A stretch of 48,942 nt of DNA from Amoeboaphelidium occidentale (lineage: Eukaryota > Aphelidiomycota > Aphelidea). The translations under genes were made by a program, and so were the position numbers. The DNA lies in NCBI GenBank assembly GCA_023515795.1, contig JALGPX010000086.1, forward strand, positions 1 to 48,942. Reading direction: 5' to 3'. Shown here piece after piece: positions 1-48,942 of this stretch (position 1 is its first letter; each line of letters opens with the position of its first letter). The notes below the pieces were generated by a model, which was not told the origin of the DNA, searched no databases, and saw only the letters and a list, made by a program, of their open reading frames with translations.

Positions 1-1090
1 AGCAGCCATAACCAAGGCATTTACCAACGCAACTAGGGTGTAGTTGACCAAGTGACTTGTCCAGAAGACACTAGGTAATAAACCAATCATTTCCATAGCA
101 TCCTTCATCCTATTCTCTTTCTCAGCAACCACAGAGTTGATGACAATCAAAAAGATAATCAAACCAGGACCCAACATGAAAACTGGTGCCAAAGCCTCAA
201 AGATTTGATCTGGATTCGATGGACATCTAGTGAATGCACTTCCTGGAGTTTCAGGAAAGTCTTTCAAGCTGTAGTCGAAAATAGGATCATTGTTCGAGAT
301 TCCTGCCTCATTCATGTAAATGGCTTCATCAAGACCACGAGTAAGAGAAACGACTTCATCGTTAAATGGCTCAACGCCTGTAACGACAAAGGGAGGTGCA
401 CCTTTAACTCCAAATACTCTCTGCGTATTGGAATAGTTATGCCATACTTGATACTCAATCTTGTTCAAACTTGGATCAATAGGATCAGGACCTTCATTAA
501 ATACCACAGCAAAGTAAGTCACATTAGGATGAGCAATGAGATAATCGTAAATGGAATTTGCATTTGATGTTCCGACAATACCAATTTCACGAGGAGGAGC
601 TTCATTAACGTTTGGAGTCCATGATGTTTCAACGTCAAGCGAGACACCTCTGGCAGCCTGAAGAGCGGAAAACTTTGACATTATCCTGTCGAATCTTTCA
701 GTCTTTGGAGCATACATCACAGTGATACATGGTTTTCTGACCAAGTAACCAGGCTACCAAGAGATTAGGTTGATCAAAGTGCAGTAACATACTGTGCATT
801 TTTGGAGTGGCAGCAACTCTCGACTTGGTGGACGAAGTACAGTATCACCAACATTGGAGTTAAAAGCTGCCTGAATGATGAAAAGGATGAGTAAGAAGGC
901 GATCGGTCCGGCGACAGTCTAGTGGATTAGAGTACCCCAACTGTATCAGTAGTACCTGGCAGATTGTGGATGGATAGTATCTCAATTGAAGAATAGAGTT
1001 TTTCATCACCATATGGTATAGCTGCCTAAATAGCTTTACGATGGTGGGATCTTCAGGGCCCTGCTGTGACTTTTGATCTTGATCTTTCAT
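1..1090 (-). CDS. ABCA-type ABC transporter, N-terminal part (cut by window edge)
   Basis: The first exons of an A-subfamily ABC transporter, a lipid or xenobiotic membrane pump; the rest lies beyond position 1. Read on the minus strand it is complement(join(<1..753, 793..918, 956..1090)), with GT-AG introns of 39 nt (754-792) and 37 nt (919-955). The ATG at 1090 opens a short cytoplasmic N-terminus with the ABCA-like stretch FRQLYHMVMKNSILQLRYYP, then the first membrane helix (GPIAFLLILFIIQAAF), a soluble extracytoplasmic loop of about 200 residues, and at the window edge a second helix followed by the typical cytoplasmic EKENRMKDAMEMIGLLPS segment. No nucleotide-binding domain is in the window. 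It is divergent from a second ABCA gene starting 258 bp away. The frame stays open across all three exons, so the model is firm although incomplete. Confidence 0.85.
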
Positions 1091-1348
1091 CGAAGTTGAT
1101 AAGGACGCAGAAGAAAGATTCTTGAAGTTTGAAGCTACGAAAGTAAGCTCAGATAATTGATAAGCAGCTTACCAGCTAAAGATCTTTTTGATCACTTGGG
1201 AGATTAAAAAGGCGTAGTGAAACACTGACGTCTTGGTGAAATTTTGAATCAGTCGGTGACGCAATCTTGCTCACTCACCTTAACAACCGCATCATCTCAT
1301 CTTTTCTACGAACTGAATAGTGAACTTTAGTCTCCTAATTCATACTTC
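1091..1348. promoter_or_regulatory. Shared divergent promoter of the two ABCA genes
   Basis: A 258-bp gap separates the two start codons, which point away from each other, so both promoters must lie here or overlap the genes. It contains AT-rich stretches and an apparent GATAAG motif at about 1160, but no element I can assign. The inference rests on geometry alone. Confidence 0.4.
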
Positions 1349-4300
1349 ATGGACAATCCGATGCCTAATGTCCCAATTGTGGACGCAATCAAAGAAAGTC
1401 CATCGTTGGCAAGCGCTGATGTCAAGGTCAAACTTGATCAGAAAACTACTAAAGGTGATGCTGTGATTAATGTGGGCAGCATTGGCGCTGAACGTCCAGT
1501 TCAGGTCGAAAGAAAGTCTTATCAATTCAAGGCTTTGGTAAGTTGAAACGATCTTCAAAGCTTATCTAATTCTTCTTAGGCTTCTAAGACATGGAGTTAT
1601 CAGAAGCGTCAAATGTCTGTGAACATCTGCTGTGTAGTTGTCTGTCCTTTTATGATGGTTTTGCTTGCTGGTGCTCTCTCGTTGGTTCTTCAGAACTTCT
1701 CTCCTCCTGGTGCTGGCGATCCTTATGTAGTTCCCTACAGATATTGCTCAAGAGATTCCGTTCTTAACTCTCAGAATATTCCTTTGATCTTGAACGATAG
1801 CTCATTCATGTCCAACAAGGACAATGCAGGCAAAGTTCTTGGTACGAACTTCTTCATCATCGATTCATTCAGTCCTGCTGCAAGTTCCCTCCGCTCTCAA
1901 CCTTATCCCTGCTTTATGAATTTTGAAAATGACTATGAATACTTTAGTCCATACGCAAGAGATCCTGGTGTTGCAAGAACTAGAGACTCTACGTTCTTGG
2001 CAGATCCTTTGGGTGGTTTCTTCAACCCAGCTTATGGTCCTAACATTTCAACTTTTGGTGGAACGGGTCCCGGAGCAGGCGCTGGTGCTGGTACAAGTAA
2101 TCGTTCTGGTGGCTTTATTCCTACTGCAAGACCAGTCACAAACTACCCACTGTTTTCAAAACTTCAAGAGGTACAGAAATACTCATGGAATTACGTCTTT
2201 GCGAAGAACGGTATTGATGTTGGTTTTAAGAACCCAGGTTTACCTATTCCAAGACAAAACTTAATTCCAGCAGAAGGCAGCGAACCAAATAGGGCAGGTT
2301 TCTTCGGTAATACTATTACTCAATATTACAATTTCCCTGCTGGCAACACGTCCTTGTTTTTTGGCACTGACCAGTTTTGGAGAGCGGAATCCTCCGACCC
2401 AGATCAATTCGTTTTCGATGAGATAATGAAGAGGGTCTACGCTTACGAGGAAGCCTTCCAGCCACAGTTCCTTCCAAACGGCACTACTATCAATCCTCAA
2501 ATCGGCGGACCAAAAATGATGCAATTCTTCTCTCCAGCAAATTTGAACTACACTTATCCATTCTTTGGTGCTATTCATGTAGAACGATTGGATACGAGCT
2601 CTGGAAAGCTTGCAATTACATTGCAAGTTGGTCGAGTTAGTCGTTTGAGAATTGCTATGCAAATTTTCGCCGGATTCGCTCAGGCTTTTGGTTTTCCTTT
2701 CGATGTTCGTGGATTGTATCCTGATGTTGGTGAAAGATTCTTGTACCAAGTATCTAGAATCACTAATGCCATGTTTAAGTCTTCCACCAATCCTACTGTT
2801 CAGAACACTAGAGTATCTCACTCGTTCCTTGCCATGCCAAGAGATTATTTATGGCCAAGGTTCCGTTTGGGTTTCGACATTGGTGTCTTACTTGGAAAAA
2901 CTACATTCCCATTTGGCCTTTCTTTCTTGATTCCTATCTTTGTGCTCATCCTAGTCAAGGAGAAGGAAGATCGTATTCAAGTTATGATGAGAATGCACGG
3001 TTTAACATCTGGAGTTTACTATCTTTCTCATTACATCCACTTTATGATTCTTCAAGTATTCTGCTCCATCGTTTTTATAGTTGCTGGTGTTATCTTCCGT
3101 CTGAAATTCTTTACTGAAACAGATCCTGGGGTATTTATCATTTTGCTACTGGTTTGGGCTAATGCAATGGTTGCTATTTCGTTTGTCTTATCTCTGCTCT
3201 TTAACAAGAGCAGATTAGCTCTGTTGGCAACATTTGGTATTGTCTTTTTGAGTTGCATGTTCTCTTTATTCGAAGATTTGATTTTCAAGTATGCTCCTCC
3301 TCCAGATTGGTACTTCATTTGGCCTTTTTGGGCTTTCTTCCGTGGTTTGAACGTTATTGGTGATGCTAGCTCTGGATTTTACCGCCCACCTTACAAGATG
3401 TCTGATCTTACGGGAGGAGACGAAGTTCTTAAAAGCATTCTTTACCTCTTGGTCGAGGGAATCATCTTGTTCCTTTTGACAGCTTACTTGAATCAAGTGA
3501 TCCCAACAGAGTATGGTATCAGCAGACCATGGCACTTTCCTTTCTCAGACACTTACCGCTACGTTAAGAAGAATTACATGAAGAACCAAGGTGTTGACTT
3601 GGAGAAGGAGAAGCTTGAAAAGACTAAAATAACGCCAGAAGAAGAAAAGCTACTATTGGAAAAGGAAGACGATGATGTCCGTTCAGAGAATAAGAAAGTT
3701 CACGATTTACCTTTGACTCTACAGACATACAGAGATTATCCTTTGATTATCAAAGATGTCAGAAAAGTCTATTCTGGTGGTAAAGTTGCAAACAAGAGAG
3801 TTAATTTGGCTGTTGAGAAGAATATCGTCTTTGGTTTGCTTGGTGCTAACGGTGCTGGAAAGACTACATTGATACAAATGATGACCGGTCTGTATCCACC
3901 AACATCTGGAAATGCTTACGTTGCTGGTTACTCTATCCAAAACGATATGCAACAGATTTACATGAACATTGGTGTTTGTCCTCAACACGATATTGTGTGG
4001 GATGATTTGACTGTCGAAGAACATTTGCTGTTTTACGCTCGTATTCGTGGAATTCCTCCTGAGAAAGAAAAGGCAGCTGTACAAAAGGCTATAAAAGACG
4101 TTGAACTTCAAGAACATGCTCACAAATTGGCAAAGAGTCTGAGTGGAGGGTATATTTCACTTCATTTTCAATTTTTTACATTTTTAGACAAAAGAGAAGA
4201 TTGAGTATTGCAATCGCAGTTACTGGTGATGTTCCTCTGGTGTTCCTTGATGAGCCAACTACCGGACTTGACCCTGAAGTTAGACGGACTGTTTGGAATG

Positions 4301-4788
4301 TTATTCAGAATGCAAAGATTGGAAAGACCATCATTTTGACTACTCATAGTATGGAGGAGGCTGATATCTTGAGCTCCAGAATTGGTATCATGGCTAAAGG
4401 TATCTTGAAATGTGTTGGTAGCCCATTGCATCTGAAGAGAAAGTATGGCCGTGGTTTCAAGCTCACTGTTTCATTCTTGAAAGAAGCTGAGAGAGCAGAG
4501 GTCAAGCAAGAAATTATGAGCCATGACGATGCAATTAAATGGATCGAATCTCGTTTACCAGCAAATTTTCACAAGATTGACCAAGGTGGAATTGTTGGAA
4601 ATTCAACCTATGAATTCGACGATGATTCTGGTGATGAAACAAAAGGTGTTGTTTCTTCGATTTTGGAACAAATTGAAACCAACAAGGCTTTGCTTGGTAT
4701 TGAAGACTGGGGTATTAGCTTGTCAACATTGGACGAAGTGTTTTTGACAATTGTCAGTGGAGATGATAGTAACGCAGACGTGAAATAA
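1349..4788 (+). CDS. ABCA-type half transporter (one TMD plus one NBD)
   Basis: An A-subfamily ABC transporter, join(1349..1537, 1580..4149, 4188..4788), 1119 residues; introns are 42 and 38 nt. Order: a cytoplasmic N-terminus of about 75 residues; the first membrane helix at about 76-100; an extracytoplasmic loop of about 390 residues with a Gly/Ala-rich patch and several N-glycosylation sequons; a cluster of helices at about 495-705; then one ATPase domain. Walker A is GANGAGKTT near residue 818, the signature LSGGQKRR near 917 (the second intron splits it), Walker B LVFLDEP at 937-943, and the H-loop TTHSMEEAD follows. Having one TMD and one NBD makes it a half transporter that should dimerise, like the plant and Dictyostelium short ABCA proteins. 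The substrate cannot be told from sequence. AATAAA follows the stop codon. Confidence 0.93.
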
Positions 4789-4870
4789 TCAATAAAAGAA
4801 TAGGATACGGAGAATTAATGAGAGAATGCTGCCCTTTGATGGAAAAATTCTATTGTGTAGCTTTGGACAT

Positions 4871-5941
4871 TCAAGCCTTAGAACTTTGACCCTGATCTTC
4901 ATCGTCTTCTTCATCTTCATCGCCCATATCAAGATCTTCCAAATCTTCCTCCAAGAATGCAGACTCGTCAACTTCTACACCATTTGCTTTTTCAATCTCT
5001 TCCTCGTTGTCAGACTCTTCACGTTGGTTGTAATCGAAATCCAGCACATCATCATCGTCCTGAAGCAGATTAGGATTATACGTGAACAGTTCTCTTCCGC
5101 TGGCCCCGATACTTTTACCTGCCTTGATAGCTTGTTCTCTTTGCCGTTGTTGTTCATCCTGTTCCTTCTGTTTTCTGAGCATACGATCTTGCTTCCATTT
5201 CTGGAATGATTCTAAAGTTACAGGTGTATTCTCCTTTGGTAAACTTGCTCTCTGTTCTTCTATCCATTCTTCTAAAGTCTGAACAGGCTCGTCGGCTTTC
5301 TTCTTCTTCTGCTGCTCCTTCAGCACGAAACCAGGCGGAAGCGCGTGTTTGTATTTGCAATCAGCACCATTGGGACACTGCCAAAACCAACCGTACTTTT
5401 TATCTTCAACAGCCTGAATGAAATACTTGCACACGATATCTGTTGGCGGTTGCTTTGAGTGCTTCTTTGAGATGACATCTTCCAACTTTGCCTGATCCCA
5501 ATTCTCCATGCTTTCTTCCTGACCCTCCGTTCCCTGAGACCGAATATCCGTGTACAAATCAATTTTGGCGCTCTTCTTATCCACGTTCAAGTCATGGGAG
5601 AATTTACAGTTCTTTCCCTTCGTGCAGATTCCAGCCTTGAAGAATTGGCACAGCACGGATTTTGGGTCCACGCCGAACGGAACCTTCTGCGCCACTTGAA
5701 CAGGCTTAAATATCTCCGCGATCTCTTCCTTTTTCTTCAGTTCTAGTTCCTTCTTTGTCGGCTGGTTATCAGCGGATTGATTCTTTCGGTTCGTTTGCGT
5801 AGCTGCCTGCTGCACCTGCTGAACGTACTTTTGGACTTTTGAGGATTTGTTCTTGTTCTTTAAGCCAAAAGTTTTATCTTCCGCCTGTTTAGCTTTCGCT
5901 TTCTGCGCGGATTTGTCTGGCTTTTTTGCTTTAGGAGGCAT
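4871..5941 (-). CDS. ZC3H15: ZC3H15/Tma46-like CCCH zinc-finger protein (DRG1 partner)
   Basis: 356 residues, single exon. This family (ZC3H15/DFRP1, yeast Tma46) binds and stabilises the translational GTPase DRG1/Rbg1 and associates with ribosomes in the cytoplasm. The sequence has a Lys-rich N-terminus, a first CCCH finger at C98-H116 (CQFFKAGICTKGKNCKFSH), a second, longer-spaced one at C171-H199, then the DFRP region ending in RELFTYNPNLLQ and the DDDDVLDFDYNQ acidic stretch, and a very acidic C-terminus. Finger spacing and domain order match the family. Its stop is TGA, which matters because two genes at 18-20 kb carry TGA in frame: here TGA ends a normal gene. It converges with the ABCA gene (82 bp between stops) and diverges from the oxysterol-binding protein gene. 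Confidence 0.95.
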   Translation of the reverse strand: MPPKAKKPDKSAQKAKAKQAEDKTFGLKNKNKSSKVQKYVQQVQQAATQTNRKNQSADNQPTKKELELKKKEEIAEIFKPVQVAQKVPFGVDPKSVLCQFFKAGICTKGKNCKFSHDLNVDKKSAKIDLYTDIRSQGTEGQEESMENWDQAKLEDVISKKHSKQPPTDIVCKYFIQAVEDKKYGWFWQCPNGADCKYKHALPPGFVLKEQQKKKKADEPVQTLEEWIEEQRASLPKENTPVTLESFQKWKQDRMLRKQKEQDEQQRQREQAIKAGKSIGASGRELFTYNPNLLQDDDDVLDFDYNQREESDNEEEIEKANGVEVDESAFLEEDLEDLDMGDEDEEDDEDQGQSSKA

Positions 5942-6155
5942 TCGCTGTGATGAAAAGAGTTTTGCGTCGGTACAAGAAGGAACTTGTTACGGAAAATTAT
6001 AAGAAACAATTTCATACTTCCATTCCCTCTATACAAGAAGATATTAATTCCAACTTCTGTGATAATTCTTATCGTTTCATGTCGTATCGCTTTGGAATAT
6101 TTCTGTCCCACGTGTTGAGTTTGACATCATACTCGAAGCTTTCTTAATTCACTCA

Positions 6156-7646
6156 ATGAACCATTCTTCTGCGGATTCAGACAAGAAGCAACCGACAGAG
6201 GCATCGAATGAAAAAGATACTTCTCATGATGCTCAAGTAGAAGTTGTTGATGTGGCTCCGACAGAAGATACCGCATCATCAGGTGGTAAACTGAAGGCTC
6301 TCCTTGGAATCGTTATCAAGTTCATGGGAGTTAAGGATCTCTTTAACATAAGACTCTCCCTACCGACAAATCTATTGGATCCAATATCGAACTTGGAGTA
6401 TTGGAATTACATGGATTCCGCTGAATTGTTTGTGGCCATTCCTGATCCTGATGATCCTCTTGATCGTATGCTGAATGTTGTTCGTTGGTGGTTTAGTAAA
6501 GATACAAAGTGGATAGCTGATAAGTTTACTAAGCCTTTCAATTCTCTTTTGGGTGAACAATTCTTGTGTGAATGGGAAGCCGCCGGTTATGAATCGCTTC
6601 CGTCAATGAAAACGTCACAGAGCCTTTTGCAAGAGTACTCATCCCAAACGCAGGCAAGCGTTGCTGCAAGTGATGATAACGTTTCAAGCGGCACATCCAA
6701 AAAGAAGCACAAGGTCTACTGTATCATTGAACAAGTGTCGCATCATCCTCCTGTTTCTTATCTCTACATGTATTGCAAAGACAAGGGCATCATTGTTAGG
6801 GGTGTTGATCATGTCAGTGCAAAGTTTACGGGTACTGTGGTCAAAGCATTTTCGGGACCTCTAAACCATGGATTATATATTACTTTGACAAGCAGAGGTA
6901 ACGAAGAATACAATCTCACTCATCCAAGTGCTTATGTTAATGGGCTTTATCGTGCTTCTCCTTATTTGACATGCGGTGATTCTTGTATTATTACATGCAA
7001 AAAGACTGGTTTACGTGCAGTCTTGGATTATAAAGAAGAGTCCTTTTTCGGTAAAGCCAAGTACGTCGTTGATGGAAAGATTTATAGGGGAGATCGTGTG
7101 GTTTGTCAACTGAATGGATCATGGAAAGGTGCCATCTATTATTCTAAGACACCTTCATTAGAAAGTACTACCTCGATCGCTACATTTGCAACTGCAAAAA
7201 CTTCTAATTCTGACTTGTTGATTGATGTCTCAAGTATCAAAATTTCAGAGAAGATTGTTGCACCAATTGAGGAACAACATTCATGGGAATCCAGAAAAGC
7301 GTGGAGTCCGGTGATAGATCTGATGCACGCAAACAAATTTTCTGATGCAACAAAAGTTAAACGCCAGATTGAGGATGATCAAAGGCTCAGAGAGAAAACG
7401 CTCAAGTCTCTAGGGAAGCAATACAAATCTGTGTGGTTCGGCATGTTGGATAAAGAAGCAGTTAGTGATACTTTGGTGACTAAAGATGACATCATAATCG
7501 ATAGTGATGAATTATCAGATGAATGTGTTCTAGGAAAGCCATTCTTGCTTAAATCTATCGAAAAGCACTTGCCATGGGAAAATACAAACTTCCGCGAAGG
7601 GCTTCCGACTATTGATGACCAAGTCCAATTGCCGAAAAAAGAATAA
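6156..7646 (+). CDS. Oxysterol-binding protein-related lipid-transfer protein
   Basis: 496 residues, single exon. A cytosolic sterol/phosphoinositide exchanger acting at membrane contact sites. It carries the OSBP-related (ORD) core without a PH domain: LPTNLLDPISNLEYW near residue 70, the KPFNSLLGEQF lid/cavity motif near 126, the family fingerprint EQVSHHPP near 192, and the C-terminal ESRKAW...K..IEDDQR helix. The first 45 residues are a low-complexity acidic leader, and a Ser-rich insert precedes the fingerprint. It resembles the short Osh proteins of fungi (Osh4-7 class) in domain content, though a specific orthologue is not claimed. The ATG at 6156 is the first in frame. TAA stop followed by AATAAA-like sequence. 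Confidence 0.94.
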   Translation: MNHSSADSDKKQPTEASNEKDTSHDAQVEVVDVAPTEDTASSGGKLKALLGIVIKFMGVKDLFNIRLSLPTNLLDPISNLEYWNYMDSAELFVAIPDPDDPLDRMLNVVRWWFSKDTKWIADKFTKPFNSLLGEQFLCEWEAAGYESLPSMKTSQSLLQEYSSQTQASVAASDDNVSSGTSKKKHKVYCIIEQVSHHPPVSYLYMYCKDKGIIVRGVDHVSAKFTGTVVKAFSGPLNHGLYITLTSRGNEEYNLTHPSAYVNGLYRASPYLTCGDSCIITCKKTGLRAVLDYKEESFFGKAKYVVDGKIYRGDRVVCQLNGSWKGAIYYSKTPSLESTTSIATFATAKTSNSDLLIDVSSIKISEKIVAPIEEQHSWESRKAWSPVIDLMHANKFSDATKVKRQIEDDQRLREKTLKSLGKQYKSVWFGMLDKEAVSDTLVTKDDIIIDSDELSDECVLGKPFLLKSIEKHLPWENTNFREGLPTIDDQVQLPKKE

Positions 7647-7755
7647 AGTTCGTTCCGTATCGCATTTTGGTTTGAATCACATAATGCTATTTTTAGCACA
7701 AGTTGTGATCATTTGCGTCAAAAGAAATCTTGTCCAACAGAAGACTTCTAGTTGA

Positions 7756-9078
7756 ATGATAAGAAGATTATTTCTATCTGTCTTTTTGGCGAGTGCTTTT
7801 GTAGTCAGTGGTAATCCTGACGTTGCAACAACGTACACGACTGAAAATAGTTTGTACACCGTTCACGCTTCCAATGGGTTTGTTTACACTGGTGGTAGAG
7901 AGTTTGAAGTGCACAAAGTCGATATATCGACAAATCTTCTGATCAGGAAGTTCACCGGACACTCTGATTATCTAAAGGCCATTGTAACAGATGGAAACTT
8001 CTTGATCACAGGAAGTTCTGATCGCACTATCCGTGTAGCCAACACTGTATCTGGCTCATTGATAAGAGAACTAAGAAATCACACAGGTGAAGTTACTTCT
8101 TTAATAGTTTCCAACGGTTTCCTATACTCTGGAGCTTTGGATAGAAGGATCGTCAAGTGGAATATTCTAACTGGTGCCAATGTACTATCTTTTACTGGCC
8201 ACACTGGTGGTGTAATGGCAGTTGCAATTGATGGAGTGTACCTTTACTCAGCCGGAGTTGATAAGACTCTTAAGAAGTGGAATATTACCTCTGGAGAACT
8301 GATTCAAAGTATTGATGATGCACATGATAAACCCATCACGTCGTTGGCAATCGCTAATGGCTTGCTATTCTCTGGAAGTCAAGACTTTAAAATCAAAATG
8401 TGGAATAGTAATGATTTGTCTCTACTCAGAACTTTAAGCGATAACACCGATTTTGTTACTGGTCTTGTTATCAGAAACGGGACTTTGTTCTCTTGTAGCA
8501 ATGATTTCCGTATCAGACAGTTCAGAATTTCTACTGGCGAATTGTTGTATACATATGCTGATCATAGAGACGCTGTCACAGGAATATCGTTATTAGGCAA
8601 TAATTTCTATACGTCTTCTTTGGATTATACAATGAAGAGATGGAAAATCTTTGATCCTAATGCAAAAACTACAACTATCATTGAAGATGATTATGAAACC
8701 GAAAGCTCGTCGTCTTCTTCTTCCTCGACATCATCTAGCTCAAGTGCTTCTGAGGCTCCATATGAAACAGAAAGTTATGATTCTCTTGATCAGAAAGCAC
8801 CAGTTGCTCCAGATATTACACCAGTATTGATTGGTGTGATTCTTGGATTATTGTTGCTTGTTGTTCTACCTGTAGGTGCATGGGTATACTTTGATCAACA
8901 AAAGAGACAACAAAAACAAGCTATGGGTAGACCTGTTCCAAGAGGTCCAGGTGCAACAGCTGGGCAAGTTCCTCCAACTGCATATAGTGCACCTGCATAT
9001 AATCGTCCTGTACCTCAACAGGGTCCTGGTCCTCAGAGAGGTCTACAACCTCAACAGAGACCACCACCAAAAATTTAA
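7756..9078 (+). CDS. Type I membrane protein with extracellular WD40 propeller
   Basis: 440 residues, single exon. A signal peptide (MIRRLFLSVFLASAFVVSG) is followed by about seven WD40-like repeats covering residues 25-300 (for example LYSGALDRRIVKWN, LYSAGVDKTLKKWN, LFSGSQDFKIKMWN), so the beta-propeller should fold in the secretory pathway and face outside. Sequons such as NHT, NIT and NGT are present. A Ser-rich stalk and an acidic segment lead to one membrane helix near residue 357 (VLIGVILGLLLLVVLPVGAWV) and a Pro/Gln-rich cytoplasmic tail. Most WD40 proteins are intracellular, so this topology is unusual. A surface receptor or adhesion role is inference; no ligand is suggested. It converges with a secreted-protein gene 14 bp downstream and uses TAATAAA as combined stop and poly(A) signal. 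Confidence 0.85.
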   Translation: MIRRLFLSVFLASAFVVSGNPDVATTYTTENSLYTVHASNGFVYTGGREFEVHKVDISTNLLIRKFTGHSDYLKAIVTDGNFLITGSSDRTIRVANTVSGSLIRELRNHTGEVTSLIVSNGFLYSGALDRRIVKWNILTGANVLSFTGHTGGVMAVAIDGVYLYSAGVDKTLKKWNITSGELIQSIDDAHDKPITSLAIANGLLFSGSQDFKIKMWNSNDLSLLRTLSDNTDFVTGLVIRNGTLFSCSNDFRIRQFRISTGELLYTYADHRDAVTGISLLGNNFYTSSLDYTMKRWKIFDPNAKTTTIIEDDYETESSSSSSSSTSSSSSASEAPYETESYDSLDQKAPVAPDITPVLIGVILGLLLLVVLPVGAWVYFDQQKRQQKQAMGRPVPRGPGATAGQVPPTAYSAPAYNRPVPQQGPGPQRGLQPQQRPPPKI

Positions 9079-9092
9079 TAAAGGAATGGATT

Positions 9093-9965
9093 CTATTGAC
9101 GTTCATCGTAACGCTGTCTTGGTCGCGGTCTAAATCTATGTTCCCTTTCCGGGCCTGGTCTACGTTCCGGACTTGGTTCAGGTTGAGGTTCCGGCTCTGG
9201 TCCTGGTTCCGGTCTTGGTTCCGGTCTATATCTAGATTCCCTCTCCCTTTCCGGTCCCTGTCTTTGTTCCGGTCTTGGCTCAGATTCCCTCTCCCTTTCC
9301 GGTCCCGGTCCTTGTTCTGGTCTTGGCTCAGGTTCAGGTTCCGACTCCGGCCTAGATCTTGCTCTTGGCCCGGATCTTTCACTCATTTCCATTTGCTCAC
9401 GTCTCATCCGCCTATCTATGTTTCTTAATCGCCTTCCAAGTGTATTGATTTGATGGCTTGTTCTTAGAATCTCCCTGTTTATCAATGGAATCCTCATACC
9501 AAGTTGCATCAGAGGTAGACGCATACTGTTCATCATTCTCTGACGTTGTAACGCGCTCAGCATTTGCAGTTTCAACATCATATTCTGTTGCGCGAGAAGA
9601 GGAACACGAGGATCTTGCATTTGCTGCATTATTACTTGTGGTTGCTGCTGTTGGATAACAGGTGGTGGAGGAGGTGGCGGAGGAGGAGGAGGTCTAATAA
9701 TCGGTTGTTGTGGACGTGGCACTGGTGGAGGAGGCAGAACAACAGGTTGCTGTCTGAACATATTAAATTGCCTTCCACCCAACCTTCCTTTTCGGAAGCA
9801 TCTTCCTTCGATATCATTTGACAGCCGGGACAAAGAATCACTGCCATCAATACTTGACTGTCCTGAAGACAGTAAATCACTAATACCACCGTTGATGTTA
9901 TTCAAAGAATTACTCTGAGCGAGCGATATTGCTGCGGATATCGTGAATAGTGCCAAAATTCTCAT
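9093..9965 (-). CDS. Secreted Pro/Glu/Arg-repeat protein, function unknown
   Basis: About 290 residues from the ATG at 9965, chosen because it begins a good signal peptide (MRILALFTISAAISLAQS); an in-frame ATG lies nine codons earlier. After cleavage come a Ser/Asn/Gly region, a Gly/Arg/Gln stretch, a polyproline run of about a dozen residues, a Met/Gln/Leu-rich helical region, and a long charged C-terminus built from degenerate repeats of RPEPEPEPRPEQ and GPERERES type. No conserved domain is recognised. Repeats of this kind suggest an extracellular matrix, wall or adhesive protein, but this is a guess. The repeats are also repeated at DNA level (about 9180-9330), so copy number could vary between strains. 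Confidence 0.7.
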   Translation of the reverse strand: MRILALFTISAAISLAQSNSLNNINGGISDLLSSGQSSIDGSDSLSRLSNDIEGRCFRKGRLGGRQFNMFRQQPVVLPPPPVPRPQQPIIRPPPPPPPPPPPVIQQQQPQVIMQQMQDPRVPLLAQQNMMLKLQMLSALQRQRMMNSMRLPLMQLGMRIPLINREILRTSHQINTLGRRLRNIDRRMRREQMEMSERSGPRARSRPESEPEPEPRPEQGPGPERERESEPRPEQRQGPERERESRYRPEPRPEPGPEPEPQPEPSPERRPGPEREHRFRPRPRQRYDERQ

Positions 9966-10074
9966 AATTTGAAATGAAAATGTCAGTGGCATTATGCTGG
10001 ATAAATCTGAAACAGATCCATTGTCAATCAAGCGTAAGGTCATAAGGGATCTATTAGAAATCTGCCATTTGGAT

Positions 10075-10467
10075 TTACAAGACTTCCTTCTCCTGAAATA
10101 ATTTCTCTAATTCACCATTCTCATGCATTTCCTTTACGATATCACAACCTCCAATGAATTCCTTTTTAATGTAAAGTTGAGGAATCGTTGGCCAATTAGA
10201 AAACTTCTTAATGCCATCCCGTAAATCTTCATCCTCCAAAACATCCAGCGAAGTGAATGGTACTCCGTGATACTGAAGCACTTGAGTGACGTAACGTGAA
10301 AATCCACACTTTGGATAATCCGGTGTTCCTTTCATGAAGAGCACGACTGCATTCTGGTCCAGCGTCTTATTGATCAACTTTAAAATACGCGGTTCAATTT
10401 TTGGAGGAGGGGCTGTAGTGAAAAGTCTCTGTTGGGAGAATCTGATGGTTTGGCTTATGCGCAACAT
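10075..10467 (-). CDS. GRX5: Monothiol glutaredoxin 5, mitochondrial
   Basis: 130 residues. Grx5 receives 2Fe-2S clusters from the ISU scaffold and passes them on in mitochondrial iron-sulfur assembly. The active-site CGFS is at C54, inside [16 protein letters not shown], followed by the [19 protein letters not shown] glutathione-binding and cis-proline region. The N-terminal 20 residues ([20 protein letters not shown]) are Arg/Ser-rich with no acidic residues, as a mitochondrial presequence should be. Length and motifs fit single-domain Grx5. Its ATG is only 42 bp from the ATG of the divergent UPF0652 gene. Confidence 0.96.
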
Positions 10468-10509
10468 TGCTTTGATTTTGTGAAAAGAAAGACAGAAAAT
10501 TGGCTCAAC

Positions 10510-12285
10510 ATGAACTCTACTATGCTAAACGAAATTATGCAGAACCCTTCGCTTCTATCGGAACGCAATGAAGATATCGATACCCCAAATGTTAGTGGGC
10601 TCTGTGTCGAGTGCTCTGATCATCCTGAAGAACTTAAATGTGTCCAATGCGGTGATTCGTTCTGTGCTGTGTGCTTTCAGTTCATCCACAAGAGTGGCAG
10701 TAGAAAAGGCCATTCTGTTGTTTCCCTGAAGGATTCTACTGGTGGTGATGTTACGATGGCCGAGTCTGATAAAGTTAATGCTACGAATGGAACGAAGCAA
10801 TCTAGCAAACCCATTGAGCAAGAAGACGTACAGGGAGAAGTGATTTCCATTGACGATTTACTTAAACAGTCTGGTGGTACTCTGTCGCTTGATGATAATT
10901 CTGCTGCTGCCATTAAGGAACGCGCAAAGTATATTCCGGTTAGGTTAACCCAAACTGAGCGATTATTGTTCCGACTCTTAAATTCGTCGCTCCTGGTTTC
11001 AGAATACACAGATAAAATTGATATTCTTTCTCATATGCAGAAGCGTCCACGAATTGTAGCTCAGATCAAACAGATTTGTTCAATTCTTTGTGGTTTAGCA
11101 ATTGCGACTGATATCGATAAGGGTAAAGAATTATTGATGGAAGGCAAAGAGTTTAAAGATATGGAGGAATTCTTTCTGTCTGTATTTGAAATTGGTAGAA
11201 GGTACAAAATCATGAATCCGGAGCGTATGAGGGATACTTACGGCAAACTTGTTTACATGCTGCAGGATTCTGTGGATGTTGAAGATTTGCTGGGATTTAA
11301 ATGTGTTTCCCCAATGCGTACCGTTTATTCGGTTTTGGAGGAAAATGGTTCTTTGGCTATGCTAGACGATGTTCTAACTGAAGTTGCAACAAGGGAAATT
11401 ATTCCAGACGGAAAAGATAGAAGAACAATCCAGAAGGAAATTAGACAAAAGGAAATGGCAATTGATCATTTAAGTAAGAAGTATTGTACATTTAGGGATA
11501 CAAGAATGTCTTTGAATCCTTTTAAAGCATTTGGTGGTGGACAGCAGAAAGGCTTGACCCAAGAAGAAGTCAGGCAATGTCTTTACTCTATCGGAGATAA
11601 TAGCAGCTTTTTGCGCAGTAACAGAGACCCAATCGATAAAATGATCTCCTTTCTTACAACATACTTTGGCCCATCAAAGCCACAGCCAACATTAGCTATA
11701 TCAGCAGGAAGAGGTGGTGCAAGATTAAGTCACTCTCATGAAAGACAATATTACTATGTTCTTCAATCCTTAACTTTGTGGAGGGAAGTTATGCACAATA
11801 TGTTTAAGCTTTGGATACTTTCGGAGAATGATTTATTAAATGGGAGTCGTTACCTGCTGAGAGATACTGGTCAAGGTCTTAACAGAGTTCAGCCATGTCC
11901 TTCTGTTTCCAGAGAAGTACACAAGATTCTGAATCATGTTATGCACAAGGTTGGTCAATGGGTTGGATCCAGCGTTGTTCATTTGGGTGATCATAATGTA
12001 CCTAATGCATTGAACTTTATTGACAAGTACACTCAAGTATCAAGAATCTTGAGACCTATTGTGTCTTGTATTGAGTCGATTGATAACTTGGTAAAAGATC
12101 CAAACATTAAAAATTACATTGAAGATACTTTTGGAGGTGCGGATGAATGCAAAATTGAGATTCTTCAAGACTTCTTCAGGTATTTTTCTATTAGAGGAAA
12201 TAGCTTAATTGTTGCAGATATGGTTTTGATGGTTCTGGAGCCGACAACTTTTTTGATTCCGGAAGTTGCATCGATGGAAGATTAA
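10510..12285 (+). CDS. UPF0652 (DUF2009) B-box family protein
   Basis: 591 residues from the ATG at 10510; the frame extends upstream but offers no earlier ATG before the divergent GRX5 start. A zinc-binding B-box-like finger ([16 protein letters not shown] ... CFQFIHKSG) lies near residues 33-70, followed by an acidic linker and the long DUF2009 domain, recognisable from [36 protein letters not shown], and [12 protein letters not shown] followed by the [20 protein letters not shown] region. The family is conserved in plants, amoebozoans and some fungi, and its molecular function is not established. TAA stop. The next gene begins 101 bp later on the same strand. Confidence 0.88.
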
Positions 12286-12386
12286 CGAGCGCATGGAACT
12301 GGTGTCATAATATCAATAAGAAGAGATACTTTCATGTGTTCCTTCTCAGTGGATTTATTGGCTTCGATGGGGAATTTTGAGGCAAG

Positions 12387-13010
12387 ATGTTAATAAGTCG
12401 CGATGGTACTGATTTTCGAATTATGACGATGTTGAAGAAATGCAGTAAGGAAATAAACGTTCGCATTCCGGATGATGTCATGATACAATGCAAAGAAAAG
12501 GACTTCTCTGGACTTCATAGAGTTATACTTACGGCAACAGGCCATCTTCAGAGGACTGTGAGCGCGCTGCATAATGCGCCAGTGTCAGTGGATATCATCA
12601 AGAATGTCAAGACTATTTCGGAAGATATTCCAGATTCTTGTTGCTATTCGAGGCAAGTTCTGTTAAGGAAACAAGATACACCATTCAGCATTGCGTGTTC
12701 TCAATTACACATTACAAGGAGCGACTACACGCGATACTTTGAAGAGCATGATGCAGGTATAGGACAGTTTTTCCAGACAGTTGGAATATTCCCACAGTTT
12801 AAGATCGTAGCTGTAGGTTTTGGTGATAAATATTATCAATGGAAGGGCTCTAAAGTGTGGCAAGATCTTTTATCAGAATCGACAGAATTATTGTGTGAGT
12901 ATCAAACCAAGTGGAACACCTTCTGGCGCGCATATGAACTCACATTTGATGGAGGTTCATGTGAGATATTTGAATTATTCTCCAATGAAGTTTTGCAAAT
13001 AGATAAATAA
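12387..13010 (+). CDS. Chorismate-lyase-like (UbiC/DUF98 fold) candidate, function unknown
   Basis: 207 residues; ATG at 12387, with a second possible start at 12423. I do not recognise a named family, but the pattern is suggestive: SRQVLLRKQDTPFSIACSQL, then DAGIGQFFQTVG, then WRAYELTF and ELFSNEVL. That is the order of conserved positions in chorismate pyruvate-lyase-like domains (R.V.L, A.S, IGq, wR.Y, E.F). No membrane helix or targeting signal is evident. If the fold is right, it may bind a small aromatic ligand; catalytic activity is not implied. It lies in a run of same-strand genes with gaps of 50-100 bp. Confidence 0.55.
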   Translation: MLISRDGTDFRIMTMLKKCSKEINVRIPDDVMIQCKEKDFSGLHRVILTATGHLQRTVSALHNAPVSVDIIKNVKTISEDIPDSCCYSRQVLLRKQDTPFSIACSQLHITRSDYTRYFEEHDAGIGQFFQTVGIFPQFKIVAVGFGDKYYQWKGSKVWQDLLSESTELLCEYQTKWNTFWRAYELTFDGGSCEIFELFSNEVLQIDK

Positions 13011-13092
13011 TTTTTAAACACTGTTTGGCGACTTGAATCCAAAAGTGCTATTAATAGGATTCATTGTTTTGAGTGAGCTCGCTGAACGACTT

Positions 13093-15021
13093 ATGATCTT
13101 ACAGAGGATTCTTACTTTCGGGCTATGCCTGATAGTAGCAGCAAGGGCGACAAGGCTTAGAATCATTGCTAATACAGATATCAATCAGCTTTACTTGCCA
13201 GCATATGTAAATCATACTGATGATCAAGTTACACTAGTTGGGCCGACTTATCCAGCTGCTTCAGAACCAGGAACACTATCTATAATACAATACAATATCA
13301 CAAGCAGGAGTTTGAACAGCACTGTCGTACTTGAAACTCCAGACCGGTACTATTTGCGCAAAATGGGATACAATCGCGCAACAGATGAACTATGGATGAA
13401 CGGTTATCTCGTATCACCTTTACTACAATTCAAGGGACTTCTAGAATCCGTTTGCTTTCTGAATAATGGCACATTTGCGGAGGGAATTACATCCGACTTC
13501 TCGAGAACAGTTCCGATGAAGTACTATTTTCCTGCATCTGGGTTTACATATGCTCTGCTTACAGATCAAGATGAAGCCTTCGCTCCACAAAAGCAATTTG
13601 TAAAGTATGCTGACTACAGCAACATTGATATGTCCATATCTTTTGGTAATCCTCCCTTGTACAAAACCATAATTGAGTTGGATAAACGAACACAACATTT
13701 TGATGCAATATTTGGTTACAGAGATCCTTTCGAAGACGTTTCAACTCAAATGTTTAAGTACGAACGTTTAGCGCAAAATGGTCAAGTCGTGTATCAGGCC
13801 AATTGCACCGTGCCTTCCAGTCACAGACTTGTCGGCGCAGTAATTGCTCATAATCAAGAGGCCATGTTCGCTGTAGTCAATGTCACAACTTTCTCCGGAA
13901 GACAAAATACCAGGACAGAATTGTTCTATTTGGCTGGTTATACAACGGATCCTGAAATGCAACAAACAGATTTTCTTCAAATAAGTGTTAGATTCAACGC
14001 CGCAACCTTACATTATGATGAAAGGAAAGGATTGCTGTTGGTTGTTGGCGCTCTTTCGAATTTCATAACAGCGGCAAGATCATCTACTTTGATGGTGTTT
14101 GAAACAGTTCCGGTTCTCAGGCTCATTCAGACACTTAACGACTTCAATGGATATCTGCCACTTGAAAGCGTGTGGGATAGTTTACAACGGAAACTTATAG
14201 TCCTTATGGACAAGAGCCCTTCTTTATCCAGTTCTGTTTATGTATTGAACACCAAACTTTATGTTGCACAGACTTTTGAGGAAGATGGTGATATCGGTGC
14301 TGTAAAGCGACCTCCTATTCCACCCAAGATTGCAAGTACTACTTTACAAACAACTACCACAAGCACTTCCTCTGCTTCTATACAGACAACTGTGTCGAAA
14401 GAAGACAATGATAGTCAAAATCAAAATCAACGCGCACCACAGCAGATTGACTCGAGCATGTTGCCTGTATACTTGGGAATAGCTTTTGGTGTTGTTTTTA
14501 TACTTCTCATTGCACTTGGTTTTTGGGTGAATTCTTCAACTAAAAGAGCTCTTGAAGCAGCAAAGAAGAGGAGAGCAGCTAAAAGGAAACATCGAAAGGA
14601 AAAGAGGCGCAGAAAGAGGGAACGTGAGAGAATAAGAGCCCTAAGAGGAGAAAAAGCAAAGAAGGAAAAACCTGAAACCGATGATGCTGATATCGAAGAA
14701 GGTGGAAATAGTGATGATAATGGCAGCAGATATGGCGAAGAGGGTAAAAGTCGCGAATACTCAGGATCTGATGCTAAATCAGAAGCCCCAGACTCACGCT
14801 TCTCAAGAAGACAACCAAGAAATCACTCTACCAGTGCAGAAAATATTGAAGTTGCTCCACCAGCACCAATATCTCATCCCCTTCAAGAACCTACATTGAA
14901 AGTCTCATCAGAGCCACAATACCAAGCACCATCAAGAAGATTTATGCCCGTTACAGGACAATCAATTACTGGAGCCATAATGAATAACAGGCCAAACCAA
15001 AAGCCTCCTGCTTATTACTAG
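13093..15021 (+). CDS. Type I membrane glycoprotein with PPxY-containing tail, function unknown
   Basis: 642 residues from the ATG at 13093, chosen because it begins a signal peptide (MILQRILTFGLCLIVAARA). The ectodomain of about 400 residues has many N-glycosylation sequons (NHT, NIT, NST, NGT, NCT, NVT) and short repeated beta-strand-like blocks, possibly a degenerate beta-propeller. A Thr/Ser-rich stalk precedes one membrane helix (LPVYLGIAFGVVFILLIALG). The cytoplasmic side starts with a strongly basic helix (KKRRAAKRKHRKEKRRRKRE), then an acidic/Ser-rich region, and ends in NQKPPAYY, a PPxY-type WW-domain ligand. The architecture matches the WD40 membrane protein at 7.8 kb, and the two may be surface proteins of related use. 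Function is not known. Confidence 0.8.
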   Translation: MILQRILTFGLCLIVAARATRLRIIANTDINQLYLPAYVNHTDDQVTLVGPTYPAASEPGTLSIIQYNITSRSLNSTVVLETPDRYYLRKMGYNRATDELWMNGYLVSPLLQFKGLLESVCFLNNGTFAEGITSDFSRTVPMKYYFPASGFTYALLTDQDEAFAPQKQFVKYADYSNIDMSISFGNPPLYKTIIELDKRTQHFDAIFGYRDPFEDVSTQMFKYERLAQNGQVVYQANCTVPSSHRLVGAVIAHNQEAMFAVVNVTTFSGRQNTRTELFYLAGYTTDPEMQQTDFLQISVRFNAATLHYDERKGLLLVVGALSNFITAARSSTLMVFETVPVLRLIQTLNDFNGYLPLESVWDSLQRKLIVLMDKSPSLSSSVYVLNTKLYVAQTFEEDGDIGAVKRPPIPPKIASTTLQTTTTSTSSASIQTTVSKEDNDSQNQNQRAPQQIDSSMLPVYLGIAFGVVFILLIALGFWVNSSTKRALEAAKKRRAAKRKHRKEKRRRKRERERIRALRGEKAKKEKPETDDADIEEGGNSDDNGSRYGEEGKSREYSGSDAKSEAPDSRFSRRQPRNHSTSAENIEVAPPAPISHPLQEPTLKVSSEPQYQAPSRRFMPVTGQSITGAIMNNRPNQKPPAYY

Positions 15022-15073
15022 GAGCGAAATATATAAATTTGTTTTCTCAAACAATCTCTTCTTCAAATCGAAG

Positions 15074-16227
15074 ATGTCAGATTCCGAGCCTTCAGTATTG
15101 AGCGACCCTGAGAACATTAAAAAATTTGAAGCTGCTGCGGATATCACCAACCGTAAGTGACGCATTTAAGTCAATATTTAAAATTTTAAGGCGCATTGGC
15201 TACTGTCGCAAAAGCCGTCGTAGAAGGAGCCAAGATATTTGAGTTATGCGAAATTGGCGATAATTTCATCAGAGCTGAAGTAGCTAAAGTCTACAAAGAT
15301 GACAAAACGGATAAAGGAAAACCTATTTTAAAGGGAATCGCATTTCCAACTTCAATTAATGTTAATAACGTCATTTGTCATTATTCTCCTTTGAGATCCG
15401 ACGAGAATGGCCAAGTTCCCCTTAAGAAGGGCGATGTTGTCAAAGTTGAATTGGGAACACAAATTGATGGTTTTCCGGCTATGGCTGCTACCACGGTTGT
15501 TGTTGGTGCTTCAAAGGAAAATCCAGTCACAGGCAAAAAGGCTGATGTTATTTTGGCCGCGTATCACGCTTCTGAAGCTGCAGTGCGTTTGTTCCGCCCT
15601 GGAAAGTTCACAAAGGACATCACCGATACTGTACAAAAGATTGCCGTAGAAGAATTCAATGTGATTCCTGTTCAGGGATTTTTGTCCTCAGAATTGAGAC
15701 GTACAACTTTAGACGGAGACAAGCAGATTATTATTAATCCTTCTGAGCAACAAAAGAGTGGCAGAAAGAAGGAAGAATTTGCACTTGGTGAATTCTACTC
15801 GATGGATGTTTTAATTACCACAAGTCCTACTGGTAAATCTCGCCCTTCAAACCTCAAGACTACGATTTACAAGAGAAATGCAGATGTCATGTACGAATTG
15901 AAGATGCAGACAAGTCGTCGTTTATGTTCTGAAGTTGGTCAGAAGTTTGGTTATTTCCCATTCCATCTGAAACACACAGCTGATGAAAAGAAGGCTAGAA
16001 TGGGTGTTGTCGAATGTGTCAAGCATGATTTGTTCATGCCTTATGACGTTCTAGAAGATAAGCCTACTGAAGTTGTTGCTCAGTTCTTGGTCACTGTGCT
16101 TTTGATGCCTGATGGAGAAATCAAGAAATTGACATCTTATCCTTTTGATATCTCTTGTTACAAGTCTGAGCATTCCATTAAGACTGAAGAGATTAAATCT
16201 TTGCTGAAAGAGCCTTTGAAAAAATAA
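15074..16227 (+). CDS. PA2G4: PA2G4/EBP1-like proliferation-associated protein (methionine aminopeptidase fold)
   Basis: 371 residues, join(15074..15152, 15191..16227), intron 38 nt. PA2G4/EBP1 has the pita-bread fold of methionine aminopeptidase type 2 but no catalysis, and binds ribosomes and RNA during ribosome biogenesis. Family marks: EGAKIFELCEIGDNFI near residue 40, KGIAFPTSINVNNVICHYSP, a long central YHASEAAVRLFRPG segment, VIPVQGFLSSELRR, FALGEFYSMDVLITTS, and a Lys-rich C-terminus. The first exon is short and starts MSDSEPSVLSDPENIKKF, which resembles the family N-terminus. The splice joins at an Asn-Arg codon boundary and restores the family sequence exactly. Confidence 0.95.
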
Positions 16228-16302
16228 ACATGGGGAGCCTATTTATAGTCGGATCCGCTTGAAAATCGTGTTTAGCTCATAAAGACATCAGGATATCACG
16301 TA

Positions 16303-18042
16303 ATGGCCGATAGATTTAACGAGTTGGCTTTACAAAGTGCTTCAACTCTGACTAGTTTGGTGTCACATGAGCGACCAACACTACAGAAAACCAATACGGC
16401 TGAAACAACAATAAGTTCAACAGCATCTTCGACAAAAAAGGGCGGAGAACTATCAAAGACTATGAAGAAGTTCCTATTCTCTACTGATGCAGCTAATTTG
16501 ATTAATGATCCTAACGCAGTAGAGAAGATCTGTGACGTGAGAAGATGTATATTGAAGGATGAAACAATGGAACAAGCGTTTCTAGAATCAACGGTTGTGG
16601 CGCGTATGAGAAGTCAAGCGAAAGTCTTTTTGATCGCTTTTGTAGTGGAACTGATACATTTTGTGATGCTTGGCTCAAATTTGCAATGGCGATATGTTGT
16701 CAGTAACGCTTTGATATCACTTTGTATGATCATGTGTTCTCTGCTGTTTTACATTGCTTTCAGACAAAGAAACGCCGCATTTGGAGAGTTTATTAAGCGT
16801 CATTTCGAATGGGTGACATTCATACTTACATTCATTGCTGCATCCACCGTGAATTTATGCTACAATGCCTTTATGATCACTCGACCTGATACACCTTCAA
16901 CTGTGGAAGAAATCTTGTATCAACTATTGATATCTAATGCACTTGTCATCTACTGTATGGGTATTGCAATTGATATTTCTATAATTGGATTATGCACGAT
17001 CGTATCATCTAATTTGGTTCTACTTCTGGTGGTTGCTTTGTCTGCGATGGAAAAGGTTAGAAATGGTGCTTTCATTGTAGCGTTCTTTATCTACAGTGGA
17101 ACATTACTTAAGAGTATGGCTTTTACTATCTTGTGTAAGTTTCGTGTGAAGATATCTGATAGGATGTTGTTTTATCAAAAGCTGTTTGGAGCAGACGGTG
17201 ATATAGATTCGATTAAGAGAACAGCAGTTGATAAGGAAGCGATGATGGTGAGAGATTCTTTTGATATGCCAGCTCCAAGCATCAAGGATCTTGTTCGTAA
17301 AGATTCTGATGACGCTGAGCCAAAAGCGTGCTTTGAAGCGTTGAGATCATTTAATGGTTACATCCTCACGCCGCTTGATTTCAATGTATTCTTTGAAGAT
17401 CGAGTTCGAAATGGAGCATTTGTTTCATTACTTGTAGTGTTCATTATTGATATACTTCTTGGTTTTGCTTCGCTGCTGTTAGGCGGCAGAGAACTTTACA
17501 CTGCTGGCGCTGTTAAAATATCGATATTTGCCATTACATTGGTTGGCTACTTCATAGCATACAAGTTACTTATCAAGAACACGACAAAGGATACTCAAGC
17601 CTCGGTACTTACAAGACGACTGTTTAATATTCTATTCAATATCACACTGTTGCTGGATTCTGTTGCATTTATCGTAGAAATTGTAATGATGCACAATCTT
17701 ACGACAGTATCTATTGGTCTGGCATTGACCAAGATTTGCATTTCCTACACATCTATTCTATCTAACGTGGCCACTGCATCTGCTATTGGCATTAGACCAG
17801 GCTGGTTCTTGCTTAATGCTTTCGTGACGCTGATACTTATGCTTGTTCCCATGCTTGCATACAACCCTTCAATTCACTCGGAAGATTACACCTACTGGAC
17901 AAACATAATGACAGTTCAAGCTATAATTTCTGTAATAGGCGGTGCTTGTTATGGTTACATATTTGTGAGACATTTAACAAAATTATGGTATCACTACTGG
18001 GACACTCAGCGTTTCATTATGGGATACAGACCTCCTCACTAA
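16303..18042 (+). CDS. Multi-pass membrane protein with two 6-helix halves, function unknown
   Basis: 579 residues. A Ser/Thr-rich cytoplasmic N-terminus of about 100 residues is followed by about six hydrophobic helices (residues 107-285), a charged central loop of about 90 residues (MMVRDSFDMPAPSIKD), and about six more helices (365-560). Both halves end near a basic stretch. I recognise no family. The 6+6 layout with a large central loop is also the membrane plan of class III cyclases and of some transporters, but there is no catalytic domain and no conserved transport motif. The ATG at 16303 is the first in frame. The C-terminus, MGYRPPH, is short and cytoplasmic in this model. Confidence 0.7.
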   Translation: MADRFNELALQSASTLTSLVSHERPTLQKTNTAETTISSTASSTKKGGELSKTMKKFLFSTDAANLINDPNAVEKICDVRRCILKDETMEQAFLESTVVARMRSQAKVFLIAFVVELIHFVMLGSNLQWRYVVSNALISLCMIMCSLLFYIAFRQRNAAFGEFIKRHFEWVTFILTFIAASTVNLCYNAFMITRPDTPSTVEEILYQLLISNALVIYCMGIAIDISIIGLCTIVSSNLVLLLVVALSAMEKVRNGAFIVAFFIYSGTLLKSMAFTILCKFRVKISDRMLFYQKLFGADGDIDSIKRTAVDKEAMMVRDSFDMPAPSIKDLVRKDSDDAEPKACFEALRSFNGYILTPLDFNVFFEDRVRNGAFVSLLVVFIIDILLGFASLLLGGRELYTAGAVKISIFAITLVGYFIAYKLLIKNTTKDTQASVLTRRLFNILFNITLLLDSVAFIVEIVMMHNLTTVSIGLALTKICISYTSILSNVATASAIGIRPGWFLLNAFVTLILMLVPMLAYNPSIHSEDYTYWTNIMTVQAIISVIGGACYGYIFVRHLTKLWYHYWDTQRFIMGYRPPH

Positions 18043-18132
18043 GAAGTTCGAATAAAAATATCAGTTAATAGAAGGTCCCTTGAGACAAAACGCGAAAACC
18101 ATTTTTGGAATTATTCCACGAGTTGACACGTC

Positions 18133-18939
18133 ATGTCGAAAATTCTTGACCAGTTATGCAAAGAGCCAGAGGAAAGGGCAAAGTTTGCTCAGCTAGCAGA
18201 TTATTTCAACGAGTTGGACTTGTCTGACTTGAATGAGTATGAAGACCCTGATGACTTGGTCCGTGATGTCCTTCCGGCACATCGTTTGTTAATGCGCATC
18301 TTTGTTAAAAGGTACTTGATGCCACTTCGTGAATGCAAGATCGATCTTCCGAAGGAATTGATATATTTGGTCAAAGAAGATGGTGTCGCAGTAAGATTCG
18401 CGGGTTTGTTGGTTACAACCTACCGTTCAATTATTGCGGCAGAAGGCATGACAATACCAGACCTCCACCGTTGGTTATTGAAGGGTGAATTAATCAAACT
18501 GAAGCTGAGGTTTATTGATATATCGATGAACCGCCTGCTACCTTCAGATATGAAGTATGTTTATGGTATGGTTGAAGATCTGCGCAGACGCAACATGATC
18601 GCGCCATCTGGTTTGATCTTGGATTTGTCATGCAACCGTGTTCATGGAATCGCACAGTTCAAAGAGGAAGTTGACAGATGCGTCGCATCAATAGTGAATT
18701 GACCTACTGTGGCATTCTTGGACTTGAGAGGGAATCCGTTCTCATCAACCGATCGAAGAGACTACTTCAAGAGCTTCACTTCAACATCGCCCGAAGCTTC
18801 TAACTTGATTTGGGTGGACAATATTAATTTGCAAGCCCACGGTTGACGCCCTATGGTGTCTGAAGAAGTTGTGGACGTTCTGTTGAAATCTCACGAAAAG
18901 TACTTCGCATGGAGAAAAGAGAACGGTCTTGTATTGTAA
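18133..18939 (+). pseudogene. LRR-like gene interrupted by two in-frame TGA codons
   Basis: From the ATG at 18133 the frame runs to TGA at 18700-18702, continues in the same frame to a second TGA at 18844-18846, and ends at TAA 18937-18939, with no frameshift. The part before the first TGA is 189 residues with leucine-rich-repeat-like strands (LRFIDISMNRLLPSDM, LILDLSCNRVHGI). After the TGA comes another such strand (TVAFLDLRGNPFSS), so the repeat unit continues across the stop. Normal TGG Trp codons also occur in the same frame. A nonsense-mutated pseudogene is the simplest reading; TGA readthrough or reassignment is the alternative. No catalytic domain is recognised. The neighbouring minus-strand gene shows the same kind of defect. 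Confidence 0.6.
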
Positions 18940-19071
18940 TGCACCATGCTTTTGCTTTGTTTCAATAAATAATCAGCCTTATAGTCGTGTCTGTAATGAG
19001 TTCAGGACGAAATGATCAGATGAAACAGATAAATTTCTACTGAAAGACATATTTATTTGTGCAGTATCAGT

Positions 19072-20226
19072 TTAATGCCACGGAAACCAGCTGTGCTTTC
19101 TTTTGTTTACTCAAAAAGTATCTTGAGCCACAATATTGAAGGCATCGGGCCTGACTGGTGTCAAATACGGGACTGATGGGACGAACGAATGGTCACCAAA
19201 GCAAGCGGCCAGTCCGTTCAATGAGTAGTTGACTTCGTTATCGCAGGCAATGATGACCCGCTCAATCACCGCCAGACGAATAGACAATTGTCGAAACGCT
19301 TTGGACCAATCCGAATTGGATTTGATTTCTCCAATATCCACCTTCACAAGATTGGCAGACTTCATAAAAGTAGCTTCTCCACGACAATCGATTTCCAATT
19401 CAGTGTAAAAAGGAGGCTCTTTAGCTTCCAAAGCCTTGGCAGTATCGATAACTGAAGAGCTCAGAACCATAACAGCTAAAGATTTAGTATTGTTGACAAA
19501 GTCAACCGTTAGCTGGTCTGATCACGCTAGCTCGTTGACGTGGGACGCCTTGGATGTACTGTTATTGCACTGTGAATCGAAACGTCCCCAAGCTTCAAGC
19601 AACTTTTCAGCAAATTGAACCAGCTCTTCCAAGTTTTTTTCATAGCCAGAGCTCAAAGGTGCTTTCTTTTCCAAGAACGAACGAGCAGTTTTGACATTTT
19701 GTTTGAACCTTTCTCTTTCTTTATACAGTAGTTGTTTCAACAAGTAAGAACGCCTTGATGCAAGTCCTGCAACATTCTTGTGAGGAATATCCGTTTCACT
19801 GGGAAGGGCAACTGATTTTGGAGTTGAGATTCTTATAAGACCAGGTCCGTCGAAGGCATTAAACGAGTCTTAGAATCAGGATGATGACTTGGCATGATTG
19901 CGAAATGCCATCTCGTAAGTTATGCCAACTTTGGATTCAACTCTTTGCAAACGGTTGGAAATACTGTTGAGCTCTTGCTTGATGTCTGTTCCCAGCGTCG
20001 TAAACTTTGTTGCCATATCTCTTTCTAACTCTTGTGGCAATTCATGTTTCAAATTATTTAGCTCTTGTTTCATGTCGCTTTTCATCTCTTGTGCTAGGGT
20101 TCCTATCAAGACCTTCAGCTCCTTTTTCATATCCTGCTTCAAGTTCTTGATATATTCCTTAATCGAAGTTTCGTCTTCTTTCAGGGAGCTGGTCTCCTTT
20201 GAGTCATTGTTATTATTGTGCGACAT
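19072..20226 (-). pseudogene. Broken coiled-coil gene with restriction-endonuclease-fold candidate domain
   Basis: One minus-strand frame contains the whole feature. From the ATG at 20226 it encodes an Asn/Ser/Glu-rich start and a coiled coil (repeated LKQDMKKELK-like blocks). It is stopped by TGA at 19876-19878 with, as I read it, a TAA two codons later. The same frame then resumes for about 115 codons to TGA at 19522-19524, continues to TGA at 19111-19113, and reaches TAA at 19072. The last part has ELEIDCRG followed by VKVDIGEIKSN and an aligned RQLSIRL, the order of acidic and ExK residues in PD-(D/E)xK nuclease folds. Crinkler-type effectors of oomycetes and early fungi can carry such a fold; relation to them is inference. 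At least the 19876/19870 stops look like genuine damage. Confidence 0.5.
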
Positions 20227-20289
20227 CTTACTGAAATGAATGGTTAAACTCAGACTTGATGTTTCAAACTCGAAAAGTTTGGCAAACAT

Positions 20290-21229
20290 GACTCACCTCA
20301 GTTGCTCGCAACATGACAAAGAGCAACTCTGCGGTTGCGGTTATCGTTAAGTGATGCAAAAATCCTTCAATGGCAACTACTTGTCTATTCACGCGCGCTT
20401 CCATGATCTAATGAAAGACTGCCATATTGGGGACACTCTGTAGCAAATTTTGATGTAGTCCATTTATATTTTCTAGTTCTCCATTCCTCTAAACTGTCTT
20501 AAAGTGTTCTTTACAGATATATGGAACGGGCGCAAAACTACAGCTCTCTAATTGCCGCTGAATCAGCAGGCTTTTCATTAGTTCGGCAACTAATCTAAAG
20601 GAATGTCTTCAAAGCCTACCACATCAACATGATATTGAAGTATCATGGGTTATCTAGTTCCCACATTTTCATGCAAATCTGATTTAGCTTCCAAGGGAAT
20701 AATTCTGGGCCTCATTAGCTTCCATGCTTTGCTTTTTCCCGATTTACTCGAGTTTGTTCACGATATCGTTCTCTTCTTTGAACCGGTCATAGTTACTCGT
20801 TAAGCTCTCATATAATTGTGCATAAACTGTAAAGCTCTATTCATTTTAACGCTGAATAGAGGGTTCACGGATCGCGGTTTCAAACAAGTTCTTCGAGAGA
20901 ACTGATCAACTTTTCGCTGCAAGTGGCCGCATCTTCCGTAAAAGCACCAACCACTCAAATTCCTCAGCTGCTTTATCATTTCGAAACTGGAGATTGTGCA
21001 TGTGAGTGCTGTGAAATGGTTGGCTGGTGTCATTGAGTGATTCCTGCGCAATGATTGATTGTCGTGTTGCCTTCGAAATTAGCATAAAAGGAAAGGCATG
21101 CAGCAAGAATTTATTTTTTCACTCAGATCGTCTTTTAGGAAGCTTCACTAGACTTTTCCTAAATACACATCAACTTATTAGACAAAACCTTCTTATCGGT
21201 GCAACAGAAACTCACAGGAACTCTATAAA
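20290..21229. other. Gene-poor spacer
   Basis: About 0.9 kb, long for this window, without a convincing gene. Short open frames exist on both strands, but none has a start, length and composition that look coding. No tRNA A/B boxes, no terminal repeats and no recognised transposon remains were seen. The only small structure noted is an 8-base inverted pair near 20300-20328. Confidence 0.5.
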
Positions 21230-21415
21230 ATGGGCCAAGTTAGACATATTGAGTTAATCCCAGCTGATGCTGAAACTATCAATAACAATGTTCAGACAGT
21301 TGCTACCAGGGAAGAGTTGGAAATGGTTGATAAATCAGTGATGAGCAAAGCTCATTTACTGGTTTCGAGACAGGAAATGCAAGCTCTTGGTAATTACGGA
21401 TGCATGCAGTCCTGA
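21230..21415 (+). CDS. Possible small protein, 61 residues
   Basis: ATG at 21230, preceded within a few bases by TATAAA-like sequence and followed after the TGA stop by an AATAAATAA stretch near 21432. The product begins MGQVRHIELIP and is mildly acidic with no membrane segment. There is no family recognised. It lies in a gene-poor stretch, so it may be chance; the TGA stop is rare among genes here, which counts slightly against it. Confidence 0.25.
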   Translation: MGQVRHIELIPADAETINNNVQTVATREELEMVDKSVMSKAHLLVSRQEMQALGNYGCMQS

Positions 21416-21590
21416 GCGGTCGAGGTCGTATAATAAATAATTTTTTTGCTTAACTTTCGCTTTGTGTGTATCATTGAGGTTGAGAAGTAAGACGCAAGAT
21501 CATGCATCAAAAGTATCCAATCGCTTCCGGCTGTGGAGAGTCAAGCAATGCGCATTCAATGATTTCTACGCGCCATCACGCATTATATCA

Positions 21591-21752
21591 ATGGGTTCGT
21601 CTCTGTCAGTACCAAAAGATCAGTCAAGGCTTAATGGGCCGAATAGTGTTGGCTTGATGCATGATGTCACCATGATCGAGTACCACTCCGTGGAATCCAG
21701 TAATACAGCACGCGATCCTTCGCATGAACACGTTCTCGAAGGAATATCATAG
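21591..21752 (+). CDS. Possible small protein with N-myristoylation-like start, 53 residues
   Basis: The ATG at 21591 begins MGSSLSVPK, which fits the N-terminal glycine myristoylation pattern (Gly2, Ser at 6). The rest is Ser/Asn/His-rich and carries no known domain. The frame is open upstream but without an ATG. It ends in TAG 90 bp before the SNF2-type gene. Evidence is limited to the motif and the context. Confidence 0.25.
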   Translation: MGSSLSVPKDQSRLNGPNSVGLMHDVTMIEYHSVESSNTARDPSHEHVLEGIS

Positions 21753-21841
21753 AAGTATACTTTTTAATAGACTTCCTTTTCAATGGTTGAAACAATTACT
21801 CACTGGCCCCTTGAGTCTTTTTCGCTTTTTTGCTCGTTGAT

Positions 21842-24585
21842 ATGACAACGCCGTTGCTTTTCAACACCTCTTTAAACAAGAACAGCAGCGAGGCAACACC
21901 GTTACTGTCACCATCCCAGACTTTAGTGGAGGGAAGAGATGAACGCAGCTCAGGGTCCAGAATAGAGAAGAGTATTCCTGTAAATTCTTGCATTGAAATT
22001 CCTTCTTCTTCCTCTTCATTTCCGATACCTCAAGTTGTTATGCCACAGGAAGCTAACGGCGGCAAAGTAGGAGGATTCTATGAAGACTACGTTTACGGCG
22101 ATGAATTGGAATCTTTATTGGAAATGTTTCCGTTAGAAAGTGTTGAGAAACTTAAAATGCTTTTAGTCTCTGCTGAAGGAGATATCGAACTTGTAATGCA
22201 AATGCTCGAGGAAACTACGGAGAAGGTTCCGGACCGGATGTTCAGTTTGAAGAATTCGCCAAGAAAGAAGCGAAAGATTGTCGTAAGTTCTGAAATTGGA
22301 GAAACTCCATTCACTCGACACAAAATATCTCCGATTGTAATTGAGGAGACTCCCGGTTTATTTGAAGACGAAGACGTGATGTTTAAGGCTCCGGTGTCGA
22401 GAGTAAAGAAGTTTGTGCCAACAAAGAGAAAGAAACTTACAAGACGCGAATTTCACTCAGATTCCGAGGGTGTTGAAGAAGAATTATCAGAAAGCTCTGA
22501 AGCATTCTCGTCAGGCTCAGAGTCTGAAGAAGATATTATTGCTCCTGAACTGCAGCAACCATTATTGCAATTAGTTAATAGTCAGGATTCTACTCAGTTA
22601 ATGGAATGCTTGAACTGTTCACTAAAACAGGCCGATATGATCAGATCTGCGAGACCATTCTACTCCTTCGCTGCCTTCTTGGAATGGCTTGGTAAAACTA
22701 AAGGCATTTCAGATAGGCTTATCACAAACTATGAGAAATCAGTCGAAAGATTGCATGGCATTGACGAAATCATTTCAAAATGCACCTCTATATCTGACAC
22801 TCTATCCAAGGAGTTTGCTGAGATTCAAGACATTATTGAGAATGACAAGGAGAACAAATCTATTATGGGTTTGACTAAAGCACAACCTGACTTCGTTCCG
22901 GATGCTCTTCAAATTAAGAAGTACCAGATTGTTGGCATTAACTGGTTACTCATGCTTCACAGACATAATCTCGGCGGTATTCTAGCTGACGAAATGGGTC
23001 TTGGAAAGACGGCTCAAACTATTGTGTTTCTGGGTTTGTTGAAACAACAGGAGAGGAACGGAGAGAGTAATGGGCCGTTTCTGATTGTTGTTCCTTCTTC
23101 TACTATTGAGAATTGGAAGCGTGAATTCGAAAAGTGGTGTCCGATACTTAATGTAGAACTCTATAATGGTACACAAGCTGAAAGAATGCATCGACAAGAC
23201 GAGATAAGAAACACATCGTTTGATGTCATCTTGACAACGTATTCCTTGCTCTCTGCAAAAGATGATCGCAAATTTTTAAAATCCTTGAAATTCCAGTACA
23301 TGATTCTTGATGAGGGACATATGGTAAAGAATATGAATTCTCAACGCTACAAGAATCTGACTTACATCAAGGCCAAAAGAAGACTTTTGTTAACTGGAAC
23401 TGTTGTACAAAACAATCTGCAAGAACTGATTTCTTTATTAGTCTTCATTATGCCGAGCTTGTTCTCCGAGAACGAGGATGATATTGTCAAGATGTTTTCA
23501 AACAAGTTCAATCAAGAAAACGAACTGATGAAAATTCGCATCGACAGAGCGAGAACAATGATGAAACCATTTGTGCTAAGAAGACAAAAGTTCAATGTAC
23601 TCAAAGATTTACCTGGAAAATCGCACCACGTAATTCAGTGCGATCTCACAGCCCAACAATCCAAAGTGTATTCTAGTGTGGTTGAGAGTTCCAAGAAGTG
23701 GTGTCACAGCGTTAAGGATGCCGAAAATGAAAATGCAAACTCTGATAATGCTCCAAAAGGAAATGTCTCCAATATTCTGATGGAGTTGAGAAAAGCAGCT
23801 TGTCATCCTCTTTTAATCAGATACATTTACGATGATGCGAAATTAAAGAAAATGGCCAGACAGATTCTAAAAGAAGAACAATATTTCGATGCTAATGAAA
23901 AGTATGTCTTTGAAGACATGCAAGTAATGTCTGATGCAGAACTTCATAATCTGTGTCTAAAGAATCCCTCAATATCCTCTTACGCTCTATCCGATGAGCA
24001 ATTATTGGAATGCGGCAAAGTCAAGTATCTAGTTGAAGAATTGTTACCAAAATGCAAAGAGAACGGCGATAGAATTCTCATGTTTAGTCAGTTCACAATG
24101 ATGTTGGATCTACTAGAAATTATTCTTGAACAACAAGGCTATTCCTATCTTAGAATGGACGGACAAACTGATGTTGATGATCGCCAACAATTAATTGATG
24201 CTTATCAAGAAGACTCAGACTACTTTGTCTTTCTACTATCCACCAAAGCAGGTAATTTACTTCTCCAGTTTTCCGAATGTACTAATTTTTAATTATAGGC
24301 GGCTTCGGTATCAATTTAACTGCAGCAAATGTCGTTGTTCTATACGATCTGGATTTCAATCCGCACAATGACTCTCAAGCAGAAGACAGAGCTCATAGAG
24401 TTGGACAAAAGAAGGATGTCAACGTTTACAAACTGGTCACACAACACACAATCGAAGAGAATATTTATCAATTAGGAAACTCCAAAATCGCTCTGGAAAA
24501 GAGTGTTAATGATGGTGGAAACTCTGTTGATATTAATGGTCTATTCAGTATGTTAAAGAGTGAATGGAACAGCGAATCCCACTAA
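21842..24585 (+). CDS. FUN30/SMARCAD1-like SNF2 chromatin remodeller
   Basis: 898 residues, join(21842..24251, 24299..24585), intron 47 nt with ACTAAT near its 3' end. A nuclear ATP-dependent remodeller that, in this subfamily, works in heterochromatin maintenance and DNA-end resection. A CUE-like ubiquitin-binding segment lies near 88-125 ([20 protein letters not shown] ... VMQMLEETT), then basic and acidic linkers. The SNF2 core has DEMGLGKT near 383, the DEGH box near 490 ([14 protein letters not shown]), LLLTGT, FVLRRQK, and in the helicase C part [21 protein letters not shown] (split by the intron) and [20 protein letters not shown] plus this core fits the FUN30/ETL1 group. The start at 21842 is the first ATG in frame. 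Its TAA abuts the stop of the convergent DHHC gene with no base between. Confidence 0.93.
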
Positions 24586-25818
24586 TTAAGCATTATACTC
24601 CGCGTACAATCGCTGCAATTCCAAAAAGAAATCCAAAGGTATCCTGTATTCCGAATAAAGATCATCTTCATTATTCTGTTCTTTGTTGTTGTGTTTCGGT
24701 CTAAATTGTGCTGCTAGTGGTGTCACGGATTGCATTGCTTGTCCATTCAATGTGAATCTGTTGTAAATGCCTCTGTTCCGCCTTCTGAACAAACCATCAT
24801 ATGCAATAGCAGAGAAATGCTTTATATTACCAATTACGCCCAAATCAAACGGATTCCAACTAGATTTTTGAACAATCAATGATTGAGTTGAAGGATCCTC
24901 ATCGATATGCTTCACTACCATCAAATGTTCCGACTCCTGAGAACTATTGTAATCATGTGAACCTGTCACTAAATACTTGTAATACCATGGCCATGTGCTG
25001 AAATCATTCTTTTGAGAAACAACTTCATGAGTTAGTCGATTACTTAGAGCAAGATAAGTATGAAACGCAAAAACAGGAACCACCAGTATCGTTACAGGAA
25101 TCATAAAGAATAACAATGCTACGCCCAATAAAGCCAAAGAAACACTACTTGGCATGAACCCTGCAGTTGTAGTCGTCTGTGAATCAATGCTCAGTATAAT
25201 CTCTATGATGCTTTTAATAGATATCCCAATGAATGCCAGTACAACAACAGTCTGAACAAAAAGGTACATCCAGAATAGTCCATGATTATACTGCCCAATA
25301 CAAACTCCTGTAAATGTACAATGATGATCAAACCTCAAAACACACTGACCACACCGAAAACAATGCTTAGTCCTTACAAGTTGTCCGATTCCGCATTTGG
25401 CGCACCATCTCCTTTGAATATCACCAAACTTTGAAACAATCTTTAACGTCTGAGTAGATGCAAGTGGTTCAAGGTTGTTGCTAGATTCTTTGAGATCATT
25501 CAGCTCAACATCATTCACTGCGACATCATTGACTTCCCTAACTTGATCTTCAATGAACCTTTTCAATTTCATAAGAGTCCCTCTATTCAGTCCCTGATTA
25601 TACAAATCTGGTTCAGGTAAACCCAAATATCCTGGCTCTTTCACAGCAAGCATGAAATACAATATCCAACTTATTAATACCATCACATAAAGAGGAATAT
25701 ACTCCAATTGATAAATTGCAGAAGTCTCTGGGACGATGAGATACACAACCATCATTAGAAAGTTAATCAAGACATAAACCAACTGAACACTCCCGCGAGA
25801 CCATTCAACATTCAACAT
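24586..25818 (-). CDS. DHHC-type protein S-acyltransferase (palmitoyltransferase)
   Basis: 410 residues, integral membrane enzyme that attaches palmitate to cysteines of cytoplasmic proteins. Two helices near the N-terminus, the Cys-rich DHHC domain near 139-185 (WCAKCGIGQLVRTKHCFRC ... DHHCTFTGVCIGQYNHGLFW), then two further helices flanking a Thr-rich loop, and a long cytoplasmic tail. The catalytic DHHC is intact, but the usual Pro-Trp after it is replaced by Thr-Phe, and the usual Asn-Cys by Val-Cys. This is a known type of divergence in some members. The tail contains an aromatic/Pro patch (SSWNPFDLGVIGNIKHF), resembling the post-TM region of many DHHC proteins. ATG at 25818. Confidence 0.93.
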   Translation of the reverse strand: MLNVEWSRGSVQLVYVLINFLMMVVYLIVPETSAIYQLEYIPLYVMVLISWILYFMLAVKEPGYLGLPEPDLYNQGLNRGTLMKLKRFIEDQVREVNDVAVNDVELNDLKESSNNLEPLASTQTLKIVSKFGDIQRRWCAKCGIGQLVRTKHCFRCGQCVLRFDHHCTFTGVCIGQYNHGLFWMYLFVQTVVVLAFIGISIKSIIEIILSIDSQTTTTAGFMPSSVSLALLGVALLFFMIPVTILVVPVFAFHTYLALSNRLTHEVVSQKNDFSTWPWYYKYLVTGSHDYNSSQESEHLMVVKHIDEDPSTQSLIVQKSSWNPFDLGVIGNIKHFSAIAYDGLFRRRNRGIYNRFTLNGQAMQSVTPLAAQFRPKHNNKEQNNEDDLYSEYRIPLDFFLELQRLYAEYNA

Positions 25819-25862
25819 GAGAAAACCAAAAGGAATCTTTAATGATTTTATTCTTGAATTAC

Positions 25863-26387
25863 TTAGATATTATCGATATCCAAATCATCATCATTACCAC
25901 CGCGATTACGATTACGCCCACCACTCATTAAATCATCTTCAGTTTCATCTTCGTCATCATCTTCTCCTTCAACTTCTGCAACAAATTCAATCTGATCATC
26001 ATGCCCTTCATCCCCTTCCATACCCTCATTAACCCTGGTACTCTCTGGCAGTTCTCCTCTCTGTTTCAGTACTCTAGCTTCATCCGGAGAGTATTTCAGA
26101 ACAACATCTGCTTTTGTCTGCTCAAATTCCCTAATAGACACCAAAACAATATCTCCAACATTAATCCAGACCTTCTTTTGCATCTTTCCTCTGATATGAC
26201 ACAATCTCTTTTCTCCATCAAAGCAATGTGCTTCCAATCTACCATTACCCAACATCCTCAATACTTGCGCATACTCTGTACCATCTTCCTCACTCTTCTG
26301 CACCAATTCTCTCTTTGACCCAGCACCACTACTATCAGCCTTTCCCCTCCTGCGCGTCTTTCCACCTTTACCCTTATTCTTTGGCAT
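25863..26387 (-). CDS. EIF1AX: Translation initiation factor eIF1A
   Basis: 174 residues from the ATG at 26387, chosen because [16 protein letters not shown] is the universal eIF1A N-terminus; the frame stays open upstream with no biological support. eIF1A helps scanning and start-codon selection on the 40S subunit. The basic tail is followed by the OB-fold ([40 protein letters not shown]), a helical segment and an acidic C-terminus. A run of adenines and AT-rich sequence separates it from the divergent RPC6 gene (64 bp between ATGs). Confidence 0.96.
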
Positions 26388-26451
26388 GCCAAGATTCTCT
26401 AGATTCTCTAGACTCACGAAAAAAAAAAGAAAAATTTTCTTCATAATCTTG

Positions 26452-27615
26452 ATGAACTCTTCACTTTCCGTAAAAGTATTGCAAATCATTACTGATAATG
26501 CACCAATTCAACACGAAAAACTGAAAGAGAGATTACAGCAACAACAGCAACAACAGCAACAACAGCTGAACGATGAAGTAAATGATGCTGAACTATTACA
26601 AATAATCAATCATCTAATTTCCAATTATTACATTGAATTACTAAAAGATTCTTCTTCCGGTGCTGTCCTATACAATCCCATTAAAGAAGACCATAGAAGA
26701 ACTCTATCTCAATTACAATCAAAAGAAGAAGTCATTGTATACAACCTGATAAAATCCACAGAATCACGTGGCGTATGGATCAAAGATTTACTACAAGATT
26801 CCGGTTTAGCACGTGTTCAATTAAACAAAATCCTAAAACAAATGGAACTAAAACAATACATTAAAACAGTTAAATCCAATACTACTTCCGGTGGTGGTGG
26901 TGGTGGTGGTGGTGGTGGTAATAATAATAGTAAAAAGAAACTATATCTATTACAAGAATACCAATTGGAAGATGCAGAATCAATGATGGCTGGATATGTA
27001 TTCTATACAAACGGAGAAGTTGATGTAGCAATGGTATCTACTCTATACAATACAATACTTCAATACATACAAAAGAGATATCAAAGTGATTCGCAAAAGT
27101 ATGTACCAAAAGAAGACATTTTACAATTTCTGAATAATGCAAATATCCTAACAACTACACTGGAAGATCAAGATTTATCCTTATTACTAACATCAATGGA
27201 GTATGAAGGATTGATATACAAAGATATAGTACACAATGGATATTACATTTTGACTGGAAGTGGAAGTGGAAGTGAAGCAGCAGCAAGACAAGTAGAATAT
27301 TTGTCTGAAGTTCCTTGTGCTAAATGTAAACAGTATAAATATTGTAGTGTAAAGAGTGAACATGTAAATGCGNTACTAACATCAATGGAGTATGAAGGAT
27401 TGATATACAAAGATATAGTACACAATGGATATTACATTTTGACTGGAAGTGGAAGTGGAAGTGGAAGTGAAGCAGCAGCAGCAGCAGCAAGACAAGTAGA
27501 ATATTTGTCTGAAGTTCCTTGTGCTAAATGTAAACAGTATAAATATTGTAGTGTAAAGAGTGAACATGTAAATGCGAGAAAATGTGAATATTTCCAACAA
27601 TGGATGGACCTCTAG
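26452..27615 (+). CDS. RPC6: RNA polymerase III subunit RPC6 (RPC34), assembly-disturbed
   Basis: RPC6/RPC34 is a winged-helix subunit of the Pol III initiation subcomplex (with RPC3 and RPC7). Tandem winged helices are suggested by [20 protein letters not shown]-type stretches (the genomic copy reads VYNLIK...GVWIKDLL) and [20 protein letters not shown]; the C-terminus has the Fe-S-type cysteines [10 protein letters not shown] and a C-x-Y-F-x-x-W end. A poly-Gln run near residue 28 and a run of ten Gly codons near 147 are local expansions. At 27373 there is an N, and a 189-bp stretch is present twice around it (27184-27372, 27374-27576), which doubles part of the third domain. Taking one copy out leaves the frame unchanged, so the true protein is probably about 325 residues. 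Confidence 0.85.
27184..27576 (+). repeat. Direct repeat around N at 27373 (RPC6 3' part)
   Basis: Copy 1 is 27184-27372 and copy 2 is 27374-27576. They are identical as read except for microsatellite length: copy 2 has one more GGAAGT unit and three more GCA units. The single N lies exactly at the seam and replaces a base of the repeated sequence. This is the signature of two contig ends that overlap but could not be merged. Confidence 0.85.
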
Positions 27616-28306
27616 GTAGTCTCTCTAGAGTTTAAGAGAATAGATTCTTTTTTTTTCACAGTCAGAGACAGAGAGAAATGATGATTGAATCACCACTACA
27701 ACCTTTAGCAGCAGCAGCAACAGAAGAAGAAGAAGAAGTAAAAGAACAAAATACTACTCCACCTGATTTCCCTTCTTTAGAAGAAATAAAAAAGAATCCT
27801 TCTTCTTCTATTGAATTATTCCAAAGAGCATTCACTACTACTACTTCTACTAGTACTACTACTAGTACTACTACTACTACTACTACAAAAGAAAGAGTGG
27901 ATGAATTAAAATTGATTATAAATGAATTCNTCCAACAATGGATGGACCTCTAGGTAGTCTCTCTAGAGTTTAAGAGAATAGATTCTTTTTTTTTCACAGT
28001 CAGAGACAGAGAGAGAGACAGAGAGAAATGATGATTGAATCACCACTACAACCTTTAGCAGCAGCAGCAACAGAAGAAGAAGAAGAAGAAGTAAAAGAAG
28101 AAGAAGAACAAAATACTACTCCACCTGATTTCCCTTCTTTAGAAGAAATAAAAAAGAATCCTTCTTCTTCTATTGAATTATTCCAAAGAGCATTCACTAC
28201 TACTACTACTACTACTAGTACTACTACTACTTCTACTACTACTACTACTAGTACTACTACTACAAAAGAAAGAGTGGATGAATTAAAATTGATTATAAAT
28301 GAATTC
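27593..28306 (+). repeat. Direct repeat around N at 27930 (RPC6 end, intergenic, start of next gene)
   Basis: Copy 1 is 27593-27929 and copy 2 is 27931-28306. Both include the RPC6 stop, the short intergenic stretch, and the first part of the next gene. They differ in GAGA, GAA and ACT/AGT trinucleotide run lengths. The N lies at the seam. As a result the window contains two RPC6 tails and two starts of the following gene. Confidence 0.85.
27678..27929 (+). pseudogene. Duplicated start of the gene at 28028 (assembly copy)
   Basis: The first 84 codons of the hypothetical gene at 28028 are present here a first time, with the same ATG context, and are broken by the N at 27930. The frame then falls into a copy of the RPC6 tail. 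Except for run lengths it repeats the true gene. It should not be counted as a separate gene. Confidence 0.8.
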
Positions 28307-28898
28307 CTCCAATTACAAATAAAAGAAGAAGAAGTAAAAGAACAAAATACTACTCCACCTGATTTCCCTTCTTTAGAAGAAATAAAAAAGAATCCTTCTT
28401 CTTCTATTGAATTATTCCAAAGAGCATTCACTACTACTACTTCTACTAGTACTACTACTAGTACTACTACTACTACTACTACAAAAGAAAGAGTGGATGA
28501 ATTAAAATTGATTATAAATGAATTCCTCCAATTACAAATAAAAGAAGAAGAATTATGGTTTCTTTTATTGAAGTGTTGTTCAAATACAAGAATATTTCCA
28601 TCTTCTTCTAAAAAGGAATACAATTATGTTTTAAAAGAAGTTATTAAGAGAGGAATATTATCAGTATCATTATTAAAAAGAATTCTAAAAGACTTAGAAT
28701 TACCTCTGAATGATTTACTTTTACCATTTCTTCTAAAGACTTCTGTTGTTGATACAGAATTACTACTAAAGAGAGTAGATTATCCAGAATATGTTTTATA
28801 CGTTCTAAATGAGACTATTACTTCAACAATTATTAATGAAGAAGATTACTATTTTACACCAATTAATGAATTCATATTAAAAGTTTACTACTTTAATT

Positions 28899-28934
<36 letters not shown>

Positions 28935-29466
28935 ATACAAAGAAAAAGAAGATTGACTTTCTGAATCAATGCAGTCATGTGTTTTACTCTTTTACTAAAG
29001 TGATTGAATGTATTATACAATTATATTGTTTAGAAGGAGAATTCTATTCTGCTTTAATGTTGGTTCCTTTATTAAGAGGAGGAGATAAAGTTACAAGGAG
29101 AATTAATAATTATTTATTAATACAACAATATATGGTTACTCCAATGGAAGAAGATTTATTGTGTATTAAAATGGCCATAAGTACAATATGTGATTATTCT
29201 TCTTCTTCTTCTTCTTCTTCTGTTGTTTCTGTTGTTTCTGTTGATGATGTAAAAGTTATTACAAAAGGAGAGTATGGGATAATGATGAAAGTATTACATT
29301 CAATTTCTTCTTATTATTGTAGTGATAGTGATAGATTACTATTATTAAAGGCTTTTGTTAAGGCTATTGATTCAATTAATGTTAATGATAATGGAAAAGA
29401 AGAATGGATTTACTATAAACATCTTTTATACATTCAAATCATTAAATCTTTTCCTTCTTCTTCTTC

Positions 29467-29500
<34 letters not shown>

Positions 29501-29806
29501 AATAACTTAATAATTGAATTGAAGAATAAGGTATTGGAATATTATACTTGTACTACAACAACTACAAAGAAAGTAAGGGATGAATTGGAAAAGTTGGTTG
29601 TTTATAATCAAATAGTAGAATTGAAGGATATAATTAGATATAGAGTAGTAGTAGTACATGATGATAAGGAGGAGTGTGATTGGTTGAAGAAGGAATACAA
29701 AAGATTACAACAACAACAACAACAGCAACAACAGAAAGTAGTAGAGGAAGTGGAAGATTTGAAAATGTTGAAGAAATATTTTCTTAATAAACAATTGTTT
29801 TCTTGA
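28028..29806 (+). CDS. Unrecognised protein rich in Thr, Ser, Glu and Asn runs
   Basis: 592 residues as assembled, single frame, ATG at 28028. No family is recognised. The conserved-looking part is helical and Leu-rich (about residues 175-460, e.g. LWFLLLKCCSNTRIF, LKRILKDLELPLNDLLLPFL), interrupted by runs of Thr (ACT repeats), Ser, Asn and Gln, and ends in a charged coiled coil. No signal peptide or membrane helix. Residues about 18-100 and about 105-175 are near-identical tandem copies (28087-28320 and 28324-28555); the second has the run pattern of the extra fragment at 27678, not that of the first, so this duplication may also be an assembly bubble. A single copy would leave about 515 residues. 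Confidence 0.6.
28087..28555 (+). repeat. In-gene tandem duplication without N
   Basis: Two consecutive copies of a block of about 235 bp encode the EQNTTPPDFPSLEEIKKNPS segment, the Thr run and the KERVDELKLIINEFLQLQIK segment. The copies meet in a GAA run. The second copy has the same ACT/AGT pattern as the fragment at 27678, the first a different one. Either a true duplication through the GAA run, or the assembler switching between two alleles. Confidence 0.7.
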
Positions 29807-29822
29807 ATCAATCAATCAATCA

Positions 29823-32800
29823 ATGTGGTCAGAAGAAGATGACAGGAATTCTCCAGAGAAGGATTTTGATAATGAAATAAGGGAAATTGTTAAAGAAGAA
29901 GAAGAAGAGAAAGAAGAGAAGAAAGAGAAAGAAGAAGAAGAAGAAGAGAAAGAGAAGACTTCAATCACTATTACAAATGAATCTTCTCTAATCACCAAAG
30001 TTATCCTCTTACTCCAAGAGAATAATCATTTTATTGTGGAATTATATAATTACAACAGATTTCTATTTCTTCTTTTAATTATAATTTTAGTTTATTTCTT
30101 ATGGAATCAGTTATTATTGGTTGGAGTGTTTTTATTAGGATTTCTTTATTCAAGTACACTTTATGATGATTTAAGAGTTAAAAGAGTTGATGCAGTTTAT
30201 GATGACTTTGTAAAGAGAATGTTGTTTATTAGAAAAGAATTAAAAGATGACATTGATTATGAGTCACCGTCACCATCACCATCATCATCACCATCATCAT
30301 CTATAATAATAACAACAACGTCTCAGTCAAAGAATCCTGTATCGTTATCTCCTCCATTATCACTAATTGTGGCTGATAAATGGAATCTTCTTTTGGATTT
30401 CATTNTATTAGAAAAGAATTAAAAGATGACATTGATTATGAGTCACCGTCACCGTCACCATCATCATCATCATCATCATCTATAATAATAACAACAACAA
30501 CAACAACAACGTCTCAGTCAAAGAATCCTGTATCGTTATCTCCTCCATTATCACTAATTGTGGCTGATAAATGGAATCTTCTTTTGGATTTCATTATTAA
30601 AGATTTCATTATGTTTTGGTATAACTCTGTTAATTTGAGTAAGAGTAAAGAATTTCTAGTTAGATTGAGGCATTCAATGTATGCTCTGATATTGAATGGG
30701 AAGAATTATATGGATTCTACTATTCAATCTTCTACTTCTACTTCTACTTCTACTTCTACTTCTACTTCTAATACGAAACGATTAAAGACAATGGTTTTGG
30801 CTTTGGGTAATGTTTTTATTGTTCATTTGAAAGAGTATAAACAATTGGAGAAATCTTCCTTGCTTTCCAGGGAAGCTCTGAGTGATCGTATGGTAATGAT
30901 GAGATTGAGGGATTTGAGTGATTTATTAGTTAGGAGGTTGTTGAGTAGATCTGATTCTTTGTCTCTTAGTATGGTTGCTATTGTTAAAGAAGTATTATGT
31001 AGTCATATATTATTGCCTCTTCTGGATTATTGTTCTACTCCATACTTTTTAAATCATACTATATTGCAGTTATTAAGTAACAGTAGTAACAGCAATGAGA
31101 AGAAATCATCTGCAAATTCTATTAAACAGCCTTTAGATGTTAGGGATTGTGTCAAGAGACCTGATACTTTTGTGTTGTTTATGGAGTATATGGATTTGAA
31201 TCAGTATCCTGCGTATTTGAGGTTTTTGAATAATGTTGATGTGTTTCGGCAGTTTGCTAGAGTAGCACAATCACCTGCAGAAGTTAAACAAGATGCTATG
31301 GATATTTATGAGTCACATTTTGGTACAGAAGCATTGTTTCCAGTTCCACTTGTTACTATTGCAACTTATCCTAAAACTAAGGAAGATTCGAGTCAAGCTG
31401 TAGATGATGATGATGATGAACTGATTTCAGCAGAGAATCAGAGAAGGATCAAGAATGTTTGGATGGAAGTTGAAATGGGTTCGGTTTATTGTTTTGATTT
31501 TGCTCAGACTTGTGTTTATGAGATTCTGGAGAAGGAATACTATGAAAAGTTTATTAAGAGTGAAGTGTATAAGATGGGGTTGCTAGGGAAAAGTGTTGGA
31601 GGGAGTCTTGGAGGTTTAAAGGATGATGATGATGATGATGAGGAGGAAGAAGGCTATGAACAAGAAGATGAAATAGTTACTCAACAAGGATCTAATGAGA
31701 GTCTGGATTATACCAAAATTGACAATACTACAGCGATCAATGACCTCAAGAGTTTAAATCCGGAGTCATCGCGTGAGAGCTCTAGTGAGAGTCTGAATGA
31801 AGATGGTACTTCAAAGAAGATTAAACATTTGGCTGAAGCTATAACGACTTTAAGAGAACAATTATTGCTGATTGATACTACACTAAGTTCAACAAATAGT
31901 AGTAGCAACAGCACTTCCTCTGGAAACAGCATGAAACAATTGCAGCCTAATGAAATGAAACGTTTGTCTAAACTGAATGCTCAAAAGAAACAATTGGAAC
32001 GACAGATTGCTCAGTATATGCAACAAGCAGAACAGATTAATGATGATCAGATTGATTTTACAAAAGTTTCCGTAAAAATTACACAAGTTGAAGTTGATTC
32101 TTCCAATAAGAGTGTGACGCAGTTTGTGAAGAATGTCGCAGGGAAATTGAATCCTTTGGGGTCGATGCTGAAGAATGGGATCTTTCTGACGATACAATTG
32201 TCTGCCAATGATGATTCAAATTCTAAAAAAGATTTCACTCCTAGAAACGTACGCAGAAGTATCGCTGCTTTTGAAGTTTTGGATCGAAAGTTGAAGTCAC
32301 AATTCGAAAAGTGTAAAAAGATCAAGTTTCCTTCGACATCATCAGCAGCAAGTTTAGTGCCGACACTGCAAATATCTGAAGAAAAATTAGTTAAACTTCA
32401 AGGAGAATTGAATACATACCTGCAAATCCTTCTTGGTGATCAACTGTTGTGCGAGAGTCGACCAGTTCAAATGTTCTTTTCATCAAAAGAAGATTCTCTA
32501 TTCATGGCTTCTCAGGAAAGTAATACAACAATCTCGGCTACAGTTGGTTTTACGAAATTGAATACTCTGTCAAAGAATCTGATGACTTCTATAACGAGTA
32601 AATCCAAAAGTCCGCTCCCATCAAGATCAGTCGATAGTTCAGTTAATAGTCAATTGAACAAAGTTCTATCGGAAGAAGAAGCAGAATTAGAATTCGATTT
32701 GGATGTTTACATTGACTCTTTCTTCAAGTTGATTACAGAAATGTTTGATTTGAATCTACGGAATCAATGGATTAGACGTAAATCACTGTCTGTTCTACGG

Positions 32801-33271
32801 CAGATATTACTACAACAAAGCAAGTACACATCCACAAAAGTGACGTCTGTTTTGGATACATTCATAGCATCTGGTATGGCTTCTGTGAATCAGTATTGGT
32901 CAGCTGAAGGAACTGTTAATGGTTGGCTAGATTACTTTACTGATAAATACTGGCCAATGCCAGATCGATCGTTTACTCGTATCAATTGGAGCGATGCTGA
33001 GATGAAGAAGGAAACTTTAAGGCTTCGAAATGAAGCAAAAGAAGCGCTATTCTCTACATTTCTCAATGTTGACCTGAATAATTCAAATCAAGCTGGGTTT
33101 GAGAAGATCAATACTTATCTATCTGTTCTTGTCGGGAGATATAATACACTTATGGGGGTTCAAAGAGTATTTGAGATGCTTCAACATAAGGCATTGAATC
33201 GGGTTCTGATACTTTCTCTTGCTGAAGTATTTTTTAAGATTCTTTTGGATAAAGACCAACGAGTTTATTAA
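29823..33271 (+). CDS. Sorting nexin of the Mdm1/SNX13/SNX25 type (PXA-RGS-PX-nexin C)
   Basis: A membrane-anchored sorting nexin; Mdm1-type proteins tether the ER to vacuole/lysosome and lipid droplets. After a Glu-rich leader come membrane helices (FLFLLLIIILVYFLWNQLLL near residue 80), a PXA-type domain (KWNLLLDFIIKDFIMFWYNS), an RGS-like segment (VLFMEYMDLNQYPAYLRFL), an acidic/coiled-coil linker, a divergent PX region (FEVLDRKLKSQFEKCKKIKF ... LNTYLQILLGDQLL), and a C-terminal nexin domain (LFKLI-like FFKLITEMFDLNLRNQWIRR, LLDKDQRVY end). An N at 30405 separates duplicated copies (30227-30404 and 30406-30595) and shifts the frame; dropping 30227-30405 (179 bp) leaves one frame of about 1089 codons. 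Thr, Ser and Pro runs differ between the copies. Confidence 0.85.
30227..30595 (+). repeat. Direct repeat around N at 30405 (sorting nexin)
   Basis: Copy 1 is 30227-30404 and copy 2 is 30406-30595, the same sequence except for TCA/CAT and ACA run lengths. The period, 179 bp, is not a multiple of three, so the assembled gene is frameshifted here while either copy alone reads through. Same seam type as at 27373 and 27930. Confidence 0.85.
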
Positions 33272-33284
33272 GTTTAATACTAAT

Positions 33285-35115
33285 TCAAGAGATGGAATTC
33301 AACACATCTGATAAAGATTTCTTTGGTACATGAAGTTTTTTGGCATTCGTAAAAGTGAATCTGCTCTGACAGAGTTCTCTTTCAAGCCATCTAACATTTC
33401 GAAACATAAATAAATCATTCGATACAGTTTGACGCATCTTTTCGCATTTAGACTTGTCGAACTTTGCTCTTTTGACGAGAATGTTATTAGCGCCTAGAGA
33501 ACGAGCCCAATTGAACTTTTGATTACCAGGTATTTCCATTCTGATGATTTTGGTTTTATGTCCATTCTCATTAATTCCTGAGACATGAACAGGGACCTTG
33601 ATTTTGCTTGTCTTGCTGGATGCTCCATTGTAAGTCTTTGATATGGTCTTCTTCACAGAAGATCCACTTGGTTCATCTTTGTATTCATTACTCTTTCCGA
33701 CCCATCCTCTGCAATTCTCACTTCCACAAAAACATTCCATGCGTTTCTCCCCAAACGAATGCCAATTGTAGTCATATGTAATCTCTTCGTTAGCAGCTAT
33801 ATTCCTACTTGCAAAAATTCCGACACAAATCTCTCCATCAACATGCCATTTTTCTATGTGACAATTTGGATCACATGAGTGATTTACAAATCTAACCATT
33901 AGTTTAAAGTTGAAGTGTGACTTACCTAGCTTCATTTCCTTTTAGCCCGCCATCCACAACTTCGCCGTTAGCATAATCTAAGAAGTACAAGCATTGTTGG
34001 TTTTTGTATATTGTTTCAACTCTCTCTGCCAATAGATCGCTTGAAATAACTTCACCAACATATTCTATAAGCAAAGTTCCTTGTTGTATTGAATTCATTG
34101 TTTTCATTCCAAAACCACTGCCTTCACCAGCATAAAAAACTACTAAATCTTTCAAAAATTGTTTCTTCTGGAATGCTTGATTTGAACATTGAGCACCACA
34201 AGGACAATTATTGGGATTACATTCAATAAAAGTCAACCTATTAATACAGTCATCTAAGCATCCTGGAGAACCATCTGCTGGAGGTTTGCACTCACATCGT
34301 GGTGTATGATCATCATGGCGCCGTTTCCTTTCGATGAATAAGTTGTTTCGTATTTTGGTATATGATTTCGGCTGTCTGGCCTGCGAGAACATAATATCAT
34401 AAGGTACATAGAATTCTTTCTGCTGTTTCAAATACCACTCACCAAAATTGACTGGTAAAGGCAGAAATCTCCGGCCTTCATGTTTTACCTGAGTAAGCAC
34501 GTTGTCATTCTTAAATTCTGCCAATTCTTGCGTTGATAATTTATAGTCGATGGAATACATACCAGCTCTGAGAAAATTCTTATCAGGTAAACCAGGCATA
34601 ACTTGAACTTCTTCATCCTGCCAGACGTCCACTAAAGCCTTTTTTAAATTGTTAATTAGTGAAATATCAATGTGTACCTGTTTCTTAGACCTTTTACTTA
34701 ACGAAGGTGATCCACGCTTTCGCTTAACTGATTTCTTCTTAGGCTTCTCTGGAGAGCTCTCATCCACTGTTTCATATGATCCCAATGAACTTAAGTCGCT
34801 TCCACCAAATATGTCGTCGTCGTATTCGCTCGCACCAACAACATCGGCCGATGATTCAGCTGTTACAACAACAGCATTATGGTCTTCCGTTACAATCTTT
34901 GTTTCAACTTCCAGTTTTCCGCCCATAATCATGGCGACATCGGCCAACTCATTCAAGTTATGTGTCACTTGCATCTGAATGTTGTTTGAAGGAATATTCT
35001 CGACATCTTGAGGACAAATTGTTGTAAATAGTTTCGACGGCTCAATAGTAGTACAAACGTAGTTTTCGGTCTGCTCTTCCGGTATCCCATTTCCCATATT
35101 TAGATCAAATAGCAT
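33285..35115 (-). CDS. ASH1/NSD-like SET-domain histone lysine methyltransferase
   Basis: 598 residues, complement(join(33285..33891, 33926..35115)), with a 34-nt intron, the shortest in the window. The ATG at 35115 is the first in frame. An acidic N-terminus and a basic patch (KPKKKSVKRKRGSPSLSKRS) precede an AWS-type Cys-rich region (RCECKPPADGSPGC, CNPNNCPCGAQCSNQAF). The SET domain follows: GEGSGFGMKT, IEYVGEVIS, NEAR|FVNHSCDPNC (split by the intron) and ITYDYNWHSF, then the post-SET CFCGSENCRGWVG. Order and motifs match the H3K36-methylating SET2/NSD/ASH1 group, with ITYDYNWHSF closest to ASH1. The stop is TGA. The C-terminal 150 residues are basic and unassigned. It converges with the sorting nexin gene (13 bp). 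Confidence 0.92.
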
Positions 35116-35266
35116 ATTGATTAATTTAGAGGAAAAATTGTCAGATGGAAACAAACAAAGCCGCTGATGTTATTGTTGTTGTTGTTTCCAGTAATGAACA
35201 GTGAGCCAAACAGAAAGAAATCTATTGCTACGATATGATACAAAAGGAAAAAATTTGCGTTATCGG

Positions 35267-37558
35267 TTAATTAGTATGTTGTTGCTCTCTAAAAGTTCTG
35301 TAAAAATCAACAACTCTGTCATGTCGCATCAATGTCCAAATCTTCTCCCGGACCGTCATAAAATCTTTACCGCGCCCGCTTTCTCTTCTTGACAACGGTC
35401 TACAGTGTTCATCATATCCTATTAGTCTTATTCCACACAAACTTGTTCCTCTTGATAAGGCGACGTAGAATTGTCCAACTTCGAATATTGTGTTTATGTC
35501 CACTTCAATCTTTTGCAAAGTTTGGCCTTGACTTTTGTGAATGGAATACGACCAGGCATGCCTTAAAGGTAATTGAACTCTAAAACCACCTTGCTTTGTT
35601 TCTTGTGGTATCTTCTCTTCTTCCTGGTCGATTTGTCCCTTGAAAGGAAAAATAACAACCGTAAGAGTTTTCTTATCTGGACAGTAAACAGGAGCAAGGA
35701 ATTCATACTTTTTCGGGACCGGAAGTATTGCAAGTGGCTCATCGTTACTTGCAAAAGATTGAAATACAGGAAACTTAACTCTAGGTAATACGATGTAAGG
35801 TTCATGATCCTTAACGACAGGCCTTGGCATCATTCTTGACTTGAACAACGGTTCGATTGGCATCTTGACAAAATCAACAACTTCTCCTATAGCTCCATTG
35901 ACTAGACCTATTTTCGGTTTGATGTTTGTTAAAAGCATAACTTGAACTCCTTTCCGCAACTTCAAGTGTTCAACAAACAATGTTCCACCCTCAATTTCCT
36001 GTCTCTCTGCAGAATTTTGGTATAATCCGTTAGTTTCAGGATGCTGTGTGTACGCGTGATAAGAATATACGGGCTTTGAACTCAAACTAGCAAATCGCTT
36101 GTTATTGAATTCATCAGAATCTCTTCTAAATGGAAACAGAGGAATAGACTTGAAAGCTGAAGAAGTAATTCTCTTGAGGAAGTCGTTGCAATGGATATCG
36201 TCGGTCTTTAAGTCAGGCTTGAAACGAAAACCTTCGAATTTCTTCTCCTTCTCATCTTCTTCATCTGAATAACAAGGGTATACATATTCTGCTAAATCTT
36301 CCAGAGAGCCAAGATCATTCGATTTTGGAGAAGACAACAAACGAAATATCGGATCATTAACTCTTTCTTCAAATGGCATCTCCAAGTGATGAAACAAAGC
36401 ATCGGCGACCATAAACTTTTTCCATTCATTTTCCTGATGTTTCGATATGTCTTTGGGTTTATCATGGCTGTTTAAGTTACCACAAATAAGACTCTTAGCA
36501 AAATTGCGTAGAAAATTTAACAAGTCAACAAATATAGGATCGCCTTTTTGTCTAAAGACCTCTGATAACTCAAAAATATTTGAATGATCATGATTCACCA
36601 CATCCTTCCAACATGCCGCATCAAAAACGAAAATCTTGTCATTAGTTTCAAGATTTTTAGAAACAGGGGGCAGCTGCATGAAATCACCGCACAGTATCAG
36701 CTGAATGCCACCAAGTGCCGCATCGTTATTTTGCTTCAATCGCTTTCCAATTCGATCGAGGGTATCCAACAGAGAAGGATGTATCATTGAGCATTCATCG
36801 ATAATCAAAGTCTTTACATTCTTCCATCTCCGAAACGCAGAAATATTTGTGGGTTTCTTCAAGTGATTAAAAATATGTGTTAAAGAAGGGACTTTCATAT
36901 TGCTTCCAAATAGTCCTGGCGATATTCCACCCCATGAATGAAGTGTAACTCCGTTTATCCGACACGCAGCTATTCCAGTTGATGCAGTTAAAACAATACG
37001 CTTTTGTAAATCTTCCGTAGATAAATCAGGATACTCTTGTCGTTCCTTCTCCATCAAGGCCTTGACCACTTTCGATAGCAAAACAGATTTCCCTGTACCA
37101 GCCTGCCCTGTAAAGAAAAGATTTGGTCTGTGGTTAGACGTGACATGTTGTATAATCGACTCTTGTTCCCTTGTCACTGTGATAATCTCCGTTGAATCAG
37201 AATCGTTCTCCTGTTGAGTGGGTACTACTGAAGAGTGAAGAATGTTTACCCATCGGTTCATCTTCTTCCATTGAAAATCTGTAGATACTTCATTTGCCCA
37301 TCGGTTTTTGACTAATAGCTCCTCAAGATTGATATCCTCGTGGTCTCGGTCCCTCTTTGATATTTGTTGATGTGGTTGCTGAAGTTGCTTTACTACAGCA
37401 GGTCTAGAACTATGCGTTCTGTTAAACGCCTTATGTCGTATCTTTAAAGTATTATCCAGAACACGTGACCGTATTCGGAGCATTTTTCTAGCTTTCCAAC
37501 TGATCAAATAGAAACAGTTGTTGTTTGAAACCACAAGAGGTGGCGCACACAAAGACAT
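35267..37558 (-). CDS. PIF1: PIF1-family DNA helicase
   Basis: 763 residues. A 5'-3' SF1B helicase for genome and mitochondrial DNA stability. Walker A FFTGQAGTGKS near residue 150, GIAACRINGVTLHSW, Walker B LIIDECSMI, LCGDFMQLPPV, ELSEVFRQ, and late motifs VMLLTNI, GLVNGAIGEVV, AWSYSIHKSQGQTL and FYVALSRGTSL. A long insertion of about 180 residues lies between motifs III and IV, much of it charged. A second in-frame ATG at 37483 begins MLRIRSRVLDNTLKIRHKAF, Arg-rich and without acidic residues at the start, a possible mitochondrial presequence. Yeast Pif1 also uses two starts for its two compartments. Divergent from the zinc-finger gene, 106 bp between ATGs. Confidence 0.94.
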   Translation of the reverse strand: MSLCAPPLVVSNNNCFYLISWKARKMLRIRSRVLDNTLKIRHKAFNRTHSSRPAVVKQLQQPHQQISKRDRDHEDINLEELLVKNRWANEVSTDFQWKKMNRWVNILHSSVVPTQQENDSDSTEIITVTREQESIIQHVTSNHRPNLFFTGQAGTGKSVLLSKVVKALMEKERQEYPDLSTEDLQKRIVLTASTGIAACRINGVTLHSWGGISPGLFGSNMKVPSLTHIFNHLKKPTNISAFRRWKNVKTLIIDECSMIHPSLLDTLDRIGKRLKQNNDAALGGIQLILCGDFMQLPPVSKNLETNDKIFVFDAACWKDVVNHDHSNIFELSEVFRQKGDPIFVDLLNFLRNFAKSLICGNLNSHDKPKDISKHQENEWKKFMVADALFHHLEMPFEERVNDPIFRLLSSPKSNDLGSLEDLAEYVYPCYSDEEDEKEKKFEGFRFKPDLKTDDIHCNDFLKRITSSAFKSIPLFPFRRDSDEFNNKRFASLSSKPVYSYHAYTQHPETNGLYQNSAERQEIEGGTLFVEHLKLRKGVQVMLLTNIKPKIGLVNGAIGEVVDFVKMPIEPLFKSRMMPRPVVKDHEPYIVLPRVKFPVFQSFASNDEPLAILPVPKKYEFLAPVYCPDKKTLTVVIFPFKGQIDQEEEKIPQETKQGGFRVQLPLRHAWSYSIHKSQGQTLQKIEVDINTIFEVGQFYVALSRGTSLCGIRLIGYDEHCRPLSRRESGRGKDFMTVREKIWTLMRHDRVVDFYRTFREQQHTN

Positions 37559-37664
37559 TCCAGTTCTACTGAATTAAAGAAGGATGGCTTAAGGCTCACA
37601 CTGAAGAGCCTCCATTTGCAGCGTTGCCAACCTTTGCAACTACCATTTCTTCCTTTTTTGCGGA

Positions 37665-39011
37665 ATGGACAAGTTTACAACGAACAAACCTCTGGAATTC
37701 GATCTGGAAATTAACGTTACTTGCCCACTCAGTCACGCTACAGCTGAGAACGCTGATGATATTCTGTCCAGTTTGAGGACTTATAGATTCCATAATGTTC
37801 CTGATCTCTGCGCGCATTTGAGAACTGCGCATGATTTTGAGCTGGACAATGTTAATTCTATTCATCTGTTTCTTCAAGATTATTTGGATACTCTCAAGCA
37901 TTACGCGTCTGATGGTAAAGTGATGATATCTCAAAGTCAAGATTTGGAAGAGCGCAAGAGATTGCATGCTAAAAAGCTTCAAGATGCTTTGGATGTTCAG
38001 CTGAATACTCTCTCGAATATCGCTGCAGTCGGGAACGGCGCATTTGGATCGCAGAAGGATTATGAATGCCCGTTTTGTTCATTTTGTACTGATGGCTCTG
38101 ATGGTATTCCTAAATTGGCGCTGATTCTGGAACACATGGAACATTATCACAAACATCGAATTGACCCTAAACAGATGGTTTACATCCCAGAATATCTGAG
38201 TACATTGAAAAGGAAATTCAAAAGTGAACTTAAATGCACGTATTGTGAACGCACATTCAAAGACAAGGAAACACTTCGGAAGCACATGAAAAAGAAGTTC
38301 CATGGTGTTGTATTAAATCCTTTAATTGATACTTCTAACCCGGATGATCTGAGAAAGCCTTCCGTTATTCATAAGAATAATCGAAACTATGACAAGTTTT
38401 ACATTGAGAATTACGAGCAGTACGGAAAAAGTTGGAGAGATCCTGTGAATTCTGGTCGCAGTCGAACATCTTTCATGTCTCAGACTTCTAGCTTAGCCGG
38501 AAGTGATCACAACGACGGCGAAGAAGATAAAGGCGACGAAGGCGAAGATAATAATGACGTAGACGAATGGGATGAGCAGATATTTGCGAATTGTTTGTTT
38601 TGTAGTGAAGAGTTTCCGTTAGATGTAATCACCTCTCATTTCCACGAAAGCCATAATTTCAAATTTGAAGAGCTTTCTAGTGATTTTTATGACAGAGTCA
38701 AGATCGTCAATTATATACGGAGAGTTGTGTTGTATGAGTCCAAGTGTTGCTCATGTGGTAAAGAATTTGAGAGTGTTGATAAAGTTTATGATCATTTCAA
38801 GGAAAATCCCGTGTGTTGTGTTGCATTGAAAGATAAAGATGAATGGAAAGATACAATCTATTTAATGCCAACAGTTGAAGACGATGGGCTTTTACTCTGT
38901 CTAGAAGGTGATGAAATTGATTTTGAATCGGATGACGAAAATGAGACATTGCTTGAAGGAATGCGAAAATCTCTGACTATCGAACCAGGCCACTTTTCCA
39001 CAAATATTTAG
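37665..39011 (+). CDS. ZNF277: ZNF277-like C2H2 zinc-finger protein
   Basis: 448 residues. Fingers are spread and irregular, as in ZNF277: CPFCSFCTD near 130, CTYCERTFKDKETLRKHM near 189, CLFCSEEFPLDVITSHF near 312 and CCSCGKEFESVDKVYDHF near 362. The separators VYIPEYLSTLKRKF and FEELSSDFYDRVKIVNYIRR match family positions. An acidic stretch lies between the second and third fingers, and the C-terminus ends in an acidic patch. In animals ZNF277 binds ribosomal protein uS5 and Polycomb factors; in fungi its role is not settled. First in-frame ATG is at 37665. Confidence 0.82.
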   Translation: MDKFTTNKPLEFDLEINVTCPLSHATAENADDILSSLRTYRFHNVPDLCAHLRTAHDFELDNVNSIHLFLQDYLDTLKHYASDGKVMISQSQDLEERKRLHAKKLQDALDVQLNTLSNIAAVGNGAFGSQKDYECPFCSFCTDGSDGIPKLALILEHMEHYHKHRIDPKQMVYIPEYLSTLKRKFKSELKCTYCERTFKDKETLRKHMKKKFHGVVLNPLIDTSNPDDLRKPSVIHKNNRNYDKFYIENYEQYGKSWRDPVNSGRSRTSFMSQTSSLAGSDHNDGEEDKGDEGEDNNDVDEWDEQIFANCLFCSEEFPLDVITSHFHESHNFKFEELSSDFYDRVKIVNYIRRVVLYESKCCSCGKEFESVDKVYDHFKENPVCCVALKDKDEWKDTIYLMPTVEDDGLLLCLEGDEIDFESDDENETLLEGMRKSLTIEPGHFSTNI

Positions 39012-39057
39012 AAAATTATCTAATACATTCTATTAAATTGCTCTATGTTATGATGGA

Positions 39058-39630
39058 TTAGGTGAGAGTGTTCTTTGCTTTTATCGCAGAGAACAACCTC
39101 TTTCCGAAAAGTCCTATACTTTTGCTTTGTTTCACACCGTGGATTTTCAATTGATCTTCTACCTTATTGTCTGTAAGATAAAACTGTTTCGGATCATCTA
39201 TCGATAAAGAACTATCAGCTAATGATATTTCATCAACATCAAAGTAATCATTGCAAGGAGACATAGATCCTTCCAAAGGCGATAAACTATGCGCTCCAGA
39301 CGATGAACTTCGCTTAGCCTTCTCGTTTAACCTATTCATGAACTCATCGCGTTCCGCCCGATGATCATCAGCCATTCGTTGTGCGTGATCTAATTGTTTC
39401 ATCAGTTCCTTGAGCACAGGAGAAGAGAGTTCATACTCATGCTGACTCATTGTCTCAACTTCTGATAAAACAAAAGATAAATGATGCATGTTCAGCATCG
39501 ATTGCCTTGAAGAAGATTTTAAGACGCGCCTCGTTTGAACTGTTTTCGCGGCTTCCATTTGAAGTTCTTCGGATTCTTTCAGCATAGTCAGCATGTTCTC
39601 AAACTGTAGCTCCGTTGGTGATAGTGACAT
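39058..39630 (-). CDS. Coiled-coil protein of unknown function
   Basis: 190 residues. Starts MSLSPTELQFENMLTMLKES; central heptad-like helix (SPVLKELMKQLDHAQRMADD) and a Ser-rich middle (SSSSGAHSLSPLEGSMSP) that could be phosphorylated, then a basic C-terminus (GLFGKRLFSAIKAKNTLT). No domain is recognised. It converges with the ZNF277-like gene, 46 bp between stops. Length, codon use and a clear TAA stop support a real gene. Confidence 0.6.
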   Translation of the reverse strand: MSLSPTELQFENMLTMLKESEELQMEAAKTVQTRRVLKSSSRQSMLNMHHLSFVLSEVETMSQHEYELSSPVLKELMKQLDHAQRMADDHRAERDEFMNRLNEKAKRSSSSGAHSLSPLEGSMSPCNDYFDVDEISLADSSLSIDDPKQFYLTDNKVEDQLKIHGVKQSKSIGLFGKRLFSAIKAKNTLT

Positions 39631-39899
39631 TCTTTATTTGGATTAAAACAAGTATTATGATGCTTGTGCGAATGTAACTCCCCGAGGAATCTCTAATTGG
39701 TGGATCAATGATTGTGCAACTCTTGTGTTTCCACTAAGACCTAACACAAGTCTCCCTTAAAGAATGATATCGCAAGAGAATAGCGCATCGCATAACTAAG
39801 GCTTCCATCTACTCGGCTCTTATAAGTTGAAACGCGCGCTGATTTAACTTGCAAAACGATCGACAACCGAACTGAAAATTTTTTCTTAAATCAAAAGAA

Positions 39900-40248
39900 A
39901 TGGTAAGTCAATCTTTATAATTACAAGAATCCTTCCAGTGCAAAGGCTTTACAGAAGACTAATTGCCGCCTACTACGACAAGAGGCGCCGTGATGTTGAG
40001 TCTTTAGTGGTCCCTGGAGATTCTTGAAGAAAAGAGCAGAATTAACTGTTATGTAGGATAAGCCAAAGTTAGCAAAGGTTGTGAAAGTATTGGGACGTAC
40101 TGGATCCCGTGGAGGTGTCACTCAGGTTCGCGTTGAATTCTTGGACGAGGAAAGCAGATCTATCGTCAGAAACGTCGTCGGTCCAGTTCGTGAAAATGAT
40201 ATTATCACTCTTCTTGAGTCTGAACGTGAAGCAAGACGTCTTCGTTAA
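39900..40248 (+). CDS. RPS28: Ribosomal protein eS28 (RPS28)
   Basis: 64 residues, join(39900..39902, 40057..40248): the first exon is only the ATG, followed by a 154-nt intron ending TTATGTAG, and the second exon encodes [42 protein letters not shown]-like and [12 protein letters not shown]. This is the invariant eS28 end. It is a 40S head protein near the mRNA exit. Length is the family's usual. The intron is three to four times longer than others here. No poly(A) site is certain, but AATAAA-type sequence lies 12 bp after the stop. Confidence 0.95.
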
Positions 40249-40391
40249 TTATATTATCAGAAATAAAATGTACTCTGGGTGAAATTAATTTGACCATGAT
40301 GAGCCCTTATTGGCCAGCATAATGTCGGATCGCGAGCCAATGATTGTGTAGCATCCACTGTTACACTGCATTTTCTTCTTCAAAATCATCT

Positions 40392-41141
40392 ATGGAACAG
40401 GAATACGAGATTATTTCAGAGGAAGAGTGCGTTACCATGTCAGGGGTTAGAAGTGTTGAAGTACCAATGCATGAACACGAGATTGCGGCTCAAACTCCAG
40501 CTGATATTGCAAGTCCTACACTCGAAACAGAATCTGAAAAGGACAAGGCGAAAATCAAAGCATTGGAGACATTGGTTGCTCAATTGGCTGTGCGCTTGGA
40601 AGAAACAATGAAGTTGTTACCTCAAACATCAACGAATTCCAGCAAAGCAACATCAACTGCTGATATCGTTTCAGCGTGTGAGCATGGTGGCAATGATCGC
40701 AATGCTGTTCCATTGTGCTGCTTGTTTGATGCCAAAAATGGTATTGGTTGGGGCTCTTACCAAATCCCTGTCATCAAAACAACCATAGAACGTTTGGCGA
40801 TTGATCGTGTGGTTCCATGCATCAGACCGATGACTTTTACTGATAATTCTGCATCAGAGTGTGGATGGTATTCTGCAGTCTCGGTTTTCATTCACTCGCC
40901 GTTTGCTGGTTTAAGTGGAGCTTTGAGAAAGATTGAGAATGTTGATCCATCAGATTCAATCTGGGACTTGAGAAAGCGTGCCGCTCAAGAGTTGGCTATC
41001 CCAACTTCACAGTTTGAGTTAAGCCTGAATGGCTGCAAGTTGCGCGACGAACACATGGTTGCCATGTATCCGATCGTTGAAGGTACCGTTTTGACTTTGA
41101 CTCTATTGCCAAAAGCAGCGTGCTACGCCAAATTCGATTAA
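40392..41141 (+). CDS. Protein with C-terminal ubiquitin-like domain, function unknown
   Basis: 249 residues from the ATG at 40392; the open frame upstream has no ATG. An acidic N-terminus (MEQEYEIISEEECVTMSG), a coiled-coil segment (KIKALETLVAQLAVRLEETM), a middle part of unknown type with CSK-poor, Cys-containing strands (AVPLCCLFDAKNGIGWGSYQ), and a C-terminal ubiquitin-like fold (DSIWDLRKRAAQELAIPTSQ, FELSLNGCKLRDE, VEGTVLTLTLLPK). There is no terminal Gly-Gly, so conjugation is unlikely. The stop overlaps a TTAATAAAATAAA poly(A) signal. No named family is claimed. Confidence 0.65.
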   Translation: MEQEYEIISEEECVTMSGVRSVEVPMHEHEIAAQTPADIASPTLETESEKDKAKIKALETLVAQLAVRLEETMKLLPQTSTNSSKATSTADIVSACEHGGNDRNAVPLCCLFDAKNGIGWGSYQIPVIKTTIERLAIDRVVPCIRPMTFTDNSASECGWYSAVSVFIHSPFAGLSGALRKIENVDPSDSIWDLRKRAAQELAIPTSQFELSLNGCKLRDEHMVAMYPIVEGTVLTLTLLPKAACYAKFD

Positions 41142-41286
41142 TAAAATAAATGCCGATGATTAAACTTCATGAGAAATTTGCAATTGGTTTTGTGCTGAAG
41201 AGAAACGGTTGGAGGTTATAAATAGTTATACTGGCGAAACGCGATGATATTTTTAGAGGGCTAACGTCTTCTCTCTCAAGATAAAA

Positions 41287-42567
41287 ATGACAGATTTCGG
41301 TGTATTAAGCACTTTTGTTCACAGCTCGTATAGACGTGTCTCTGCTGACACAGTTGAAACGCAGTCTGATTTGCACGACTCAATGCAACAAAGAAATCTG
41401 TTGGCTATGGGCGAAAAAGTATACTTGAAGATGTCTCAACCGCACTGGTTCTATGCAACCAATTGTCCCAGATCTGTACTAGCTGAGCTGGGTGACGATT
41501 TACACACTAATGCTGAAAAGCTGATCAAAGACGGTTGGATTTTCAAGAACATCAGAACACGAGCAGCGATCATTGAATTGAAACAGATGAACATTCAGTA
41601 CGATGCTATCAGCAATGCGTATCGCAAATCTGAAACGGATAGAATCTTTAAGGAGAAGCCATGGTGTCCATCTACAGTAATGGGTAAGATTATGGCAAGC
41701 AGTGATCACTCAAAGATCCAGTCACATAGGGAAGATTTCGCGCAGTTCTTGATCAATTCAATTGAACGCTTGGTTCTTCTACATGAGAAATTTGGTAATG
41801 ATTTGGACACGTTGGTTCCTGAATGGAGAGAACTAATGGACTCAGAGGACGGGGCAAATGCTTCTGCTAAAGAGCGTAGAGGATCAAATGTATCTGATGC
41901 TTCAACTACTTCTGCTGCAACCCTTTTCAATAGCGAATTGTGTGATATTCTTGATGCCGGTGTTCAGGTTCGCATATCAAACAATGGCTTTGGAAAAGCT
42001 TCTTCACACGAAGATTCAAAATCAAAAGCAAAAACTTTTAGATCATCACTTGTTGAGCTTACTCCAACTGAGATCTCTATTCATCGTCCTACTGTTAAGA
42101 AAGGCAAGATCTTAATCAAAGATATTTTGAAACTGAAGCTGCACAGATGCTCTTTCTTACATGTTTCTTCAAACAAAATCGAAATTAGATCTGATTATAG
42201 CATTAAACCAACCAAAGACATTCCAAAACCGCGATGTGGTTATACTATCGAACTTGAATTTGAAGAAGAACGAGAGTGTTTGGCTTGGTTCAATTCTATC
42301 AGAAAGAATTATGAATTCTCTCAAAAATTGCTGCACAATGTCCCAGAAGACCAGGCTGAAACAGCCATTGATTTGAATGCCATCAAATCCTTAGAAGATA
42401 TTTTTGATCAGCATCCTGAGAATGCTTATTGTGAAGAGTGTTCTGAAATCTACCCAACTTGGTTAGATAATCAAGCAGAGAAATTATTGTGTGATCAGTG
42501 CGCAGCCACAAGCAAAAGGCTAGGCAAAAGAGTTGATTCTCTGATAATCAGCACTCCAGTATTCTAA
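41287..42567 (+). CDS. PH-like protein with truncated ArfGAP-type zinc finger
   Basis: 426 residues. The N-terminal 180 residues are helical (LINSIERLVLLHEKFGNDLD). Residues about 245-345 look like a PH domain, with IEIRSDYSI strands and an ECLAWFNSIRKNYEF final helix. The last 50 residues contain CEECSEIYPTWLDNQAEKLL followed by CDQC, exactly the CX2CX16CX2C spacing and PTW motif of ArfGAP. The arginine expected at CX4R is Lys (CAATSK), and the protein ends 20 residues later, so the remaining ArfGAP fold is absent. This resembles an ACAP/ASAP-type protein that has lost activity. The N-terminal part could be a degenerate BAR, which I cannot confirm. Confidence 0.6.
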   Translation: MTDFGVLSTFVHSSYRRVSADTVETQSDLHDSMQQRNLLAMGEKVYLKMSQPHWFYATNCPRSVLAELGDDLHTNAEKLIKDGWIFKNIRTRAAIIELKQMNIQYDAISNAYRKSETDRIFKEKPWCPSTVMGKIMASSDHSKIQSHREDFAQFLINSIERLVLLHEKFGNDLDTLVPEWRELMDSEDGANASAKERRGSNVSDASTTSAATLFNSELCDILDAGVQVRISNNGFGKASSHEDSKSKAKTFRSSLVELTPTEISIHRPTVKKGKILIKDILKLKLHRCSFLHVSSNKIEIRSDYSIKPTKDIPKPRCGYTIELEFEEERECLAWFNSIRKNYEFSQKLLHNVPEDQAETAIDLNAIKSLEDIFDQHPENAYCEECSEIYPTWLDNQAEKLLCDQCAATSKRLGKRVDSLIISTPVF

Positions 42568-42635
42568 ATTAATAGGCACATGATTATGAAGAAAATTCAA
42601 AAGAGTTAATAGAACAGACTTTCTAGAATCGCTTT

Positions 42636-43694
42636 TTATTGACTTTTGATGTTATGGATAATTGCATCAGTTACTTTGCTTGTCGTTCCATTGCCTCCCA
42701 TATCACGAGTAAACAAATTTTTGTTACCACTCAGGAACTTCTCAACAGCATTATGAATCTTTTTTGCATCTTCAACTTCATCCAATTTCTCTAACAACAT
42801 AACAGCAGACTTGATACATGCAATAGGATTAGCTAAATCCTTTCCTTCGATATCAGGCGCACTTCCATGAACAGGTTCAGCCATGACGAAATTGTCACCA
42901 ACATTAGCACCAGGAACCAAACCTAGAGAGCCAACTAGAGCAGCAGCTGCATCACTCAGGATATCACCGTACAAGTTAGGCGCTACGATAACATTGTAAT
43001 TCTGAGGAACAGTAAACAATTTGTACACCATAGAATCAACCAATTGTTCATCCAATTCAATTAAAACTTCGCCGTCACTTTTCTGTTTCTCGTTAAATGT
43101 TTTGACTTCATCAAGAACACACTCTCTGAACAGACCATCAGTGATAGAGAGAACATTCGACTTGTGAACACACGTGAGCTTCGGTTTTAAGTTGTATTGT
43201 TTGAATCTCTCAATGGCATAAGCGATACTCAACTTTGCAATACGCCTGCTCGCATACTCAGTAATCACACGCTCAGCAACAGCAACTCTTCCTTTAACGC
43301 TATCTTGCTTCTCGTGTTCCTTCTTGACGTACAGACATTCTGTGTTCTCCCTGATAATCAGCATATCAACTGCACCAAAATATGGATGAGTTCCTTTAAT
43401 GGGACGAACATTAGCGTAAAGATCCATATGTTTTCTTAATGCAACAATAGGAGAAGAGTATCCCTTGACTTTATGCGAAGGAGAACTAACAGCCCCAAAG
43501 ATCGCACCGTCAACAGACTTCATGCTCTGAACCGTAGCTGCTGGTAACGATGTTCCTTCCTTAAGAAACGTATTAAATCCCGCATCCAACCACACAAATG
43601 AATATTTCTTGCCAAACTCAGAAAGCACGCGGTGGGTTGCCTTCATTACTTCTTTACCGATTCCGTCACCGGGAATTAGAGCGATGCGTTTCAT
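42636..43694 (-). CDS. LYS12: Homoisocitrate dehydrogenase (lysine biosynthesis)
   Basis: 352 residues. Oxidises and decarboxylates homoisocitrate to 2-oxoadipate with NAD in the alpha-aminoadipate lysine pathway of fungi. Start IALIPGDGIGKEV, substrate-recognition loop VKGYSSPIVALRKHMDLYAN (homoisocitrate-type rather than isocitrate-type), ENTECLYVKKEHE, the catalytic HKSNVLSITDGLF, VAPNLYGDILSD metal-binding Asp region, and GANVGDNFVMAEPVHGSAPD. No clear mitochondrial presequence, unlike yeast Lys12, although the extreme N-terminus is short. Strong support for a fungal source. ATG at 43694; TAA stop. Confidence 0.94.
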   Translation of the reverse strand: MKRIALIPGDGIGKEVMKATHRVLSEFGKKYSFVWLDAGFNTFLKEGTSLPAATVQSMKSVDGAIFGAVSSPSHKVKGYSSPIVALRKHMDLYANVRPIKGTHPYFGAVDMLIIRENTECLYVKKEHEKQDSVKGRVAVAERVITEYASRRIAKLSIAYAIERFKQYNLKPKLTCVHKSNVLSITDGLFRECVLDEVKTFNEKQKSDGEVLIELDEQLVDSMVYKLFTVPQNYNVIVAPNLYGDILSDAAAALVGSLGLVPGANVGDNFVMAEPVHGSAPDIEGKDLANPIACIKSAVMLLEKLDEVEDAKKIHNAVEKFLSGNKNLFTRDMGGNGTTSKVTDAIIHNIKSQ

Positions 43695-43775
43695 GTTGAA
43701 ATTACTAACAGGAAATAAAAGGCGGAAGGATTCTGTTAAAAACTAAAAATCATAAGAAGTATCGATATTTAAGTG

Positions 43776-44999
43776 ATGGGAAGTATCAGTGGATGTTTAC
43801 TTGCGCATAATCGTTTCAACTTTCTCGTTTACGGAATGTTCTCAACAGATTCGATTCTGCGCAAACCAGAAATTATCGCAAAATTAGCGGCCATCGTTGC
43901 GCTGCACTTTACAAAGAATGATTTTGGAAGGATTCTAAGGACAGTCTTTAAGCTGAGGAGGAGCGATGCTGTTTATGGAATTAATTGCTTAGTACTGATT
44001 CTGGTCGCATTCTTGATCTTCGATTTGGTGTATTTCTACTTAAAGGACAAACTATCAAGTAATCCCAATGTAAAGACTAATAGGATATCTCCAATGCAGA
44101 AGGCCAAAACTGAAAATGTATCCTTAGCTGCTGCTGCTGCTGCAAAAGTTCCGGAATCTGCTCGCTCGCCATTCAAAACTTCACCAAACAAGATTGCCTC
44201 ACTGACTGCCGGTTCATTGGCACGCTCACAAAGCTTTTCTGCATCAGCCGCAAATATCACACCGACTCAGTCTGCGAAACTGCTGCAACCCCAGCAAAAG
44301 CAAATGTCATCACAGAAACAACCACAGAAAGTTTCGTTGTATGAAGAAAGGGAATACACTTCACCAGAGAAGATGCGGAATGATGTTGTTGCGAGCCTTA
44401 CGGACTCATCATCTGCTTACGAGAAACAATTTTACTCTGCTCCTGTTTCAATTCAACAATATCAGCGATCTCCTATTTCGGCGCATCCTATTCATTCAAC
44501 AGTTACTCCGATAATACCAAAAGCAACAGAGAAGAAGGACGCAACGGAGAAATCATTCAAGTTCTACTCATTTGAGCAATCTGTGTCTGTATTGGGAATT
44601 GATTACGCAAAAGGATTGCGTCAAATACGCCAGTGGTTTAGAGGTCATTTGATACCATCCGTTGACACTTCAGATAAAGTTGGCATGACAGTGGAACAGT
44701 CCTTGGAATTATTTATCAAGTTTATGGATGATCAAGAACAGAAACGATATCAAACACCGCGACTATTTTCCTCAAAACTTCATTTAGTCATGAAGAAGAG
44801 GCCTCTGTGTTTTGTTTACTCTTCAATTGATGAAACACTTGTGTATGCATGTTCTGATGAAACTGATGAGAGCGTTTTCTGTTACATCTTGTTTCTTGCT
44901 GCAGCTGCGTGGAAGTTCAATAAGGGTTTCTGGGATGGTATATATTTAGGTTCTGAAGGTATTGAGCTTTTGCAAGCTATTGAGGGATGTCTACTTTAA
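43776..44999 (+). CDS. TMEM209-like membrane protein (cytochrome b561 N-terminal domain family)
   Basis: 407 residues from the ATG at 43776. One or two N-terminal helices (GINCLVLILVAFLIFDLVYF near residue 75), then a long Ser/Pro/Gln/Ala-rich disordered stretch with an Ala7 run, and a conserved C-terminal part: LRQIRQWFRGHLIPSVD, SKLHLVMKKRPLCFVYSS and AAAAWKFNKGFWDGIYLGSE. The last motif and the general layout resemble TMEM209, a nuclear-envelope protein; similarity is partial. Its stop at 44999 overlaps a possible upstream ATG of the PIG-F gene at 44987. Confidence 0.65.
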   Translation: MGSISGCLLAHNRFNFLVYGMFSTDSILRKPEIIAKLAAIVALHFTKNDFGRILRTVFKLRRSDAVYGINCLVLILVAFLIFDLVYFYLKDKLSSNPNVKTNRISPMQKAKTENVSLAAAAAAKVPESARSPFKTSPNKIASLTAGSLARSQSFSASAANITPTQSAKLLQPQQKQMSSQKQPQKVSLYEEREYTSPEKMRNDVVASLTDSSSAYEKQFYSAPVSIQQYQRSPISAHPIHSTVTPIIPKATEKKDATEKSFKFYSFEQSVSVLGIDYAKGLRQIRQWFRGHLIPSVDTSDKVGMTVEQSLELFIKFMDDQEQKRYQTPRLFSSKLHLVMKKRPLCFVYSSIDETLVYACSDETDESVFCYILFLAAAAWKFNKGFWDGIYLGSEGIELLQAIEGCLL

Positions 45000-45031
45000 A
45001 AAATAAAACTTGTAAAGTTGATTTGTGCACG

Positions 45032-45770
45032 ATGTTTGAACTAGTTTTACGATCGCTGCTGAATCCTTTAGCTTTTGCTGTTATTACGCTAGGCCTTGGA
45101 TGGAACTTTTATGAAAAGACTCTAGAGACAATTTTTATTATGGGACTACTAAATATTGTCATGAATTTCAGGCCTAGCCTCCAGTATCTTGTAACAATTC
45201 TGGTCTTTACCATGATCGCCTTCTGTATGATCATTCTTATGGGTGCTCCGTTGACAAGGTACCGATAATCCAAAGCTGTTTATTTATTGATAGTTCACTT
45301 CTTGAGACTTTGGTTTTATCGTTTTATTGTGTTTCAGCTGGACTTTCAGGTTTGATAAAGAAGCACATTGGAGTTTCAGAGTGTATCAATGCCATAAGAC
45401 AAATAGTTTTGAAAGTTTCAAGCGGAACAGGAAAATTTGATTATGCGCAAGTAAATGAAGTTGTTGGTGTCGCTATGGGGATGTGGGTTGGAGCTTTCAT
45501 AATTCCTCTAGACTGGGAAAGACCTTATCAGGTAAAATTGTTCGGTTTGAAGGTTGTAATTTGTAGAAATGGCCCATTCCTATTTTTGCGGGAGCATTTT
45601 TAGGGCTGCTTTTGGGAAATCTGGTCACAATTATACAAATGCTGACGAAGACATCTGACACCCAGAAGGACTTTGTCTCAAAGACCCAAAAGCCAGACTC
45701 AAGCTCCGACAAACGAAAATCAGCAAGACTACGGAAGAAGAGATCAGAAACTTCACTCGATAATAGCTAA
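45032..45770 (+). CDS. PIGF: GPI anchor biosynthesis protein PIG-F
   Basis: 232 residues from 45032, join(45032..45258, 45294..45531, 45567..45770), two introns of 35 nt each; an in-frame ATG at 44987 would add 15 residues and overlap the preceding gene. PIG-F stabilises the ethanolamine-phosphate transferases PIG-O and PIG-G in the ER. Six or so membrane helices; family marks are LMGAPLT, the invariant-looking GAFIIPLDWERPYQ, and a downstream WPIPIFAGAFLG helix. The last 40 residues are basic (KRKSARLRKKRS), a lysine/arginine tail as in ER residents. Splicing restores the frame at both junctions. It converges with BTA1, 26 bp between stops. Confidence 0.9.
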
Positions 45771-45796
45771 ATATGCTTTTATTCGCATAGACTACA

Positions 45797-48388
45797 TTAA
45801 TGCTTCTTAATCGCCATCCAGCAGCTAGCATACATATTTACCCTATCAATACATTCCCCAACCATAACTAAATCCTTTCCAACACCGATTGATTCCTTTC
45901 TCTTTTCAATTAATTTATCTTCGTTTCCTAGCCATTCATTCCATCTCTCACTCTTCAACTCCTTCTCAGAACAACGAATTGAAATTGGAACGACTTCGAA
46001 ACCATGCTTAACAAATGTTCCAATATACCAAGGCTTCTTTGATGAAGAACGGAAAAGAATGCGACCATTCATACGTAAGCGTTCATGGAATAATGAGACT
46101 TCTTCTTCAGCTTGCTCAGATGTGAACCAGTCCATGTGATCCATAACAACAGCTTTAGTCAATGGTTCTTCTAAACCAGCTGCAACGTCTTCCTTTTCAT
46201 GTTCGACTCTAGCAATTCTTTTTCTCAAGACATTAGCAATTGAGTCAGTGTGGATTCTGACTGCTCTCAAATTCTTTGAGCTTGTCAACTTCTTGTGACC
46301 TTCTGGAGTCAAATACGTTGGACACTGTTTCTCTGCATTACCAGCATATCTCTTAGTCAAGCAGAGATGGTAGAAGTAACTGTCTTTTGCGAGCAACGTT
46401 TTGTCAACAGTAGGATCAAAAGTATTAGCAACGTAATCATAGCAAGATCCTTCGTTCAACAACATTTCAAACTGTCTTCGTGGTACACCAAGAGCAATCC
46501 ATGCAAACTTGTAATTGTTCAACAAACCAATCCACTTTCTATCCAAGAAATGCGGACGCAAGTCATTGTACCAAATTTCCTTTTGTTCTTCACTTGTTCC
46601 AGCATTCGAGAATCTTTCAACAACATCGTGCAATCCTTTGAACCAAACTAGAAAGCTAAAAGCTCTGATAGCTAAACCAGAACAACCAGTTTCGTAAAAG
46701 TTATTGAATGAACCATTGTGCTTCCAGAAGGAAAACGCTTGAGGTGACAAGTACGGAGACAAATGAGTATCCAAAATCGAAGCAAAGTCAGGATGATAAC
46801 CTTCACCAAACAAACGCCAAACATCAGAGTAAGGTAAACCAGAAATACTTGCAAGTTTCAATTCCATCAAGTGACCTTGGCAAGGATTCATGTCAACGCA
46901 GTGAACACGGTTCGGACCTTCTAAACAATATTCCAAAGCGTTACAACCACCAGATGTCAAGCAAAGAATGTTATCAGAACTGTTTACGTCCAATACTTTC
47001 AGGTCAACAGTAGGATCCTCCCAAGTGAAAGCATAGATATATGTTGCCATTTCAGGCAGAGAAGCATAGTCAAACGGTTGGCGCCATTGCAATCCTTGTC
47101 CATGGATATGGTTGACAGTCAACTTTTCAATATTCTTCTCTGACTTCTCAATAGACACTTCAGCAGCCTTTTCGAACTTTTCGACAGCGTCTGGAATATT
47201 CTTCTCACCATCAGCTTGCGTAGAGGTCGAAGAAGACAAAGTTTCTGTGTTTGCAGTGCTCAACCAGTTACCAGACAAGACGCTTTCGTGACTCTTTCTT
47301 GTTCCCAGCCAAACATAGTAAGGGATACCAACAGCATTCTTAACCACCCAGTTGGTCATATTTGCACCCTTGATTGTCAAGAATCTGTGCTCCAAGTATT
47401 GTCTTCTCAAAGGGTGCAAGTGAACACCATCTGTTTCAAACCAAATTTGCCAGAACCATCTTGTCAAGAAAGAATGATGTCTAGTTGGATCATCTTTGGA
47501 TGGAACATTCTCGGAAACGTAAAAGTCAGCAACACCAACAACACCATTTGGGTGAATCCACTTTTCCATTTGATCAACAACAGCGAAAGGTCTCGGCCTA
47601 TAAAAAGTTAGTTATCCACAACATGACAAAAAAATTACATCATCGAAAGTGCGTAACTTAACGTAATTAAGCCAACTTCGCATTCTGGATCATCCAAGCA
47701 TGGAGGAACCCAAGACAAAACATCTGCACAGATTACATGAACATTCTTCCAGCCCAAAGTTTCAAAACGATCCTTAGCTACAGCGCACAAAGAAGGTGTA
47801 ATATCAACCAAGTAAACAGCCTCGAAATTTGAAATCGGAATATAGTTATTCATTCTCTCAATGTTCCAACCAGTACCACCACCCAAATCAATCCAGACAA
47901 GCTTCTTTGGGCGCATGGGTGTAGGGCGCAAGTAAGGAGAACTTGGTGGAGAAGGAATAGCCAAAGCTGCTTCAGACTCGACTTCAGAATCCTTCAAGTA
48001 AACTTGTTTTACTTGTGCAGCAACCATACGCAACATGGTCGAACGACCCCTTAGCAAGAACTGGCGTGTAGCATCGTAGATTTCACTTTGGCCACGGTAG
48101 AAAGTTTCCAAACGGCGTTGATGAGCATTAGTTGACTGAACAGACTTGTCTTCGGATACAAACAGAGGCTTGATGAAGCAGTTGAAGGCAAACAGCGAGT
48201 AAGTACGGATCGTCATATTATGCTTGTACAGTAGGAGAAGAGCAGACACCAAAGCACACAACACAACCGTTGGCCTCAAAGGGAACGGTGAGAACCAGAA
48301 GCAGAGAAAATTCAACAACCTACAGGATCGTTAGCACTACAATCCTCTAATGAGAAACTTACATGAAATATCTTATTTGAACCTTCAT
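45797..48388 (-). CDS. BTA1: Betaine lipid (DGTS) synthase, BtaB-BtaA fusion
   Basis: 835 residues, complement(join(45797..47597, 47639..48319, 48363..48388)), introns of 41 and 43 nt with CTAAC branch-type sites. The enzyme makes diacylglyceryl-trimethylhomoserine, a phosphorus-free lipid. N-terminal hydrophobic helix (VVLCALVSALLLLY), then an S-adenosylmethionine methyltransferase domain (VWIDLGGGTGWNIE, motif I; LSYALSMMPRPFAVVDQ after splicing), then the DUF3419/BtaA aminocarboxypropyltransferase part (YASLPEMATYIYAFTWEDP, LCLTSGGCNALEYCL, VDMNPCQGHLMELKLA). Methyltransferase before BtaA is the fungal order; algae have the reverse. The first exon of 26 nt encodes MKVQIRYFM only partly. 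Divergent from the HAD gene (105 bp). Confidence 0.94.
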
Positions 48389-48493
48389 GTTTACTTTTCT
48401 TGTCGGAAGAAATCGATTCAAGGTTGTGTTTGACCAACATTGCGGCGCAGCACGTGTGTGTCAAATTATCACAAATTTTGGGCTGCTTGTAGA

Positions 48494-48942
48494 ATGCAAC
48501 GATGGATCGTATTTGATGCGTTCGATACACTCTTTAGATTTGCTTTGCCAGTGGAAGAGATTTATCTTAGATTTGCTTTAAAGCGTGGTGTTTTATCTGA
48601 TGGATGTGGCGCAGATATCAAGCAGAGTTTAAGAACCTCTATGGCTCAAACATTCAAAATATACCCAAATTACGGTTCTAATGGAGGGCTAAGTAGTTTC
48701 AATTGGTGGAGTCTGGTTGTTAAAGATACTTTTAAAGGAAAGGAAGAAGCTAAAGTTTCCGTGCTTGCTAAAGACTTGTTTGAATTCTACAAAGGCAAGG
48801 AAGCATATATTCTCTTTGAAGGTGCACAAGATACGCTTCAGAGACTCAAAGAGAACGACCACTCTGTTAGACTTGGTGTTCTATCTAATTGTGACGAAAG
48901 AATTCATGATATACTGAAGTCCCTTCAATTGAACAAGTTCTT
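48494..48942 (+). CDS. HAD-superfamily hydrolase, HDHD3-like (cut by window edge)
   Basis: First 149 residues of a haloacid-dehalogenase-superfamily protein; the 3' part is beyond the window. ATG at 48494 begins MQRWIVFDAFDTLFRFALPV: motif I is D-A-F-D-T-L, with Asp as nucleophile and Phe, not Asp, two positions later, as in dehalogenase-type and HDHD3 proteins. A cap region of helices follows (LFEFYKGKEAYILF), then GAQDTLQRLKEN and motif II VLSNCDERIHDIL. HDHD3-like proteins have no settled substrate. The 5' intergenic gap to BTA1 is about 105 bp. No intron is seen in the visible part. Confidence 0.85.
   Translation, partial: MQRWIVFDAFDTLFRFALPVEEIYLRFALKRGVLSDGCGADIKQSLRTSMAQTFKIYPNYGSNGGLSSFNWWSLVVKDTFKGKEEAKVSVLAKDLFEFYKGKEAYILFEGAQDTLQRLKENDHSVRLGVLSNCDERIHDILKSLQLNKF

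Follow-up and report, generated by a model that had tools for sequence, protein, structure and literature searches.

In Amoeboaphelidium occidentale, two tail-to-tail genes are probably in decay after nonsense point mutations interrupted them. Both contain premature stop codons beyond which their homologues continue to align. The genes lie on contig JALGPX010000086.1, whose whole length of 48,942 bases is here called the window and from which the deposited A. occidentale protein MP638_006805 (P0005) also derives. Amoeboaphelidium is placed in Aphelidiomycota, and aphelids are parasitoids of algae (PMC10608142). The main text of that paper contains zero occurrences of "intron," "pseudogene," "stop codon," and "genetic code," and among the matches listed for Amoeboaphelidium and for the UGA readthrough literature, none had a title that dealt with recoded TGA in aphelids. 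The features of the two genes are given below, where P0006 and P0007 are the two proteins by which one close relative covers the minus-strand gene, and where family columns are counted over five relatives of the plus-strand gene, namely P0002, P0003, P0004, and the A. occidentale copies C11 and C89.

18133 to 18939, plus strand: gene of an LRR-like family, running from an ATG at 18133 to a TAA end at 18937-18939 and interrupted in frame by two TGA codons, recognized from homologues and from copies in its own genome.
18700 to 18702, plus strand: first of the two internal TGA codons, followed by C; at this column the family has Cys in 3/5 relatives and Ile in 2/5.
18844 to 18846, plus strand: second of the two, likewise followed by C; at this column the family has Trp in 5/5 relatives.
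19111 to 20226, minus strand: interrupted gene, comprising an N-terminal frame, a frame without Met that runs up to 19522, and a C-terminal frame; the TGA at 19111-19113 is its natural end.
19876 to 19878, minus strand: internal TGA; P0007 ends three codons earlier, and its next codon would match 19885-19887.
19870 to 19872, minus strand: internal TAA, read from the sequence.
19522 to 19524, minus strand: internal TGA; Gly in the relative's P0006 (92% identical).

The four internal TGA codons reported by the initial annotation, at 18700, 18844, 19522, and 19876, are all present in frame, with the TAA at 19870 besides. The TGA at 19111, which had also been listed there as an interruption, is the minus gene's own end, and P0006 ends at the same place.

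The plus gene runs as a single continuous frame, free of frameshifts, from 18133 to an ordinary TAA. A protein search with it returned four proteins among 884 candidates: the gene's own reading frame as far as the first TGA (P0001, 189 amino acids) and three homologues with 43 to 55% identity, which are P0002 (from JGI), P0003 (from A. protococcarum), and P0004. At least three further copies are present in A. occidentale itself, C11 (40%), C130 (31%), and C89 (26%), and the C11 copy is unbroken. The three homologous proteins align without gaps across both TGA codons, and of the 77 residues past the first TGA, 43 are identical to P0002 and 48 to P0003, so the continuity of the plus gene over its TGA codons is not a matter of chance. 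The earlier observation that the plus-gene frame carries on across both TGA codons without a frameshift is confirmed. This gap-free alignment also speaks against introns in the plus gene, for which no splice model that takes out the TGA codons is plausible. The C130 copy was left out of the TGA columns because it enters N before reaching them, and a 20-base row of the homologue alignment (L003) was excluded from all counts. The two sites, with the hexamers TGACCT and TGACGC, are both of the UGA-C type. The suggestion that Trp fits both contexts holds at 18844, where every relative has Trp, and fails at 18700, where the relatives have Cys or Ile.

The plus-gene family is best described, from its sequences and one structure model, as LRR-like only. 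No Pfam LRR profile matched it above the curated cut-off; the best match was that of P0002 to LRR_4 (E 0.00095, 19.8 bits, cut-off 27). A structure model of P0002 (mean pLDDT 72) gave weak Foldseek matches to LRR chains, the best with an E value of 0.007 and none at 0.001, and a PDB sequence search with P0002 gave zero matches. The C89 copy (L005, G000:C89:94888-98391) differs from the C130 copy by two one-base gaps over a 610-base comparison, at 91% DNA identity, and is frameshifted; it also carries a TAA in its first part. At least one other member of the family is thus broken.

Loss of constraint past the first TGA was assessed by a leave-one-out count of the columns in which the three other sequences agree. 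The plus gene departs from the agreed residue in 7/34 such columns, P0002 in 2/29, P0003 in 2/29, and P0004 in 9/36. Against P0002 and P0003 pooled (4/58), the plus-gene count gives p 0.09, and the corresponding comparison before the first TGA gives p 0.35; P0004, which departs most of all, was excluded from the p 0.09 test, and including it would weaken the contrast. Four of the seven plus-gene changes sit in the motif adjoining the TGA at 18844, at residues common to the three homologues. These departures lean toward decay without amounting to proof of it.

The minus gene runs from an ATG at 20224-20226 to its TGA at 19111-19113 and has stops inside at 19876 (TGA), 19870 (TAA), and 19522 (TGA), again without a frameshift. 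It is present once in the genome searched. P0007 matches it in 131 of 134 residues and ends just before the TGA at 19876, a site that has no alignable column; P0006 matches the later part in 194 of 209 residues, and its start aligns with the first possible start codon of the minus gene after 19870. The positions of the end of P0007 and the start of P0006 together suggest that the relative's gene is interrupted near 19870-19878 as well, P0007 apparently ending because of a stop codon rather than because its contig runs out. At 19522 a check for Trp had been proposed, and P0006, the only relative that covers the site (1/1), has Gly there. Differences from the relative number 15/209 after the stops and 3/134 before them (p 0.049), or 14/208 against 3/134 (p 0.076) when the start Met of P0006 is omitted. 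Taken with the plus-gene departures, these counts may be weak signs of relaxed constraint in both genes.

By eye, the N-terminal frame of the minus gene suggests a coiled coil, and its C-terminal part may resemble PD-(D/E)XK nucleases. Pfam gave no match for the C-terminal piece, a PDB sequence search with P0006 gave only two matches, both with E above 0.5, and a structure model of P0006 was too poor for use (mean pLDDT 46). Upstream of its ATG the minus frame also stays open as far as a further ATG (20287-20289), and P0007 keeps 20 of the 21 residues encoded by the stretch 20227-20289 on that strand, which suggests that the true start of the gene may lie upstream of the annotated ATG. The 1.2 kb at 20230-21440 has no convincing frames, and within it 50 to 52 bases match contigs C35 and C30 at 84 to 85% identity.

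The use of TGA elsewhere was examined in a codon sample of 225,963 bases from 46 sequences, including the contig under study, with frames of at least 250 codons. The 88 long frames that end in a stop use TAA 50 times, TGA 25 times, and TAG 13 times, and 16 more reach a sequence end or an N. TGA acts as an ordinary stop in the sampled sequence, in agreement with the earlier view that it is not reassigned genome-wide. The open stretch past the stop has a median of 8 codons after TGA, 6 after TAA, and 10 after TAG (means 16.6, 11.6, and 13.8), and it reaches 40 codons or more in 3/25, 3/50, and 1/13 cases, respectively. Single stops with coding-like 30-codon flanks at a lower-quartile cut comprised 10 TGA, 9 TAG, and 7 TAA, and at a stricter cut 3, 3, and 2; with 40-codon flanks at the lower-quartile cut there were 5 TAG, 4 TGA, and 1 TAA. 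At the loosest coding cut, TGA made up 44/91 of the interrupting stops, about its share of all open-flank sites (354/774). The codon-score scan is insensitive, as the sites at 18700, 18844, and 19522 all fall below the lower quartile with 30-codon flanks.

Two decaying genes account best for these observations, and of the three options offered by the initial annotation, that of pseudogenes is the best supported. The plus gene, one of at least four family copies, would have gained two premature TGA codons, and the minus gene would have been broken in two places, near 19870-19878 and at 19522. The products of both genes would be truncated, and the loss may have been tolerated because their functions were dispensable or redundant. 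At the three alignable TGA sites the relatives have, in turn, mostly Cys, Trp, and Gly, which fits independent nonsense mutations and not one new codon meaning. In line with decay, TGA closes more than a quarter of the long frames in the sample, shows no clear excess among the interrupting stops with coding flanks, and is accompanied in the plus-gene family by a frameshifted sister copy (C89) and, beside 18844, by four changed residues that the homologues share. Other observations count against decay. Neither gene is frameshifted. Four of the five internal stops are TGA, whereas single-base stop gains would be expected to give TGA in 19 to 25% of cases at the rates tried; the chance of at least four in five is 0.006 to 0.016, counted post hoc. 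The frames ended by TGA have the longest mean extension in the sample, and both plus-gene TGA codons stand on Cys or Trp columns and are followed by C, the combination that UGA readthrough would best tolerate.

An intact minus gene, spliced as in MP638_006805, is the least improbable of the other explanations, although we consider it unlikely. The deposited model leaves out two segments of the gene and with them all three internal stops:

19869 to 19964, minus strand: "intron 1" of the deposited model, 96 nt, GC 0.41; most of its protein reading is retained by the relative; probably an artefact.
19518 to 19559, minus strand: "intron 2" of the deposited model, 42 nt, GC 0.57; its protein reading is kept in the relative; probable artefact.

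Both segments have GT..AG ends, and at the first place the relative's protein likewise comes in two pieces, which is what an intron common to both would produce. Both are, however, multiples of three in length, and the relative keeps 25 of the 26 residues obtained by reading through "intron 1" as far as P0007 extends and reads the "intron 2" stretch in frame and without a stop in P0006. Five other introns of the same contig were located by eye, with reading frames and protein motifs as the guide, at 4150-4187, 15153-15190, 24252-24298, 33892-33925, and 47598-47638. Their host genes we take, from those motifs, to encode an ABC transporter, an SNF2 protein, an EBP1-like protein, a SET protein, and a BTA1-like protein. 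These introns are 34 to 47 nt long with a GC content of 0.18 to 0.32, in contrast to the two model introns, and three of the five carry a CTAAC/T stretch close to their 3' end. A splice-site score learned by EM from 40 candidate groups placed the model introns among the other candidates and was too noisy for use. Overall, the two introns of MP638_006805 are probably gene-caller artefacts, a way round the stops, judged from their length, composition, and reading in the relative; the verdict is less certain for "intron 1," since the relative's split at the same place would also be expected from a real intron. A model in which the TGA codons are spliced out, which had been named as an observation that would overturn the claim of interruption, does exist for the minus gene, with introns that are probable artefacts, and no plausible one exists for the plus gene. 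Because MP638_006805 hides the stops of the minus gene, comparisons that use this protein may inherit an error.

Less likely again is that the plus-gene TGA codons are leaky, near-cognate tRNA-Trp or tRNA-Cys decoding UGA-C to give a minor full-length product with near-ancestral residues. The TGA columns, Cys in most relatives at one site and Trp in all at the other, and the C that follows each codon favor it, and in yeast tRNA-Trp as well as tRNA-Cys reads UGA-C (PMC6614816). If two stop gains fell at random, the chance that both would be TGA on Cys or Trp codons is 0.0048, or 0.00013 with C as the next base, figures that were computed post hoc and depend on inferred ancestral residues. The plus gene has seven other Cys and Trp codons, and C follows none of them; C after 3/25 of the normal TGA ends in the sample neither supports nor excludes leakiness. 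Against it, the efficient fungal readthrough motif, UGA-CU or UGA-CUA (PMC4207609), is absent at both plus-gene TGA codons, as it is in the minus gene (TGATCA and TGATTC). Two leaky stops in series would multiply their yields to a very small output, and conserved residues adjoining the TGA at 18844 have changed. In its more specific form, in which the UGA-C leaks insert the Cys and Trp of the closest homologues and the plus gene is kept at a very low full-length output and is not dead, the proposal is slightly more doubtful still. If it were true, the breaks in the plus gene would partly undo themselves, and the gene would make it possible to test in nature whether nonsense mutations are mildest when they strike a Cys or Trp codon that is followed by C.

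It is very improbable that the stops come from base-calling or assembly errors. The assembly of the contig is imperfect, with three single-N joins whose flanks are duplicated, yet these joins lie at 27 to 30 kb, away from both genes, and it is unlikely that five separate errors, each creating a stop, would fall within 1.2 kb. The joins are at 27373, 27930, and 30405; their left and right flanks duplicate each other over 190 to 376 bases at 89 to 93% identity, with one 203-base stretch at 100%. They are unmerged contig ends or haplotypes, and the local reading frames are disturbed there.

That A. occidentale reads TGA as a sense codon, be it for Trp or a different residue and be it in all of its genes or only in some, is scarcely credible. 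Trp in all five relatives at 18844 speaks for it, and so would the TGA count at the loosest coding cut if TGA were not about as frequent among open-flank sites overall. On the other side, the aligned residues differ at 18700, 18844, and 19522, and the columns of Cys, Trp, and Gly led us to reject TGA as Trp throughout; TGA also ends normal frames in the sample. Among 39 tRNA matches (37 typed by ARAGORN, as 24 plus 13, and 2 by eye) there was one tRNA-Trp, with anticodon CCA, and the proposed search for a suppressor tRNA-Trp(UCA) yielded none among these 39, in a scan that is a lower bound (63 of 546 first-look candidates scored). A DNA search of the genome with the tRNA-Trp(CCA) gene found only itself. 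DNA acquired from a source that reads TGA as Trp, another of the options first offered, is not supported, in view of the same three columns and of the company the genes keep: the named homologues P0003 and P0005 are both from Amoeboaphelidium, and three further copies of the plus-gene family lie in the same genome. A profile search for eRF1 with PF03463 and PF03464 found a single locus, presumably Dom34/Pelota. These genome searches covered 204 contigs and 11,314,846 bases (11.3 Mb), and a published table gives the A. occidentale assembly as 13,559,732 bases (13.6 Mb) (PMC10608142), so genome-wide absences apply to the searched part only.

Selenocysteine at the TGA at 18700 is the least credible explanation of all: Cys, the usual counterpart of selenocysteine, stands in 3/5 relatives at that column, but the other aligned TGA codons fall on Trp and Gly, and in the 11.3 Mb searched there was no match for tRNA-Sec or for selD (selenophosphate synthetase), in a search that could miss an intron-split gene.

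Set beside known systems, this locus is a caution: clustered in-frame TGA codons resembled recoding, and homologues put them in unlike columns. It shares with selenoproteins a TGA in a mostly Cys column and differs from them in the missing tRNA-Sec and selD matches. Like genomes that use a TGA = Trp code (table 4), it has a TGA in a Trp column, at 18844; unlike them, it belongs to a genome in which TGA ends genes in our sample, no UCA tRNA was found, and the other aligned TGA codons are on non-Trp columns. The likeness to fungal UGA readthrough is closer, in that the plus gene has UGA-C twice, on a Cys and a Trp column, but here the CU or CUA motif is absent and there are two TGA codons in one gene. 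The two genes differ from recent pseudogenes of multi-copy families, which arise by birth and death, in that both lack frameshifts and in that four of their five internal stops are TGA. They resemble such pseudogenes in their premature stops within alignable frames, and the plus gene does so too in having a frameshifted sister copy (C89) and, at another place in its genome, a copy that is unbroken (C11).
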